A stretch of DNA of 64,000 bases from assembly GCA_024278755.1 (NCBI GenBank), contig JAJRSO010000059.1, positions 1-64,000 of the forward strand. Direction: 5' to 3'. Of this stretch, positions 1-64,000 are shown in pieces; within the stretch, counting starts at the first letter, position 1, and each line of letters begins with the position of its first letter. A model generated the notes under the pieces. The model saw nothing but the letters and a program-made list of their open reading frames with translations, did not search any database and was not told the origin of the DNA. This stretch comes from Calditrichota bacterium. Lineage in GTDB: Bacteria; Calditrichota; Calditrichia; Calditrichales; Calditrichaceae. Made by a program: the position numbers and the translations under genes.

Positions 1-489
1 AATATATTTATGGGTTTTGGCTTCGATATCCGGATTTACGCGCAGAGCGATGCGGGTTTTCTTTTGCAGGCGGGCTGCCGTGGCGGCAACGGTTTCCATC
101 TCTTCGGCCGATTCGATATTGAGGGAATGGATTCCGCTGCGAATGGCAAAATCAATTTCGGCGGCGGTTTTACCCACCCCTGCAAAGACAATTTTTTGCG
201 GATCAAAACCTAAACGCAGAGCAAAATCCAGCTCCCCTCCAGAAACCACATCGGCGCCGAAACCAAGGTCGCGAACAAGCGCAAGAAGATGGGGATTGTA
301 ATTGGCCTTTAAGGCATAGCAGGGCATAAAATCGATTCCTTTGCCTGCTTCCAGTACCTGTGTGCCGTTTTGGACGATTTCGTTTTTACTGTAAATATAA
401 TATGGTGTTTCCCGTTCGGCGGAAAAAGAAACGAGGTCGATATCTTCGCAGTGCAGACGATTATTTTTATAAAGAAAATTTTGAGGCAT
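1..489 (-). CDS. lysA: Diaminopimelate decarboxylase, N-terminal part (cut by window edge)
   Basis: The reading frame starts at an ATG at 489 and stays open to base 1, giving 163 residues. LysA is a PLP enzyme that decarboxylates meso-diaminopimelate to lysine in the cytoplasm. The PLP-binding motif YALKANYNP is present with Lys61, followed by GFGADVVSGGEL and the strand ending RVNPD, all typical of the fold-III (alanine-racemase-like) barrel. The usual length is about 400 residues, so more than half lies outside the window. It is the last gene of the minus-strand run that contains the ABC transporter. Identification rests on these motifs; ornithine/arginine decarboxylases of the same fold are less likely. 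Confidence 0.9.
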   Translation of the reverse strand, partial: MPQNFLYKNNRLHCEDIDLVSFSAERETPYYIYSKNEIVQNGTQVLEAGKGIDFMPCYALKANYNPHLLALVRDLGFGADVVSGGELDFALRLGFDPQKIVFAGVGKTAAEIDFAIRSGIHSLNIESAEEMETVAATAARLQKKTRIALRVNPDIEAKTHKYI

Positions 490-589
490 ATTTTTCCCGA
501 AGTTAATTTAGATTCTTTACTAACGAATGGAAATTAACGGTTTCGCCAATACTTGGCAAGCGCTTTTCAATGGGCAAAGGACCGATGCT

Positions 590-1273
590 TTAAAATGGAA
601 AATCTTCCGCCTTCCATTGTTTTACTTCCTTTTGCGGAAGAATGTTTTTAACACGTCCTTTTTCCAAAACAATAACTTCGTCGCACCAGTCGCGCACCAG
701 TGGCAGAACATGAGAAGAAAGCAGAATGGTCTTTCCCCGGCCGGCAATTTTGCGCATATACTGCCGCAAATTATTAAGCGCACGCGTATCCAACCCGTTC
801 AGCGTTTCATCGAAAAGCAGGTACTTCGGGTTGCCAATCAGAGCGGCGGCGATGGCAATTTTCTGGCGCATTCCATGGGAAAAATCAACAATCAGCTCGT
901 CCTCCTTTTTTGCAAGACCCAGCATTGTATTGAATTGCCTTATTTCTTCTTCCAGCCGCGCGCTGTTGCGAATGCGGCCGATGAGTTGTAAAAACTCTTG
1001 CCCTTTTAAATAGGGTAAAAGTTCCACATCTTCCGGCGCATACGAACAATGCTCTTTCTGCCAGGAACGGTGGCGCCGAATTTCTTTCCCTTCAAAAAAC
1101 ACAGACCCTTCATAGATGTCAATCAATCCGGCACAGGCTTTTATCAGTGTGCTTTTCCCCGCGCCATTCGGGCCGATAAGGCCGTATATCTTCCCGGGGG
1201 GGAGCTCCAGAGACACCTGATCAAGAGCTGCAATTTCGTCGTAACGTATTGTAAGATTATCAATTTTAATCAT
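590..1273 (-). CDS. ABC transporter ATP-binding protein (ABC-2 exporter type)
   Basis: A 227-residue nucleotide-binding subunit, expected on the cytoplasmic face of an exporter. The Walker A motif GPNGAGKST is at residues 34-42, an APED segment stands in the Q-loop region as in many ABC-2 ATPases, the signature is a divergent FSHGMRQKI, Walker B is LLFDE, and the switch histidine is in LLSSHV. The partner is probably the membrane protein at 1652-2806, but the two are separated by about 380 bases holding a decayed GxxExxY gene, which is unusual for such a pair. The substrate cannot be told from sequence. Confidence 0.9.
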   Translation of the reverse strand: MIKIDNLTIRYDEIAALDQVSLELPPGKIYGLIGPNGAGKSTLIKACAGLIDIYEGSVFFEGKEIRRHRSWQKEHCSYAPEDVELLPYLKGQEFLQLIGRIRNSARLEEEIRQFNTMLGLAKKEDELIVDFSHGMRQKIAIAAALIGNPKYLLFDETLNGLDTRALNNLRQYMRKIAGRGKTILLSSHVLPLVRDWCDEVIVLEKGRVKNILPQKEVKQWKAEDFPF

Positions 1274-1339
1274 ATATTATCGTTCTTTACTTTCATTGCC
1301 GCGAATACGCGAATCTTTTTGCAAAGTTTAATTAGCGCC

Positions 1340-1560
1340 TTAGCGGTTTGTATTTTCCCACTCGATCACCTTTTTTTCTAAAACGATTCTTTTGTATTCT
1401 AATTTCAACAACCCGAAATTAATGATTAGCGTCAGTTTATTTCGTGATACTTTAAGATAATTGATGACCTGGGCAATGAATTCATCTGCAATGCCTGAAG
1501 CCGCTTTTATTTCTAAGATAATTTTATCTAATACCACAAAGCCCGCATCAAATCTATAAA
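1340..1560 (-). pseudogene. GxxExxY protein remnant (C-terminal half)
   Basis: The open part (GTG at 1537 to 1340) reads VVLDKIILEIKA, then a helix and INFGLLKLEYKRIV, the C-terminal half of the GxxExxY family (PD-(D/E)XK-like fold, function unclear). The same frame continues upstream with YRFDAGF, matching the family strand before the LEIKA motif, then meets a TAA at about 1567. The N-terminal half with the family's name-giving motif is absent. The flank at 1280-1332 resembles the degenerate sequence often found beside such genes. The call of a decayed gene is an inference from the missing half. Confidence 0.7.
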
Positions 1561-1651
1561 GAATTTACAATTCGGAAAGTTCTTTTAGCAAGCGTTTTTA
1601 TTTGTACCACCTTGCCCGCTTTAAAACAAAGCCGTATTAACAAACCTCCGT

Positions 1652-2806
1652 TCAGGAATTGTAAAACCGCCAGGTCTTAAAAAAATAAAAAGTCAGTAAA
1701 AAAACAGACGTCAACGGCCCGACCAGGCGGTAATTAAAAGACATGATTACAATAAACAAAATCGTAAAATGATAGGCGTAACCGGCCAGACGCGGATTAT
1801 CGTAAAATAAAATCTGAAAATTAATAACAACGGATAAAACCATGACGGCAAACAGGAGCAAGGCGCCAATCCAGTTAATTTGAATCCACACCGGAGCGCC
1901 GGCAAGTGTTAAAAAGATGAGCTGCCAAAGCAATAAAAACAATACAAATAGAATTTCCGTACTAAATTTGGAAAGCCAAACCCTGTAAAAGGGGAGCGGC
2001 AGGGTGCGGAAATACCAGTCGGGAGCGGGGGAAACATATTTACTGTTAAAATGCACGTTGTAATGCAGCCAAAACAGGACGGCGGAGAAAAACATCATCC
2101 ACATATCCTTGTCTGGGATTCCGGAGAAATACAAACCCGTTAGTACGATCATATAAAAAAACCAGGTGATAATTTTTAACCGGCGATAATTAGGATTGCG
2201 CCATAGACTTAAAAATTCCTTTGTAATAAGGAGACGAAGTTGGCCGGGTTTTTGAAAAGCGCTGTTTCGAACGTTGTTTTTTTGAATAGGTCTGAATGTA
2301 AGCGGAAATATTTTTTCAAAATGGATGGCTTTGCCGCCGCTATTACGCGCATAAATCCGGCCGGCCGTCGTTAGAATTAAAAAATCATATAATACAGAAA
2401 ATGTAAGCGCTAAAAGTCCCGCCAGGAAATTAAGTGGGAACAGCGCAAAAACAGCTATGAGCAGCAACAGGATTAGCGGGATTTGAAAAAGATGATAAAA
2501 CCAGCTTAGCAGTTGAAATCCCTGTGTTCGGGAAAGCGGCAACGTGTAAAACAGATGAAAGGTTTTGTTGCGGGGCAGGGCGTATTTAAAAATAAACGGC
2601 GCGCTTAACACGCTAAACAGTAAAAACAGATGAGAAATCAATAGACCCAGGATGAAAGGGGGCTGTGCCAAAGACGAGAACCATTTACTGATTTCCGACA
2701 TCAGAAAGAAAAAAACAATTAGACCCAAAAGGGAAAGCTGCAAACGCTGCCCGAATCCCATCTGGCGCCATCTGTTCAAAGGTTGTTTGATTAGCAGAGA
2801 AAACAT
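1652..2806 (-). CDS. ABC-2 type membrane permease, probable partner of the upstream-coordinate ATPase
   Basis: A 384-residue integral membrane protein with several long hydrophobic stretches: about residues 25-45, 52-72, 95-140, 210-230, 235-250 and several helices from 275 to the end. Basic segments such as RRLKIITW lie between helices. No catalytic motif is expected. Its place in the same minus-strand run as the ATPase at 590-1273 suggests one exporter of the ABC-2 class. The gene lies 59 bases beyond the GtrA gene, so cotranscription with it is plausible. Family assignment is by topology and context rather than by a diagnostic motif. Confidence 0.7.
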   Translation of the reverse strand: MFSLLIKQPLNRWRQMGFGQRLQLSLLGLIVFFFLMSEISKWFSSLAQPPFILGLLISHLFLLFSVLSAPFIFKYALPRNKTFHLFYTLPLSRTQGFQLLSWFYHLFQIPLILLLLIAVFALFPLNFLAGLLALTFSVLYDFLILTTAGRIYARNSGGKAIHFEKIFPLTFRPIQKNNVRNSAFQKPGQLRLLITKEFLSLWRNPNYRRLKIITWFFYMIVLTGLYFSGIPDKDMWMMFFSAVLFWLHYNVHFNSKYVSPAPDWYFRTLPLPFYRVWLSKFSTEILFVLFLLLWQLIFLTLAGAPVWIQINWIGALLLFAVMVLSVVINFQILFYDNPRLAGYAYHFTILFIVIMSFNYRLVGPLTSVFLLTFYFFKTWRFYNS

Positions 2807-2865
2807 TTTTGCTCATAGCTGAATTTAAATAAACGTTTTAAGTAACGTAAAACATCCGCTTTGTT

Positions 2866-3303
2866 TTAGTTTGTATCGGGTTTATCTTTAAATACCCAAA
2901 ATTCGCTGAGCAGAAAATTAGAAACCATTCCCGCCAGAATTCCGGCCAGATTACTCAGCAGGTAGAACAAATCGAATTGCAGAGTTAAAATGAGCAGTAC
3001 CAAATAATTTAAAAAAGCGCCAAGCGCGGCGGAAAAATAGTATTTCCATAAACGCTGGATATAACTATTATGCCGTTGCTCCCGGTTCACCTTCCAGGTA
3101 AAACGATCGTTCCAGCTGAAATTGTTAAATATGGCAACCGCAATGGCCAGCGGTGAAGCCAGAAAAATATCAATTTGTGCGAATGTATGCAGCAACCACA
3201 GTACAGCAGAATTTACGACAATTCCAGAGAGACCTATAAGGCCGAATTTAATAAAACGAATGTGCAGGCTGTTAGCGGTCAGCCGGTTGATAATTCTTTG
3301 CAT
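2866..3303 (-). CDS. GtrA family membrane protein
   Basis: 145 residues with four predicted membrane helices, the size and layout of GtrA proteins. GtrA-like proteins are thought to help move polyprenyl-linked sugars across the membrane for glycan decoration. Family signs are the early FIKFGLIGLSG segment, NFSWNDRFTW between helices 2 and 3, and LLSEFWVFKD near the end. The start overlaps the end of the glycosyltransferase gene by 32 bases, so the two were probably translated together and may have served one glycan-transfer pathway. Confidence 0.85.
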   Translation of the reverse strand: MQRIINRLTANSLHIRFIKFGLIGLSGIVVNSAVLWLLHTFAQIDIFLASPLAIAVAIFNNFSWNDRFTWKVNREQRHNSYIQRLWKYYFSAALGAFLNYLVLLILTLQFDLFYLLSNLAGILAGMVSNFLLSEFWVFKDKPDTN

Positions 3304-4750
3304 AATAACAGTAAATAGTCCTTACATCGTATTTTCCCGCAAAGCGATATTGGAATTTTGTTAACAGTTCCACCGAATCAAAAAAGGGACGGATATATTT
3401 CAAATCTTTTTTATATTCATGCCGGTTTGTGCAAATATACAAGGCGTCTTTTCCGTTTAGAGAATCCGGTTTTCCCCAAATATCAAACTGCAGCGCCGGA
3501 CGGCTATAAATATTTTGCGCGTATGTATCCTGCCGATCGGGCAGATAAAATTTAAGCAGGGAAGCGCTCTTATAGGAATTGGCGAAGATAAAACAATTTT
3601 TTGACCCGCCGAGTTTCTGCTGCTGCAGATATATTTTTTGTGAAGCATCCTGCCAGCCGCTCCAGGTATTCCCTTCACCCAGCGGAATATTCGGAACAAT
3701 CTGTAGCAGATGCATGATCAGAATTAAAAAAACAGAAAACCCGATTCCCACTTTCATCCAGGCGGAACGCCAGTTTATTTTTTCATAGAAGAACAAAACG
3801 GAAGCCATTATTAATCCCAGATAACCCGGGAGCAGCCAATTCATTTTAACCTGCTAACGCAGGCTGATCAGCAGAAACCCGCCGACTAAAAAAATGCCGC
3901 TTAAAAAGAAAAAGAAAATGCTGCTGTTTTCTTGCCAGACAGATTTGATTTTACCGCTCAGGCGGATAAATAAAACAAACACCAGCGGCGTGAGCAGCGC
4001 CAATTGGCTGGCAAGTAATTGAAGCAAATATTTGGTTTGCCACTTTTTAACATGCGCGGCACGGTCGGCAAACTGAAAACCGAGTGAGGCCCAGTTGTGC
4101 TGCGCATTCCAGTACAAAACGGGAAAAAAGGTTAAAAAAGTGACCAGCAGCGCCATATACGGCCAAATCGTTTTAAACCAGCGTCGCAGTTCCGGGCGGA
4201 TAAGGAGCATTATAAAAAAGGCCGGCAATAGTCCGGCGGCTGTGTATTTACTGACCAGTCCCAGCCCCAGTGCCAATCCGGTTAGCAGCCAGTAAACCGG
4301 CTTTTCGGTAAGCATAATCTTCTGAAAAAAATAAATGGACAAAAGCCAGAAAAAAAGCAGGGGCGTGTCCGGCACGATTAGCAAAGCGTACAGGTGGGCA
4401 AAAACTGTAATATTATATAAAAGGACCGCCCCAAAAGCAAGGCGGGCAGTTTTTTCTTCGTCCCAATTTACTGCTTGCCGTACGGTTAAAAACAGGAAAA
4501 CGTTGGTCAAAAGAGACCAAATCACGGCGCCGATTTTGACGCCGAAAACCGTATTGCCAAAAAGCAAAGCGCCCAGCCGGATAGAATATGCGGCCATGGG
4601 CGGATGGTCAAAATAGGACAAAGCGGGATTCTGTGCGTAATACCAGTAGTAAGCCTCCTGAGGAGAAATGGGTAAGAAATAAATATAGACCAGACGAAAG
4701 AGCGTAAGCCCCAGGGCAAAAACCCAAAAATTTTTTTCGGTCGAATTCAT
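3272..4750 (-). pseudogene. GT39-type (ArnT/PMT-like) membrane glycosyltransferase interrupted by an in-frame TAG
   Basis: Residues 1-298 from the ATG at 4750 carry the N-terminal helices and the family loop motif YFDHPPMAAY, where the Asp-His-Pro-Pro region follows an acidic pair of the first periplasmic loop (ISPQEAYYW). The frame then reads SLR, TAG (3854-3856), QVKMNW and continues without any shift for another 193 codons to 3272. The family normally reads straight through here, with a conserved N-W just after. One substitution would restore a protein of about 490 residues. Translation starts upstream of 4750 are possible (frame open to 4870), but the first helix follows this Met. TAG acts as a true stop in neighbours, so this is probably a recent pseudogene or a sequencing error. 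Confidence 0.8.
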
Positions 4751-4952
4751 ATGGTTCCACAAATTTTTAAAAGTAAACTGTATATATTTAAACAAATTCA
4801 AATATATGTTATTCCGGTTAAATGTTGGGAGTTGTTGATTCCGCTTGCATCGGATAAGTCCAATATACATATTAAAGGGATATTTACGGAAATATTTTTA
4901 TCATAAAAGCAGCCGGAAGAAAACAGGACTGCCGGTTTAAGGAGATAAATAA

Positions 4953-6089
4953 ATGCGTTATATCCTGATTCTATTCTTGTTTGTTGTGGCCGGATTTAGC
5001 CAGGTACAGGTTCCGGATTTAAAAGACGCGGCTCTGCCGTATTTAAAAACGCTGCATAAACCCGCATCGGCCGATGTATTCAAAGCACCGTCTCATTTTC
5101 CGCCGTTAAATCAGGATACGACCAACGCCTGCTGGAGCTTTGCCACGCTTTCTTTTCTGGAAACGGAGATGGCGCGGGTGGGGTTGGAGCCGGTAAAATT
5201 ATCCATGATGTATGCGGTGTATTATTCTTTTGTGGAAAAAGCACGCCGCTATGTGCAGACAAAAGGCGAATCGCGCTTCGCGCCCGGAGACCTGTTTAGC
5301 GGGGTACTGGAAACAGTAAAAAAATACGGAATGATTCCCTTTGACGTGTATTCGGGAAATGTGCGCCCCTGCAAAACCTTTAATCACCGCAGTCTGGAAC
5401 AAGAGCTTGCCCGTTTTATGAAAAAAATCAAAACGCTGCAACTATGGGACGAAGAACTGGTTGTCGCAAAGGTTAAACAAATTCTAAATTCACATTTAGG
5501 CGTACCGCCGGAGCAATTTGAATTTAAAGGAAAAACGTATACACCTAAATCATTTGTACAAAAAGTCGTCCGCCTGCCTTGGGAGGATTACCTAATGGTT
5601 ACCTCTTTTCAGTATGCGCCATTTGATACATTTATCGAATTAAAAGTGCCAGACAATTGGGCGCATCGGGAAACATTTTTTAATGTACCGCTGGATATCT
5701 TTTACGGCAGCCTGGAAAAAGCAGTTCAAAAAGGGTACACCGCAGCCTTCGACAGTGATACGGGTGAACCGGGAAGAATCGGCCGGGAAGATGCGGTTTT
5801 TGTACCGCAATATGATATTCCGGGGCGCTATATCAATCAGCCGGCGCGGGAGTTGCGCTTTAAAAACGGTTCTACCACCGATGACCATTTAATGCATATC
5901 CTGGCTTTTAAACAAATTGAAGGTGACGACTGGTTTCTGGTAAAAGATTCCTGGCGTACGGCCTGGACCGGCAGCGCAAAAGGGTACTATTATTTTCATG
6001 GAGATTATATCAAATTAAAAACATTGGCCTATATAATTCATAAAGATGCTATTCCTGATATTACTGAAAGTATAGCGGAATTTAAATAG
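4953..6089 (+). CDS. Secreted C1-family (papain-like, aminopeptidase C-type) cysteine peptidase
   Basis: 378 residues with a signal peptide (MRYILILFLFVVAGFSQ). The papain-fold catalytic set is visible: oxyanion Gln54, nucleophile Cys60 in NACWSFATL, and His315 in DHLMHILAF. The third position reads VKDSW, with Asp332 where the family has Asn (KNSW or ENSW). Overall arrangement and length fit the bleomycin hydrolase/PepC branch, but an exported one. A strong ribosome site (aaggagat) precedes the ATG. The Asn-to-Asp change may lower activity or alter pH dependence; that is inference. It is a stand-alone gene, divergent from the glycosyltransferase. Confidence 0.85.
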   Translation: MRYILILFLFVVAGFSQVQVPDLKDAALPYLKTLHKPASADVFKAPSHFPPLNQDTTNACWSFATLSFLETEMARVGLEPVKLSMMYAVYYSFVEKARRYVQTKGESRFAPGDLFSGVLETVKKYGMIPFDVYSGNVRPCKTFNHRSLEQELARFMKKIKTLQLWDEELVVAKVKQILNSHLGVPPEQFEFKGKTYTPKSFVQKVVRLPWEDYLMVTSFQYAPFDTFIELKVPDNWAHRETFFNVPLDIFYGSLEKAVQKGYTAAFDSDTGEPGRIGREDAVFVPQYDIPGRYINQPARELRFKNGSTTDDHLMHILAFKQIEGDDWFLVKDSWRTAWTGSAKGYYYFHGDYIKLKTLAYIIHKDAIPDITESIAEFK

Positions 6090-6281
6090 TGTTGGTATTT
6101 ACCGAAAGCGATTCGGCTTTCTGCCGCCGGGAGGTAAAAAAAAGGAACTACGAAAGCATTCGACAGAAAGCAAAGTCCTTTCGACCAAAACAACCGTTTT
6201 TCGTCCCGGCAGTCGAGCGGGATTGTATTTTATTCGGCTAAACGGCGTAAAGACGATATTTTGTTTTTGGCACGCAGATTG

Positions 6282-6313
6282 ATTATAACGGCGGCATTGA
6301 AAATCGTTATAAT
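6282..6313. promoter_or_regulatory. Perfect 9-bp inverted repeat ahead of the DUF4405 gene
   Basis: ATTATAACG (6282-6290) and CGTTATAAT (6305-6313) are exact inverted copies separated by 14 bases, ending just before the ribosome site (ataggag) of the gene at 6330. The layout fits an operator for a dimeric regulator or an mRNA hairpin near the start codon. No regulator can be named. Confidence 0.45.
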
Positions 6314-6329
6314 TTCATAGGAGTTTAAA

Positions 6330-7175
6330 ATGTCTGCCAAAACAAAGAAGAAATTTAACTGGCGCAGTTTTGTCAGTGTGTACATGACTTTTTCCGGAAT
6401 TATCATTGCTGTTTCCGGCGTCATCCTCTACATCGCTCCGGCGGGGCGGATTGCCAAATGGACGCATATTTCCATTCTCGGTCTGGAAAAAGACCAGTGG
6501 CAGTCTCTGCATACCATCTTTACCTTTATTCTGGTTATCGCTGTCGGATTCCATATTTATTACAACTGGAGACCGCTTGTTTCGTATCTGCGTACCCGTT
6601 TTCAGCAAAAGATTACGCTGCGCGGAGAGATGTGGCTTTCGTTGGTCGTAACCGTTTTTATTTTTGCCCTCGTGCTGGTAAACATACCGCCGTTTTCATC
6701 AGTAATGGATTTAGGAGAAAGCATTAAAGATACCTGGGCGACAAAACAAAACGAACCGCCTGTTCCGCATGCGGAAGAGATGACCATAAAAGAACTGGCC
6801 GATGCGGTGAAACGGCAACCGGATCGGCTTATTGCCAATCTGACCTCTAAGGGAATTTCAGCATCGGCAGAAGATCTGGTTAAAGATTTGGCGGAAAAAC
6901 AAAAGGTTACGCCAATGGAATTATTCAACCTGATGCAACTGAAAAAATCAGAAGAGATGCCTAAAGCATCATCTTATCAGGGTATGGGCTACGGCCGCAT
7001 GACATTGGAAGAGGTTTGCCAAAAGATGGGTATTACACCGGAAGATGCGCTGATGAACCTGCAGGAAGCGGGTATCATGGCAGACAAAGACGGAAATTTA
7101 AAAAATCTGGCGTCCGAATATGACAAACTTCCGATTGATTTGGTTAATATTATGAAAGGTATGAAAAGCGAATAG
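6330..7175 (+). CDS. DUF4405 membrane protein with helical C-terminal extension
   Basis: 281 residues. The N-terminal 125 residues hold three membrane helices (about 17-38, 58-80, 100-118) and match DUF4405, a cytochrome-b-like family: the motif DQWQSLHTI is followed by VGFHIYYNW, so His residues that could bind heme sit at both ends of helix 2. A linker leads to a soluble tail (residues 145-281) with short repeated helices, for example TIKELADAVK, ASAEDLVKDLA and TLEEVCQKMG, which resemble one another and may be repeats. The gene has its own leader with an inverted repeat and a strong terminator. A redox role is suggested but not shown. Confidence 0.75.
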   Translation: MSAKTKKKFNWRSFVSVYMTFSGIIIAVSGVILYIAPAGRIAKWTHISILGLEKDQWQSLHTIFTFILVIAVGFHIYYNWRPLVSYLRTRFQQKITLRGEMWLSLVVTVFIFALVLVNIPPFSSVMDLGESIKDTWATKQNEPPVPHAEEMTIKELADAVKRQPDRLIANLTSKGISASAEDLVKDLAEKQKVTPMELFNLMQLKKSEEMPKASSYQGMGYGRMTLEEVCQKMGITPEDALMNLQEAGIMADKDGNLKNLASEYDKLPIDLVNIMKGMKSE

Positions 7176-7196
7176 AATATTTTTCTGCCTAAACAT

Positions 7197-7233
7197 AAAA
7201 ACGGCTGTTTCGATAATGGAAACAGCCGTTTTT
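7197..7233. terminator. Bidirectional intrinsic terminator
   Basis: AAAAACGGCTGTTTC (7197-7211) is followed by a 7-base loop and its exact complement ending in five T residues (7219-7233). With A and T tracts on both sides it can end transcription from the DUF4405 gene on the plus strand and from pfkA on the minus strand. Confidence 0.9.
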
Positions 7234-7259
7234 GATTTAAAACCAGGTATTCTTTTTAC

Positions 7260-8357
7260 CTAATCGCCTAAATTTATCCCGATTCCACGGGCCGTTTTTA
7301 CCAGCTGATCGTCCGGACCAATACGGTTATAGGACGAAATGACTTTTTTAATGGGCAGGCCCACAATGTTGGGATGCTTGTAGGCGACCATTTGACCGAA
7401 GTTACCTTCGAGTACCATTTCAAACGCCTTAACGCCAAACTGGGTTGCCAGAACCCGGTCGTAAGCATTAGGAATTCCACCGCGCTGCAAATGTCCTAAA
7501 ATGGTAACCCGGATATCAGATTCGCAGCCGGCATCTTTAAGCTCTTTTTTAAGGCGTGAAGCGGCGCCGCCAAGATGTTTATGTGCATAACCGATTTCAT
7601 CACTTTCTTCGGCGGCGGCTTCACCGCCCACCGGCATGGCGCCTTCGGCAATTACAATAATAAGAACCCCGCGGTCATTGATAATGCGTTCGTGAATACG
7701 TTCAATAACGCTTTCTACCTTGTAGGGGATTTCCGGAATGAGGCAAACTTCGGCGCCGCCGGCAACCGATGAGTGCAAAGCAATCCAGCCGGCGTCCCGA
7801 CCCATCACTTCGAGAATAAAAATACGATTATGGCTTTCGGCTGTGGTTACCAGTTTATCCACGGCGTCGGTGGCAATTTCAACGGCGGTTTGAAAACCAA
7901 ACGTAAAATCCGTCCCGGCCAGATCGTTGTCGATGGTTTTGGGAACGCCGATGATATTAAGGCCTTTTTCAAACAATTTTTGTGAAATTGCCTGGGAGCC
8001 GTCTCCACCGATATTTATCACCGCTTCGATATTTTGATATTGTAAACGGCGCAGCATTTCATCGGAACGATCTGCGGAGGACCAGGTACCGTCTTTTTCT
8101 TTAATGGGCCAGGCAAAGGGGCCGCCCTTGTTGGTGGTGCCGATGATGGTGCCGCCTTTTACATGAATACCGGACACCTTGTGTTCGTCCAATACCATCA
8201 GTTCCATTGGTTCGCGCAAAACACCGTTAAACGCCTGGTAGGAACCCAGAATCTCCCAATCTCTTTCATGCGAAGCGCGTTTAACTATGCCGCGGATTAC
8301 CGCATTTAAGCCGGGACAATCACCGCCGCCGGTGGCTACTAAAACTCTCTTTTTCAT
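7260..8357 (-). CDS. pfkA: 6-phosphofructokinase, group III (mixed-signature) type
   Basis: 365 residues from the ATG at 8357, chosen over the ATG at 8375 because a GAGGA ribosome site sits 6 bases ahead. It phosphorylates fructose 6-phosphate in glycolysis. The N-terminal loop reads GGGDCPGLNAVIRG. GGDGSQ, with Gly at the position that selects the phosphoryl donor, points to ATP, whereas PKTIDND retains the Lys usual in PPi-dependent enzymes. This Gly plus Lys pair is known from ATP-using enzymes such as those of actinomycetes and trypanosomes. MGRDAGWIA and LGHLQRGG are also present. Donor preference is inferred. Confidence 0.92.
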   Translation of the reverse strand: MKKRVLVATGGGDCPGLNAVIRGIVKRASHERDWEILGSYQAFNGVLREPMELMVLDEHKVSGIHVKGGTIIGTTNKGGPFAWPIKEKDGTWSSADRSDEMLRRLQYQNIEAVINIGGDGSQAISQKLFEKGLNIIGVPKTIDNDLAGTDFTFGFQTAVEIATDAVDKLVTTAESHNRIFILEVMGRDAGWIALHSSVAGGAEVCLIPEIPYKVESVIERIHERIINDRGVLIIVIAEGAMPVGGEAAAEESDEIGYAHKHLGGAASRLKKELKDAGCESDIRVTILGHLQRGGIPNAYDRVLATQFGVKAFEMVLEGNFGQMVAYKHPNIVGLPIKKVISSYNRIGPDDQLVKTARGIGINLGD

Positions 8358-8770
8358 AAAATCCTCGGTTTTCATCAGTTTTTTTATTCGACTTCATAAC
8401 GAAGTATAAAAAATCATCGGATAATCTGCAATATAAATTAGTCGTGAAGAAAAAGAATTGGTTTTATTTAAATAAAAGAGTGAAATTACGGTTTGTAAAC
8501 AGGTCGTAGAAAAGGAACAACTGTTTATAATTCCATAATCGGTATTCGTAAATAAAAAAGAATATAAAAGGACGATTTCAGAAAAAAGTTCTGTGTCGAT
8601 GGAGTGGAGAATGATTTTAAAATAGTTAAACTACGGATAAATACGGATGAAACGCGGAAGAATGAGTTTTGTTAATTAAGTCCATGCGTATCAGTGGTAA
8701 ATTTGTTTTATTGGTTTTAGCTGCTTACGCAAAACAACATGAAACCTAAAAAAAGCATTCGGGAGCAGCG
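8358..8770. other. 413-base intergenic region with no gene found
   Basis: This is an AT-rich stretch between divergent genes that must contain promoters for pfkA and for the NFACT-R gene, though no clear -35/-10 pair stands out. The part at about 8628-8700 (ctacggataaatacggatga, later cgtatcagtggt) resembles the degenerate flanks commonly seen next to GxxExxY genes, without any coding remnant. Confidence 0.4.
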
Positions 8771-9139
8771 GTGAAAATTAAAAAATACCAAAGTAGCACA
8801 GGGATCGAAATTTGGGTGGGGCAGGATGATTACAGCAACGATCAGCTTTCCATAAAAATAGCGCATGCCAACGACATGTGGTTTCATGTCAGCGGGATGC
8901 CGGGCAGCCATGTACTGTTGCGCTGTGGCGAAGAAGATCTTACGGCGGATAAAGAATCCATTAAAGAGGCGGCGGCTCTGGCAGCCTGGTTTTCGAAAAT
9001 GCGCAAGGGAGGCAAGGTGGCGGTGCGTTATTGTCCGGCAAAATATGTAAAAAAACCGCGCGGGGCAAAACCGGGAACGGTGACCATCGGCAAGGAGAAA
9101 AAAATCAAAGTTCGTCCGGAATTACGGGATGAGATTTGA
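8771..9139 (+). CDS. Standalone NFACT-R (RNA-binding) domain protein
   Basis: 122 residues from a GTG start with GGGAG five bases ahead. The sequence matches the NFACT-R domain (formerly DUF814) of ribosome quality-control proteins RqcH/NEMF: DIWF-like DMWFHVSGMPGSHV, then a helix AAALAAWFSKMRKGG, the segment VRYCPAKYVKKPRGAKPG and the closing strand TVTIGKEK. The NFACT-N and coiled-coil parts of RqcH are missing, so this is the short bacterial form, whose role is not settled; binding to ribosome or tRNA is presumed. It is followed by a HAD gene about 60 bases downstream. Confidence 0.88.
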   Translation: MKIKKYQSSTGIEIWVGQDDYSNDQLSIKIAHANDMWFHVSGMPGSHVLLRCGEEDLTADKESIKEAAALAAWFSKMRKGGKVAVRYCPAKYVKKPRGAKPGTVTIGKEKKIKVRPELRDEI

Positions 9140-9197
9140 AACGGCCCCAAAGCAGGAAAGAAAACAAAAACCGGAGACAGAGAAAGGAAATAAAGAA

Positions 9198-9818
9198 ATG
9201 CAGAAAAAAACGATACAAGCGATCATATTCGATTTGGGACGGGTACTGGTGGATGTAGATTTAACAAGGGGTATTTTTAAATATACAATCTCGGGGAAAC
9301 CACCTTCGGAAAAACAGGTGCTGGATTCGCTGATGAAAGATTCCTTTTATCAAGATTATGCCTGCGGCCGTTTCCCTGCCGAGAAGTTCCAAAAGGAATT
9401 CTGCCGTCGTCTGAATCTTGACATGGATTTTGAAACCTTTAAAAAAGAATGGAACAATGTGTTTAAACCCATTCCCGGAATGGACGAGTTGGTACGTCGG
9501 ATACACAAAACGTATCCCACGGGGCTACTTTCGGATATTGGTCCACTACACTGGGAACACTTATCGGAGACACTGCCCCTATTAAAACTATTTTCTAATC
9601 CGGTACTCAGCTTTCGAATTGGTATTTTAAAACCGAATAAGAAAACATATTTACTGGCAGCAGACAGTGTTGGCATTGCTCCCGAATACTGCCTGTTTAT
9701 CGATGACCGGGAAATAAATGTGCAGGGAGCGGAAAAGGCAGGTATGAAAACCCTTCTGTTTGAAAGCCCGGCCAAGCTGCGCAAAGAGTTGCAAAAAATG
9801 GGAATTGCGGGGCTGTAA
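9198..9818 (+). CDS. HAD-superfamily hydrolase (YihX-like)
   Basis: 206 residues from the ATG at 9198, which has an aggaaa ribosome site; the frame is open further upstream but lacks one. Motif I is FDLGRVLVDVD, with the nucleophilic Asp, a Gly in place of the second Asp and the VDVD tail of the YihX / haloacid dehalogenase-like branch. Motif II is LLSDIG, the motif III Lys lies in GILKPNKKTY, and motif IV is CLFIDDREINVQGA. Expected to be a cytoplasmic sugar-phosphate or nucleotide phosphatase; substrate unknown. Confidence 0.85.
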   Translation: MQKKTIQAIIFDLGRVLVDVDLTRGIFKYTISGKPPSEKQVLDSLMKDSFYQDYACGRFPAEKFQKEFCRRLNLDMDFETFKKEWNNVFKPIPGMDELVRRIHKTYPTGLLSDIGPLHWEHLSETLPLLKLFSNPVLSFRIGILKPNKKTYLLAADSVGIAPEYCLFIDDREINVQGAEKAGMKTLLFESPAKLRKELQKMGIAGL

Positions 9819-9887
9819 CTTTTGTAAAAAGATCTCATCTGAAGGTAATATTGGCAAGCTAAAATTGTATGGTTACGGAGTAATAAA

Positions 9888-10193
9888 ATGAATATGGATA
9901 AATTAGTTACGGAAATGAAAGATAGACTGACGTATTTAATGAGTCCTTCAGAATTAGATGATTTGCTGAACAGTTGCGAAATCGTATACGAAAGGGATAC
10001 GCTGATTTCGGGCTTTATCCGTATTTTGAAATATAAAAAACATTTTTTTACTCAGGAAACCACGAATAAAAATGAAATCGTTTTACGGTTATATGACAGC
10101 CGGGAAAAGGCGGACGAACTAGTGCAGGATCATTTGGACACATACGACCAGATGTGGGACGGCTGCGGCTGTAAAGTGGATTACTATTCGTGA
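9888..10193 (+). CDS. Small hypothetical protein
   Basis: 101 residues, no signal peptide or membrane helix. The start may be the ATG at 9888 or the one at 9894. It is acidic and mostly helical in appearance, with a C-terminal GCGCKVDYYS containing a Cys-Gly-Cys pair that could bind metal or be redox active. I do not recognise a family. It ends 3 bases before the end of the convergent B3/B4 gene. Confidence 0.6.
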   Translation: MNMDKLVTEMKDRLTYLMSPSELDDLLNSCEIVYERDTLISGFIRILKYKKHFFTQETTNKNEIVLRLYDSREKADELVQDHLDTYDQMWDGCGCKVDYYS

Positions 10194-10195
10194 GT

Positions 10196-10873
10196 TTAAA
10201 AATATATAATTTGCTCAACCGTTTTTTTATCGGCCGAAAAGTCTTTATAAAAACCGGATAAAAAGCCGAGAGCTTCTTTTAAATGGTCGTCCGGAATTTC
10301 CGGCGGACAGAAAAAAACAGCAAGGGCGTTTTTCGTTTTCTCCGTAATGGAAGTACGCAGAGAATCAGCGGTGGGATTTCCAAATATTCCATTATCATCC
10401 CGTAAAATCAATTTACCGGCGGCATGTATTTGAGGATTGCTGATACCGCGGTATGCTTCGTTTTCTTTTCCCACATCCATCACAATTGTACCGCTAATCT
10501 TATCGCTGTCATATAATCCCATCGGAAGATGAAACCGGGCCGAAGCAATATTGCCGAAGTCCACTAAATTATTGATCCGGTATAGTTCCTTTCCTTTAAG
10601 AATGCGGCGGATTAGCGCTTCGGAAGAAGGGCGGTAACGGGTCGGTTCCCAGCCGATGCGTCCGTACATGCGCCGGACATATTTCACCGTCTCCTCTTCG
10701 GCCGGACGAAGGGCACTAAATTTTTCCTGAAGAAAGCGCCGCAGGTCCGAAAAAGCAGGCTCAAAATCCACGCCGCTTTTTTGTACTTGTAAATTATCTG
10801 CCAGCAGAACACCGAATTTTAGCGCGGAGATTTTATTTTTTATAATTTCTGAAGCGATGAACTGAAAAGTCAT
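10196..10873 (-). CDS. Standalone B3/B4 tRNA-binding-domain protein
   Basis: 225 residues with the B3/B4 fold otherwise found in the beta subunit of phenylalanyl-tRNA synthetase. The conserved stretch runs from RMYGRIGWEPTRYRPSSEAL through ELYRINNLVDFGNIAS and LPMGLYD, then GTIVMDVGKENE and HAAGKLILRDD. Standalone versions (COG3382) are common; some related freestanding editing domains clear misacylated tRNA, but the role of this one is not established. It is a single gene whose end almost touches the convergent hypothetical gene. Confidence 0.8.
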   Translation of the reverse strand: MTFQFIASEIIKNKISALKFGVLLADNLQVQKSGVDFEPAFSDLRRFLQEKFSALRPAEEETVKYVRRMYGRIGWEPTRYRPSSEALIRRILKGKELYRINNLVDFGNIASARFHLPMGLYDSDKISGTIVMDVGKENEAYRGISNPQIHAAGKLILRDDNGIFGNPTADSLRTSITEKTKNALAVFFCPPEIPDDHLKEALGFLSGFYKDFSADKKTVEQIIYF

Positions 10874-10968
10874 CTTTCTCTCTTTCTCGTTTTTAGGCGA
10901 TGAATTTACATTTTGTAAACGGATATTTCTTAATTCTCTAAATTTAGCCGGACACCATTGGAAAAATG

Positions 10969-12159
10969 CTATACCAGACAGATTTTTCCCAGTACCGCCC
11001 TGCGTAAAGCGCCGGTGGCGGCGGGAATATTGGACGGCGTCCCGTGAAGGGTTTCATTTGCCAAAACGGCGAAGCCAATTGCTTCTTTGAAATCCTGATC
11101 GATGCCATATTCGCTCGCAGAAACAACTTTACCCGGGTTAAAATACACGGCCAGCAGGTCCATTAAAAACGAATTGTGCGCGCCTCCGCCGCCAATGACT
11201 ACGGCCTCTGCCTTATAAGCAGGCAAAATAAAGCGCCGGTAGTTTTCAAAAATGCTATAGGCGGTGTATTTGGTAAGTCCGTATAAAATATCGGCCTTGC
11301 CAAGATGCAACGGTTCGACTTTTTGCAAAATTGTATCCAAGTAAGTTTGTCCGTATAATTCCCGTCCGGTGGATTTAGGCGGCGCGGAAGGTGTAAATGG
11401 GTCTTCTTTTTTTAAGATATCAAAAAAATCCGTATTCTCTTTTCCGCCGCGGGCCAGGTTCCCGCTTTCGTCGTAAGGCAGGCCAAAGAGCCGGGCAACC
11501 GCCAGATCGATGAGCATATTGCCAGGACCGCAATCGAAGGCCGCTACCGCGTTAATATCGCCTGAGGACGGAACGAGGGTTATATTGGAGATGCCGCCAA
11601 TATTAACAGACAAAATATTCCGTTTAAATTTAGTAAAATATATCCAGTCAAAATAGGGGATCAGCGGAGCGCCCTGTCCGCCAAGGGCCACATCGGCCGT
11701 ACGGAAATCACCGATCACCGGGATTCCGGTTAACTGTGCCAAAACGGATGGATCGCCCAACTGAAAGGTGGAAGAAATCTGCCGGTCCATATACCGTCCG
11801 GCTACCGGTTCATGCCAGATGGTCTGTCCGTGGCTGCCGATTAGATCAATGTCTTTGTTGGTTAAGCTGTTTTCATCTAAAAATCGTTTAATCATTTCTG
11901 CCCAAATGTGCGGCAGATAAAAATTGAGTTTACTCAGTTCCTGTGCCGATGTTGTCCTGGATTGCAACAGCTGCAACAGTTGTTTTTTTTGCTCCGCTGT
12001 ATATGAAACGGTTTTGCTGTTGAGTAATTCAAAATCGATTTTGGGGCCCGTATGGGCAATGCGAATCCGGGCCATATCCAGTCCGTCACAGGAAGTGCCG
12101 GACATTAATCCTAAAATATGACGCTGCGGTTTTTCGAAGAGGCGTTGAACCGGCTGCAT
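10969..12159 (-). CDS. anmK: Anhydro-N-acetylmuramic acid kinase
   Basis: 396 residues, the normal length for AnmK. The enzyme opens and phosphorylates 1,6-anhydro-MurNAc to MurNAc 6-phosphate in cell-wall recycling. The opening motif LGLMSGTSCDGLDMARI is diagnostic; GSHGQTIWHEP, IGDFRTADVALGGQGAP, the glycine-rich VNIGGISNITL, DCGPGN and VIGGGGAHN follow in the expected ASKHA-fold order. No murQ is next to it in this window. The ATG at 12159 follows an aaggtgat ribosome site. Confidence 0.95.
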   Translation of the reverse strand: MQPVQRLFEKPQRHILGLMSGTSCDGLDMARIRIAHTGPKIDFELLNSKTVSYTAEQKKQLLQLLQSRTTSAQELSKLNFYLPHIWAEMIKRFLDENSLTNKDIDLIGSHGQTIWHEPVAGRYMDRQISSTFQLGDPSVLAQLTGIPVIGDFRTADVALGGQGAPLIPYFDWIYFTKFKRNILSVNIGGISNITLVPSSGDINAVAAFDCGPGNMLIDLAVARLFGLPYDESGNLARGGKENTDFFDILKKEDPFTPSAPPKSTGRELYGQTYLDTILQKVEPLHLGKADILYGLTKYTAYSIFENYRRFILPAYKAEAVVIGGGGAHNSFLMDLLAVYFNPGKVVSASEYGIDQDFKEAIGFAVLANETLHGTPSNIPAATGALRRAVLGKICLV

Positions 12160-12224
12160 AAAATCACCTTAAATTTTTCAATAGGGTATGTTAATACAGC
12201 CGTGAATGGTAATCAAGTTCTGGT

Positions 12225-12749
12225 TTATCGATTTGTTAAAGAAAGATCTTGCAAGTAAGGTAAGATTTCTTTTTCCAGTGTTTTATAGTCACTACTCCCG
12301 CTTAATTGACGAAGAATCGTTCCTTTTTCATCAATAATAAAGGTTGTGGGTAAATCGCTAAACGAACCATACCGGGCGATAAGACGCTTATTTCCGAATA
12401 AAATGGGGTATGTCACACCGGTTTGCAGAACTTTTTGAGGGACATCTGATTCGTTGGAAACGACAGCAATGCCAATCACCTGGATGCCGCGCAGGCGGTA
12501 TTTATTATACAGCTTTTCGAGATTTGGCATTTCCCGCAGACAGGGTGCGCACCAGCTGGCCCAAAAATTAAGTACGACAACCTTACCCCGATAATCAGCT
12601 AAGGCTATCTGTTCGCCGGTAAGCGCTTCCAAACGGAATTGAGAAGCCTTTTTGTTTTTTACCGGAACGCGTCGTCCGGAAAAAGAAGAAAAAGAGCTGA
12701 CGGAAAAGAAGAGTGCAACTAATATGGAAAAATGAATTATTCTTTTCAT
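12225..12749 (-). CDS. TlpA-like exported thiol-disulfide oxidoreductase
   Basis: 174 residues from the ATG at 12749, the Met that begins a signal peptide (MKRIIHFSILVALFFSVSS); an open frame to 12884 adds an implausible leader. The thioredoxin fold carries the active site WASWCAPCLREM, a cis-Pro region DLPTTFIID and a redoxin-type insertion (VVSNESDVPQKVL). Acts in the periplasm, probably reducing cytochrome c apoproteins or other cysteines. No cytochrome c maturation genes are adjacent, so its partner is unknown. Confidence 0.88.
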   Translation of the reverse strand: MKRIIHFSILVALFFSVSSFSSFSGRRVPVKNKKASQFRLEALTGEQIALADYRGKVVVLNFWASWCAPCLREMPNLEKLYNKYRLRGIQVIGIAVVSNESDVPQKVLQTGVTYPILFGNKRLIARYGSFSDLPTTFIIDEKGTILRQLSGSSDYKTLEKEILPYLQDLSLTNR

Positions 12750-12989
12750 AACGGGCCTGCTTATTTTTATATAACAAACACGGTTCGTTAATTGTTCCAG
12801 CAATTCATGTGCCGGAAATAGATGTATGTTATATATGCTGCTCTTTCGGTTTTGCAGAAAGATGTGTATAGTTAATTTACACAATAGAGTCGTCTGTAAT
12901 TAAAAGAACTTAATATTATATTTCTATTGTGATTTAGAACCGAGTGTTTTATTTTCCTGTTCAGCGATGCTTAATGATGAGAGATTTTA

Positions 12990-13952
12990 ATGGCAATAAA
13001 AAAAATTTTTATTTTTTCTCCTATCCCGGATGCGGGTATCAAAATGCTGCAAGAAAAAGGCTATTCGGTAGATATTTACGATGGGCCTCTTCCCATCCCT
13101 AAAACCGTTATTAAAGAACGATCCGCCGAAGCAGACGCTCTGATTCCATTACTCTCCGACGGAATAGACGACGAAATAATTACGACGGCATCAAAGTTAA
13201 AAATAATAGCCAATTATGCGGTTGGTTATAACAATATCGATATAAGGGCTGCCCGAAAAAAAGGCGTCGTTGTAAGTAATACGCCGGATATTCTTACCCC
13301 GGCTACGGCAGATTTAACCTGGGCATTAATTCTGGCTGTTTCCAAACGCATTCCGGAAGCCGACCGTTTTGTCCGGGCCGGACAGTTTAAAGGCTGGGGT
13401 GCAAAACTACTGCTGGGCGGAGATGTGGCCGGAAAGACCCTGGGGATTATCGGAGCGGGACGCATTGGCCGGGCGGTGGCAAAACGAGCGGCCGGATTTG
13501 ACATGCCTGTGGTGTATTTTTCGCGTAGCAGAAATAAAGAATTTGAACGGGAAACGGACGCAACTTTTAAAACGCTTAATACATTGCTAAAAGAAGCCGA
13601 TTTTATTAGCATCCATTGTCCGTTGACGGAGGAAACGCACCATTTATTAAACGCAAAACGGATGAAACAGATAAAAACCGGTGCGTATTTAATCAATACG
13701 GCCCGTGGATCAATAGTGGAAGAAACCGCATTGATTGAGGCGTTACAATCGGGCCGGCTTGCCGGCGCCGGACTGGATGTATATGAATTTGAACCGCAGG
13801 TTCCGGAAGAACTGATGCATATGGAACGGGTTGTTCTGCTGCCGCATATTGGCAGCGGAACAACGGAAACGCGCCAAGAAATGTCCCGGATTTGCGCACG
13901 GAATATTATTGAAGTTTTAGAAGGCCGTAAGGCTGTAACACCCGTTTTTTAA
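12990..13952 (+). CDS. D-2-hydroxyacid dehydrogenase (glyoxylate/hydroxypyruvate reductase-like)
   Basis: 320 residues, the usual length. The NAD(P)-binding motif is GIIGAGRIGRAVAKRA, followed by YFSRSR, whose Arg residues after the second strand suggest NADPH can be used. The catalytic set is visible: Arg in NTARGSIVEE, Glu in DVYEFEPQVP and His in PHIGSGT. The N-terminal YAVGYNNIDIRAA is typical of glyoxylate/hydroxypyruvate reductase. It heads a plus-strand trio with the MBL hydrolase (15 bases on) and the SDR; no common pathway is obvious. Confidence 0.88.
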   Translation: MAIKKIFIFSPIPDAGIKMLQEKGYSVDIYDGPLPIPKTVIKERSAEADALIPLLSDGIDDEIITTASKLKIIANYAVGYNNIDIRAARKKGVVVSNTPDILTPATADLTWALILAVSKRIPEADRFVRAGQFKGWGAKLLLGGDVAGKTLGIIGAGRIGRAVAKRAAGFDMPVVYFSRSRNKEFERETDATFKTLNTLLKEADFISIHCPLTEETHHLLNAKRMKQIKTGAYLINTARGSIVEETALIEALQSGRLAGAGLDVYEFEPQVPEELMHMERVVLLPHIGSGTTETRQEMSRICARNIIEVLEGRKAVTPVF

Positions 13953-13967
13953 TCAAAGGAGGGGGAA

Positions 13968-14609
13968 ATGCAGGTAGAACAAATCCCGGTTGGAGCGTTT
14001 GAAATGAACTGCTACATTATTGCTTCGAAACAGGGAGAAAACTGTTTGATTATCGATCCCGGAGACGAGCCGGAACGCATAATTTCCTTTGTAGAAAAAA
14101 ACAACCTGGTACCGGAGCGCATCTTGCTTACGCATTGTCATATTGATCATGCCCGTCGGGCATCGGAAGTGCAAAAGCATTTTAAAATTCCTCTGTTTGC
14201 CGGTGAGGCGGATGTCCCGTTGCTGGAATCGCTTAACGAACAGGCGGCTCTGTTTGGAATGGAGCGCACCGAGCTGCCCGAAATAGACGGTTTTTTGGAT
14301 GACGGAGAAACATTTAACGCCGGAGGATTTGTCTGTACCGTATTTCATACACCGGGGCACAGCCCGGGTAGTTTTTGCGTTCATATTGGCGGCAGTGTTT
14401 TTGTGGGGGATGTACTTTTTTTTGATTCCATCGGTCGAACCGATTTATATGGCGGAAGCTATCCGGTACTAATGCAATCGATTAAAGAAAAACTACTCGT
14501 GCTGCCGGATGAAACGGTTGTGTATCCGGGGCATGGTCCTGCCACAACCATTGGCAGGGAAAAGCAGAGCAACCCCTTTCTGAATCCGGCGCAAATGCCG
14601 CTTACCTAA
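13968..14609 (+). CDS. MBL-fold hydrolase, glyoxalase II-like
   Basis: 213 residues preceded by a very strong ribosome site (aaaggaggggg). The metal-binding motif is THCHIDHARR, with HxHxDH intact but followed by ARR rather than the usual GG; the other ligands are in HTPGHSPGS, FVGDVLFF and YPGHGP. This pattern belongs to the compact glyoxalase II-like family of cytoplasmic thioester hydrolases. It lies between a hydroxyacid dehydrogenase and an SDR in an apparent operon. Substrate not determinable. Confidence 0.88.
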   Translation: MQVEQIPVGAFEMNCYIIASKQGENCLIIDPGDEPERIISFVEKNNLVPERILLTHCHIDHARRASEVQKHFKIPLFAGEADVPLLESLNEQAALFGMERTELPEIDGFLDDGETFNAGGFVCTVFHTPGHSPGSFCVHIGGSVFVGDVLFFDSIGRTDLYGGSYPVLMQSIKEKLLVLPDETVVYPGHGPATTIGREKQSNPFLNPAQMPLT

Positions 14610-14619
14610 GGAAAAACAA

Positions 14620-15354
14620 TTGGATTTAAAAGGAAAAGTAATTATTGTTACCGGCGGCGCCGTACGCCTGGGACGGGCCATCTGTCTGGAATTGGCACAA
14701 ACGGGCGCACATCTTTTTTGTCATTATCATTCCAGTAAAAGACAGGCAGATGATTTAGAACGTGATTTATGGAAAACGGGCGCGGTTCATTTTTTTCACC
14801 GGGCGGATTTAAGCCGGGTGGAGGCGGTAAAGCAATTAGTTGAAAAAGCACAGGCTCAACTGGGCCGAATAGATGTACTGATTAATAATGCGGCGGTTTT
14901 TTATAAAACGCCGTTGGGCAGCGTTACGGAAAAAGACTGGGAGACCTTTTTTAATTTAAACCTTAAAGCCTCTTTCTTTCTGGCCCAGGAAACAAGCCGG
15001 TATATGCAGCAGCAGGGAAGCGGAAAAATTATAAACATCGGTGACGCCGGGGCGGAAAATCCTTTTCCCGCTTATCTTCCCTACTCTTTAACCAAAGCGG
15101 GAATTACAGCCATGACGCGGGGACTGGCCAAAGCGCTGGCGCCGCAGATTCAGGTAAATTGCATCAATCCGGGGCCTATAATGATGCCGGAAGATTTAAC
15201 GGAAAAAGAACGGCAATATGCTTTGGAGCAGACATTGCTTAAAAAAGAAGGCGCTCCCGCCGATATAGCCAAAACAGTGCGTTTTATTCTGGAAGGTTCC
15301 GATTATATAACCGGAGCGGTGATCCCGGTGGACGGAGGCCGCCAGATTCGATAA
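14620..15354 (+). CDS. SDR oxidoreductase, pteridine reductase (FolM/PTR1)-like
   Basis: 244 residues starting at TTG 14620 with aagga upstream. The cofactor motif is TGGAVRLGRAI, with the R-x-G form of pteridine reductases, and NNAAVFYKT follows. The catalytic region reads IGDAGA with YSLTK 14 residues on, so Asp replaces the usual Ser before Tyr-x-x-x-Lys, which is the PTR1/FolM signature. The end GAVIPVDGGRQI is standard for the family. It may reduce dihydromonapterin or dihydrofolate with NADPH; a 3-oxoacyl reductase is the alternative, made less likely by the Asp. Confidence 0.82.
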   Translation: MDLKGKVIIVTGGAVRLGRAICLELAQTGAHLFCHYHSSKRQADDLERDLWKTGAVHFFHRADLSRVEAVKQLVEKAQAQLGRIDVLINNAAVFYKTPLGSVTEKDWETFFNLNLKASFFLAQETSRYMQQQGSGKIINIGDAGAENPFPAYLPYSLTKAGITAMTRGLAKALAPQIQVNCINPGPIMMPEDLTEKERQYALEQTLLKKEGAPADIAKTVRFILEGSDYITGAVIPVDGGRQIR

Positions 15355-15410
15355 ATAGTAAACGTCCGATTCTGTAGAAAGGGGAGAAGGAGCGAAGGCA
15401 CGGTTTTTGA

Positions 15411-17525
15411 TTAGAGAACCTCGTTTAATACCGCCTGAATTTTCTTTTCCAGCTTATTGATGGTATATGGTTTGGCTAAAAAAGAATACCCTTCCAGTCC
15501 TTCGGATTCCAGCATAAAAATACGGCTGTCTGTATAGCCGGAACAGAGCAGGATTTTAATCTTCGGATTAATTTCGCGCAATTTCAGAGCCAGCTCTTCG
15601 CCGCCCATTTCGGGCATAACCATATCGGTAATGACCAAATCTATTTTATGAGCTAAGTTTTTTCGTTTAATAATTTTTAAGGCATGCGCACCGTGGCGGG
15701 CTTCGACTACCTTATAGCCCAGGGTTTTTAAACCGGTGCAGGCCAACTCGCGCACATCTTCATCATCTTCCACAAATAAAATCGTTTCTGTGCGTTCTTT
15801 ATCTGCGAGGTCGCTCTCGGGAACCGTTGTTTTACGTTTGTCTTCGGTTGTGGCCGGCCAGTAAACATTAAACCGGGCGCCCTCATCGGGTTTGCTGTCC
15901 ACGGTAATGTACCCTTTGTTCTGTTTTACAATTCCATATATGGTAGAAAGCCCCAGTCCGGAGCCACCGCTGTCTTTTTTGGTGGTAAAAAAGGGTTCAA
16001 ATATTTTGGATTTTGTCTTTTCATCCATTCCGATACCGGTATCCGAAACAGAAAGCAAAATATATTTTCCCTTTGTACTTCCGGGATGAACAGCGGTAAA
16101 TGCGTCGTCCAGGCGAGTATGGCTTGTGTGGATGGTTATGTTTTTAGAGCGGGATTTATCGGAAACAGCATTGATGGCGTGCCCGGCATTGACAATGAGG
16201 TTAACGAGAATCTGCTGAATTTGAACCACATCGGCTTTTATAAAACTCTTTTCGTTCTTTAAATCCAGAGTAAATTCTATATCTTCCGGCAACAGACGGG
16301 ACAGCATACTGTGCAGATCGGTGATAATTTGGTTTATATCAAGCGTTTTTAACTCGATCATTTGTTTACGGCTAAAGGCAAGTAGCTTTCGAATTAAATC
16401 TTCAGCTCTTTTTCCGCTGCGAACAATATTCTGAACATTCTTATAATGGGGCTGATCTTCATCGCTATCCATTAAAATCAGCTGAGCGTATCCTGTAAGC
16501 GCTGTTAGGATATTATTAAAATCATGCGCGATTCCGCCGGCCAGCAAACCGATAGATTCCATTTTCTGGGCCTGAAAAAGTTGCTGTTCCAACTGCCGTT
16601 TATCGGTTATATCCCGCATTATTCCTTCGTAAGAGGTAATTTGTCCATCGGCGTCCCGCACAGCCGTTACGGTTTCGAGAACGATGATCTTTTCACCATT
16701 CTTTCGTCGAAGCGTTAATTCGTAATCTTTTATGGATCCGTTTTGTTCCAACGCTTTTTTAAATTTAATACGGTCTTTGGCATTGGCGTAAAAATTGGAA
16801 ACATTGTGAATATTCAGTAGCTCTTTTACCGAAGAAAAGCCAAATAATTTTGCGCCGGCAGGGTTGATTTCCAGCAGCTTCCCTTCCGGTGTGGAAATAA
16901 AAACCACATCGGCAATCTCACGGAACAGAGAACGCATCTTTTGCTCGATGCGTATGCCGGACTGAACCGCTTTTTTTCGTTCGATGGCGCCGTTAAAAAC
17001 AGACGCACTCTGGCGCAGTAAATGTTCCAGCACTTCAAAATGGCTCAGTTCTTTGGATATGGTGTCTATGCCGATAAATCCGGTTATAATCTCGTTAGAA
17101 ATAAACGTACATAAGAGCATGGATTTTGATTTTTCCGCTTCCATTATCATTTTAATGGTGATGGCTTTTGGCGGCAATTGTTCCGGATTAGAAACGGCTA
17201 CGGCGGAATTGTTTAAGATGGATTCCGAAAGCCAGGCGAAATCCGCTCCGTTTACCTGACTATGGCGGGGAATTTTTTCGGGGATGTTTTTAGGTTTAAC
17301 CATATAAGCCGCTTCGAGCTGAGTATTATTTTGTTTAAAAAAATAAATAAAACCGCGGTCGGCCATGGCAAACGCTGTTAGCGCTTCTAATCCGGCATTA
17401 ATTTCATTGTCAATCTCCGCCGGTGTGATATATACAAATTTTCGGGCCAGCGTAAAGAGAAACTGTTCTGTTTTTAACTGAAAAGAAAAATTTGTGTGTT
17501 GTGTGTTGCGATACCTGGTGTTCAT
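15411..17525 (-). CDS. Cytoplasmic hybrid histidine kinase (GAF-PAS-HisKA-HATPase-receiver)
   Basis: 704 residues with no membrane segment. Order: a GAF-like domain (about 20-175), PAS (about 200-310, with DVVFISTPEGKLLEINPAG), HisKA with the phospho-acceptor His in GGIAHDFNNIL (about 335), HATPase with DTGIGMDEKTK and GGSGLGLSTIYGIV, then a receiver (about 585-700) with FVEDDEDVRE and the acceptor Asp in DLVITDMVMPEMGG. The HDFNN form is typical of NtrB-like kinases that end in a receiver. No output regulator is adjacent. It is 89 bases after the giant surface-protein gene in the same direction. Confidence 0.92.
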   Translation of the reverse strand: MNTRYRNTQHTNFSFQLKTEQFLFTLARKFVYITPAEIDNEINAGLEALTAFAMADRGFIYFFKQNNTQLEAAYMVKPKNIPEKIPRHSQVNGADFAWLSESILNNSAVAVSNPEQLPPKAITIKMIMEAEKSKSMLLCTFISNEIITGFIGIDTISKELSHFEVLEHLLRQSASVFNGAIERKKAVQSGIRIEQKMRSLFREIADVVFISTPEGKLLEINPAGAKLFGFSSVKELLNIHNVSNFYANAKDRIKFKKALEQNGSIKDYELTLRRKNGEKIIVLETVTAVRDADGQITSYEGIMRDITDKRQLEQQLFQAQKMESIGLLAGGIAHDFNNILTALTGYAQLILMDSDEDQPHYKNVQNIVRSGKRAEDLIRKLLAFSRKQMIELKTLDINQIITDLHSMLSRLLPEDIEFTLDLKNEKSFIKADVVQIQQILVNLIVNAGHAINAVSDKSRSKNITIHTSHTRLDDAFTAVHPGSTKGKYILLSVSDTGIGMDEKTKSKIFEPFFTTKKDSGGSGLGLSTIYGIVKQNKGYITVDSKPDEGARFNVYWPATTEDKRKTTVPESDLADKERTETILFVEDDEDVRELACTGLKTLGYKVVEARHGAHALKIIKRKNLAHKIDLVITDMVMPEMGGEELALKLREINPKIKILLCSGYTDSRIFMLESEGLEGYSFLAKPYTINKLEKKIQAVLNEVL

Positions 17526-17614
17526 CTTCTATGATGTCCGTTTTAATACAAGTCCTTTTGTTTGTCTGGCCGGTAATTAAATAGTATCCCCGATTCCCAT
17601 AAAAATCCGCTACG

Positions 17615-20600
17615 TTATTTTTGCAGAATCATTTTAACCGTTTTTGTAAAATGTTTTGAACGCAAATGCAGGAAGTAAATTCCGGCGGAAACAGGCGCAC
17701 CGGCAGCATCTGTTCCGTTCCATTTGATTGTGTAGTAACCGGCGTCTTTTGTTTCGTTTATTATCAGCGCTTTAACACGCTGGCCGAGAATGTTGTACAC
17801 TTCGATAGTGATCTTGTCTGATACGGGCAACTGGTATTTTGCTGTCGTTTGCGGGTTAAACGGGTTTGGATAATTTTGACGGAGTTTAAAAATTTCCGGC
17901 TGCTGACCATATGCTTCGGATTCGGAAGCAACAAATTCCTTGTTTCCGACAATCAAAATAAAACGCTGCCTGATGCGTCTGATTCGTATCGGTTCTTTCG
18001 TATAGCGAATACCGGTTTTGGGCGATACAACAGCCCAGTCAAAATCATCGGGCAGGTTGTGGGGAATAAACCGGATTAGGTTTTCGGCGGCGGTATTTCC
18101 GTTTATTTCAAATGTAAAAGTGTAGCCCTTTTCATTTTGGCCGCGATAATCACTGGCATAATGGATTTGATTGGCGTCCTGTAAAAAATATAATGAAACG
18201 CCGGCTCCAACATGTGGCGGCTCGTGATAGTCGTAACGATCGGCGCCTGCAGAGGCGTGTCGACGAACACCGGCGAAGTTAAAACGATCTTTATAAATAC
18301 CGCCTTCCGCCTGAATTTGAATATGCCAGTCGTCGTCATCAATAAGTAGGGCGGATGTTTTTGCCAAAAGACTGCCGGCGCCGGCTTCGGTGGAAGGAAC
18401 GAAAACAGAGGTATCCCGGTTTACGTAAACAGCGTAACCCTGAAAGGGGATTAAGCGATCCGAAAATATCCACTCGGTTCCATTATAGAAATAGAGTGGA
18501 TGGTTGTTGTCGGTATCAGCCCAGGAAGAAGAAAAGGCAAACGGCGCAGCAATCATGTTCCAGCCCTGCTTTAGCTTTAATTCGTAATCAGAGGCGGATG
18601 AAACCGAACGCCCGTTTTCAATATCCAAAGGCCGTGCGTCTTTGGTTATCAGCCAAAGTGATTTCCCGGGCGGGAGTGCAACATCCATATTTTTAATTTC
18701 AGTAAGACCGTTTTCCTCGGTATAGTCGAACACACGGTAAGAGTCGCTGTCGTAAGCGCCCAAGTCATCTTCGAATAATGTGCTTAAGGTTTGACCGCTT
18801 GTGTTAAGCGGAACAGAAATTTGCTGGTATCGTTTCTTTTTCGTTTGTAGCGGAAATGATAGCTGGGGTACCGAAACCGGGAGGAACACAGGGTGTTCGA
18901 GACCGTTTTCCGGTGAAAGAGTCGTTCGGAATCCGTGGTAGGTTTGTATGTAATATTCCAGTCCGCGTTCGGTAATACGGGTAGATTCCACCGGCATTTG
19001 CCAGACATTACTTTGATTTTGCCGGCTGAGGGCCGTTTTATTAAAAGTGTTTTGGCCGCCTTTCCGTAAGAACAGGAAAGCCGAATCAATTCCTGCCGGG
19101 GCAGAAATTACAAAACTCAGCAGGGCGCTTTTATTGCTGATAAATGAAGCGGTTGAATGTGAGGTATCAAATGTTACGGTGGCCGCTTCGGTATCGGTTC
19201 CTGTTCCGGTTAAAGAAACGGTAATTTTGCTCCGGGCCGGATCGTTGCTGGAAATCAATAAATCTCCGTTTTTTACACCCAGATTCCCGGGGACAAAACC
19301 AATTAAAAACGAAGCGGAATCTCCGGGCTCCAGGGCGACGTCGTGAGTTACCGGTTTTTTAAAACTAAAAACAGCGCCTGAATCGGGTGTAAATTTTATA
19401 CTGTCGGAATAAATCAGCAGCGTTTTTTCGCCACGGTTATATAAAACAAAATTTTTAACGGAATTATCGGTAAAGGGAATTGCGCCGAAATTAAGCTGCT
19501 CGGCCGAGGGCACAATTTTTGGGGCCACTCCGTAACCGTTCAGAGAAAGCGCTACCGTTTCTTTAAAAGGATCGTTATGCGAAATTTGCAGTACAGCATA
19601 ATCGGCGCCCGAGCCGTGGGGAGTGTATACCAGCGGAATCGAAAAGGAGCCGCCGGGTACGATTTCGACAGGCAGGGTCCAGTCGATGCGGTAAAACTCA
19701 AAAACGGGGTTTACCGTATCCTGTTCGCTGATGGTTAAGGAGAAAATTTTTAATGGAGCTTCTCCGTCATTTACAATGTGCAGGGTTTTAAGTGAATCCT
19801 GCCCCACATCCACACTGTCAAAATCGACGGTATTTTCCGAAAGCGTTAAACTGGGGGCGATTCCTGTTCCGCTAATGGATATCGTGTCCTGCGTATTATA
19901 AAAATCGTTTGACGTAAATATAATTCCGGCCGCATCGGCTCCGGTTTTTTGCGGGTTAAAACGAACCTGCATCCGAAAAGAACTATCGGCCAAAAGCGCC
20001 ACCGGAAAGGAGAGCGGCTTGTTTTGTAACTGAAACGCCCCGGCCATAGTATCCGGAACAAAAAGCGAAATATCTGAAATATAGAGCGTTAAATCGCCAC
20101 GGTTCTCAACCGTAAGCTGTATTACGGAATCGGTTTTAACCAATACGGGCCCAAAGGCAAGAGTAGCCGGTTCCGTTTGTAAAAGCGGTCCGTCCTGACC
20201 CGTACCGCTAAGCGGGATTGCCGTACGGTGTTCGTCCGGATCATTACTCAGAATAATCAGCGAATCCCGATAGGCAACGGCGCTGTGTGGTGCAAATGTA
20301 ACCTGCACTGTTTCCAGCGCATAACCGGGAACGATATTAAGCGTAGCCCGATTCACCGAAAAAGCAGAATTCGTTGAATAAATATTTTGTATCCGGAGGG
20401 TGTCGTCTCCCCAGTTTACAATGTCAAGATTAAGTGTGCTGTCCGCTCCGGTGGTAACGGTTCCGAAATCAAGCCGGCTTTGGATAATTTCAATTTCGGA
20501 AACGACGCCCCGGCCGGTTACCTTTGCATTTACAATGCCTTGTCTGTTTGTATGTAAAACCAGAGTTGAAAAAAAATTATCGGTTTCTCCGGGGGTAAAG

Positions 20601-21763
20601 GTCAGTGTTAAATTACTGTTGCCCGAAGCGGGAACGGTAAAGGTGTTTTTATCAACGGCTAAAAATGCCGGATTAAGAATCACATCCGAAACCGAAACCG
20701 GGAAATTACGGTAATTTTTGATCCGTAGTTGTAAGGATTTACTGCTGTCCTGCGTTACGTTTCCAAAATCAATATTTTCCGGAATGATGCGCAATGGAGC
20801 ATACCAGTTACCTGCATCCTCTCCTCCGTAGGCTCCCATGTCGTTACGGGTTGTCCCGAAAGAGGGAGGGAAATAAAAATCATTGTAAGACGTATTCGGA
20901 TTACCGGCGTCCACACAGGGAGATGTTTCCGTAAGCGCATAGGAAATGCGATCCGCAAAGAGGGGGTCGTCATTTATATTACCGGTACCGGGATAAATAG
21001 TATTGTTGCCAATGGCGCAATATGTAATTTGTGTTTTACTTTCATCCGAAGAGAGTTCGTTTGGGGTGTTATCAAAAAGGATGGAATTCATAACCGAAAC
21101 TGAGCCTAAAGCAGAGCGGATACCGAAGCTTTTGTTATCCGTTACAACAGAATTCAATAGAGTTAGCGCATCCGACGCGTAAGAAGAAGAAATACCTGCT
21201 TCCCGATTGCGGCTGATTATGGAATTGAATGCCGAAACCTGTGCCTGTTCCAACAAGATACCGTTTTTTCCGTTATCGGAAACCATGCAGTTCCTCAGTT
21301 CAACGGATGAATTCCGGACAAGTAACCCGCTGCCGGCATTATTTATGATGCGGCAGTTGTAAATGTCCGGTGGTTCCCCGCTGTTAATTAGGATACCCTG
21401 GTCCAGAGTACCCTCAATACGGCAATACGCCAGCGCCGAAGAAAATTCTTCTGAAAGGAATGAGATCCCTTGCCAGCCGGATGTGTTTCCCGAAGCCGGT
21501 TTAAAAAATATGGAGTCACTATAAAATCCCTCGGCATCGAGACTTCCGGTAACATCAAATTTATAAGGGCCGTCAAAAAGAACGGTAACGCCGGGATCGA
21601 TTTGCAGATCGGCAATTTCCACGTCAAGTGTAATATGATAAGGCGAACCGTCGGAGGTCCATATGTCGCCGTCCACTGGCGTCTGATCAATAATCGTTTG
21701 CGCGGCAAGAATTTTCAGGCCGGTGAAAAAAATTAAAAATGTATAAAAAAGATAGTTCTTCAT
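17615..21763 (-). CDS. Giant secreted protein: beta-helix, ASH-type repeats, type IX-like C-terminal domain
   Basis: 1382 residues. A signal peptide (MKNYLFYTFLIFFTGLKILA) leads to a right-handed parallel beta-helix (about 60-300, repeated short N/G-rich rungs). Then follow at least five Ig-like choice-of-anchor-D/ASH repeats (about 320-890), each starting with a form of LDFGTV or LAFGPV and ending in LSGTG. A divergent region comes next, and the end has the FlgD-like fold with NYPNPFNPQT, YNILGQRVK, and SAGIYFLHL. Such ends direct secretion and surface attachment through type IX-like systems. Likely an adhesin or structural surface protein; it lies downstream of a kinase and a TPR-like gene. 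Confidence 0.85.
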   Translation of the reverse strand: MKNYLFYTFLIFFTGLKILAAQTIIDQTPVDGDIWTSDGSPYHITLDVEIADLQIDPGVTVLFDGPYKFDVTGSLDAEGFYSDSIFFKPASGNTSGWQGISFLSEEFSSALAYCRIEGTLDQGILINSGEPPDIYNCRIINNAGSGLLVRNSSVELRNCMVSDNGKNGILLEQAQVSAFNSIISRNREAGISSSYASDALTLLNSVVTDNKSFGIRSALGSVSVMNSILFDNTPNELSSDESKTQITYCAIGNNTIYPGTGNINDDPLFADRISYALTETSPCVDAGNPNTSYNDFYFPPSFGTTRNDMGAYGGEDAGNWYAPLRIIPENIDFGNVTQDSSKSLQLRIKNYRNFPVSVSDVILNPAFLAVDKNTFTVPASGNSNLTLTFTPGETDNFFSTLVLHTNRQGIVNAKVTGRGVVSEIEIIQSRLDFGTVTTGADSTLNLDIVNWGDDTLRIQNIYSTNSAFSVNRATLNIVPGYALETVQVTFAPHSAVAYRDSLIILSNDPDEHRTAIPLSGTGQDGPLLQTEPATLAFGPVLVKTDSVIQLTVENRGDLTLYISDISLFVPDTMAGAFQLQNKPLSFPVALLADSSFRMQVRFNPQKTGADAAGIIFTSNDFYNTQDTISISGTGIAPSLTLSENTVDFDSVDVGQDSLKTLHIVNDGEAPLKIFSLTISEQDTVNPVFEFYRIDWTLPVEIVPGGSFSIPLVYTPHGSGADYAVLQISHNDPFKETVALSLNGYGVAPKIVPSAEQLNFGAIPFTDNSVKNFVLYNRGEKTLLIYSDSIKFTPDSGAVFSFKKPVTHDVALEPGDSASFLIGFVPGNLGVKNGDLLISSNDPARSKITVSLTGTGTDTEAATVTFDTSHSTASFISNKSALLSFVISAPAGIDSAFLFLRKGGQNTFNKTALSRQNQSNVWQMPVESTRITERGLEYYIQTYHGFRTTLSPENGLEHPVFLPVSVPQLSFPLQTKKKRYQQISVPLNTSGQTLSTLFEDDLGAYDSDSYRVFDYTEENGLTEIKNMDVALPPGKSLWLITKDARPLDIENGRSVSSASDYELKLKQGWNMIAAPFAFSSSWADTDNNHPLYFYNGTEWIFSDRLIPFQGYAVYVNRDTSVFVPSTEAGAGSLLAKTSALLIDDDDWHIQIQAEGGIYKDRFNFAGVRRHASAGADRYDYHEPPHVGAGVSLYFLQDANQIHYASDYRGQNEKGYTFTFEINGNTAAENLIRFIPHNLPDDFDWAVVSPKTGIRYTKEPIRIRRIRQRFILIVGNKEFVASESEAYGQQPEIFKLRQNYPNPFNPQTTAKYQLPVSDKITIEVYNILGQRVKALIINETKDAGYYTIKWNGTDAAGAPVSAGIYFLHLRSKHFTKTVKMILQK

Positions 21764-21801
21764 TTACTCGTAAATCCGTCTTGTGTTCTGTTTAGCAGAA
21801 G

Positions 21802-22362
21802 TTATTTGTTTGGAAATTCCGGTGGTTTAGGCAATGTGTGGGAACTACCGTCCCCGTTATCACCGGATATAAGTACGCCAATAAGAATGGCAAGCGCTGC
21901 CGCGCTCCCCGCGCCGGCCCATAGTAAGGTGTTGCTATGGGACGTTTGTGCAACCGCTTTTTTGGGTTTTAATTCCGTACGAACCGCATCTACCAGTTTG
22001 ATGTAGCTTGGCTTTTCCTGCTCCAGGGTAGGATGATAGGCGGGATTAACGGCAAAAATTTTTCGTATAATCTCTTTGGCAGAAGCTGTTTTGTTTTGGG
22101 CAATAAAGGTTTTGGAAAGCAGCGTGTATGCCTTTACCCGTTCCGGTTTGGAAACGGAATCGTTTTTCAAAAACCGGCGGATAAGCGTTTGAGTTTCGTT
22201 AAACTCTCCCCGATGGTAGTGTGTTTCCGCCTTTTTTAAAAGGTTCGGATTGCTATCATCAGCAGGTACGGCAAACGCGGCGGAGAGCTGAAGGTTTACC
22301 AGTGCAAATATAATAAAAAGAACCTGTAAAACGGGTTTGTTTGGCTTATTGTAACGGGACAT
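21802..22362 (-). CDS. TPR-like protein with a single C-terminal membrane helix
   Basis: 186 residues. An N-terminal hydrophobic segment (about 10-31) looks like a signal peptide. A TPR-like helical part (AETHYHRGEFNETQTLIRRFL, then KAYTLLSKTFIAQ and ASAKEIIRKIFAVNPAYHP) precedes a linker and a helix (ALLW-like LLWAGAGSAAALAILIGVLIS), with a polar tail ending PKPPEFPNK. It sits 13 bases after the Ser/Thr kinase gene and 38 bases before the secreted giant, so it is probably cotranscribed and may link the two. No named family recognised. Confidence 0.7.
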   Translation of the reverse strand: MSRYNKPNKPVLQVLFIIFALVNLQLSAAFAVPADDSNPNLLKKAETHYHRGEFNETQTLIRRFLKNDSVSKPERVKAYTLLSKTFIAQNKTASAKEIIRKIFAVNPAYHPTLEQEKPSYIKLVDAVRTELKPKKAVAQTSHSNTLLWAGAGSAAALAILIGVLISGDNGDGSSHTLPKPPEFPNK

Positions 22363-22375
22363 TTGAAAAGGATTT

Positions 22376-24406
22376 CTATTTTACTTTTTTCATGATAAAC
22401 GTTTGTTCTTCATTGAAACGGTCGTCAATCATTAATGTTACGGTTCCGGTCACTGCCCTGTAACCCTCTTTTTTAACGGAAATTAAACGTGAACCGATGT
22501 GCACGCTTATGGCGCCTGGTGTGCGGTGCTCGGTATCTTTGCCATCTACAAAAATAGCTGCCGAAAGAGAATTACCCTTTTCGTCCAGGGCAACAATTTT
22601 TACAGCTCTTGTTTTATTAAAATCTACCACCAGTGAAGAGACGCCGCCTGCTTTTACGGAAACGGTTTTTTGCCACATGCCAAAAGTCGGGTGGATAATT
22701 TTAACCGAATAGTTTCCCGGGGCCAGCGGTTCCGTATATTGGATATCTGTTTCCGCCCTGCGCAGTTCACCGTCAATGTAGATAGAGCCCCATGGTAAAA
22801 CCTGTACGCTTAAAGAGCTTTTAAGCGGAACAAGAGCGGCGCTGATGTTTTTAACAGTATGCGGTTCTATTTTAACCGTCTTGATATCTGGTGCAAAGCC
22901 CTCTTTCCGTATTTCTATGGAATGCTGCCCTGCGGAAAGCCGGCTGAGATTTAATTTTGAAGCGGCTTTACCGTCAACAAAAATCTGCGCATCTCGCGGT
23001 TTTACAGAAATCGTTAACCCGCCGGTGAGAATTGTAAGGCGCGCATCTATGGATTTCTTCTTTCCCCAGGGATGAACGATTCTCTTTGAATATTCTGCAA
23101 AACCCTGCTTGCGGATATTAAGGCGGTATTGACCGTTTTTCAAATTTTTTAATTGCAGCGGAGTTTTACCCTTTAAGCGGCCGTTAAGGTAAACATTTGC
23201 CCTAGCCGGAACAGAGCGAACAGATAAAGAAGAAAAAACAGGCGCCTTTTGTTCTGTCGGTTTCACCGTTTCTTTGACACGGTTTTCTGTTTGTAAAGGC
23301 TGCCCTTCCGGCGGAGAACCGGGTTCCGGAGTTTGAGTTTGAACAATATCGGTCGTATCCCTGGCGGGTATATTTGTCTGTTCTTTTTGTGCCGAAAGGC
23401 CTTTTAATTCTGGATAAAAGATCGAGGCCAAATAAAATAAAAACAGCAGCGCAACGACGAAAGCTGCTATTTTAAAAAAAGAACCCTTCTTCTTCGATTC
23501 CGTTTCGTCTTCGAAGGAATTGCCATCTGCCAATGCTTTGCCGCTTCCCTTAAATACGGGCTGGCCATTTTTGTAAGTTTTTTCAAATTTAGTAAGCGCC
23601 GCCAGCATTTCTTCCGCGGTCTGGTAGCGCATATCCGGGTCTTTGGCAATGGATTTCATGACAATGGCTTCGAGACCCGGCGGGATTTTAGGATTATAAA
23701 TACTGGGTTTTTCAAAGTCTTTGCGGATAATCCGTTCACGCATATCAAAATCGGAATTGATGTTTTGGAAGGGGACTTTGCCGGTAATCATCTCATAATA
23801 GGTCATTCCGATAGAATACAAATCACTGCGTCCGTCGGTATACGAAAATCCTTTTACATGTTCGGGAGACATGTAATAAAGAGTGCCGCCACTGGTGATG
23901 GAAACGGTGCTGGTGGATTTGTTTTGATCCTTGGCCAAACCAAAGTCGGTTATTTTTACAACCCCTTCTTTGGTTACCATAATATTGTTGGGCTTAATAT
24001 CGCGATGGATAATGCCGGCTTTATGCGCGTGGCCGATAGCCGTTAAAATTTGTTTTAAAATGGGAATGGATTCTTTACAGCTGTATGGCCCCTCTTTTTT
24101 GATTCGGTCGTATAGATTGATACCATCGACATATTCCATGACAATGAACCACTGATCTTTATCCCTGCGGAGATCGGTAATGCTGACAATGTTAAAATCA
24201 TCAAGCTTTGCCAGAGCCTTGGCTTCTGTTTTAAAACGCTGGATAAAGTTATCGTTTAGGGCAAGGCCGGGCGCAATCATTTTCAAGGCAACAATTTTGT
24301 TAATATTAATATTGATAGCCTTAAATACAACGCCCATCCCACCAATACCGAGTTGTTCGATAATGCGGTAATGATCGATTACATTGCCGATGAAAGATGA
24401 TTCCAT
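22376..24406 (-). CDS. Membrane Ser/Thr protein kinase with PEGA repeats
   Basis: 676 residues. The kinase domain (about 12-270) has GIGGMGVVFKA, the ATP Lys in VALKMIAPG, the catalytic loop HRDIKPNNIM, DFGLAK and the activation-segment SPEHVKG. One membrane helix (about 313-333) follows, then a Pro/Gln-rich linker. The outer part has four PEGA-like beta repeats, recognisable by ANVYLNGRLKGKTP, AQIFVDGKAASK, GSIYIDGELRRA and AAIFVDGKDTEHRTP. A receptor-like kinase that probably senses the envelope. It heads the minus-strand cluster with the TPR-like and secreted-protein genes, which could be its functional targets. Confidence 0.93.
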   Translation of the reverse strand: MESSFIGNVIDHYRIIEQLGIGGMGVVFKAINININKIVALKMIAPGLALNDNFIQRFKTEAKALAKLDDFNIVSITDLRRDKDQWFIVMEYVDGINLYDRIKKEGPYSCKESIPILKQILTAIGHAHKAGIIHRDIKPNNIMVTKEGVVKITDFGLAKDQNKSTSTVSITSGGTLYYMSPEHVKGFSYTDGRSDLYSIGMTYYEMITGKVPFQNINSDFDMRERIIRKDFEKPSIYNPKIPPGLEAIVMKSIAKDPDMRYQTAEEMLAALTKFEKTYKNGQPVFKGSGKALADGNSFEDETESKKKGSFFKIAAFVVALLFLFYLASIFYPELKGLSAQKEQTNIPARDTTDIVQTQTPEPGSPPEGQPLQTENRVKETVKPTEQKAPVFSSLSVRSVPARANVYLNGRLKGKTPLQLKNLKNGQYRLNIRKQGFAEYSKRIVHPWGKKKSIDARLTILTGGLTISVKPRDAQIFVDGKAASKLNLSRLSAGQHSIEIRKEGFAPDIKTVKIEPHTVKNISAALVPLKSSLSVQVLPWGSIYIDGELRRAETDIQYTEPLAPGNYSVKIIHPTFGMWQKTVSVKAGGVSSLVVDFNKTRAVKIVALDEKGNSLSAAIFVDGKDTEHRTPGAISVHIGSRLISVKKEGYRAVTGTVTLMIDDRFNEEQTFIMKKVK

Positions 24407-24566
24407 TAGAATCCCATGTCAATGGGTTTGTGTTTCCGGGTTTCAGGTCGATGAATTGGTTAATGAGCTTTCATCGGCCAAAAAGTGTATAAGTTTATAT
24501 AATTTCTTTATTTTTTCCAATAAAAAAAACGAATAGAAAAACGGGTTTGTTAAGGCGCAAATTTGT

Positions 24567-24595
24567 TTGACATAAAACAAAAAGACTTGTATATT
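24567..24595 (+). promoter_or_regulatory. Sigma-70-type promoter of the perR-peroxiredoxin operon
   Basis: TTGACA (24567-24572) and TATATT (24590-24595) are separated by exactly 17 bases. The -35 box is a perfect match and the -10 box is one change from consensus. Transcription would begin near 24602, directly at the palindrome before the regulator gene. Confidence 0.8.
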
Positions 24596-24604
24596 TAAAA
24601 TGTG

Positions 24605-24631
24605 ATAATTACAAATATGTAATAATTATAA
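24605..24631. promoter_or_regulatory. Candidate PerR/Fur operator overlapping the transcription start
   Basis: ATAATTAC and GTAATAATTAT form an inverted repeat around AAATAT. On the minus strand, 24617-24631 reads TTATAATTATTACAT, a 7-1-7 PerR-box-like element with two departures from TTATAATnATTATAA. Its place just after the -10 box is right for repression of the Fur-family gene by its own product. Confidence 0.65.
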
Positions 24632-24643
24632 AAGAGGTATTAA

Positions 24644-25081
24644 ATGTCTGTTCGTTCCGTATCCACAGAAGAACTGAAAAGTTTGCTCCAGCAAAAAGGA
24701 GTTAAAGCTTCGGTACAACGGTTGAGTATCCTGCGCTATGTGATGGAAAATATGGATCATCCTTCGGTTGATAAAATTTACCAGAGATTATTACCGCAAA
24801 TTCCAACGTTATCAAAAACGACAGTTTATAATACTCTAAAACAACTAACGGACAAAGGGCTCATTACGGCCCTGAACATTGATGACACTGAAATTAAATA
24901 TGATTTTATCGAACAGCCACATGCGCATTTTAGGTGTTTAAGTTGCGGGCATATTTATGATGTTGAACTGGATTCTGCAATTTATCAAACCCAAACCATA
25001 GATGGGCATCAGGTTGTTAGCACACAGATTAATTTTAAAGGGATATGTAATAATTGTAAACAAAAAACAAAGGAGAATTAA
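24644..25081 (+). CDS. perR: Fur-family transcriptional repressor, probably PerR
   Basis: 145 residues. A winged helix (about 10-90, with SVQRLSILRYVMEN and LSKTTVYNTLKQL) is followed by a dimerisation domain with two CxxC pairs (CLSCGHIYDVE and CNNCKQ) for structural zinc, and HAHFRC for metal sensing. PerR-type proteins lose DNA binding when peroxide oxidises a metal-ligand His. A PerR function is inferred mainly because a peroxiredoxin gene starts 2 bases after its stop and a PerR-box-like site lies in its leader. Confidence 0.85.
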   Translation: MSVRSVSTEELKSLLQQKGVKASVQRLSILRYVMENMDHPSVDKIYQRLLPQIPTLSKTTVYNTLKQLTDKGLITALNIDDTEIKYDFIEQPHAHFRCLSCGHIYDVELDSAIYQTQTIDGHQVVSTQINFKGICNNCKQKTKEN

Positions 25082-25083
25082 AC

Positions 25084-25686
25084 ATGAGTGTACAAGTATC
25101 CAAACCGGCGCCAACATTTACCGCCACCGCCGTTATGCCGGATAATTCGTTTAAAGATGATTTTAAACTGGAAGATTACCGCGGCAAGCATGTGGTTCTG
25201 TTTTTCTATCCGCTGGATTTCACATTTGTATGTCCTACGGAAATTCTGGAATTTAACCGGAAACTGGCAGAATTCGAAAAACGCGGCGTTCAGGTAATCG
25301 GTTGTTCCACCGATTCGCATTTTAGTCATCTGGCCTGGAAAAATCAGGATATTAAAATTGGCGGTATCGGCAATGTGCAGTATCCGCTGGTATCGGATTT
25401 CTCAAAAACAATCAGCCGTGATTACGGTGTTTTACTGGAAGAAGACGGCGTTGCGTTGCGCGGTTCCTTCCTGATTGATAAAGAAGGCGTTTTACAGCAT
25501 GCCGTAGTCAATAATCTGCCTTTGGGCCGTAATATTGACGAGATGATCCGCATGGTGGATGCACTGCAGTTTACCGAAAAACACGGTGAAGTTTGCCCGG
25601 CCGGCTGGACCGAAGGCGAAGACGCCATGAAAGCCGATCAGGATGGTTTGAAAGAATATTTTGGCAAACACGGCGAAGAATATTAA
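25084..25686 (+). CDS. Typical 2-Cys peroxiredoxin (AhpC/Prx1 class)
   Basis: 200 residues, the standard length. The peroxidatic Cys is in DFTFVCPTEI (about residue 51) and the resolving Cys in EVCPAGWTEG (about 171). It reduces hydrogen peroxide and organic peroxides in the cytoplasm using thioredoxin or AhpF. An aggag ribosome site overlaps the end of perR, so the two are translated from one message and likely derepressed together by peroxide. No ahpF is adjacent. Confidence 0.95.
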   Translation: MSVQVSKPAPTFTATAVMPDNSFKDDFKLEDYRGKHVVLFFYPLDFTFVCPTEILEFNRKLAEFEKRGVQVIGCSTDSHFSHLAWKNQDIKIGGIGNVQYPLVSDFSKTISRDYGVLLEEDGVALRGSFLIDKEGVLQHAVVNNLPLGRNIDEMIRMVDALQFTEKHGEVCPAGWTEGEDAMKADQDGLKEYFGKHGEEY

Positions 25687-25710
25687 ACAGCAGTAATCCT
25701 AACATCTGCT

Positions 25711-25747
25711 AAAAAAGAGGCTGTCTCTAACGGGGCGGCCTTTTTTA
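25711..25747 (+). terminator. Intrinsic terminator of the perR-peroxiredoxin operon
   Basis: GGCTGTC pairs with GGCGGCC (with G-U pairs) around the loop TCTAACGG, extended by flanking A and T runs and ending in at least six T residues. Confidence 0.8.
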
Positions 25748-25820
25748 TTGGAATAAAAACCCCTTTTTTGGGGTTTGGAAAAACAAAACGATATCTTAAA
25801 AAATTAAGTAGGGGTTAAAA

Positions 25821-26882
25821 ATGAAATACGTTATCCTGCTGTTTTCGGCGGCTCTTTTCCTGGTGATGGGTTGTGAAAAGAAAGCGGCTGTACAAGAAGA
25901 AAAATCCTTTATAATCAAAGGTGAAAAACATCTGCGCAATATCCGTATGCTAACCGACACGGGCGAAAATGCCGAAGCCTATTTCAGTTTTGCCGAAGAC
26001 AAACTTATTTTTCAAAGTACGCATGGCGATTATAAATGCGACCAGATTTTTACAATGAATCTAAACGGTGGCGAAAAGAAATTGGTCAGCATCGGGAAAG
26101 GCCGCACGACCTGTTCCTATTTTTTACCCGGCGACAAAAGAATTATTTATGCCTCCACCCATGCCGCCGATGCCAATTGTCCGCCGCCTGCGGATATGTC
26201 CAAAGGCTATGTTTGGAAGACTTACGCTAGTTATGATTTATATACAGCCAACGCCGATGGTAGCGATCCGAACCCCTTCTTACCGGCCCCAGGATACGAC
26301 GCCGAAGCCACGGTTTCGCCCAAAGGAGATAAAATTGTATTTACTTCACAGCGGGACGGCGACCTGGACATTTACACGGTTAATATCGACGGCAGCGGCT
26401 TAAAGCGTTTAACTACCGCGCTGGGGTATGACGGCGGGCCCTTTTTTTCCTGGGATGGTAAAAAGATCGTCTACCGCTCGTATCATCCGAAAACAGAGGC
26501 GGAGATCAAGCGCTATAGAACACTGCTGGCCGATGAAATGATTGAGCCCAATGCCTTTCAGGTTTGGGTGATGGATGCCGACGGTAGCAATAAACACCAA
26601 ATAACAGACAACCGTTTTGCAAATTTTGCGCCTTTTTTCCATCCGGATAACAAACGTATAATTTATGTAACGAATGAAGGCAGCGCGGACCCCCGTAAGC
26701 CGGATTTTAATTTCTGGATTATTAACGAAGACGGTAGCAATAAAGAACAGGTTAGTTTTTTTGAAGGATTCGACGGCTTTCCTATGTTTACCCACGACGG
26801 GAAAAAACTGGTGTTTGCTTCGAACCGCTTTAATAAAAAACCGCACGACACCAATATTTTTATTGCCGATTGGGTTGAATAG
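25821..26882 (+). CDS. TolB-like beta-propeller lipoprotein (PD40 repeats)
   Basis: 353 residues with a lipoprotein signal: LVMGC puts the lipidated Cys at residue 18. The rest is a propeller of PD40/WD40-like repeats, each with a turn such as SPKGDKIVFTSQRDGDLDIY, SWDGKKIVYRS, HPDNKRIIYVTN and THDGKKLVFAS, alternated with NIDGSGLKRLT or DADGSNKHQIT. This resembles TolB but has a lipid anchor and no tol-pal genes beside it, so a general periplasmic binding role is more careful. Ends in a strong terminator. Confidence 0.85.
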   Translation: MKYVILLFSAALFLVMGCEKKAAVQEEKSFIIKGEKHLRNIRMLTDTGENAEAYFSFAEDKLIFQSTHGDYKCDQIFTMNLNGGEKKLVSIGKGRTTCSYFLPGDKRIIYASTHAADANCPPPADMSKGYVWKTYASYDLYTANADGSDPNPFLPAPGYDAEATVSPKGDKIVFTSQRDGDLDIYTVNIDGSGLKRLTTALGYDGGPFFSWDGKKIVYRSYHPKTEAEIKRYRTLLADEMIEPNAFQVWVMDADGSNKHQITDNRFANFAPFFHPDNKRIIYVTNEGSADPRKPDFNFWIINEDGSNKEQVSFFEGFDGFPMFTHDGKKLVFASNRFNKKPHDTNIFIADWVE

Positions 26883-26920
26883 ATTCGTATTCCCATTCCG
26901 CTTTAAAACAGGTCCCCGCT

Positions 26921-26960
26921 AAGGCTGCCTTCCCGAATTATACAGGTGGCAGCTTTTTTT
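26921..26960 (+). terminator. Intrinsic terminator after the TolB-like gene
   Basis: GCTGCC (26924-26929) pairs with GGCAGC (26948-26953) and is followed at once by seven T residues. Confidence 0.8.
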
Positions 26961-27060
26961 GATCTCTTAAAAACTATTCTCATCTTCTATAAAATTAAGA
27001 TAGATTTTAGCGGCCTGATTTTGTATTTTTAATTTTTTGTAAAAATATAGGAGATTTAAA

Positions 27061-29328
27061 ATGGTACATGATTTAGATATGATTAAAAAAGTATATGCCA
27101 GCTTTCCGGAACGGGTAGCGGCCGCAAAAAAACTGGTTGGAAAACCTCTAACCTTAGCTGAAAAAATATTATATACACATTTGTTTGATGAGATGCCTGT
27201 TACTCCCTTTGAACGGGGTAAGTCTTATGTGGATTTCGCTCCCGATCGCGTGGCCATGCAGGACGCCACCGCGCAAATGGCCCTGCTGCAGTTTATGCAG
27301 GCCGGAAGAAAAACAGCCGCGGTACCCTCTACCGTGCATGCCGACCATTTAATTCAGGCCAAAGTATCTGCCGAAACCGATTTATCCACGGCAAAACACA
27401 CCAACGAAGAAGTGTATGATTTCCTCGCCTCCGTATCCAATAAATACGGTATCGGTTTCTGGAAACCGGGCGCCGGTATAATTCATCAGGTGGTGCTGGA
27501 AAATTACGCTTTCCCCGGCGGAATGATGATCGGCACCGATTCGCACACGGTAAATGCGGGCGGTTTGGGCATGGTTGCCGTGGGCGTCGGCGGCGCCGAT
27601 GCGGTGGATGTGATGGCCGGAATGCCCTGGGAACTGAAGTTTCCCAAACTGATTGGTATCAAACTAACCGGAAAGCTTAGCGGCTGGGTTGCGCCTAAAG
27701 ATATTATTTTAAAAGTGGCCGGCTTGCTCACCGTAAAAGGGGGAACGGGCGCAATTGTGGAATATTTTGGTCCGGGTGCGGAAAGTTTATCCTGTACGGG
27801 AAAAGGAACCATCTGTAATATGGGCGCGGAAATCGGCGCCACCACGTCTACCTTTGGTTATGGCGAAAAAATGGCCGCTTATTTGCGGGCCACCGGCCGG
27901 GCGGAAGTGGCGGAGCTGGCAGACGGCATCGCCGGACATTTAACCGGAGACCCCGAGGTTTACGCCAATCCAAAACAGTACTTTGATCAGGTAATAGAAA
28001 TCAATTTAGATGAGCTGGAACCGCATTTAAACGGACCGTTTACACCGGATTTGGCCACACCGGTTTCCAAGATGAAAGAAGCGGCCGCAGAGCACGGCTG
28101 GCCAACCAAAGTGGAGGTAGGCTTAATCGGTTCGTGTACCAATTCTTCCTACGAAGATATTTCGCGGGCCGCTTCACTGGCGGAACAAGCGGCGAAGAAA
28201 AATTTAAAGACTAAGGCGAAGTTCACCATTACGCCCGGCTCCGAGCAGGTGCGCTACACCATCGAACGCGACGGATTTATCGATACCTTTTCAAAAATTA
28301 ATGCCACCGTTTTTGCCAATGCCTGCGGGCCCTGTATCGGGCAGTGGGACCGGGAAGGCGCGGACAAGCAGGAAAAAAATACCATCGTGCATTCCTTTAA
28401 TCGCAATTTTTCCAAACGGGCCGACGGGAATCCTAATACCCACGCCTTTGTCGCTTCGCCGGAAATGGTAACCGCTTTGGCCATTGCCGGAGATTTAACC
28501 TTTAATCCGATGAAAGACGCCTTAACCAACGAAGACGGTAAAGAAGTGATGTTGGATGAACCGAGCGGATGGGAATTGCCACCGAAGGGATTTGAAGTAA
28601 AAGACGCCGGTTTCCAGGCCCCGGCCGAGGACGGTAGCGGAGTGGAAGTTGTGGTAAATCCGAATTCCAAACGTCTGCAACTGCTTACGCCTTTTGCGCC
28701 CTGGGACGGGAAAAATATTACCGGAATGAAACTGCTTATTAAAGCTAAAGGCAAATGCACCACCGACCATATTTCCATGGCCGGCCCCTGGCTGCGTTTC
28801 CGCGGACATCTCGATAATATTTCTAACAATATGTTGATTGGGGCGGTAAATGCCTTTAATGAAAAAACCGATTCGGTTAAAAATCAGTTAACCGGTGAAT
28901 ATGGACCGGTTCCGGCTACAGCGCGGGCCTATAAAGCCGCCGATATTCCAACCATCGTGGTGGGCGATGAAAACTACGGCGAAGGCTCCTCTCGCGAACA
29001 TGCGGCCATGGAACCGCGTCATCTCGGCGTACGGGTTGTGCTTGTAAAATCTTTTGCCCGCATCCACGAAACCAACCTGAAAAAGCAGGGCATGCTGGGA
29101 CTCACCTTAGCCAACCCGGCCGATTATGACAAGGTTCAGGAAGACGATACAATTGATTTTCTGGATTTAACCGAATTTGCACCGGGACGGCAACTGACTC
29201 TGCTCTTTACCCATGCCGACGGCAGCAAAGATGAAATTAAAGCAAATCATACCTACAATGAAAATCAGATAGACTGGTTCAAGGCAGGTTCGGCGCTTAA
29301 TGTTATTCGCGCTCAGAGTAATGCATAA
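27061..29328 (+). CDS. acn: Aconitate hydratase, mitochondrial-type
   Basis: 755 residues. It interconverts citrate and isocitrate in the TCA cycle with a [4Fe-4S] cluster. Cluster Cys residues are in [12 protein letters not shown] and [24 protein letters not shown] and the C-terminal swivel motifs [18 protein letters not shown] and [11 protein letters not shown] are intact. The length and the two-part layout match the mitochondrial/bacterial AcnA-like short branch rather than AcnB. Its leader has a taggagat ribosome site. Together with sdhCAB at the far end of the window it indicates an oxidative TCA cycle. Confidence 0.96.
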
Positions 29329-29392
29329 ACGGTAATGCGGGATTCTTTAACGGAATCTTTTGATCCGTTCTGTTGTTTTCTTGTTAAAACAT

Positions 29393-29423
29393 GCCCGCAG
29401 GTCATTGTATCTGCGGGCTTTTT
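29393..29423 (+). terminator. Intrinsic terminator after aconitase
   Basis: GCCCGCAG (29393-29400) and CTGCGGGC (29411-29418) are perfect complements around a 10-base loop, followed by five T residues. Confidence 0.9.
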
Positions 29424-29482
29424 ACTCTGATGGTAACCGAAAAAACCGGTTTTTCGAACCATACATCTAATTCGGGGAGAGA

Positions 29483-29833
29483 ATGAATAATAAACCAATT
29501 GTATTTTTTGTAAGTCTCATGGCCTTAACCCTGGCTCTGGTCGTTGTGTTTCAGCTTAAAACGGATCCATTCCGAAACATACAGCCACAAGTGCAACAAC
29601 AGACCGATCCGCATCAGGCCGATACTGCTATTGCTTTGTTTTCTAAAAACTGTGCCCGTTGCCATGGCAGCTTTGGCGAGGGCAAAGGAAAAAATCCATC
29701 ACTACGCGGCGTGAAAATGACCCACGAGGAGATTGCCCAACGCATACGAACGGGTAAAGGCAAAATGCCGGCGTTTGATAAACTAAGCGACGAACAGATT
29801 CATCTGCTGGTTACTCTGGTAGAAAAAATGTAG
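29483..29833 (+). CDS. Membrane-anchored class I cytochrome c
   Basis: 116 residues. One N-terminal membrane helix (about 6-25) anchors a periplasmic domain with one heme: Cys57, Cys60 and His61 in CARCHG, and an axial Met in GKGKMPAF. The form (GEGKGKNPSLRG, then HEEIAQRIRTGKGKMP) is that of small electron-shuttle cytochromes c related to cbb3 CcoP/c6. It could feed a terminal oxidase not found in the window. Followed 17 bases on by the DUF309 gene. Confidence 0.9.
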   Translation: MNNKPIVFFVSLMALTLALVVVFQLKTDPFRNIQPQVQQQTDPHQADTAIALFSKNCARCHGSFGEGKGKNPSLRGVKMTHEEIAQRIRTGKGKMPAFDKLSDEQIHLLVTLVEKM

Positions 29834-29850
29834 AGGCGGCTTTAGCCGGG

Positions 29851-30225
29851 ATGCGGAAAAAATTTGAAATAGCGATCGGGCAATTTAACGGTCGGTTTTT
29901 TTTTGAATGTCACGATACGCTGGAAGATCTCTGGATGGACGCGCCGACGGCAGAAAAGCCTTTTTTTCAGGGCCTTCTGCATATTGCCGTAGGATTTTAT
30001 CATTTTGAAGATGCAAATTTTAAAGGCGCTCGAAGTCAGTTGACTAAAGCAAAAACAAGGCTTGCGCCATTTTTACCGGAATACCGCGGCGTTCGATTAG
30101 AGAATTTGTTAGAAAAGATAGAATCGTTTAACCGTCTGGCCAGGCAAAAAATAGCAGGGGGTACGGATCGTTTAAAAACGCCGGCTTTCCCGTTAATTCG
30201 CTGGGATAAAGAAAAGTTTTATTAA
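29851..30225 (+). CDS. DUF309 domain protein
   Basis: 124 residues, all helical. The family pattern is clear: FNGRFFFECHDTLEDLWMDAP, then QGLLHIAVGFYHFEDANFKGA, giving the conserved E-x-H-D/E-x-x-E-x-x-W and QG-H motifs of DUF309. These resemble a TPR-like helical bundle with a possible metal site; no function is established. The start at ATG 29851 is chosen because the motif begins shortly after. Confidence 0.85.
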   Translation: MRKKFEIAIGQFNGRFFFECHDTLEDLWMDAPTAEKPFFQGLLHIAVGFYHFEDANFKGARSQLTKAKTRLAPFLPEYRGVRLENLLEKIESFNRLARQKIAGGTDRLKTPAFPLIRWDKEKFY

Positions 30226-30280
30226 AAGTAAGGATCAGAGCTTTATTCAGCAATCAATCGTTTAGTTTCAGTATTATCAA

Positions 30281-30356
30281 GAGATTGCTTCGTTACTTAG
30301 TTCGCTTTTCGCAAGGAAGTCTTTACTCGTCTTTGCGAGCGTTCGCGAAGCAATTC
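30281..30356. repeat. REP-like palindromic intergenic repeat
   Basis: GAGATTGCTTCG at 30281-30292 and CGAAGCAATTC at 30346-30356 are inverted copies; between them TTCGCTTTTCGCAA and TTTGCGAGCGTTCGCGAA give further pairing. The unit resembles the widespread cattgcgagc...cgaagcaatc type of interspersed palindromes. It lies in a 260-base gap between the DUF309 and MBL genes. Confidence 0.6.
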
Positions 30357-30394
30357 AAACAAAATTGCGGAGAAAAGAAAATAAGCATAAAAAA

Positions 30395-30440
30395 TATTTT
30401 ATTCACTGTGTTTCTCTGCGGCTTTTAGTGGTTTGATTGT
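30395..30440. other. Degenerate sequence resembling a GxxExxY-gene flank
   Basis: The stretch cactgtgtttctctgcggct followed by tttagtggtttgat resembles the noncoding sequence that commonly surrounds GxxExxY genes, similar to 1280-1332. No coding remnant was found. Confidence 0.3.
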
Positions 30441-30485
30441 TTTTATATCGACTTTAATGAGGGGATTTCTTAAAGAAAGGTAACT

Positions 30486-31328
30486 ATGAAAATCGGGTCT
30501 TACGAAATATTTACAGTAGAAACGGGTTACGCCTGGTTAGACGGCGGCGCCATGTTCGGCGTTATTCCAAAAGCGCTTTGGAATAAAACCAATCCGGCGG
30601 ATGAACTAAACCGTATTCAGCTGGCGCTACGCACGATGGTCATTAAAAGTGAAGATAAAATCATTTTAGTGGATACGGGCGTGGGTACCAAGATGAATGA
30701 AAAGCTTACGAAAATTTACAATGTGGATCATACTAAATACGAGCTGGTTAAAGGTCTGGCCGAAAAAGGGATTCAGCCGCAGGAGATAACCGACGTCATC
30801 GTGACCCATCTGCATTTTGACCATGTGGGCGGCGCTACCTATTTAGACAACGGCCGGTTAGAACTGACATTCCCCAATGCCACCTACCATATGCAGGGCG
30901 AACAGTGGTACTGGGCCAACAATCCTTCCATGAAAGACCGCGCCAGCTATATGCCGGAAAATTTTAAACCCATCGAAGAAGCGGGAAAGCTAAATAAACT
31001 GAGCGGTCCCGGCGAACTTTTTCCCGGAATCGAAATGCTGGTCATGTACGGCCACACATCGGGAATGCAATTGCCGAAAATTTCGGATGGGAAAACCACC
31101 CTGCTCTACTGCGCGGATTTAATACCCACGGCCTCGCATATTCCGCTGCCGTATATTATGGGTTATGATAATAGTCCGCTGATCACGCTGGAAGAAAAAA
31201 AGCGTCTTTTGCCGCAGGCAGTAAAAGAGAACTGGATTTTAGCGTTCGAGCACGATCCTTTCCGGGTAGCCGGTACCGTAGAAGAAACGGAGAAGGGCTT
31301 TAAAATGAAGGAAGAAGTAGCTCTGTGA
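30486..31328 (+). CDS. MBL-fold hydrolase, AHL lactonase-like branch
   Basis: 280 residues with the metal motif VTHLHFDHVGGATYL and further ligands in MYGHTSGMQ, YCADLIPTASH and FEHDPF. The long N-terminal part (LVDTGVGTKMNEK) and spacing match the lactonase-like (AttM/AiiA-related) branch of soluble hydrolases. A quorum-quenching role cannot be claimed from sequence. Its stop overlaps the GTG start of the Rieske gene, so the two are coupled. Confidence 0.88.
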   Translation: MKIGSYEIFTVETGYAWLDGGAMFGVIPKALWNKTNPADELNRIQLALRTMVIKSEDKIILVDTGVGTKMNEKLTKIYNVDHTKYELVKGLAEKGIQPQEITDVIVTHLHFDHVGGATYLDNGRLELTFPNATYHMQGEQWYWANNPSMKDRASYMPENFKPIEEAGKLNKLSGPGELFPGIEMLVMYGHTSGMQLPKISDGKTTLLYCADLIPTASHIPLPYIMGYDNSPLITLEEKKRLLPQAVKENWILAFEHDPFRVAGTVEETEKGFKMKEEVAL

Positions 31329-31639
31329 ACAATGGATTTACAGAAGCCGCTTCCAGCACAGAAGTGAAAGAAGGTCGGGGCCGGGCGGTCATGGTGAACG
31401 GACAAAAAATTGCGCTGTTCCGCCACGAAGGAAATGTGTTTGCCCTGCGTGATTCCTGTCCGCATCAGGGCGCGCCCTTAAGCGACGGCTATGTGGAAAA
31501 CGGCTGCGCGGTGTGCGTGTATCACGAGTGGAGATTTCATTTAAAAGACGGGGCTTTTGATCATAACGAGCTGATTAAACTGCCGGTTTATCCGATAAAA
31601 GAGGAAAACGGAAAAATTTTTGTCGGTACAAATGAATAA
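31325..31639 (+). CDS. Small Rieske [2Fe-2S] protein
   Basis: 104 residues starting at GTG 31325 and overlapping the preceding gene by 4 bases. The cluster ligands are in SCPHQGAPLSDG and CAVCVYHEWRF (Cys and His pairs, C-x-H and C-x-x-H). It belongs to the soluble NirD/ferredoxin-like Rieske group rather than the membrane-bound bc1 type: there is no signal anchor. It may supply electrons to, or sense redox state for, the coupled MBL protein; this is inference from coupling only. Confidence 0.9.
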   Translation: MNNGFTEAASSTEVKEGRGRAVMVNGQKIALFRHEGNVFALRDSCPHQGAPLSDGYVENGCAVCVYHEWRFHLKDGAFDHNELIKLPVYPIKEENGKIFVGTNE

Positions 31640-31831
31640 AACGGTACAAGGTCTGTTTGTCTGTGCAAAAATAGAAGTTGCCAATACTATTTGAGAAATT
31701 AGACGTACTTTTCTTTAAATCTTAAAATACAACCGGCAAAAAATGTTCGGCGCATCTCGCAGTAATTTTTTACCATAGAGACCCGCACAAATCGGCTAAA
31801 GGCTAAAACATCCCATAAAATTAACGGCTCT

Positions 31832-33415
31832 TTATTGTAACCAATCCCGCAAAATCACTTTTTGAAGAGGGCCGGGGTTCTGTTTTTGAATAAGATGTAA
31901 CCTCCCGTCCGTCCGCCGTTGCAGAAGGAGCCCGGCTGTGTTGAGAATGGAGTAATCGAGCTCCTTTGTACTACGCACAGCGTTATCGAAAAAATCTGCC
32001 AGATCAATCCCGCTAATTTCTTCGGCCATTGTTTCAAATTCCTGTTCGGAATACCCGCTTCCCGTTAAATAATAATTTTCCTGTCCGCCGGAATAGAATT
32101 TTCGGTACATTGCCCGCATCACATCATCCAGCGATTTGCGATTATTCGTTTCCGTGCGGATTTTTAAATCCAGAAGCAGGCCGACGATGAGACCTTTGTA
32201 ATAATACGAATAGGTGGTTTTATTAATATTTGTTAGTTCGTATTGCGGAATATTTCCCTTAAACAGCCAGCTGATAAGGCTTACTTCTTCCAGTGTGCGC
32301 AGGTTTTTCCCGGGGGCGTTTTCGTAACGGTTGATGCGCCCGGAAAATTCGGATAAAAGTTTTTTAGGTGTGTAAATACCGCCGCGTACCAAAGAAAGAT
32401 AGGCGTAGTAGGAGGTTAGTCCCTCAACAAGCCACAACGATTTTGTATATGCTTCTTTACTGTAATCGAAGGGGCCCAATCCCTCCGGACGCAGGCGTTT
32501 TACATTCCATAAATGAAAATATTCATGCGCGCTCAGCCAAATTAAATTGTCATAGTCCGCATCGCTGTTGGCATCGGGTTTAATTGTGTTCGGACTCATA
32601 TGCAATAAAACCCGGCAAGAATTAAGGTGTTCCATTCCGTCCGTATGTGTCAGGCCGGGATTTAGATGAAAGAAAAAAACGTAACGCCGGTACGGCAACT
32701 TACCGTCAAATACATTTGCCAGTTGCGTAATCACTTTTTTTAGGTCATTGCTAAAAGCGCTAATAAGAGGTTTTTTTATTTTCCGATGGAAAACAAGTGC
32801 GTGGTCTTTGCCCAGATGCCGAAAAGAATACAGAGTAAGTTTACCTGTTTCAATGGGGCTGTCTATCAAAAAATCATAATTTTCCGCATAATAATTTCCA
32901 TTAGTACGACGGGCCATTGCGCTTACAACTTGCCATCCGCCCGGCGCCCGGATTTTCAATTCCACGGCGTTATCTTTACCGTCGACCAGATACAGAAACA
33001 CTCCGCTGCCATTTATGGAAGCGCCGTCGGAATCTATTTTTGAGAAGGTGCCGTCCAGAGTATTCGCAAAAAGCGTGTAGCGAACTTTAACCGTATCGCT
33101 GCCCGGGCAGTAAATCTTCCAACTCTGTTTATCCGAAATATTTACAGTAAGCACTTGCCCCGATTCATCGCTGGCCTGCACACCGAATATATTTTTACTG
33201 AAATTATAAATCACATAACGGCCCGGCGCCCAGGCCGGCAGGGCAAGGATAATACTGTCTTGCCCGGCGATAGGGATATTCATTTGCACCTGGGCCAGAT
33301 GTTGCCGTGGCTCTGTAAAAGACAGGGTGTAACGAATGGTTTGCGCCTGAATTAAAGTACCGATAAAAAATATCAGCAGGAAAATTTTTCGGAACATCTC
33401 TGTACTCCGCTTCAT
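31832..33415 (-). CDS. Exported M61 family metallopeptidase without PDZ domain
   Basis: 527 residues with a signal peptide (MFRKIFLLIFFIGTLIQA; the Met of MFRK at residue 7 may be the true start). The zinc site is HEYFHLWNVKRL at residues 297-301, and the third ligand Glu is in WLVEGLTSYYAY. The N-terminal beta domain (PAWAPGRYVIYNFSKN) is typical of M61 glycyl aminopeptidases. Family members often carry a C-terminal PDZ domain; here the protein ends soon after the catalytic helical domain, so it is a short form. Likely periplasmic or surface protein digestion. Confidence 0.9.
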   Translation of the reverse strand: MKRSTEMFRKIFLLIFFIGTLIQAQTIRYTLSFTEPRQHLAQVQMNIPIAGQDSIILALPAWAPGRYVIYNFSKNIFGVQASDESGQVLTVNISDKQSWKIYCPGSDTVKVRYTLFANTLDGTFSKIDSDGASINGSGVFLYLVDGKDNAVELKIRAPGGWQVVSAMARRTNGNYYAENYDFLIDSPIETGKLTLYSFRHLGKDHALVFHRKIKKPLISAFSNDLKKVITQLANVFDGKLPYRRYVFFFHLNPGLTHTDGMEHLNSCRVLLHMSPNTIKPDANSDADYDNLIWLSAHEYFHLWNVKRLRPEGLGPFDYSKEAYTKSLWLVEGLTSYYAYLSLVRGGIYTPKKLLSEFSGRINRYENAPGKNLRTLEEVSLISWLFKGNIPQYELTNINKTTYSYYYKGLIVGLLLDLKIRTETNNRKSLDDVMRAMYRKFYSGGQENYYLTGSGYSEQEFETMAEEISGIDLADFFDNAVRSTKELDYSILNTAGLLLQRRTDGRLHLIQKQNPGPLQKVILRDWLQ

Positions 33416-33594
33416 TTTAAAATAAAATTATGAGGCCGTTTTTTCGGAAAAACAGCGGCAGATGAAAAGCCATAATTAAAACCATAAATTTTAAAGTACC
33501 AATAACAATAATAAAATAAATATAAAAAAAGCAAGAACTTAAAGATCAAACAAAAATCACCTTGTAGATGCGTGTTTAAATTTTAGAATTTGGT

Positions 33595-33628
33595 GTTACC
33601 TAAATTTCACTTTAGAAATTTAAGTAAC
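33595..33628. repeat. Intergenic hairpin
   Basis: GTTACCTAAATTTC and GAAATTTAAGTAAC are inverted copies with a single mismatch around the loop ACTTTA. There is no T tract, so a plain intrinsic terminator is unlikely. It lies in an AT-rich 240-base gap between the start of the M61 gene and the end of the methyltransferase gene. Confidence 0.5.
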
Positions 33629-33657
33629 AGTTCATTGCCGGGAAAAGGTTAAACGGA

Positions 33658-34254
33658 TTATTGGCGAACGGCCTGGCAAACCCAAACGCTACCGTAGTCC
33701 GATAGATTAATTTCTTTAATGATTTCCAGCCCGGCAGAGCGAAATTCTTCTTTGCGGTCGGCGGAAACAAAATGGTTGTAATGCGAACCCTCAATCCATT
33801 CGATTACATCCACCAGCCAGTTTCCTTTGCAGCAGTAATCAAAAATAACGACCTGCTTTTTAGCGATGCGGGCGCTGTGTTCCAATATCTGTTTTTGAAA
33901 ATCGGGATGAACGCCGTGCAGAAAATAACCCATGGTTACAATATCATAAGATTGATGGGGAATTTGTTCGGCCTTCGACAGATCAAAGAGTTCGAAACGA
34001 ATATTTGGGAATTTTCGCCTGGCGCGTTTTAGCATTTTATGGGAAAAATCATAACCCACCGTTTTGTGCCCGCGTTCGGCAAAAGCGCCGGCCAGAATGC
34101 CCGTGCCGGTGGCAAAATCCAAAACCGTTTGCCTGGGCTCCAGATTCAATTTTCGTAAAGCGCGGCGGTATTCGGGAAAGAGGCTGGCTTCGATAACGGG
34201 AAAAACAAAGGCAACGCGGTTAAAGAAGCGCCGCGCTTTTTCATTTTCATTCAT
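33658..34254 (-). CDS. Class I SAM-dependent methyltransferase
   Basis: 198 residues. Motif I is VLDFATGTGILAGAFAERG, followed by VGYDFSHKMLKRAR (acidic residue after strand 2), DIVTMGYFLHGV (strand 4) and VVIFDYCCKGNW. It resembles the UbiE/COQ5-like group of small-molecule methyltransferases, but lacks features that would fix the substrate. First gene after the YhhN and MutS-like genes of the minus-strand run (15 bases apart). Confidence 0.85.
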   Translation of the reverse strand: MNENEKARRFFNRVAFVFPVIEASLFPEYRRALRKLNLEPRQTVLDFATGTGILAGAFAERGHKTVGYDFSHKMLKRARRKFPNIRFELFDLSKAEQIPHQSYDIVTMGYFLHGVHPDFQKQILEHSARIAKKQVVIFDYCCKGNWLVDVIEWIEGSHYNHFVSADRKEEFRSAGLEIIKEINLSDYGSVWVCQAVRQ

Positions 34255-34269
34255 AGATAACAGTACTTT

Positions 34270-34911
34270 CTAAACGGAAGCGGCGATTAAAATCTGTGCC
34301 GCCCAGTAAGCGGTCATTTTTAGTTCCTGTGAAAAAAGGAATTTTTTTGTGAATCGGGTATAGGCTAAGATGGAATCGGAAATGACAAACAATACGGCTC
34401 CGAAAAAAGCCAGCGCCGCACTTCGGCTCAATGAAAAGTCAAACCGCCCGGCGGCCTGCCAGAGGAATACGGATAACACAGCGGCGTAGATGATGACCGG
34501 AATCTTTTTTGAACCGGCGCCCGGCAGGATGGCTTTTAACAAGAAGGCGGTATATAAAAAAACCGGGATAAAGTAAATTAAATTCAGATGCCAGCCGAAG
34601 ACACCACTGAACGCTGAGATGTAAAAAAGATGAGCGATTAGAAAACCGATGAGTCCGCTGATAAAGCGATCCGAAGGCAACATTAAAAAAATATCGCCCA
34701 TCAGCGAAAAAAACAGACCGGTCAGAATCAGATTTTTATAAAGGGCAGAGACTCCCGGGGGCTGAATAATGCAGAATACAATGATTAAAACGGTAGTCAG
34801 CGGCTTAAATAGCAGATACAGGTTTGTCTTTTTTTGTCTGTCCGTTTTCATAAAAGAGAGAGCGGATATAAAAATGGCAAAGAGCAGAAAATAGCTTGTC
34901 ATAAAAATCAA
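34270..34911 (-). CDS. YhhN/TMEM86 family membrane protein (lysoplasmalogenase-like)
   Basis: 213 residues with about eight membrane helices. Family motifs are FSLMGDIFLMLPSDRFISGL, with Gly-Asp in a membrane segment, and FVISDSILAYTRF near the end. Animal TMEM86 members hydrolyse the vinyl-ether bond of lysoplasmalogens; in bacteria the substrate is less certain. The start overlaps the end of the MutS-like gene by 4 bases. Its lipid link fits the lipid-handling operon at 40168-42510, although that lies on the other strand. Confidence 0.87.
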   Translation of the reverse strand: MIFMTSYFLLFAIFISALSFMKTDRQKKTNLYLLFKPLTTVLIIVFCIIQPPGVSALYKNLILTGLFFSLMGDIFLMLPSDRFISGLIGFLIAHLFYISAFSGVFGWHLNLIYFIPVFLYTAFLLKAILPGAGSKKIPVIIYAAVLSVFLWQAAGRFDFSLSRSAALAFFGAVLFVISDSILAYTRFTKKFLFSQELKMTAYWAAQILIAASV

Positions 34912-36509
34912 TCTTTCGCTTTTGAGATTTGCCGATTGGCATAGTGTTCGGTTAGCCGGTTTGCCTCTTCCACAATGCTTTTGGGATATCCTTTTAATTC
35001 GAGCAGTTTAATGGCGTTACGGCTGCTGCTGGCTCCGGGTTTTAAACGGTAATCGAAAAAATGGCGGCCATTCTCAACCTGTTCGCTGAAATGGTACATT
35101 TCGAACCGTTCGTCTAATAAATCTTTTAATTCAATATCGTGTGTTGTGACAAGGGAATAGTTGTTTTTTGCCAAATGCCGTAACACAGCCGCCGAAGCGG
35201 CGATGCGTTCCATCGTGTTGGTGCCGCGGTAAATCTCGTCGATGATAAACAGGTACCGATTCGCCTTTTCATTCAGACGGATAAATTCCAACAGCGCTTC
35301 AATCTCCTGATAATAATAGCTTTTATGCTGATTGATATCGTCCGAGCGTTTGATGGAAGTAAGTACTTTTAGTGCAGGGATACGGGCTTCGTTTGCCAGG
35401 CAGATATGCAGGGTTTGGGCAAACAGCATATTTAAAGCGATGGTTTTAACGAAGGTGGTTTTCCCGGCCATATTGGACCCGGTAATCAGAACGGATTTTT
35501 TTTTCAGCGAAATGGAATTGCTTACTGCATTTTCCAAAAGAGGATGGTACACCTTTACGAATTCGACCCCTCCGGAAGTATCAAACTTCGGGATACAATA
35601 ATTGGGAACGGTGGTTAGATACGAGGCAACGCCAATCATAGCGTCCAATGATGTAACCGTTTCGAATAGGGCGGTTAACGCGCGTTGATTTTTACGGATA
35701 TGGGAAATGGATTTCAAATAGGAAACCAGGTCGAACAGGCTGAATTGGTTAAGGTATTCCACAAATAGAAGGGTAATATCCGGTAGTTGTGTTTTGTCTA
35801 TGGTTAACCAGCCGATTTTTTTTAGCAGCGTTTTTACAAACCGTTTTTGTTGTTTTAAAGCTTCTAATTGCGGGAGATGATGTGCAGTTTTGAGGGACGT
35901 CAGTTCTGCGGCCGTTTTTAATAAAAGGGCAAGACTGGAAATATCCGTAAAGTATTTTGAAAAACGCTGTCCGTATCGCTGGTTAATAATAATATTTGTA
36001 ATCAGCAGTCCAATGGCAGGCCAAAGCATAAACGGAAAAAAATAAATCATAGCGGGAAACAGAAACGAACCAAAAGAGAGCAGGTAAAACACAAAAGCCG
36101 CCTTTGGTTTTTCCTGTAACTCTTTTATAATGAGGTTAGGCAGGTAAACAATATTTTTTTGATCCAGCGGAGCAAGCAATAATTGAATATGTTCTTTAAG
36201 GGCGGTATCCTTGAAAAAGACGGAATAGGCTTCCGTTCTCTGTTTTAAAGTTTCCGGGCTGGCATAGCGATGTAAAAGATGGTAAAGATATTGACTGCCG
36301 GCCGGGGTTGTTGTGTGGTCGATACGGGAAAAAAGAGTGTTTAGGTTTAAATCTTCCCAAGTTGTACCGCTCACATAATCGTTCGGTTTTTCGGCGGATA
36401 TAAGATTATGATAAAGAGCAATTTTATCCATATCTGTTTTATGCTCTGCCGGTTTCCCCCAGCGCCGGCGAATATTCCGCAGCAGCTTTTTCTCTTTATG
36501 TTTAAACAT
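34908..36509 (-). CDS. MutS-like ATPase with two membrane helices (no mismatch-binding domain)
   Basis: 533 residues. The C-terminal half holds the MutS ATPase: Walker A TGSNMAGKTTF, Walker B FIIDEIYRGTN, and TTHDIEL. The N-terminal half has a YLYHLLHRY-type domain-III-like start (DHTTTPAGSQYLYHLLHRY) interrupted by two hydrophobic helices (about 146-185). It lacks the mismatch-binding domain I and the Smr domain of MutS2. Such membrane MutS relatives are widespread in Bacteroidetes-type genomes with no known role. Gene order with YhhN suggests cotranscription. Confidence 0.85.
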   Translation of the reverse strand: MFKHKEKKLLRNIRRRWGKPAEHKTDMDKIALYHNLISAEKPNDYVSGTTWEDLNLNTLFSRIDHTTTPAGSQYLYHLLHRYASPETLKQRTEAYSVFFKDTALKEHIQLLLAPLDQKNIVYLPNLIIKELQEKPKAAFVFYLLSFGSFLFPAMIYFFPFMLWPAIGLLITNIIINQRYGQRFSKYFTDISSLALLLKTAAELTSLKTAHHLPQLEALKQQKRFVKTLLKKIGWLTIDKTQLPDITLLFVEYLNQFSLFDLVSYLKSISHIRKNQRALTALFETVTSLDAMIGVASYLTTVPNYCIPKFDTSGGVEFVKVYHPLLENAVSNSISLKKKSVLITGSNMAGKTTFVKTIALNMLFAQTLHICLANEARIPALKVLTSIKRSDDINQHKSYYYQEIEALLEFIRLNEKANRYLFIIDEIYRGTNTMERIAASAAVLRHLAKNNYSLVTTHDIELKDLLDERFEMYHFSEQVENGRHFFDYRLKPGASSSRNAIKLLELKGYPKSIVEEANRLTEHYANRQISKAKD

Positions 36510-36527
36510 AATCCCGTTCGTACGGCG

Positions 36528-36920
36528 CTATTCCGTGATTACCGCGGTTGCTTCAATCTCAATTAAAAAATCCAGGCCGATTAACCGGCTTATTTCCACC
36601 ATGGTGGTGGCCGGTTTAATCTCTTTAAAAAACTCGCCGTGCGCCTTGCCCACCGCCTGCCACATATTGATATCGGCGACGAAGAGCCGGGTACGAATAA
36701 CGTCTTTCAGTTCTGCTCCCACGTGTTTGAGGGCATCTTCAATTTTTTGTAAGGCAAAACGCGTTTGTGTGTAAGGGTCGTCTTTTCCCACAACCCGGCC
36801 GGAGTCGTCCACGGCAACGGTTCCTGAAACTTCCACAATATTACCCACACGAATGGCCCGGGAATAGCCCACATTTGCTTCCCACTGGGTTCCGGATGAA
36901 AAATACTGCTTTGCGCTCAT
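36528..36920 (-). CDS. RidA family protein (enamine/imine deaminase or ligand-binding)
   Basis: 130 residues from the ATG at 36920, selected because GGAGG lies 8 bases ahead; the earlier ATG at 36935 overlaps that site. Family features are GNIVEVSGTVAVDD, QTRFALQKIEDALKH and VIRTRLFVADI, with the substrate-binding Arg in the last motif and a C-terminal Glu in IEIEATAV. It probably deaminates reactive enamines in the cytoplasm or binds small molecules. Sits between MutS-like and rmuC genes with no clear link. Confidence 0.9.
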   Translation of the reverse strand: MSAKQYFSSGTQWEANVGYSRAIRVGNIVEVSGTVAVDDSGRVVGKDDPYTQTRFALQKIEDALKHVGAELKDVIRTRLFVADINMWQAVGKAHGEFFKEIKPATTMVEISRLIGLDFLIEIEATAVITE

Positions 36921-36962
36921 AACAGGGGCCTCCATATTTATAAAGTGAATTTAATTATCGTT

Positions 36963-38150
36963 TTAATGTCCGGTCTCATCCGGCAAAGTAAGTTGGTTGT
37001 TGCTGCGCAAATCCTCAATTTTTTTTAGCGGCCGTTCCAGCTGATTGGTACGGGTGCCGGTCAAATTTAGAAATTCTTTTTGGGCGTCATCTATCCGTTT
37101 ACCCATTTTATCCATGCTGTCTTTGTAATTATTCCACTGCTTATTAAATTCGGCCAGCAGGTTTAATATTTCCGTGGCGGTTTTTTCCAGATTAAAATTA
37201 TCCACCGCCTGACGGATAACGGCGAGAACGGCGTACAGAGTAAGCGGCGAACTTAGAATGACTTTGTTTTGCAGAGCTTCATCCATCAACTGCTGGTTCG
37301 TTTCATTAATAAACGCATACACCTGCTCGTTGGGAATAAAGACGATGACATAATCCACTGTATTGTCGGCGGGGTTGATATAATCCCGGCCCTTTACCTC
37401 TTTAACCCGATCGCGGACGTCTTTTAAAAACTGTTTCTTAAATTGTTCTTTTTCGGGTTTGGACTCGCTGTTGAGATAGGAGATGTAATTTGTCAGCGGA
37501 AATTTCACATCCATATTCACTTTTAAATTATGCGGCAGCAAAAAAGTAAAATCCGGCCGGCTGCCGGTATTTTCTCCGGTTTTTTGTTTCAGATAGTTGA
37601 CGCCTTCGATAAATCCGGCCAGGCGCAGCACATCTTCGGCCATGCGTTCGCCCCACTGACCGCGCATCTGCGAATGGGTAAGCGCTGTATTCAGCCGGTT
37701 GGTGGTTTGCTGCAAACGCTGCGTCATTTCCGATGATTGCTGCAACTGCTGAGCCAGCGCACCATAGCTGAGTTTACGATCTTTTTCCATTTTCTGCATC
37801 AGCTCTTCCACTTTACCCAGATCCCCCTTCATATTTTTTAGGGTCTGGTCGATGAGCGCTTTTTTGGATTCCAGGGTCTGCTCATTTAGCGTGGACTGAT
37901 TTTTTAATGTTTCGTTGGCGATTTTAATAAAATCGGAAGTACTCTTGCTAAGCGCTTCGCTGGAAAGGGCGCCAAAAGATTCTTTGAGCTGGGCGACAAT
38001 TTTTTCCATTTCCGCCGCTTTTTCGCTTTGCATGGTTTCATTGAGCTGCGCCGCGATTTCGGCCGTTTTTTTATTGTGCAGGTAAAACCAAAGGCCAACA
38101 AAAATACCGCCTGAAATCAATCCGCTAAAAAAATAAATTATATCGGTCAT
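36963..38150 (-). CDS. rmuC: RmuC-type DNA recombination protein
   Basis: 395 residues from the ATG at 38150, where the N-terminal membrane helix begins (TDIIYFFSGLISGGIFVGLW); the frame is open to 38234 but the extra part is unlikely. A long coiled coil (about 35-170) leads to the nuclease-like domain with RGQWGERMAEDVLRLAGF, SRPDFTF, and MDVKFPLTNY, the PD-(D/E)XK-like core (D and K seen). RmuC restrains recombination at inverted repeats and has been linked to cleanup of damaged DNA. Confidence 0.92.
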   Translation of the reverse strand: MTDIIYFFSGLISGGIFVGLWFYLHNKKTAEIAAQLNETMQSEKAAEMEKIVAQLKESFGALSSEALSKSTSDFIKIANETLKNQSTLNEQTLESKKALIDQTLKNMKGDLGKVEELMQKMEKDRKLSYGALAQQLQQSSEMTQRLQQTTNRLNTALTHSQMRGQWGERMAEDVLRLAGFIEGVNYLKQKTGENTGSRPDFTFLLPHNLKVNMDVKFPLTNYISYLNSESKPEKEQFKKQFLKDVRDRVKEVKGRDYINPADNTVDYVIVFIPNEQVYAFINETNQQLMDEALQNKVILSSPLTLYAVLAVIRQAVDNFNLEKTATEILNLLAEFNKQWNNYKDSMDKMGKRIDDAQKEFLNLTGTRTNQLERPLKKIEDLRSNNQLTLPDETGH

Positions 38151-38300
38151 AAAAGAGTCTCTTATCTCAGAAGTAAAAAAAGTGCATTTAGTGAAACACT
38201 GTATTAATTTAGTTACAAAGACGGATTGATTCAATTTTTGTTCGGTAATTTTGCTATTTCCAAAAGAAATGGAAATAGTAACCGTTTAAAAAGAAAACAG

Positions 38301-40136
38301 ATGGAAATAAAAACAAATAAAATACAGGACTGGCTGCCCATCACCCGCAAAGAGGTGCAGGCCCGCGGTTGGGACGAACTGGATGTGATTCTTATTTCCG
38401 GTGATGCGTACGTGGATCATCCCTCGTTCGGGCCGGCGGTCATCGGACGGATTATCGAACACGAAGGCTACCGGGTGGCCATCGTGCCCCAGCCCAACTG
38501 GAAAGACGATTACCGGGATTTTAAAAAGCTGGGCAAGCCGCGCCTCTTTTTTGGCGTAACCGCCGGTTGTATGGATTCGATGATTAATCACTACACCGCG
38601 GCTAAACGGAGACGTTCCACCGACGCTTATACCCCCGGGGGTGCGATCAATTTCCGGCCGGATTATGCGGTGACCGTTTACAGTAAAATATTAAAAGAGC
38701 TCTTTCCGGAAGTACCGGTTGTTCTGGGCGGCATCGAAGCTTCCCTGCGCCGGGTCACCCATTACGACTACTGGTCGAACCGTTTAAAACCAACCATCCT
38801 TGCCGAAAGCGGCGCGGATATGCTTATTTACGGAATGGCCGAGAATCCCCTGCGTGAGATTTTGCGTTTAATGGATAAAGGCATCCCCGTTTCTTCCCTG
38901 AATACGGTGCCGCAAACTGCTTTTTTCTTACAAGAGGGACACGCCTTACCGAAAAATAAAAACTGGCAAACCATCGAGCTGGCGTCACACGAGGCTTGTT
39001 TAAAGGACAAAAAGACTTTCGCCGCTAATTTTAAACCTATCGAAAAAGAGTCTAACCGCGTTCAGGCCCGTCGTCTGATCCAAAAAATAGGTAAGCGGAC
39101 GCTGGTTATCAATCCGCCCTTTCCCACGATGACCGAAAAAGAAATAGACGCCTCCTTTGATTTACCCTATACGCGGATGCCCCATCCTAAGTATAAAAAC
39201 CGGGGAATGATTCCCGCTTATGAAATGATCCGCCATTCTGTCAATCTGCACCGGGGTTGTTTTGGCGGCTGTAGTTTTTGCACTATTTCCGCACATCAGG
39301 GAAAATTCATCGCCAGCCGTTCCAGAAAATCAATTTTAAAAGAGGCAAAAGCGGTAACCCAAATGCCGGATTTTAAGGGTTACATCAGCGATATGGGCGG
39401 TCCTTCCGCCAATATGTACCGTATGAAAGGAATCGATTTAAGCATTTGCGACAAATGTCTGCGCCCTTCCTGTATTCATCCCGATATCTGTTTTAATCTA
39501 AATATTAACCACAAGCCGCTAACCGATATTTACCGCAGTGTCAGCGCCTTACCCGGCGTAAAAAAAGCCTTTGTCTCTTCGGGGATCCGGTACGATTTAT
39601 TAGTGCCGAAAAATACAAAGCAGTCCAAAGCCGCGGGACTCGATGCATATTTGGAACAGGTGGTGGCGCATCATGTTTCGGGCCGCTTAAAGGTGGCGCC
39701 GGAGCACACGTCCGATAAAACGCTAAAAATTATGCGTAAACCTTCTTTCAGACTGTTTTATGAGTTTAAAAAAAAATTTGATCGCATCAACGAAAAATAC
39801 GGACTAAAACAGTATCTCGTACCCTATTTCATTTCCAGCCATCCGGGTAGCGCCATAGAGGATATGGCCGACCTGGCCGCGCAAACCAAAGCGCTGGGGT
39901 TTAAACTGGAACAGGTGCAGGATTTTACCCCCACGCCGATGACCGTGGCCACGGTGATTTATTATTCCGGGTATCACCCCTATACGTTGGAAAAAATTTA
40001 CAGCGCTAAAACCGCCAAAGAAAAAAAAGATCAGAACCGTTTTTTCTTCTGGTACAAAAAAGAAAATAAGGGTTGGATTCATAAAAAACTTAGCGATTTA
40101 TTCCGGGATGATTTGGCAAAGAAACTGTTAAAATAG
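38301..40136 (+). CDS. YgiQ family radical SAM protein
   Basis: 611 residues from the ATG at 38301; upstream in-frame codons to 38226 overlap the divergent rmuC leader and look spurious. N-terminal YgiQ motifs are SGDAYVDHPSFG and VTAGCMDSMINHYT. The [4Fe-4S] motif is CFGGCSFCTIS (CxxxCxxC). A second cysteine set CDKCLRPSC, and VAPEHTSDKTLKIMRKP follow, as in the family. The reaction is unknown; YgiQ proteins are widespread and often stand alone. Predicted cytoplasmic and oxygen sensitive. Confidence 0.93.
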   Translation: MEIKTNKIQDWLPITRKEVQARGWDELDVILISGDAYVDHPSFGPAVIGRIIEHEGYRVAIVPQPNWKDDYRDFKKLGKPRLFFGVTAGCMDSMINHYTAAKRRRSTDAYTPGGAINFRPDYAVTVYSKILKELFPEVPVVLGGIEASLRRVTHYDYWSNRLKPTILAESGADMLIYGMAENPLREILRLMDKGIPVSSLNTVPQTAFFLQEGHALPKNKNWQTIELASHEACLKDKKTFAANFKPIEKESNRVQARRLIQKIGKRTLVINPPFPTMTEKEIDASFDLPYTRMPHPKYKNRGMIPAYEMIRHSVNLHRGCFGGCSFCTISAHQGKFIASRSRKSILKEAKAVTQMPDFKGYISDMGGPSANMYRMKGIDLSICDKCLRPSCIHPDICFNLNINHKPLTDIYRSVSALPGVKKAFVSSGIRYDLLVPKNTKQSKAAGLDAYLEQVVAHHVSGRLKVAPEHTSDKTLKIMRKPSFRLFYEFKKKFDRINEKYGLKQYLVPYFISSHPGSAIEDMADLAAQTKALGFKLEQVQDFTPTPMTVATVIYYSGYHPYTLEKIYSAKTAKEKKDQNRFFFWYKKENKGWIHKKLSDLFRDDLAKKLLK

Positions 40137-40167
40137 CGATAACATTTAAATTAAAAAGAAAGACCGT

Positions 40168-40887
40168 ATGCTGCGCAATGTTTTTTATTCTGTAATTACA
40201 ATTCCTGTCTTTGGTCTTCTGTATCTCTTTACCGCTGTTATTGTTTTAATTACGCTGACGCTTTCGTCTTTCAAACGGGATAAAGCGGTGCGGCGTGTGA
40301 TGCGCTTTTGGGCCAAAACATCTTTTCTCCTGATCGGGAAAAAACTGTCGGTCCGCGGCATCGAAAACATCGATACATGTAAAAACTATATTTTGCTGGC
40401 CAACCACAGCAGTCTGTTTGACATTATGGCTATTATCGCCTTTTATCCGCAGGTTTCCTGGTTTGGCCGGGAACGGCTGCTTAATATTCCGGTGTTTGGC
40501 CGAGTGTTAAAAATGATCGGCTATGTGCCAATGAAATCGGCCGATATCAAAAACACAAAAAAGATGATGGAACAATTAATCCAAAAAACGGAAGGCTGTA
40601 CCGTAGCGGTTTTTCCCGAAGGGACCCGGACGCTTACCGGTAAACTGGGGCGTTTCCGCCGGGGCTTCATTCATATTCAACGGGCCTCAGGACTTGATAT
40701 TTTGCCGGTAACGTTAAATGGGTTATATTTATTAAAGCCGAAACACCGACAGACCATAAATTTTAGCGCGAAAATTGAAGTTGTAATTCATACGCCGCTA
40801 TCCAATGAAGAAATTAGCACGCTGACAGACCGGGAAGTTTTAAATACGGTGAAAGACGTTATCGAATCGGCCTATGATTACGCTTAA
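40168..40887 (+). CDS. 1-acyl-glycerol-3-phosphate acyltransferase (PlsC-like)
   Basis: 239 residues with an N-terminal membrane helix (about 5-32). Acyltransferase block I is ANHSSLFDIMA (HxxxxD), block II YVPMKSADIKNTKK, block III VFPEGTRTLTGKLGRFRRG and block IV DILPVTLNGL. It converts lysophosphatidate to phosphatidate at the inner membrane. Opens a three-gene lipid operon with a lipid-kinase gene (15 bases on) and a HAD-IB phosphatase. Confidence 0.9.
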   Translation: MLRNVFYSVITIPVFGLLYLFTAVIVLITLTLSSFKRDKAVRRVMRFWAKTSFLLIGKKLSVRGIENIDTCKNYILLANHSSLFDIMAIIAFYPQVSWFGRERLLNIPVFGRVLKMIGYVPMKSADIKNTKKMMEQLIQKTEGCTVAVFPEGTRTLTGKLGRFRRGFIHIQRASGLDILPVTLNGLYLLKPKHRQTINFSAKIEVVIHTPLSNEEISTLTDREVLNTVKDVIESAYDYA

Positions 40888-40902
40888 CCGAAAGGAACAA
40901 AG

Positions 40903-41826
40903 ATGAGTGAAAAATGGGTTTTTATCATCAATCCGACAGCAGGAAATAATTTTGCCAAAGAATATGCAGACAAAGTCAAAGAGATGATTCGCCTTAATAA
41001 GGTGGACGCCGAAATTGCGTTTACCGAGCGAAAAGGACATGCCTCCGAAATCGCCAAAGCATTTGTCAAAAAAGGTTTTACCTATTTTATTGCTGTTGGC
41101 GGCGACGGGACTTTTAATGAAATGGCTCGCGCGCTGGTCCATAATTTGGATGTTGTTGCCGGGATAATCCCGGCCGGAACCGGAAATGATTTTATTCAGA
41201 TCTTAGGGTTTCCTAATCGGTTCGGTGATGAAGATTGGAAAATCTTTTTTAAGAGAAATGAAAAAACAATGGATACCGGTTCCTGCAATAAAGCGGTATT
41301 TTTTAATGGAATGGGCCTGGGTTTTGACGCCCAGGTTGCGGCGGAAAACTATAACGTCGAAGACGGGGTTAAAAAAGGCGGCAGCGATAAATACATCTGG
41401 CATATTCTCAAAACGCTTTTGTTTTTTGAAGAAAAAAAGGCCGTGATAGAATACAATGATACAAAAGAAGAAACGGATTGCTTTATAAACACCGTTTCCA
41501 TCGGCCGGCGTTTTGCGGGAGATTTCTTTTTAACACCCAAAGCGATTGCCGACGACGGGCTATTAGATGTTTGCATGATTAAAAAACTTTCACTAAGCCA
41601 GCGTTTAAAAATACTCCTGCAAGTGCCCAAGGGGAACCACATCAATGATAAAAAGGTGCACTATTATCAGACGGATAAACTTTCTTTGGAATTTAAGGAG
41701 ATGGTGCCGTTTCATGTGGATGGGGAACTGTTCTTTGATTCCAGGTTTGATGTACAGATTGCTCCGGCAAGCCTGCGGGTGATTTATAATCCGCGTGGGA
41801 ATCATTTTTTCAGTCAATCAATATAG
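40903..41826 (+). CDS. Diacylglycerol/lipid kinase (YegS/DgkB family)
   Basis: 307 residues. The nucleotide-binding signs are INPTAGNN, AVGGDGTFNEMARAL and IIPAGTGNDFIQ; the C-terminal beta domain has GLGFDAQVA, GRRFAGDFFLTP and VDGELFFD. It phosphorylates diacylglycerol or a related lipid. The preceding PlsC and following HAD-IB genes fit phosphatidate metabolism or recycling. An aaaggaa ribosome site precedes the ATG. Confidence 0.9.
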   Translation: MSEKWVFIINPTAGNNFAKEYADKVKEMIRLNKVDAEIAFTERKGHASEIAKAFVKKGFTYFIAVGGDGTFNEMARALVHNLDVVAGIIPAGTGNDFIQILGFPNRFGDEDWKIFFKRNEKTMDTGSCNKAVFFNGMGLGFDAQVAAENYNVEDGVKKGGSDKYIWHILKTLLFFEEKKAVIEYNDTKEETDCFINTVSIGRRFAGDFFLTPKAIADDGLLDVCMIKKLSLSQRLKILLQVPKGNHINDKKVHYYQTDKLSLEFKEMVPFHVDGELFFDSRFDVQIAPASLRVIYNPRGNHFFSQSI

Positions 41827-41838
41827 GATCCGGTTATT

Positions 41839-42510
41839 TTGGTAATGAGAAAAAATCACGACTATGCCGCCTTTTTTGATTTGGATCGAACGATCATCAA
41901 TCTGAACAGCGGTGAATTACTGGTACGCCAGGCCTATAAAAACGGATTGATGAGTAAAACCGATATTCTGAAGGGGTTCTACTTTACGCTTTTATATAAA
42001 CTGGACTTAAAACCAACCGAGGCGATCATCGAAGGGATGGCCCGTTGGATGGCGGGACTTCCGGAGACGGCGGTAATTGATTTGAGCAGAGAAATATTTA
42101 AAAAATATCTGATACACGCCATCCGTCCGGAAATTTATAAGGCGATACAATTTCACAAAGAGCGCAACGGCGAGGTGGTTATTCTTTCGGCTTCCATGCC
42201 CTACATTTGCTCGCAATTTGAAAGTCACCTGGGTTTGGATACTTCCATCTGTTCTGAGCTGGAAGTGGTGGATGGGAAATTTACCGGTCGTCCGGTAGGG
42301 CGTTTCTGTTTTGGAAAAGAAAAAGTATCCCGGTTAACCCGCTTTTGTGAATTAAGAAAATATAGGCTCTCCGAAGCTTACTACTATGCCGATTCCATTT
42401 CGGATTACGATGCTCTGAAGATAGTTGGAAATCCGGTTTGCGTGCGTCCCGATAAAAAACTAACCGCCGCCGCCCAATTAAAAGGCTGGAATATTTATTA
42501 TTGGCAATAG
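41839..42510 (+). CDS. HAD-IB family phosphatase (SerB-like)
   Basis: About 223 residues; TTG 41839 or ATG 41845 may start it. Motif I FFDLDRTIIN has the two catalytic Asp residues, motif II is VILSAS, and motif IV is YYADSISDYDAL. The helical cap (LYKLDLKPTEAIIEGMARWM) is of the C1/IB type. HAD-IB proteins are often fused to PlsC acyltransferases; here the acyltransferase is a separate gene two positions upstream, which supports a lipid phosphate substrate. Serine-phosphate phosphatase is less likely given this context. Confidence 0.85.
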   Translation: MVMRKNHDYAAFFDLDRTIINLNSGELLVRQAYKNGLMSKTDILKGFYFTLLYKLDLKPTEAIIEGMARWMAGLPETAVIDLSREIFKKYLIHAIRPEIYKAIQFHKERNGEVVILSASMPYICSQFESHLGLDTSICSELEVVDGKFTGRPVGRFCFGKEKVSRLTRFCELRKYRLSEAYYYADSISDYDALKIVGNPVCVRPDKKLTAAAQLKGWNIYYWQ

Positions 42511-42522
42511 CCGGGTTTCTAA

Positions 42523-43359
42523 TTAACGTACTTCCAGTATGCCGGGCGTCTGTTTGTAGGGAACGTTCAGATAGTCGAGATCAAAAGCGTAAAGCCTGTC
42601 TCCCAAACTATTTAGCAGCCTTTGTGGGATGCCGTCCTGGACAACTTCGAGCAGGGGGTAAAAATAGTATTTTCCCACACTGAAAAAATCCCTTGGAAAT
42701 TTATAAATCATAATCCATGTAACCGGATGGGTAAGAGTCTCTTCTGCCCAGAGAGCCGTTGCCCCTTTTAGCAAAATGGCCTCTTCCGGGTTTCCGCTTT
42801 CCGATAAAATTACCAGCGCATTAGCCGCACCCCAAGGCTGGCGAAAAGTACGAACGATAACCGTATCGGCCAAATTGGTTAAATGTACACGGATAACCAG
42901 GCTGTCTTTCGAGGCTGCGGTTAACAGGTTGTAATTTAATTCGGTTTGAATATCCAAAAGTTTTGGCAGCCAGACAGCAGGGAAAATTTTACCGTCATTG
43001 TCCACATCGCCTTTATTCCGTTCAATTTTACCGTTCAAAAGTAAAAAAGAGGCAGACTTAATTCGATAATTGGCGCAAAAGAAATATACTTTAAAAATTC
43101 CGCTTAATCCTCCGCCGGGCTGAAGGGAAGGATCGGGCAGCTCAATAGAAAAACGCCCGTCCTCTTGCGTATAGGTGGAATATTCAAAGCCGTCCACCCA
43201 AACGTAAACGCCCCCGGCTTCGACATCGGTTCCCAAATTGACACGGCCCCGTATAGTGGTTAATTCATCGATTGTAATCGGATCATTAAAAAAGGCATTG
43301 TCCGTACAGCCGAACAGCAGGAAAAGAAACGGAGAGATGTAATGGAAAAGATTTTTCAT
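42523..43359 (-). CDS. Lipoprotein with a carboxypeptidase-regulatory-like domain
   Basis: 278 residues. The lipobox FLLFGC puts Cys18 at the processed N terminus. Residues about 30-110 look like a transthyretin-like beta domain (IRGRVNLGTDVEAGGVYVWV, then DGRFSIELPD). The remainder has no recognised family. It starts 10 bases after the TonB-dependent receptor, so it probably works with it as a surface partner, though it does not resemble SusD. Confidence 0.72.
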   Translation of the reverse strand: MKNLFHYISPFLFLLFGCTDNAFFNDPITIDELTTIRGRVNLGTDVEAGGVYVWVDGFEYSTYTQEDGRFSIELPDPSLQPGGGLSGIFKVYFFCANYRIKSASFLLLNGKIERNKGDVDNDGKIFPAVWLPKLLDIQTELNYNLLTAASKDSLVIRVHLTNLADTVIVRTFRQPWGAANALVILSESGNPEEAILLKGATALWAEETLTHPVTWIMIYKFPRDFFSVGKYYFYPLLEVVQDGIPQRLLNSLGDRLYAFDLDYLNVPYKQTPGILEVR

Positions 43360-43369
43360 ATGTATGTAA

Positions 43370-45595
43370 CTAATATTGAATGGTAAATGTCAGATAATAA
43401 CGCCGATCACGAATGGCAATTCCTTCCAGTTGAGTATCGTCCTGAACGAGATTGCGTACGCTCGCGTTAAAAAGAAAAGTCAGAAAACGCAGCTCTAACG
43501 TTTTGGAAAAATGAAGGTCCAGATTCATATAGCCCGGTAATTCGATTTCCCAGTAACGTCCGTTTTGAGCGCGCACCCAGGCGCTTTGGTTGCTTTCTAA
43601 AAAGGAATGGATTTGAAACGAATATCCACGGTGGGCAATCTCGATATTTCCGATATATTTCCATTCGCTTTTAAAGGGGAAGGCCGCTTTCTCGGAAATG
43701 GAATAGTGCGAAATCCCGGTTTCGAGAATAAGTTTACTGGAAAGCAGATATCCTTTTCCGTTTAATTCCAACCCGGCAAGAGAAGCATTTGGCACATTAT
43801 CATAAAAGGAGATAGGCGTACCGGGTACGTAGTAGACCCGAAATTTATTTTGGTAATAATTCTGGAAATAATTAAAGGTTAGCTGCCAGCCGTTTACCGG
43901 ACCGAACTCTTCATTCTCTTTACTTAATTCCAGTCCAACTTCGAGGCTTTTATTTTTTTCCGGATTAAGATTTGGATTGGCATATCCCTGAAAAGAGCTG
44001 CTGCTTTTCGGTGAACTGATTTGTTGATACAGAGAGGGGAATTTTACATTGCTACTAAAGTTCAGATAAGCATTTGTAGCAAAATACGGACTTTGACCGG
44101 TAAAATGGGATGAAAATTTATACGTCATGGCCTGCCAGTTTTTTACATCTGGTAAAGAGCCTTGTCGTTCCCGGAATTGAATATCCGATAGTTCGTTTTT
44201 CACCTGGTCAAAACGCCAGCTTACATCCACATCCGCTTGTTTCAAAAAAGTCGAGCGGGAAGCGGTATGTATTTTGAACACGGAAACGAGGCCCAAGTGA
44301 TTGCGGTTGAAAACGGACGATTCAATACCGGCTTGGGTAAGGCGGGGATCATCTGTGGAATCATGATATTTTAGTTCTCCCATTTCAAACTGTCCCGCCG
44401 TTAGTAAGCTGGCAAAACGCCAACTGTATTGGGTTTGCAAATTAAAATAATAACTTTGGTTTAAAAAACCTTGCAGACGACGAACAGTGCCGGATTGTAA
44501 ATCGTGGCGGTTATCGTAATCTTTGTAGGCGGCCGAAACGGTGGTATTTCCGCCTCCGAACAGAGGACCGTTGTAGGCGAGAGAAAGCAAACGGTTATTG
44601 TCGGACAAGTCTTCTTTGTAGCGGGAGTTTGCGTATTGTAACTCGGAATACAGATAAATGATGTTAACATTTTGCGGTTTTTTACCGGTTGCTAAATTAT
44701 ATACCAGACTGGCAAAATGATTTTGCTGTTTGTTTTGCAGTTGTTCCTGGCGGTTGTTTAGCGTAAATACCCGTTTGCTGTTTCCCTTTTTAAAACTATA
44801 GGAAAGCGCAGCCTTGTTCTTAAAAGTATGATGTAATTGTATGCCCCAGCTTCCCGAAGAATAACTGCCTATTTTCTGATTGAAACGCGCCGTGTAATTC
44901 TTATACAATTGCGGGACAATATTGATTACGCCCGAAAAGGCTTCGGGACCGTACAGGCTGGTATTGCTGCCACGAATAATTTCGAATTGTTTGATATCAT
45001 CCAGACTGATCTGCGAAAGGTCGGAAACATTATCGAAAAGGCTGTTTAGTTTAATTCCGTTGTATAAAACCAGAGCGTCATCGGGATTTCCGGCACGCAG
45101 GGCGATGGTTTTTTTGCCGCTCAGTTTTTCATCTATCTGAATACTTTGATCGGTCGCCAGCAAATCCCCCGCATCGATATAAGCGCGGTTTTCAAATGTC
45201 TTGGCTTTAATTGTAGAGTAAGCCGTCGGCAAATCCAGCAAAAACTCCGGACGTTCGCGATAAGCTACTACCGAAACAGCCTCATGCTGAATTATGCGTG
45301 GTTTTAAATAAAAGGTGCGGCGGTTCAACGCTTTTGCCAGAGAAATATGCATGGTATCGAATGCCACATGTTCAAAAACGATGAGATGGTTTGGAAGATG
45401 GTTCGGAATTATCAAAGAAAAAGAACCGTCGGCAGCGGAAATAACCCCGGTAGAAGAATTAAATATATATACGTAAGCGTCCGGAATTTCGGTATACGTA
45501 TTGGCGTGGCGCAACTTTCCGGTAAAGATAAAAGGCTTTTCCGTCTGAGCGGAAAGTATCGAAACAGTTAAAAACAGAGTCAGAAAATATTTCAT
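43370..45595 (-). CDS. TonB-dependent outer-membrane receptor with N-terminal CarboxypepD-like domain
   Basis: 741 residues from the ATG at 45595, which starts the signal peptide (MKYFLTLFLTVSILSAQ); a longer frame to 45667 is less plausible. Residues about 25-110 are a carboxypeptidase-regulatory-like domain (SSTGVISAADGSFSLII), then a plug domain with a degenerate LRAGNPDDALVLYNG and FEIIRGSNTSLYGPEAFSGVINI, and a 22-strand barrel ending in an aromatic residue (YLTFTIQY). It imports siderophores, vitamins or glycans; nothing nearby defines the substrate except the following lipoprotein. Confidence 0.92.
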   Translation of the reverse strand: MKYFLTLFLTVSILSAQTEKPFIFTGKLRHANTYTEIPDAYVYIFNSSTGVISAADGSFSLIIPNHLPNHLIVFEHVAFDTMHISLAKALNRRTFYLKPRIIQHEAVSVVAYRERPEFLLDLPTAYSTIKAKTFENRAYIDAGDLLATDQSIQIDEKLSGKKTIALRAGNPDDALVLYNGIKLNSLFDNVSDLSQISLDDIKQFEIIRGSNTSLYGPEAFSGVINIVPQLYKNYTARFNQKIGSYSSGSWGIQLHHTFKNKAALSYSFKKGNSKRVFTLNNRQEQLQNKQQNHFASLVYNLATGKKPQNVNIIYLYSELQYANSRYKEDLSDNNRLLSLAYNGPLFGGGNTTVSAAYKDYDNRHDLQSGTVRRLQGFLNQSYYFNLQTQYSWRFASLLTAGQFEMGELKYHDSTDDPRLTQAGIESSVFNRNHLGLVSVFKIHTASRSTFLKQADVDVSWRFDQVKNELSDIQFRERQGSLPDVKNWQAMTYKFSSHFTGQSPYFATNAYLNFSSNVKFPSLYQQISSPKSSSSFQGYANPNLNPEKNKSLEVGLELSKENEEFGPVNGWQLTFNYFQNYYQNKFRVYYVPGTPISFYDNVPNASLAGLELNGKGYLLSSKLILETGISHYSISEKAAFPFKSEWKYIGNIEIAHRGYSFQIHSFLESNQSAWVRAQNGRYWEIELPGYMNLDLHFSKTLELRFLTFLFNASVRNLVQDDTQLEGIAIRDRRYYLTFTIQY

Positions 45596-45753
45596 ATAAT
45601 TGCCGCTTTCGGATAATATGGCATTATTAGGCAGTCTGTTTACCGATATAACGAAATAAAACACCAACTTAATTCACAAAAACAGTTTTATGGCTTGCCA
45701 GAGGATAACTGTAAGTGTAAATTTCGTTTACAGATGTGCATCGGATCTTTTAT

Positions 45754-48700
45754 ATGAAGCTGAAACTATTACTAATAATATCGCTGGCAAATTTACTGAT
45801 TGCAAGCGGAAATAATTTTAAAATGTTACAATCCAATTTAATTGCGGGGCTCATCCCGGATATTGAAGACGGTTACGGCGCAGCCTTGCGTGATTTTAAT
45901 TCCGATGGGTATCCGGATTTGTACCTTGTCTGTTTCCGAAATATGAATCGCTTGCTGGTAAATAACGGGGGCATTGTTCCCTTTATCGATCGTACCATCT
46001 ATTCCGGACTGGGCGGCGATCTTTCATCCCGGGGAAACAGCAGCCTGGAGCTGGGCGCCGGTTGCGCTGATTTTGACAACGATGGCATACCGGATATTTT
46101 TTTAGCCGGATGGGGAAAAACAACCACGCTGTTTCGGGGACTGGGACAGTTCCGTTTCGAAAACACCACCGCCGGTCTGCACATGCAGGGCCTTACAGAC
46201 GCGAATCAGGGCCTGTGGTTAGACGCCGATAACGACGGTTTTTTAGACCTGTTTATTACGGCGGAGCATCATAGCAGCCGCCTGTTTTTAAACAGCAGAA
46301 ACGGTATGTTTCGGGAGCATTCCTGGGCATATGACTTTACGGACTCCGCCACATCGCAGGGGGCAGTGAGCGCCGATTTTGACGGAGACGATGATGCCGA
46401 TATCTATCTTTGCAATTGGGGCCTGCCGGATTATTTATTACTGAATGACGGTACGGGCAGTTTTACCAAATCCTCATTAGCGCTGCCAACATTGACCGAT
46501 TCCACTTCTTCCAACAGCGCAGCGGCTGCCGATATTGATAATGACGGTCTGACGGATCTGCTCATTGCCGGTCATAACGGTTTTGTCTATTTGTATCGTA
46601 ACCAATCCCGCAACGGTATTTTTAGTTTTAAAACCGATACACTGCAGCCGTTTTACCGAATAGGGAACAGTGTTTACGGGATTTTAACAGAAGATTTTAA
46701 CCAGGATGGCTGGCCGGATGTTTTTCTGAGCGTCCGGGAGGGGGATAACCGACTCTATCTGAACGACGGGAATGGCGGGTTTTTAGCAAATTACGATTCC
46801 GACGGCCAAAAAGCGTACAGTACGGGCTGTGCTGCCGGCGATATTGACGGTGACGGCGACTTGGATATTTTTGTGGCCAATAAAGATAAAATTAGCCAGG
46901 TCTATTTGAATCCGGTGAATAATGATCATTTTATAAAGCTCAATCTGGCCGGAGTGGTTTCCAACCGGGATGCCGTGGGCGCAAAAGTGTTTTTATACAG
47001 TATACAGGATTCCCTGCGCCGTCTGGCGGGATTCCGGGAAGTAACGGTAAACACGGGCTATCTTTCCAGCAAAGACCCGCAGGTCTGCTTTGGAACCGGC
47101 TCCGGCCGGTTATTCGAAGCCGAAATCTATTACCCTTCCGGCCGTAAAATCGTTCGTAAAAAACTTTTACCCGGAAAGACCTATCGTATTTCCGAGTACG
47201 GCGCGCTGTTAAAAAGCGGTTATCAGCTGCTCCACCTGCTTCAGTTTCATTCCCGGCGTCTTAGCTCCTGGATTAACGTGTTATTGTTTCTCTTTTTGAT
47301 TTTGCTCCTCTTTTTGTATGTCCGCTTCGGCCTTCGCCGCTATCAGTGGGATGCGCCGTTTGTTGCGGTTCAGTTAATTTTATGGTTCATTATTTCGCTC
47401 GTTGGATTTATCGCCGTAAAAAACCGTGAGGCGCTTGTTGTTTTGGGCCTTATGAACGGCCTCTCGATAACGGCTGTTTTGCTTTCGGCGCTGTATTCCG
47501 AAAAGCAGTTGCGCCTGCGCCGGCGCAGAACGCGTTTTCGGAGCAGGGTGCAGTCTCTAAGCGTGCGCATGATTCATATTCACGACGACGAAACACTGTT
47601 TGGCGATCTGCGCGAAACCATTTTGGAGCACGATGAGATTAGACGGGTATTGATTTTTAAATATGATTCCGATAAAAACAGATTAGTACAAATTGCTCCG
47701 CAAAAAAAGGTATTATCCCTGTCCGGGGGGCAGGAGAACGAATTGCTGCAAAATGATTTTATCGTCAGCGGAGGCAAAAGTTTTAGTTCTGTTTTCGAGG
47801 ATCTTAAAATAAATATTCTGCTTCCCGTAAAACAGGAGGGCGGTTTAACGGCTGTAATTGGTTTATATATGGATAAATACCAAAGCGCCGTTAATCGCGA
47901 AGATTTACATTTACTGTTGCCGCTGGCCAATCAAACGGCCATTGCTGTGGAAAATAACACTTATATCCGGGAAAGCTCAAAGCTGGTTCGTGAGCTGACC
48001 GAAGCCAAAACAAAAGAAAAATATGTAAAAGCGCTGGAAGAGACCAACGCGCAGTTAGATCAAAAAAATAAAGAACTCAATCGTTTGTTTAAAGAGCTTC
48101 AGCAAAAAGAAGGGCAACTGATTCATTCGGAAAAAATGGCTTCGCTGGGGCAGCTTGTGGCCGGCATTTCACACGAACTGAATAATCCGATTAGCTTTAT
48201 ATATGCCAATACCATTGCTCTGGAGACCTATTTAAAAGAACTGAAAGAACTGTGGAATTTACTACCCATAGAGAATACAGATTTAGCGAAACGGTTTAAA
48301 TCGATTGCCGGCGATTTGCAGGAAATTATCCGCGATAACCTAACCGGCAGTAAAAGCGTAAAAGAACTGGTATTAAATTTAAAGAATTTTTCGCGACTGG
48401 ATCAGGCCGAATGGAAAGAAAGCAGACTTTCCCAGGGGATTGAAAGCAGCCTTAAAATTTTAAAACCACAGCTTGGCCCTGAGATAGAAATTATAAAAGA
48501 CTTTCAGATCGATCCGCCAATCTTTTGCAACCCGGGACAACTGAATCAGGTATTTGTAAATCTTTTATCCAACGCCATACAGGCGTTAAACGGAAAAGGC
48601 AGGATTACCGTTTCGATAAAAATCGAGGGACAATGGCTTGTCGTTTCGTTTGCGGATACCGGGGGCGGCATTCCGCCGGAAATTCAAAAAAAGATTTTTG

Positions 48701-48876
48701 ATCCCTTTTTTACCACAAAGGATGTAAACAAAGGTACCGGTCTGGGATTGAGTATTTCGTACTCTATTATTAAAAATCATAACGGGAAACTGACGGTGAG
48801 CAGTATACCGGGAAAAGGCAGTGACTTTAGAATTTTTCTGCCGCGCACAGCGGAAGGTTCCGAAGAGAGAAAGTAA
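45754..48876 (+). CDS. Sensor histidine kinase with exported FG-GAP propeller and ASPIC/UnbV domain
   Basis: 1040 residues from ATG 45754 (GTG 45736 is an alternative). A signal peptide precedes seven FG-GAP/VCBS motifs of the DxDxDGxxD type, for instance DFNSDGYPDLYLV, DFDNDGIPDIFLA, DFDGDDDADIYLC and DIDGDGDLDIFVA, enough for a seven-bladed propeller with Ca sites. An ASPIC/UnbV domain follows (VGAKVFLYS to YYPSGRKIV). Three membrane helices (about 495-590), a GAF-like domain, a coiled coil, HisKA with His807 in GISHELNNPI, and HATPase with DTGGGIPPE and GTGLGLSISYSII complete it. It pairs with the regulator gene starting 40 bases downstream. The receptor end is unusual for a kinase. Confidence 0.92.
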   Translation: MKLKLLLIISLANLLIASGNNFKMLQSNLIAGLIPDIEDGYGAALRDFNSDGYPDLYLVCFRNMNRLLVNNGGIVPFIDRTIYSGLGGDLSSRGNSSLELGAGCADFDNDGIPDIFLAGWGKTTTLFRGLGQFRFENTTAGLHMQGLTDANQGLWLDADNDGFLDLFITAEHHSSRLFLNSRNGMFREHSWAYDFTDSATSQGAVSADFDGDDDADIYLCNWGLPDYLLLNDGTGSFTKSSLALPTLTDSTSSNSAAAADIDNDGLTDLLIAGHNGFVYLYRNQSRNGIFSFKTDTLQPFYRIGNSVYGILTEDFNQDGWPDVFLSVREGDNRLYLNDGNGGFLANYDSDGQKAYSTGCAAGDIDGDGDLDIFVANKDKISQVYLNPVNNDHFIKLNLAGVVSNRDAVGAKVFLYSIQDSLRRLAGFREVTVNTGYLSSKDPQVCFGTGSGRLFEAEIYYPSGRKIVRKKLLPGKTYRISEYGALLKSGYQLLHLLQFHSRRLSSWINVLLFLFLILLLFLYVRFGLRRYQWDAPFVAVQLILWFIISLVGFIAVKNREALVVLGLMNGLSITAVLLSALYSEKQLRLRRRRTRFRSRVQSLSVRMIHIHDDETLFGDLRETILEHDEIRRVLIFKYDSDKNRLVQIAPQKKVLSLSGGQENELLQNDFIVSGGKSFSSVFEDLKINILLPVKQEGGLTAVIGLYMDKYQSAVNREDLHLLLPLANQTAIAVENNTYIRESSKLVRELTEAKTKEKYVKALEETNAQLDQKNKELNRLFKELQQKEGQLIHSEKMASLGQLVAGISHELNNPISFIYANTIALETYLKELKELWNLLPIENTDLAKRFKSIAGDLQEIIRDNLTGSKSVKELVLNLKNFSRLDQAEWKESRLSQGIESSLKILKPQLGPEIEIIKDFQIDPPIFCNPGQLNQVFVNLLSNAIQALNGKGRITVSIKIEGQWLVVSFADTGGGIPPEIQKKIFDPFFTTKDVNKGTGLGLSISYSIIKNHNGKLTVSSIPGKGSDFRIFLPRTAEGSEERK

Positions 48877-48916
48877 TATGGTTTAGAATGGAGATATTTT
48901 TAGGCGGAATGAAATA

Positions 48917-50362
48917 ATGGAAAAACAAACCATACTGATTGTTGACGACCAGCAGGAAATTTTAAACAGTTTGCAGCGCTTGTTTAATTCGGAATATAAG
49001 GTGCTGACAGCGGCTTCCGGAGCCGAGGCGCTGGAATTGTTAAAACAGAATAGGCCGGCGGTTATCCTTTCGGATCAGCGTATGCCCGAAATGGACGGCG
49101 TGACCTTTCTGAAAAATAGTATTGTTTTGCGGCCGGACGCCGTGCGTCTGATGATTACCGGTTATGCGGATATCGAAGCCACCATTGATGCGGTAAACGA
49201 GGCGAAAATTTACCAGTATATTTCCAAACCGTTCGAACCGCAGGAATTACAAAAGAGTTTAGCCAATGCGGTGGAACGCTTTCTGCTGGTGCAACAAAAT
49301 CGCGCTTTGCAGGAGAACTTAAAACGGGCGAATAAAACATTACAGGTCGAAAAAGAAGAGCTTCAGAAGCAGGTGGAGCAACAGCTTGACCTGGGTAATC
49401 TGATCGGCAGTAGTCCGCCCATGCTGCATATTTTTAAACTGGTTAAAAAAGTGATGAACACGCCGACAACCGTTCTGCTTCTCGGAGACACAGGCACAGG
49501 TAAGGAGATGCTGGCCCGTATCATCCATTTTAACAGTGATAAAAAAGATAAAATGTTTGCCGCTCAAAACTGTGGCGCCATTCCCGACACCCTGCTTCAG
49601 AGTGAATTGTTCGGTCATGTCAGAGGATCGTTTACGGGCGCGGTGGCGGATAAAAAAGGCCTGTTCGAGACCGCCGACGGTGGAACGGTTTTTCTAGATG
49701 AAATCGGAGACACTTCGCCCGCTTTGCAACTGAATTTATTGCGTGTTTTACAGGAAGGCGAAATAAAACCGGTAGGTTCATCCACGGTAAAAAAGGTAGA
49801 TGTGCGCGTAATCGCGGCCACCAATAAAAACCTGCAGGAAGAAGTGAAGGCGGGACGTTTTAGAGAAGATTTGTTTTATCGTCTGAGTGTTTTTCCCATC
49901 TATCTTCCTCCGTTGCATGAACGGCGTCAGGATATTCCGGAACTGATTCGTTATTTTATACACAAATACGCCCGGCGTATCGGGAAAAACATCACAGGGA
50001 TAAGTAAGCAGGCCGAAGCAATGTTGGTGCGCGCGCAGTATCCCGGCAATATCCGTGAACTGGAAAATGAGATTGAACGACTGGTTACCCTGGCTGACGA
50101 AAACAGCGAAATAGAGGAAACCAGCCTGTCTCCGCGTTTTTTGGAACTATCTCTGCCTGAAATTAGTTTTCAGGAAGAGGGATTGAATTTTAAAAAAGCG
50201 TGTGCCCGTCTGGAAAAAACTCTGATTGTTCAGGCGCTGCAAATGACCGGAGGGAATATTTTACGGGCCGCGGAAGAACTTGGTTTAAGCAGAGCCGGGC
50301 TTCATAAAATGTTAAAGCGACACGAAATTCATCCGGGAGAATTTAAAAAGCAGCTTTTTTAA
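48917..50362 (+). CDS. Sigma-54-dependent response regulator (NtrC family)
   Basis: 481 residues. Receiver domain (1-120) with VDDQQE and the phospho-acceptor in VILSDQRMPEMDG, AAA+ domain (about 155-390) with Walker A GDTGTGKE, the sigma-54 contact loop GSFTGAVADKKG (Ser variant of GAFTGA), Walker B GGTVFLDEIGD and arginine fingers FREDLFYRL. A Fis-type helix-turn-helix ends it (ILRAAEELGLSRAGLHKML). Such proteins bind upstream and activate -24/-12 promoters; one lies 120 bases after its stop. It probably receives phosphate from the preceding kinase. Confidence 0.95.
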   Translation: MEKQTILIVDDQQEILNSLQRLFNSEYKVLTAASGAEALELLKQNRPAVILSDQRMPEMDGVTFLKNSIVLRPDAVRLMITGYADIEATIDAVNEAKIYQYISKPFEPQELQKSLANAVERFLLVQQNRALQENLKRANKTLQVEKEELQKQVEQQLDLGNLIGSSPPMLHIFKLVKKVMNTPTTVLLLGDTGTGKEMLARIIHFNSDKKDKMFAAQNCGAIPDTLLQSELFGHVRGSFTGAVADKKGLFETADGGTVFLDEIGDTSPALQLNLLRVLQEGEIKPVGSSTVKKVDVRVIAATNKNLQEEVKAGRFREDLFYRLSVFPIYLPPLHERRQDIPELIRYFIHKYARRIGKNITGISKQAEAMLVRAQYPGNIRELENEIERLVTLADENSEIEETSLSPRFLELSLPEISFQEEGLNFKKACARLEKTLIVQALQMTGGNILRAAEELGLSRAGLHKMLKRHEIHPGEFKKQLF

Positions 50363-50379
50363 CCGTTTATTTTAATAGC

Positions 50380-50416
50380 ACTGTAAAAACTGTAGCCATA
50401 AAAAAGATGTACTGTA
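50380..50416 (+). promoter_or_regulatory. Three direct ACTGTA repeats, possible activator site
   Basis: ACTGTA occurs at 50380-50385, 50389-50394 and 50411-50416, about 70-100 bases ahead of the -24 element. That is the usual distance for binding of an NtrC-type activator, but the repeats are short and direct rather than palindromic. Confidence 0.3.
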
Positions 50417-50480
50417 AACGAAAGAGTCATTGTTTTGTGAAAAGGTGAAATAAAAACCGGAAATAGCGTATTTTGACCTT

Positions 50481-50496
50481 TGGTACACGGTTTGCA
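50481..50496 (+). promoter_or_regulatory. Sigma-54 (-24/-12) promoter
   Basis: TGGTACACGGTTTGCA matches the TGGCACG-N4-TTGCW consensus with correct 16-base spacing, including the GG and GC dinucleotides. Two bases of the -24 half differ. Transcription would start near 50507, about 22 bases before the ATG at 50529. Confidence 0.8.
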
Positions 50497-50528
50497 ATAA
50501 CCGAAGAAAAAGTTTCAGGAGTAGTAAA

Positions 50529-51533
50529 ATGAAAAAATATATGTATACTCGTTTGATTTTCAGTTTTTTGTTCATCGCCTTTTTTGTTACCTCCTGCTAT
50601 ACGCAGTTGGCGGTGGTAAAACCGAAAAGGGTTTATGTGTACGAAAGAACGGTGGAACAGGAAGAACCGGCAGACACGGTTTATTATGAAGAGGATGAAG
50701 AACCGGCATCAGATGCTTATGTCGATGTGGATAATTATTACGGTTATCCGCCGCCGGCAACCTGGCGCAGCCATTATTACGATCCCTATTATTGGGACAG
50801 CTTTTACTGGGATGATTATTACTATTCTTCCTGGAGTTATCCATATAATTACTACCGTTTTGATTATTTCTGGCACCGTCCGGCGTTTGTAATATATTAT
50901 CCCTGGTATAACGATTACTACTATGGATACGGTTATTATAACGAAGGCAGGAGAGTGGCGTATAAACCGCGGCATTTTACCCGGGGTGGAAGCCTGTTAA
51001 AAACGGGTAGCAGGCATATTGCTTCCAGCAGCCGCTCGGTATCTAACGTTTCGGGCCGAAATAGTGCTTCAAGGCATACTGTTACGGACAGGGCGCCCGA
51101 CATTCGGCAGACCGATGATATCCGGGTTGTCAGAACAGGGGCCGGACGCTCTTCCGCAGGAACCAGTATTTCTAAAAAGAGTGTTAGAAAAAGCGGGAAA
51201 AGAATTGTACGAAGCTCGAAAGCACACAAAAGCGGCCGTAAAATTTACCGGAAAAGCCGGTCTGTGAAAAAACGGGATACCGGAAAAACAAAAGCCCGAT
51301 CCGGTCGTCCGCGCACCGTGCGTAAGGGGAGCGCCACTAAAAGCCGCTCTTCCGAAACGACAACGAAAAGTCCACGCAGCCGTTCGGATAATGCCGGTAC
51401 TTCCTATTCCGGCAGCAGTCGCACTCGTAGCTCCTCTTCGGTGAGTAAAAGTTCCGGTTCGGGGCGTTCTTCTTCATCCTCGCGTTCGGGAAGTTCACGC
51501 AGTCACTCGTCGGGACGGTCTAAAAGAAGATAG
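50529..51533 (+). CDS. Tyr/Trp-rich lipoprotein with Ser/Arg/Lys-rich low-complexity tail
   Basis: 334 residues, preceded by aggag. The lipobox is VTSC with Cys23. After an acidic linker, about residues 68-140 are packed with Tyr, Trp and Asp (YYDPYYWDSFYWDDYYYSSW is part of it). From about 150 to the end the protein is Ser, Arg, Lys and Gly rich, strongly basic and repetitive (for example SGSGRSSSSSRSGSSRSHSS). No enzyme domain is seen. The two halves have opposite character, so it might bind polyanions of the surface or self-associate. It is the first gene under the sigma-54 promoter. I do not recognise a family. Confidence 0.8.
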   Translation: MKKYMYTRLIFSFLFIAFFVTSCYTQLAVVKPKRVYVYERTVEQEEPADTVYYEEDEEPASDAYVDVDNYYGYPPPATWRSHYYDPYYWDSFYWDDYYYSSWSYPYNYYRFDYFWHRPAFVIYYPWYNDYYYGYGYYNEGRRVAYKPRHFTRGGSLLKTGSRHIASSSRSVSNVSGRNSASRHTVTDRAPDIRQTDDIRVVRTGAGRSSAGTSISKKSVRKSGKRIVRSSKAHKSGRKIYRKSRSVKKRDTGKTKARSGRPRTVRKGSATKSRSSETTTKSPRSRSDNAGTSYSGSSRTRSSSSVSKSSGSGRSSSSSRSGSSRSHSSGRSKRR

Positions 51534-51592
51534 CGGCTCGTGGTATTTGTTAAGACTAAAGTGCGTACGAATGTGTTGAAAAGGATTTTAAA

Positions 51593-53116
51593 ATGAAAAT
51601 TATAAAAACAAGTATTTTTTTATTATTGCTAACCTCTCTGTCTTTTGCGCAATCCGCGGAAGAGGCCGTAGATCTACTCGACAATCAAACAGGCGCTGGT
51701 ATCCGTGCCGCCGGTTTGGGGAATGCCTATACCGGTGTGGCGGATGATTATTCGGCCATTTACTGGAATCCCGCCGGTCTGGCGCAGATAAAGATGAACG
51801 AGGTTTCCATAGCCCTGTCCAACTTAAATTATAAAAGCGCAGCAGACTATCTGGGGAATTCTGCTTCGAACAGCAGAACCTATACTAAACTTCATAATTT
51901 TGGTCTGGTATATCCGTTTGAAGTGGCCCGTGGCAGCCTGGTAATGGCGCTTGGTTTTCAGCGTATTAAAAGTCTGGATAGCTATCTCGGGTTTTCCGGT
52001 TACCTGCCCGGGACGCAGGGAGACAGCCTGGCTTTTGATGTTATCAATGATAATCAATTTGATTACGGTCTGCTGGAATTTGACCGGGATATTCAACAGC
52101 AAAAATCAGTCTCATCGGAAGGAAGTCTAAACCAATGGTCGTTTGGAATGGCTATTGATTTGTCGCCTTCATTTTCCGGCGGTTTTACGCTAAGTATGCT
52201 AAGTGGCGGCAGCGATTATCTTTCCCGTTATCAGCAGGATGACAGCAACGATTTAAATAACTATTCTATCCGGGATGCAAACGATAATGAAATAGAAGTT
52301 TTTGATTTTAAATACTACGATGTGACCCAAAAAATTAAAAGCGATTACAGTGGATTTGAGGCAAAATTCGGCGGACTTTTTCGTTTTGGTGAAAATTTAA
52401 GACTGGGCACTTCCATTACTATGCCTATGACGATTCGTGTAAACGAGGTTTGGAGTGTTTCCGATGAGCTGGCTTACGATATTCATGTACTTAATGATGG
52501 CGTTTATTCATACAGCGGATCTACGGAAGATCCGTATAATGACAACGCCTATATGGGCTGGGTTCTAAACAGCCATGACCAGGCGGTGGATTTAAACGAA
52601 GAGGGCAGTTTTGAATACAATATTAAAGTGCCGTTTAAATTCAGTGGCGGCGTGTCCTATAAAAATTCCCTGTTGCTATTAGCGGCTTCGGCGGAATATA
52701 CGGATTGGTCGCAGTTGCGCTACGAAATGCCCGATGATGGTGACAGCGAAGACTATGCAGCCTTGCTGGATCAGAATGAAGTATTTGCCGAAAAATTTCG
52801 TCCCGTTCTTTCCTATGGCGCCGGCGCCGAAGTAAACCTGTTCCAAAATACATTGTCCCTGCGCGGAGGCTATCGCTTTGTGCCGTCTCCGTTTAAAGAC
52901 AGCAATGTTGGTTTTGATAAAACCATTTATTCTGCCGGCCTGGGAATGCGGGTGGATGAATCGACGGTTCTGGAAGTTTCATACACATACGGCTCATACG
53001 ATCGTAAAGCCTATTATGCGTACGATTGGGATGAATATGGTGAAATAGCGCCGATGCAGACTGCGGAAGAACATACGTCTCAAAGACTTATGGCCGGCTT
53101 AAAGCTGATATTTTAA
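51593..53116 (+). CDS. Outer-membrane protein, FadL/PorV-like (OmpP1/TodX family)
   Basis: 507 residues with a signal peptide (MKIIKTSIFLLLLTSLSFAQ). The N-terminal motif AGLGNAYTGVADDYSAIYWNPAGLAQI is the family hallmark; the rest alternates like a beta barrel and ends in an aromatic (LKLIF). FadL relatives take up hydrophobic compounds, PorV relatives act in type IX export. It starts 59 bases after the Tyr-rich lipoprotein gene with no terminator between, so it may be read from the same sigma-54 promoter. Confidence 0.87.
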   Translation: MKIIKTSIFLLLLTSLSFAQSAEEAVDLLDNQTGAGIRAAGLGNAYTGVADDYSAIYWNPAGLAQIKMNEVSIALSNLNYKSAADYLGNSASNSRTYTKLHNFGLVYPFEVARGSLVMALGFQRIKSLDSYLGFSGYLPGTQGDSLAFDVINDNQFDYGLLEFDRDIQQQKSVSSEGSLNQWSFGMAIDLSPSFSGGFTLSMLSGGSDYLSRYQQDDSNDLNNYSIRDANDNEIEVFDFKYYDVTQKIKSDYSGFEAKFGGLFRFGENLRLGTSITMPMTIRVNEVWSVSDELAYDIHVLNDGVYSYSGSTEDPYNDNAYMGWVLNSHDQAVDLNEEGSFEYNIKVPFKFSGGVSYKNSLLLLAASAEYTDWSQLRYEMPDDGDSEDYAALLDQNEVFAEKFRPVLSYGAGAEVNLFQNTLSLRGGYRFVPSPFKDSNVGFDKTIYSAGLGMRVDESTVLEVSYTYGSYDRKAYYAYDWDEYGEIAPMQTAEEHTSQRLMAGLKLIF

Positions 53117-53183
53117 AATTTTTTAAAACAGAAAACAGAATTCTAAAGAAAAGAAAAACAGCATTTATAAAATAGGAATATAA

Positions 53184-53725
53184 ATGGTTCTGCATATCAG
53201 AGTTTCCATACTTTTAATATTTCTTCTTTTACTTATGTTTTCCTGCGAAAGTTTAAATGATGCGGTTAACGCAGAGCCGGATACAAAATACTACAATGGA
53301 GAATATGAAGTTGATGTCAACGAGGACGGTTTGTTAGATTTAAAAATGGATGTCCGGTTTTTTGTTTTTGGCGATCGTAATTTAACTTCCTTCTATATTA
53401 AACCGTTGAATGGAATACAATTTTACTGTGAAGCAGATCAGAAACCATATATCTTTTCGAAATACGACACGATTAATTTTTATCCGGTCAGCCGCATTTT
53501 TGGAACAACGAAACAATAAATATTATGTACTGCGATTATTACCGTAAAAACTGGCGCGGAAACTGGGCCGGGAAAACCGGATATCTTGGGCTAAAACTTG
53601 GTGCGGATACTTCTGCAACCTGCGCCTGGATAAATATTACAGCTGATACTTTAGATGAATGTAACATAGTTTTCAATTTTTCAAGAATTCAAAATATTCC
53701 ACGAACAGATTTTCTCATTGAATAG
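53184..53725 (+). pseudogene. Small lipoprotein gene broken by a one-base frameshift
   Basis: The first part (53184-53519) has a lipobox LLMFSC and about 80 further residues, then runs into TAA after a T5 run at 53497-53501. One more T would give SRIFWNNETINIM and continue in frame through the second part (53525-53725), ending at 53723-53725, for a protein of about 180 residues. No stop interrupts the restored frame. The sequence is exported and lipid anchored; no family is recognised. Homopolymer error in sequencing is as likely as a real mutation. Confidence 0.65.
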
Positions 53726-53869
53726 AGAAGCCCTTTTTTTAATATTTCTCTTGTCTCTTACATTTTTACCATTTATTATGATATGAATCTAATCTATAAA
53801 AGGTGATTATCGATACCATCGCTTTTTAGAGTTGACTCATGGTTTAAAATCAAAAAAAGGTGGCTGGCT

Positions 53870-54481
53870 ATGAAACGTTCTTTTATTGCAGCAGTGGTTA
53901 TTTTATTTCTTTTAAGCGGATGTCTTAGCTTTAAAGCAATCGAATACCGGATTACCTTTGATAAAAAATTTGAAATCGGTAAAATAGTAATTACGTACGA
54001 AAATATTGGAAGTGACAAATTTGTCTCTGTAAAAACAGATACCGCAATGAGCTCCGTAGAAAAGCAGGAAATTCTGCAGGATCGCCATGATGATTTTATC
54101 GATCTGGTGCACATGACACAGGATGACGAACAATTATTGAATGGAATAAAGCAGGGTATCTATTTTAAAAAACGTTATTTATTTGAAAAAGACAATGCAT
54201 TGAATGGCCGCTACGAGGGGATTTTTACCAATCTCAGGTTTGACAACAAAGAAGAATCCTTACGCATTTTAAAAGACGAGATATTTTTAACGTTGAAAAA
54301 AGACGAAGATATCGAACGGATAGAGACAAATGGTCAATTAAATCAAACCGAAAATATTATTACCATTAGCTGGCCCAAAACCGAAAAGACGATTTATTGG
54401 CGGCAGATTTTAAAAGAAAATTCAGAAACCGTTTCATTACTGGATGAATACCGGCAATGGAAAACAAAAAAGAAACTCTGA
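53870..54481 (+). CDS. Hypothetical lipoprotein
   Basis: 203 residues with lipobox LLSGC (Cys18). The rest is a soluble alpha-beta protein with charged helices (KQEILQDRHDDFIDLVHM) and a closing ITISWPKTEKTIYWRQIL. No known family. It stops at 54481, only 14 bases before the left end of the AT-rich cassette. The terminator now at 60025-60057 may once have ended this gene's transcript. Confidence 0.75.
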   Translation: MKRSFIAAVVILFLLSGCLSFKAIEYRITFDKKFEIGKIVITYENIGSDKFVSVKTDTAMSSVEKQEILQDRHDDFIDLVHMTQDDEQLLNGIKQGIYFKKRYLFEKDNALNGRYEGIFTNLRFDNKEESLRILKDEIFLTLKKDEDIERIETNGQLNQTENIITISWPKTEKTIYWRQILKENSETVSLLDEYRQWKTKKKL

Positions 54482-54494
54482 TAATTATCGGAGC

Positions 54495-54508
54495 GTTGTG
54501 GGCAATGC
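54495..54508. repeat. Left boundary repeat of the defence cassette
   Basis: GTTGTGGGCAATGC matches, at 12 of 14 bases, the reverse complement of 59871-59884 at the other end. Base composition falls sharply to AT-rich after this point. If the ends were joined, this sequence would form the outer right arm of the palindrome at 59871-60004. Confidence 0.6.
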
Positions 54509-54527
54509 AGAGAAAGTACAGCAATTT

Positions 54528-55622
54528 ATGAGTAAAGAATTAACAAAAAATATTGCATTTAAAGAATTACAAGGGCTCTTTAATGACAAGCCATTTGTTT
54601 TGTTCGGGACTGGAATGTCTATTGCCGTTAACGATATATTTGGAATGAATGCATTGAAAGAAAATTTGTTAAAAGAAATAACACAATATTCATTAAGCAA
54701 ATCTCAAAAAGAAGAATGGAGTAGACTGGAGGGCTCTTTAGCAAATGACAGCGAATTTGAGTCGGCCATGAATAATATTAAAGACAATCAATTAATAACT
54801 TTTATTGTTGAACAAACCGGGAAATTCATTGCCAAACAAGATTTTATCTATTCCCAAAAAATTTTGACCGGTGAAATTATTTGGCCGGCATCTACTTTAT
54901 TTAAGAAGTTAGTTGAAGGATTGCCTGGAACTGATAGGGAATTACATGTGGCGACTCCAAATTATGATTTGCTTGCAGAAAGCGCATTTTTCAAAAACGG
55001 AATACCTTATAACAATGGTTTTTTCGGCAGTTTGTATGGAAGTCTTGACTGGGAACAAAGTAAAAGAGCAATAACTTATGCTGATAAAACAGTAGTTGGG
55101 AAAAAACAAAAAACCGTGATACGAGAAAAAAAACATATTGCTTTTTACAAAGTTCATGGTTCCTTAAATCTGTTTTTACTTAATGATAACTTAATTGAAA
55201 ACAATTCGTGGGTTTATAATAAACCAAAAGGAATTGAAAGATTGATAATTACACCCGGCATATCAAAATATGAGAAACTACACAAATATAGAAGCGAACT
55301 ATTGGGGAAATATGACAATGCTATCGAAAAACACAATTTTTTTCTTTTTCTTGGTTTCGGGTTTAATAATAACCAGCTCAATACAAATGCTATATTAGAT
55401 AAATTAAAAAATAAAAATAGTAACGGTTTAATAATTACAAGAAATTCAAACAGTAAAATTGAAAATCTTTTAAAAGAATCTAAAAACTTATGGTTAATAT
55501 GTTCTACAAATGATAAAAACGGTACGATAATAAAAAACAGCAAATTTTCAAAAAAGTTAATTTTAAATAATAATAAACTCTGGGAAATAGATATTTTTAC
55601 AAGAACAGTTTTAGGAGAATGA
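54528..55622 (+). CDS. SIR2-domain protein, probable NADase of a defence system
   Basis: 364 residues from ATG 54528; the in-frame extension to 54444 lies over the lipoprotein gene and outside the cassette. The nucleotide motif is FGTGMS (26-31), TPNYD has the catalytic Asn145, KVHGS the catalytic His210, and FLGFGFNNNQL closes the fold. This is the defence-type SIR2 (NAD-degrading) pattern, not the zinc-containing deacetylase: no Cys quartet is present. In SIR2-HerA (Nezha) systems the pair depletes NAD on phage infection. Its stop overlaps the HerA leader. Confidence 0.87.
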   Translation: MSKELTKNIAFKELQGLFNDKPFVLFGTGMSIAVNDIFGMNALKENLLKEITQYSLSKSQKEEWSRLEGSLANDSEFESAMNNIKDNQLITFIVEQTGKFIAKQDFIYSQKILTGEIIWPASTLFKKLVEGLPGTDRELHVATPNYDLLAESAFFKNGIPYNNGFFGSLYGSLDWEQSKRAITYADKTVVGKKQKTVIREKKHIAFYKVHGSLNLFLLNDNLIENNSWVYNKPKGIERLIITPGISKYEKLHKYRSELLGKYDNAIEKHNFFLFLGFGFNNNQLNTNAILDKLKNKNSNGLIITRNSNSKIENLLKESKNLWLICSTNDKNGTIIKNSKFSKKLILNNNKLWEIDIFTRTVLGE

Positions 55623-55624
55623 TT

Positions 55625-57358
55625 ATGGCAAAATTTGATTTTGATGCTTCTGATAAATTAGGCACAGTTAGAGAAGTTGACACGAGAAAAGTGTCGGTTC
55701 TTGTAGAAAATGATGATGACTTACGAAAAGCAAGAGTTGGACAGTTAGTTGCAATAGATTTATCCGGTGCAACTGATAACTGGTTAATTGCAATTATTGA
55801 AAAGGTAATTAGATTTGTTGGTCAACAAGAAACCCGAGATGACACTGGCAATGAGGTAATTGATGAAACAGATAAAGAACTTGTTGTAAATAATGTAAAA
55901 GTAACATTAGTTGGAACTTTTGGATGGGATGCTGTCAAAAGCAAGTCAACATTTACCCGCTCGATTGTACAAGTCCCGGGAATTACTGATGAATGTTTTA
56001 TTTTGAAAGGCAAGTCTTTAGAAGTTTTTATGAATGTTTTATCTGAGACTTCTCTAAAAGAAAAATATTCTTTGGAACTGGGGAAATATGTTTTGGATGA
56101 AACAGCTAAGGCTTTTCTTGATGGAAACAAGTTTTTTCAACGTCACGCTGCAATTTTAGGAAGTACTGGTTCGGGTAAATCTTGGACGGTTGCTTCAATT
56201 TTGGAACAAGCGGCTAAATTACCAACCTCCAACCTTATTGTGTTTGATTTACACGGGGAATATTCTGAACTTTCATATGCTCGTCATTTGAGGATACCTG
56301 GGCCAGATGAACTTGATAATGCTTCTAATGAGCTTTTATATCTGCCCTATTGGCTACTGAATGCTGAAGAAATGCAGTCGATGTTTATAGACCGTTCTGA
56401 ATTTAGTGCACACAATCAAGTAATGGCATTTCAAGATGCTGTGATTGCAGAAAAAAAAGAGCTACTAAAATCATTGAATAAGAAAGATGTATTAAATGCT
56501 TTTACAATTGATAGTCCTGTACCGTTTTCTTTGAATAACGTTATAGAACGATTGAGGAGTTTAAATGAAGAAATGGTACAAGGGGCACGTGGACTAAAAC
56601 AAGGTCAATTTTTCGGTCAATTTAGTCGACTACTAACGAGATTAAACAGTAAATTGAGTGATAAAAGATATGGGTTCTTATTTAGTGCTCCTGAAAAAGA
56701 ACATCAATATGACTCTATGTATAGAATAGTTGCCAAATTGATGGATTTTTCAATAGAAAAAACACAAATTAAGGTAATTGATTTTTCAGAAGTTCCAAGC
56801 GATATTTTACCAACTATTGTTGGGTTAGTGGCAAGAATTATTTATCAAATTCAATTTTGGACAGAAAGTAACAAAAGACATCCATTAGCACTTATTTGTG
56901 ATGAAGCACATTTATATTTACCCGAAAAGTCCGGTAAAAATCCTGTAGAAATTAGAGCAATTGAAGCATTTGAAAGAATAGCTAAAGAAGGTCGTAAATA
57001 TGGTGTTTCTCTTGTTATAATTAGTCAACGGCCATCAGATGTTAGCACTACAATCATAAGTCAATGTAACAATGTGATTGCTTTAAGATTAACCAATGGA
57101 ACCGACAGACAAACCGTTTTTAAACTTATGCCTGAAAGTCTGGAAAGCCTTTTGGAAGTTTTACCGATTATGGATGTTGGAGAAGGACTTGTTGTCGGTG
57201 ACGCTGTTCTTTTACCTAGCAGAATCAAAATACATCCACCTAAAGAAAAGCCGTTAAGTGCGACTATTGATTTTTGGTCAGAATGGTTAAAAGAAAAAGA
57301 AAAAATAGATTTTGAAAAATCCGTTGAAAATATGAGAAAACAAAGAAGGAAAAAATGA
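55625..57358 (+). CDS. HerA-like DUF87 ATPase, partner of the SIR2 protein
   Basis: 577 residues. The ATG at 55625 is preferred to that at 55619 because AGGAG lies at 55613-55617, giving a 7-base gap. A HAS-barrel-like N-terminal part (TVREVDTRKVSVLVEN, GQLVAIDL) precedes the motor: Walker A GSTGSGKS with Lys185, Walker B LICDEAHLY with Asp426 and Glu427, then SQRPSDVSTTIISQCNN. HerA forms hexameric rings and in the two-gene Nezha system builds a complex with SIR2. The end overlaps the next start by 4 bases (ATGA). Confidence 0.93.
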   Translation: MAKFDFDASDKLGTVREVDTRKVSVLVENDDDLRKARVGQLVAIDLSGATDNWLIAIIEKVIRFVGQQETRDDTGNEVIDETDKELVVNNVKVTLVGTFGWDAVKSKSTFTRSIVQVPGITDECFILKGKSLEVFMNVLSETSLKEKYSLELGKYVLDETAKAFLDGNKFFQRHAAILGSTGSGKSWTVASILEQAAKLPTSNLIVFDLHGEYSELSYARHLRIPGPDELDNASNELLYLPYWLLNAEEMQSMFIDRSEFSAHNQVMAFQDAVIAEKKELLKSLNKKDVLNAFTIDSPVPFSLNNVIERLRSLNEEMVQGARGLKQGQFFGQFSRLLTRLNSKLSDKRYGFLFSAPEKEHQYDSMYRIVAKLMDFSIEKTQIKVIDFSEVPSDILPTIVGLVARIIYQIQFWTESNKRHPLALICDEAHLYLPEKSGKNPVEIRAIEAFERIAKEGRKYGVSLVIISQRPSDVSTTIISQCNNVIALRLTNGTDRQTVFKLMPESLESLLEVLPIMDVGEGLVVGDAVLLPSRIKIHPPKEKPLSATIDFWSEWLKEKEKIDFEKSVENMRKQRRKK

Positions 57359-59244
57359 AACTAAATAAGTTTGGAATAAATATTGACAGTGGTTTGCCTT
57401 TATATGCAGAAGGCATAGAAAAATTATATGAGCCTTGTTTTCCCGAATTATCAAAGGAAATAGAAAATTGGATAAAAGATAGTTTAAGTTCAAAACCTTT
57501 ATTAGTTGGCGGACAAATTGGTTCTGGAAAAACAACTTTATTATACCAACTATTTAGACAGAAAGATTTATCACCGAAAATTAAGATTGAATTTGATAAA
57601 GAAAGTTTAAATTTGGATGAAGGCGATTTTTTATCAATCATCCTTGCTCGTTTTTTGGAAAAAATAGACAGATTACAATTAGATATAAACTCTTTAGAAC
57701 TGCCTTATGATTATTTCAATTTGAAAGAAAAGAACATAAAAGGCATAATAGAAGTACTTATTCCATCTCAATTTTCTATTGAAACATTTGAAAATAAAAA
57801 GAAAGCAAGGAAGGTTGTTTCTGAACATTCAGAATATTTTAAAAACTTAATTATCAAATTAGGAAAATTAATTCAAGAAAAGTCAAAGAATTCCTTTTTT
57901 ATTTTTGCTGCCGGAATTGATAAGTTCAACACAAAAAGTAGTGCATTTTTTGAGTTAAAAAGTTCACTTGATATTCTTTCAAACTTTAAAACAGTTTTTG
58001 AAGTAAATGCAGTCCATTTGTTTCTGCCGGATGCTACAACTCCTTTTAAAAACGTAGTAAAAAAATTGCTTATTACCACACCTTCTAATAATCAAATAAT
58101 TAATATTTTAAAGAAAAGAATGGGAATATATTCGCAATCCGTTGAGAACGAACTTGAACTGATATCTAAATGGTCGGGCGGAAATCCGCGCCAAGCTATT
58201 AGAATCTTATCCTACTTCCTATCTTTACAAAAAAAGACTACTCTAACGAAAACTGAAAAATTAGCAAAGTCCATTAAAAAAACTTCGGAAGATTTCTTTG
58301 CTTTTGCCAATAAACCAAATCTGGAATTAATTAAAGCCGTTGAACGGGACAAAAAAATCGAATCATCTTTGATTAATTTACCTGGAGATAAAGATACTGC
58401 TCAAGAAGCGCTATATGGCAACTGGATTTTCATTACAGATGGTTCTCAAAATAATAGTTGGCCTGCAATTATAAACCCACTTGTTAAATCTTACTTTAAA
58501 GAAAGAACAATCACAGAATCACCAGAAAAAATTTTATTAACAAAATATGCGGAAACACACGGTATTAGTGCAAGTGGCTTGACTTTTACTACTCTTGATG
58601 AAGAAGGTGTGGAAAAATCACCATCTGAGATATTATTTGAATTTCTTTCTTCGGGTATTGAAGAACCTTATCCCTTAAAAATTGTTGAAATATTGGATTT
58701 GATAGCGGCATCACTATTATCAAAAGACCGTAAGGACAGAATTTTAATTGCCTACAAGGATAAAAAAATATTAGAAGCTGCTCGTGCTTATATTTTTGCA
58801 AAGGCAAATACATACGAATATCAAAGATATGAACATAGGATAATTACGGGAGGGGAAAATCAAAATCCGTTACATCAAATCGAAGAAATATTAGCTACAG
58901 ATACCGATATTTTTTCATTAGATTTAGAGGGTGATTGGTCGGATGTTCAACTAGATATATTAAATAAGCATAGAGATATTTTTATTAATTACCAGATGAT
59001 TTGGTGGGTTCCTTATGAAAAAAATAAAAAATATTTAAAGCATTGGATTCAATTAAGAGAATTATTTGAGTTTTATTTACTTGAAGATGAAATGTTAGGA
59101 AGTTTATCAAAAGAGAATATTGAAGGCGATATCTCATTTCTTGAAGATCTGATTGAAAGCGAAAATAGCGCAGAATCGGAAACAGTTAAAAATTTAAAGA
59201 TTGTTCTTGAATTTCTAAAGAAGGAAAGAGGCGAAAATGGATAA
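57355..59244 (+). CDS. P-loop NTPase of unknown family, third gene of the cassette
   Basis: 629 residues. The Walker A motif is GQIGSGKT at 53-60. SFFIFAAGIDKF (about 178-190) stands where Walker B is expected but has a single Asp. WSGGNPRQAIRIL (about 264-276) resembles the sensor-2 segment of ORC/Cdc6-like or STAND ATPases. The C-terminal 300 residues, with EYQRYEHRIITGG and the Trp-rich INYQMIWWVPYEK, match no family I know. Context suggests a regulator or sensor for SIR2-HerA. It overlaps its neighbours by 4 and 8 bases, implying coupled translation and fixed stoichiometry. Confidence 0.75.
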   Translation: MKLNKFGINIDSGLPLYAEGIEKLYEPCFPELSKEIENWIKDSLSSKPLLVGGQIGSGKTTLLYQLFRQKDLSPKIKIEFDKESLNLDEGDFLSIILARFLEKIDRLQLDINSLELPYDYFNLKEKNIKGIIEVLIPSQFSIETFENKKKARKVVSEHSEYFKNLIIKLGKLIQEKSKNSFFIFAAGIDKFNTKSSAFFELKSSLDILSNFKTVFEVNAVHLFLPDATTPFKNVVKKLLITTPSNNQIINILKKRMGIYSQSVENELELISKWSGGNPRQAIRILSYFLSLQKKTTLTKTEKLAKSIKKTSEDFFAFANKPNLELIKAVERDKKIESSLINLPGDKDTAQEALYGNWIFITDGSQNNSWPAIINPLVKSYFKERTITESPEKILLTKYAETHGISASGLTFTTLDEEGVEKSPSEILFEFLSSGIEEPYPLKIVEILDLIAASLLSKDRKDRILIAYKDKKILEAARAYIFAKANTYEYQRYEHRIITGGENQNPLHQIEEILATDTDIFSLDLEGDWSDVQLDILNKHRDIFINYQMIWWVPYEKNKKYLKHWIQLRELFEFYLLEDEMLGSLSKENIEGDISFLEDLIESENSAESETVKNLKIVLEFLKKERGENG

Positions 59245-59869
59245 TAATATTGTTCAAGCCTACTTCTGGAATGAAATTATTCGACTTGGATTTTCACCTA
59301 CAAGTGATAAAGAAAAAAAGGTATGGTTATATTTATATGGGAAAAGTTTAAAAGAATTTTGGGAAATTGAAGAGTATCCTACGAAAAACGAGTCAAATTC
59401 AATAATTATTTTTCATTCAAACATAAATTTACAATATAAATTCAATCATATCTCTAATGTTGATAATTACGAAATTGAATTGTATTATCTTTCCGATTCA
59501 CTTGAATTAATGTGGACACATGATGTTGATTCTCATAGTTATTTTTCGTTTCCAGAAAATTCTTTATTGAATAAATACAACAAATTACGTAGAGCAAAAA
59601 GAAGCTTATCTATCCATCACATTGAAAAAGTATTAAACGGTTTGATTATTCATCCGGCAATACATCAACATATTCAATCTCCAATAGATGAACACGAAAT
59701 TAGAATTGGCGGAGGAATTTACAATCCATTTGTTTACTTGTTTCATTTGAGATTTCAACTATGCCCAAGTAATGAGAAAAGAAATGAAGAAAAAAGAAGA
59801 TTGGTAAAATTATTTGAAGAAGCTATAAAAAACGATAGGAATATTCCCCCAAATGAATTATTTGGATAA
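59237..59869 (+). CDS. Unknown protein, fourth gene of the cassette
   Basis: 210 residues, overlapping the NTPase gene by 8 bases. No signal peptide or membrane helix. It is rich in aromatic residues and His, with HHIEKVLNGLIIHPAIHQHI and EHEIRIGGGIYNPF in the second half; the His cluster might bind metal, but no nuclease or protease motif is certain. Low GC and coupling show that it belongs with the SIR2-HerA genes. Candidates are a phage sensor or a toxic effector; neither can be supported further. Confidence 0.7.
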   Translation: MDNNIVQAYFWNEIIRLGFSPTSDKEKKVWLYLYGKSLKEFWEIEEYPTKNESNSIIIFHSNINLQYKFNHISNVDNYEIELYYLSDSLELMWTHDVDSHSYFSFPENSLLNKYNKLRRAKRSLSIHHIEKVLNGLIIHPAIHQHIQSPIDEHEIRIGGGIYNPFVYLFHLRFQLCPSNEKRNEEKRRLVKLFEEAIKNDRNIPPNELFG

Positions 59870-59870
59870 A

Positions 59871-60004
59871 GCACTACCCACAACATTGCATATACGCAAT
59901 AGCGGGTAATCGTTATAAAACAAGGGAATATGAATAGAGCAAACAATAGTGAACGTATCAAAGTAAGCGGAATATAAACCCGCTACTGCGCATATGCGTA
60001 ACCG
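59871..60004. repeat. attC-like palindrome at the right end of the cassette
   Basis: The arms GCATATACGCAATAGCGGGT (59888-59907) and ACCCGCTACTGCGCATATGC (59978-59997) pair at 18 of 20 positions around a 70-base centre. Outside the left arm, GCACTACCCACAAC (59871-59884) has its complement at the left cassette end (54495-54508) rather than here. Joining the ends would give a two-box stem with an unpaired spacer, the architecture of integron attC sites. The bases do not fit the classical RYYYAAC/GTTRRRY boxes well. Confidence 0.6.
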
Positions 60005-60024
60005 TTTTTCTAATGTGTATAAAT

Positions 60025-60057
60025 TAAAAAAGCCCGACAATTGCCGGGCTTTTTTTT
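60025..60057. terminator. Bidirectional intrinsic terminator
   Basis: GCCCG (60032-60036) pairs with CGGGC (60045-60049) with flanking A6 and T8 tracts that extend the stem on both strands. It ends sdhCAB on the minus strand and the cassette, or originally the lipoprotein gene, on the plus strand. Confidence 0.88.
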
Positions 60058-60060
60058 AAA

Positions 60061-60816
60061 CTATTTAATGGACGCCGCCCAGTACTCTCTGCGCATACGG
60101 GCAATTCCTTTAATCGAAATCTCTTTCGGACAAACTGCCTCGCATTCGGCATGATTGGAGCAGGCGCCGAAGCCCTCTTCATCCATTTGCGCCACCATGG
60201 CTTCTACGCGCTTAGCCGCTTCGGGACGTCCCTGCGGAAGTAAGGCAAATTGAGACACTTTAGCGCCAACGAATAAACTGGCCGACGCATTGGGGCATGA
60301 AGCTACACAGGCGCCACAGCCGATACAGGCTGCCATATCCATAGCCTCTTCCGCATCATCGCGGGGGACTAAGGAGGTTCTGGCTTCGGGAACCCCGCCG
60401 GTACGTACGCTGGTGTAACCGCCGGCCGCCATAATACGGTCAAACGCATATTTATCAACGACCAAATCTTTTAAAACCGGAAACGGTTTTGCCCGCCACG
60501 GTTCCATTACGATGGTATCGCCGTCTTTAAAATGGCGCATGCGGATCTCGCAGGTGGTGGAACCGCTTTTCGGTCCGTGTGCGGTGCCGTTGATGACCAT
60601 CCCGCACATTCCGCAGATACCTTCGCGACAGTCGTTGTCGAACTCAATCGGGATTTCATCTTTCAGGATAAGTTCTTCGTTTAATTCATCCAGCATTTCC
60701 AGAAAGGACATATCCGGATTTACGCCTTTTGCTTCATAATCTTTAAAAGCGCCTTTGTCGTCTTTATTTTCCTGACGCCAGACTTTCAGTTTTATATTTA
60801 ACATTTTCTTTTCCAT
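60061..60816 (-). CDS. sdhB: Succinate dehydrogenase/fumarate reductase iron-sulfur subunit
   Basis: 251 residues; the ATG at 60816 follows AGGAGG by 8-9 bases. The [2Fe-2S] motif is [20 protein letters not shown], and the [4Fe-4S]/[3Fe-4S] cysteines are in [15 protein letters not shown] and [15 protein letters not shown]. It passes electrons from FAD in SdhA to the membrane subunit. The order sdhC-sdhA-sdhB and the lack of SdhD match type B (Bacteroides/Bacillus-like) enzymes that can run either way with menaquinone. Confidence 0.95.
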
Positions 60817-60829
60817 CTTTAAGCCCTCC

Positions 60830-62740
60830 TTATTTATAGCTGCGCTGGGTTAAAGTTACATTCTCGAAGACAAGCGGTTCTTTGTGCAGTTCCCACTTAC
60901 CCAATTCTTTAAATTCCCATGCAGCTACATAGGTGAACTCATCATCTTTACGCAAAGCTTCGCCCTCTTCGGTTTGGCTTTCTTCGCGGAAATGGCCGCC
61001 GCAGGATTCGTTGCGATGTAAAGCATCGGTGGCCATCAGTTCGGCCAGTTCCAGATAATCGGCAATCCGTCCGGCAAATTCGAGATGTTTGTTAAGGCTG
61101 TTTGCTGTTCCCGGAACTTTAACGTTTTGCCAGAATTCTTCACGTAGTTTGGGGATTTTTTCCAGCGCTTCTTTCAAGCCTTTTTCATTACGGGCCATAC
61201 CCACATTGTTCCAAAGAATTTCACCCAGTTCTTTGTGGAACTGTTTTGGCGTTTTATTGCCTTTAATGGAAAGCAATTCCTCGATGCGTTCTTTGGCTTC
61301 ATTTTCCGCTTCGGCAAACGCTTTATGCTCGGTGGTAACTTTGTCCAGTTTTTCACTGCCCAGATAATCGCCGATGGTGGCCGGCAGAACAAAATAGCCG
61401 TCCGAAAGACCCTGCATCAGAGCGCTGGCGCCTAAGCGGTTTGCACCATGGTCGGAAAAGTTTGCTTCGCCGATAACATGCAGACCCGGAATGGTGCTCA
61501 TCAGGTTATAATCAACCCAGAGCCCGCCCATTGTGTAATGTACCGCGGGATAAATACGCATGGGCTGTTCGTAGGCGTTCTCATCGGTAATTTCTTTATA
61601 CATATCAAACAGGTTGCCGTAACGATCTTTAATGGTCTGAAGGCCAAAGTCTTCGATAGCCTGTTTAAAGTCAAGATAAACCGCCAGCCCGGTTTCACCT
61701 ACGCCGCGGCCTTCATCACACACGGCTTTGGCGTTGCGCGAAGCCACATCGCGGGGAACCATGTTTCCAAAAGTCGGGTATTTACGTTCCAGATAATAAT
61801 CACGTTCGTCTTCGGGAATTTCGTTGGGATGCCGTTTATCCCCTACCTTTTTTGGAACCCAGACCCGTCCGTCGTTTCGAAGACTCTCACTCATCAGCGT
61901 TAACTTGGACTGATAGTCGCCGGAGCGGGGAATACAGGTGGGATGAATCTGTACATAGCAGGGGTTGGCAAATGCCGCGCCTTTGCGATGTGCCCGCCAG
62001 ATGGCGGTTGTGTTGGAGTTAATAGCGTTGGTTGAGAGGTAGTAGGCCATACCGTAACCGCCGGTACCGAGAACAACGGCGTCTGCGACGTGCCGTTCCA
62101 GTTCACCGGTAATAACGTTGCGGGTAATAATGCCGCGGGCTTTACCGTCGATTACGACGAGCTCCAGCATTTCCCTGCGGGTGAACATTTCCACGGTACC
62201 TTCATTTACCTGACGCATCAGCGCGCTGTAGGCGCCAAGCAGTAATTGCTGACCCGTCTGGCCGCGTGCGTAAAACGTACGCGATACCAGAGCGCCGCCA
62301 AAAGAACGGTTGGCAAATTCGCCGCCGTATTCACGGGCAAAGGGTACACCTTGCGCAACAGCCTGGTCGATAATTGCATTGGAAACCTGTGCCAGTCGAT
62401 AAGTATTGGCTTCACGGCCGCGGTAATCGCCGCCCTTGATGGTGTCATGAAACAGGCGCCAGATACTGTCGCCGTCGTTCTGATAATTTTTTGCTGCGTT
62501 AATACCGCCCTGTGCGGCAATACTGTGCGCGCGGCGCGGGGAATCCTGAATACAGAAGTTTTTTACCTTATAACCAAGCTCACCCAGAGTGGCCGCCGCA
62601 GCGCCGCCGGCCAGACCGGTACCAACGACAATAACCGTAAATTTACGTTTGTTTTTCGGATTAACGACTTTAATATCAAATTTATGCTTATCCCATTTTT
62701 CTGCTAAGGGACCGCCGGGAACTTTTGAATCTAACTTCAT
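60830..62740 (-). CDS. sdhA: Succinate dehydrogenase/fumarate reductase flavoprotein subunit
   Basis: 636 residues. FAD-binding [19 protein letters not shown] starts the Rossmann fold; [15 protein letters not shown] has the His that carries covalent FAD. Active-site motifs [22 protein letters not shown], and [21 protein letters not shown] follow. It oxidises succinate or reduces fumarate on the cytoplasmic side. Its ATG overlaps the sdhC stop by 4 bases and sdhB follows after 13 bases. Confidence 0.96.
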
Positions 62741-63426
62741 TGTGCCCCTCCTGTTATATAAATGAATATTGGAATGTAAACAAATGCAAGGGTCAGGATA
62801 AACGCAAAAACAGAACCGAATACCTGCATGAAACGGATAAAGCGGGGCGCGTTAACACCGATGGATTGAAAAGCGCTCCAAACGCCGTGGCTTAAATGGA
62901 AGCCAAAGAAAACGATAACCACTACATAAAAAACCACATTCCAGATATTGGTAAAAAAGTGTACCACGGTTATGTACAAATCACGGATTTGAGCGCCGTC
63001 TTTGGTAACGTACATTATTTCTTCACCATATTTAAAATTAAGAAGATGAATAACAAAAAAGATGAGAAGCAGTATGCCGGAATAAATCATCGTTGTGGAT
63101 CCAAAGCTCTTTTTGCTGGCGCCTTTGGCATTGGTCACCATTTTATAGCCGATGGGACGCGCCTTCCAGTTTCCCCAGGTTACAACGATGCCGTAAAGCA
63201 GATGAATCAGGAAAAAAATACCGAAAATCAATTCGATTACATAAATGACATTTCCTGTACTTTGGGTCAGAAAATGCGAGTAGGCATTAAAATGGTCTTT
63301 GTCTCCGCTAAGCAAAGCAAGATTTCCTAACAGGTGTACGATTAAAAAGCTGCTCAAAATGAGGCCCATTACACCCATATAGATCTTCTTTCCCAGCGAT
63401 GAAGTGGAGAAGGTAGAAAATCGCAT
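62737..63426 (-). CDS. sdhC: Succinate dehydrogenase cytochrome b558-type membrane subunit
   Basis: 229 residues with five membrane helices, the type B single-anchor form. Helices 1-4 carry His residues that can hold two hemes: [23 protein letters not shown] and FGFHLSHG. The start at 63426 has a GGAGC ribosome site. It anchors SdhAB and exchanges electrons with menaquinone; it is the first gene of the operon, and its promoter should lie in 63430-63590. Confidence 0.93.
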
Positions 63427-63589
63427 TTGAAGCTCCGTATGTTTGTTTTTTTAATGGTTAATTACAGAATATTTTGTAAAATTTATGTTAAAGCCAAATA
63501 TACTACTTTTAATTTAATCCGGCAATGGTTTTTAAATGAATTTCCCGGAAAAAGAAGGTTTTATCTTTATATAAAGAGAGGCGGTTACG

Positions 63590-64000
63590 TTATCGTAAAA
63601 CAGAATTAAAAGCAGATGGGTCGAGAGGCTTGCCTTTAATTTTTTCAATGGTAAAATTAATTCGGCCCAACAAGGATTCTTTTTTTGTTTCCACATCCAC
63701 CCGCCATTTGCCCTCGCGCAGGTTGCGTTTATAGGTGTAGCCCCGGTAACCGCCATCCCGCCCGCCCACGATGCGGTAACTGCGCCGATCGGTGGTAAGC
63801 CATTTCCTCTGTTTTTCATTATAAACCTGCCAGTGATGGATGATATTTTTATCGAGTTTGGTAGGTGCAAAAACCGAGGCAAAGCAGAATACCGTATCGC
63901 CGGGGGCATAATGAAACGTGGCGTCCGATGTTTTCCAGAACTGGTACCAGCTTCCTTTTTCGAAGCGCATTTTATAATGCTCGGCGTTTTTATGGATATG
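63590..64000 (-). CDS. DUF2914-domain protein, C-terminal part (cut by window edge)
   Basis: The frame is open from 64000 to a TAA at 63590-63592, giving 136 visible residues; the Met at 63970 is internal, as the frame continues past it (residues HIHKNAEHYK). The pattern is DUF2914: DTVFCFASVFAP, HHWQVYNEKQRKW, GYRGYTYKRNL, GKWRVDVETKKESLLGRINF. The domain is a periplasmic beta sandwich of unknown function, often at the C terminus of longer membrane or coiled-coil proteins. The N-terminal part lies outside the window. Confidence 0.75.
   Translation of the reverse strand, partial: HIHKNAEHYKMRFEKGSWYQFWKTSDATFHYAPGDTVFCFASVFAPTKLDKNIIHHWQVYNEKQRKWLTTDRRSYRIVGGRDGGYRGYTYKRNLREGKWRVDVETKKESLLGRINFTIEKIKGKPLDPSAFNSVLR

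Follow-up and report, generated by a model that had tools for sequence, protein, structure and literature searches.

The window analysed here is a 64,000-nucleotide stretch of a Calditrichota bacterium (assembly GCA_024278755.1, contig JAJRSO010000059.1, positions 1 to 64,000 of the forward strand). It carries the genes for a sensor histidine kinase and a response regulator, followed by two genes for probable surface proteins and the regulatory elements between them:

45716–45732, no strand: near-perfect palindrome TGTAAATTTCGTTTACA, a probable autoregulation site just 5' of the kinase gene.
45736–48876, plus strand: sensor histidine kinase gene with a likely start at ATG 45754, described from Pfam, its translation, a structural model, and fold and profile searches.
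48917–50362, plus strand: gene for an NtrC-family (type Ia) enhancer-binding response regulator of 481 aa, with Pfam domains Response_reg, Sigma54_activat, AAA_lid_14 and HTH_8.
50382–50398, plus strand: UAS1, the distal candidate activator site, a degenerate palindrome TGTAAAAACTGTAGCCA located by matrix ranking of tandem pairs.
50413–50429, plus strand: UAS2, the proximal candidate activator site, a degenerate palindrome TGTAAACGAAAGAGTCA 31 bases from UAS1.
50480–50496, plus strand: predicted -24/-12 (sigma-54) promoter element TTGGTACACGGTTTGCA, recognised by its sequence, a matrix scan and its conserved position before the YX ATG.
50507–50528, plus strand: predicted transcription start at about 50507, placed from the -12 element, and a 22-base leader with AGGAG at 50517–50521.
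50529–51533, plus strand: predicted target gene YX, encoding a tyrosine-rich protein of 334 aa with a lipobox-like TSC and a Ser/Arg-rich tail.
51593–53116, plus strand: gene for an OmpP1/FadL/PorV-like outer-membrane protein of 507 aa, second gene of the probable operon.

YX is probably a lipoprotein and matches no Pfam or NCBIfam family. The 507-aa porin scores 44.5 bits against Toluene_X (PF03349; cut-off 29.7) and stays below the cut-offs of the PorV/FadL-type NCBIfam models. Further downstream, two ORFs of 111 and 66 aa at 53184–53725 match a single 187-aa ORF in the relative L016 (6237–6800), which reflects either a gene broken by a frame change or an assembly error. The segment 53870–59869, which holds a SIR2 gene (54444–55622), a HerA gene (55619–57358) and ORFs of no known family, is a probable anti-phage island; it sits between the porin gene and sdhB (60061–60816), which lie close together in relatives.

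The kinase combines a signal-peptide-like start, an FG-GAP/ASPIC-UnbV (CRTAC1-like) propeller, hydrophobic segments and a HisKA/HATPase core. HATPase_c scores above its cut-off, HisKA reaches 26.0 bits, just below the curated 26.9, and an H-box (ISHELNNP) is visible in the translation. Modeling of residues 1–515 from six sequences gives a mean pLDDT of 75.7. Murine CRTAC1 ranks first among solved structures when the modeled sensor is compared by fold, and CRTAC1 is also the closest match in the profile search (E 2.3e-22).

The adjacent regulator has the full type Ia domain set in Pfam, with a receiver, an AAA+ sigma-54 interaction domain and HTH_8. Its sigma-54 contact loop (49625–49642) reads GSFTGA, as in its closest relative, L016; five other aligned relatives have GAFTGA. 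Of its six closest relatives in named genomes, five come from Calditrichota-titled entries (L016, L017, L018, L020, L021) and one, L019, from a Caldisericaceae-titled entry. The genome encodes one RpoN (a single PF04552 match, 200 bits), whose alignment with solved sigma-54 covers almost the full protein. It also has 26 strong sigma-54 activator domains including the neighbor of the site, along with four further weak matches.

The element TTGGTACACGGTTTGCA has GG at 50482–50483 and GC at 50494–50495 with correct spacing, and departs from TGGCACG-N4-TTGCA in two bases (C>T and G>A). It starts 118 bases after the activator stop codon, and the distance from its first base to the YX ATG is 49 bases. 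Counting the C of the -12 element as position -12 puts the predicted start at about 50507, in agreement with the first-pass annotation. The window was scored on both strands with a hand-set -24/-12 matrix based on the textbook consensus, and TTGGTACACGGTTTGCA is the top match (17.4 of 21.9), with 0.083 equal-or-better matches expected per window from 60 dinucleotide shuffles. No sigma-70-like match was found on the plus strand between 50340 and 50560. Whole-genome frequencies were obtained by pattern searches with reversed-pattern controls. The 3.94-Mb genome contains six TGGYACRN4TTGCW sites (two in the control) and 13 TGGYAYN5TTGCA sites (two in the control). The first-pass annotation had called this a near-consensus -24/-12 sequence, which holds, and had named many equal-scoring sites at random positions as the outcome that would speak against it; the pattern counts and the shuffled windows show that such sites are few.

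Two of the six strict sites (TGGYACRN4TTGCW) fall within long ORFs. Among the remaining sites, three closely precede a start codon: TTGGTACACGGTTTGCA itself, a site before a dnaK-like ORF, and a site that lies 55 bases 5' of an ORF of 216 aa in the vicinity of a further activator. The last one lies between genes, with the closest in-line ORF about 336 bases away. The near-consensus dnaK-side site, TGGCACGTGCCTTGCT (L014 1501–1516; G000:C51:84948–84963), has its first base 67 bases before the ORF; sigma-54-dependent chaperone genes in Bacteroidota are mentioned in PMC12316311.

A search of 40 genomes of the class with a profile (A2) built on the YX N-terminus finds 27 places in 25 genomes, places repeating the named loci L016, L017, L018 and L021 being counted once. 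In 21 of the 27, the best -24/-12 match starts 47–59 bases before the YX ATG. These 21 are all of the YX places in two families of the order and come from 20 genomes, including the one studied here; G014, of the same order, has no YX. The site is absent at that distance from the remaining six YX-like genes, all of them in other families outside the order and most of them also weak matches to YX. TGGYAY-N5-TTG is present at 21/21 sites with TGG, A and TTG invariant, and the flanks hardly align except in the closest pair. By comparison, one match is present in 46 control regions, taken from upstream of the kinase, activator and porin genes at the same loci. The 21 loci are related and therefore do not amount to 21 independent observations. 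The fixed spacing of TGG-A and TTG before every YX gene of the order lends strong support to the promoter reading made in the first-pass annotation. L017 carries two YX-like genes in tandem (6976–7347 and 7748–8758), each with its own -24/-12 site.

The porin gene adjoins YX in 19/19 fetched loci of the order, and the kinase and/or an orthologous activator (59–86% identity) precede YX in 15 of them. L152, a locus from another family that lacks the site, has neither the kinase nor an orthologous activator before YX. An extra gene intervenes between activator and site in many relatives. In L016, L017 and L021, it is a HAD-like gene that separates the activator from the -24/-12 site, which thus goes with YX rather than with the 3' end of the activator. 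This small HAD gene (L016 2866–3336) resembles the soluble portion of metal P-type ATPases; several relatives have it at this place, and the window contains no match to it. In three loci of genus g2 (L143–L145, from G004, G001 and G002), the kinase/activator pair is found elsewhere in the genome and the site stays with YX. The suggested link to the activator is supported, but not on the original ground that the site lies directly downstream of the activator gene. In L147 (G011), the YX promoter is kept, the activator beside YX is only 34% identical, and no palindrome is found at the kinase; a regulator exchange in this genome is possible.

The palindrome in question, TGTAAAC-N3-GTTTACA, was spotted by eye in the 220 bases preceding each of the 21 sites. 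When 12 or more of the 14 positions must agree, it has 20 matches in 17 of the 21 upstream regions (0.02 expected from shuffles), a count that is not independent because it was made on the regions in which the motif was found. Many of the copies are tandem, 29–33 bases apart. In the window, UAS1 and UAS2 are degenerate (10/14 and 9/14 positions) and individually weak, ranking 23 and 43 of 63984, but as a tandem (50382/50413) they rank 2 of 319755 placements when scored with a matrix whose training set left out the window and L133.

The same matrix ranks 45716–45732 first of 63984 in the window. This copy shortly precedes the likely kinase ATG, overlaps a weak sigma-70-like match (9/12), and is the only palindrome with at most one mismatch in its own genome. 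A regulon search of that genome at up to two mismatches returned 24 places against 18 for the reversed control, so only the single one-mismatch place is informative. A TonB-dependent receptor gene diverges from the 45716–45732 region. Within the order, a palindrome (at least 11/14) lies 11–59 bases 5' of the approximate kinase start in 10/10 loci and near the kinase start in three of four further genomes of the order (G011 being the exception), for a total of 13/14 genomes; none was found at the kinase gene in six genomes outside the order. The clearest case is G001, in which YX (4.836 Mb) and the kinase (0.114 Mb) are unlinked: its 5 Mb contain only two palindromes with at most one mismatch, upstream of YX and of the kinase, against none in the reversed control. 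Eight other genomes are less clear-cut, with two to six such palindromes each and zero to four in the controls.

Sequence, conservation and co-location together make it very probable that 50480–50496 is the sigma-54 (RpoN) promoter of YX and the co-transcribed porin gene, within a circuit of kinase, NtrC-type regulator and palindrome. The degenerate UAS copies of the window, the GSFTGA loop, the different activator of G011 and the six YX-like genes that lack the site count against it. In this model, the membrane kinase would sense an envelope-side signal through its periplasmic CRTAC1-like propeller and phosphorylate the regulator encoded beside it, a transfer suggested by the pairing of the two genes. 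The regulator would then bind the tandem palindromes about 80–120 bases upstream of the start site, loop onto the RpoN-polymerase positioned on the -24/-12 element, and open it using ATP, so that YX and then the porin gene would be transcribed as one operon. Looping and ATP-driven opening of RpoN-polymerase are established chemistry for the NtrC-type class. The regulator probably also controls its own kinase/activator operon through the copy at 45716–45732, most likely by repression, because this strong palindrome 5' of the kinase overlaps the sigma-70-like match.

The palindrome may instead be the site of a different, co-controlling regulator, for example of the GntR or CRP type, whose sites it presumably resembles, with the sigma-54 activator using another, unseen site. 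Its size is common to many dimeric regulators, and its assignment to the activator is one of location only, but the tandem spacing at the usual activator distance, the copy at the activator's operon, and the restriction of the palindrome to those two places in the whole of G001 make this alternative unlikely. Tandem sites together with a copy at the regulator's own operon are the typical NtrC-type layout.

It is quite improbable that the promoter is genuine but driven by another of the genome's own activators, with the neighboring regulator acting elsewhere. The 26 strong activator domains offer candidates, both UAS copies of the window are degenerate, and the activator at the neighboring place in G011 is only 34% identical; against this, in almost every genome, the unlinked one included, the palindrome ties YX to the kinase operon, and the window tandem stands near the top of all placements. 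A chance match beside an ordinary promoter, with the -24/-12 pattern unused, is extremely unlikely: at 0.083 expected matches per window a single occurrence would not be impossible, but the same distance recurs at 21/21 YX genes of the order against 1/46 control regions, and the plus strand lacks a sigma-70-like match.

The annotation had described both invariant dinucleotides as correct; GG and GC are indeed both present in TTGGTACACGGTTTGCA, but 13 of the 21 orthologous sites have another base, T or A, in place of the C at -12 (C 8, T 9, A 4). Likewise, the description of TTGGTACACGGTTTGCA as the only convincing intergenic site does not hold. A scan of the window with TGGYAY-N5-TTG finds two intergenic sites, 50480–50496 and the following:

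6267–6283, intergenic: second likely -24/-12 site TTGGCACGCAGATTGAT.

This site ends 47 bases before ATG 6330 of a gene for a DUF4405 (cytochrome b561-like) membrane protein and escapes any rule that demands GC at -12.

Across eight genomes, YTGGCAYRN4TTGNA has 112 sites against 30 in the reversed control, and N is T in 56, A in 34, C in 14 and G in 8. The TGCC version of the pattern has 58 sites, with N as T in 11, A in 23, C in 15 and G in 9; for T against the rest, the two patterns differ with a Fisher P of 7e-5. Replacing TGGC with TGGT gives a small enrichment (54 vs 35). In the genome studied here, 24 stretches beside activator genes contain 12 sites against one in the control, and the ten with an ATG in range have C five times, T four times and A once.

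Two further ideas about the -12 position were set aside. Compensation between the two elements (TGGT with TTGC, TGGC with TTGT/A) fits 19 of the 21 YX sites and is not claimed, because it is not borne out beside the genome's own activator genes, where four of ten sites pair TGGC with TTGC. That T at -12 is unique to the lineage is unsupported: by hand count, the 24 sites of the outgroup genome G044 (L050, Desulfobacterium-titled) include 9 with T and 7 with C, and therefore the lineage may not be special. In the RpoN alignment, the recognition-helix arginine is retained and the adjacent glutamate is replaced by isoleucine. Nothing about the cause of the relaxed -12 position is drawn from the alignment. 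As a tentative proposal, to which we give somewhat less than even likelihood, the -12 element in Calditrichota may have shifted away from TTGCA towards TTG(T/A)A, in which case standard scans would miss most sigma-54 promoters of the lineage, with a CRTAC1-type sensor feeding a circuit that controls the surface lipoprotein/porin make-up across the order.

A partial literature search found no work on sigma-54 regulation in Calditrichota, and a term search of the Caldithrix abyssi genome paper (PMC5317091) returned no word starting with "sigma". For FG-GAP sensor kinases, the same limited search found no paper combining all terms and one review with a single mention.

The circuit itself adds a new case to a familiar class of gene switches. 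PMC3162934 classes AtoC/ZraR/NtrC-like regulators as type Ia enhancer-binding proteins. The system described here shares with them the receiver, AAA+ and HTH_8 domains, the adjacent kinase gene, and a -24/-12 promoter with upstream tandem sites. It differs in its GSFTGA loop, in its target genes, and in its score against AtoC, its best NCBIfam model, which at 366 bits is far under the cut-off of 714.

On the sensor side, CRTAC1 (an FG-GAP and ASPIC/UnbV propeller) is the nearest solved structure by both profile and fold, but it is an animal protein, whereas in the present system the module forms the sensing portion of a membrane histidine kinase. CRTAC1 is secreted. The periplasmic domain of BT4663-type hybrid sensors (4a2l/4a2m) is a propeller-like fold match and likewise the periplasmic sensing part of a two-component system; identity over the match is only about 8–10%, and the BT4663-type sensor is a hybrid, one-protein system.

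PMC3162934 also links sigma-54 to the bacterial exterior, for example through Rrp2 and lipoproteins in Borrelia. Both systems connect a sigma-54 activator with genes for lipoproteins and outer-membrane proteins, but here direct control of a local operon is proposed. An envelope-sensing, surface-adapting YX/porin circuit would fit this theme. Starting from one sequence match, the analysis arrives at a circuit that can be tested, in a phylum that has received little study, with a candidate kinase, regulator, operator, promoter and targets, a predicted transcription start and a putative autoregulatory site. The operator motif, used along with the relaxed -12 rule, may allow further sigma-54 targets in these bacteria to be predicted, as the site at 6267–6283 illustrates.
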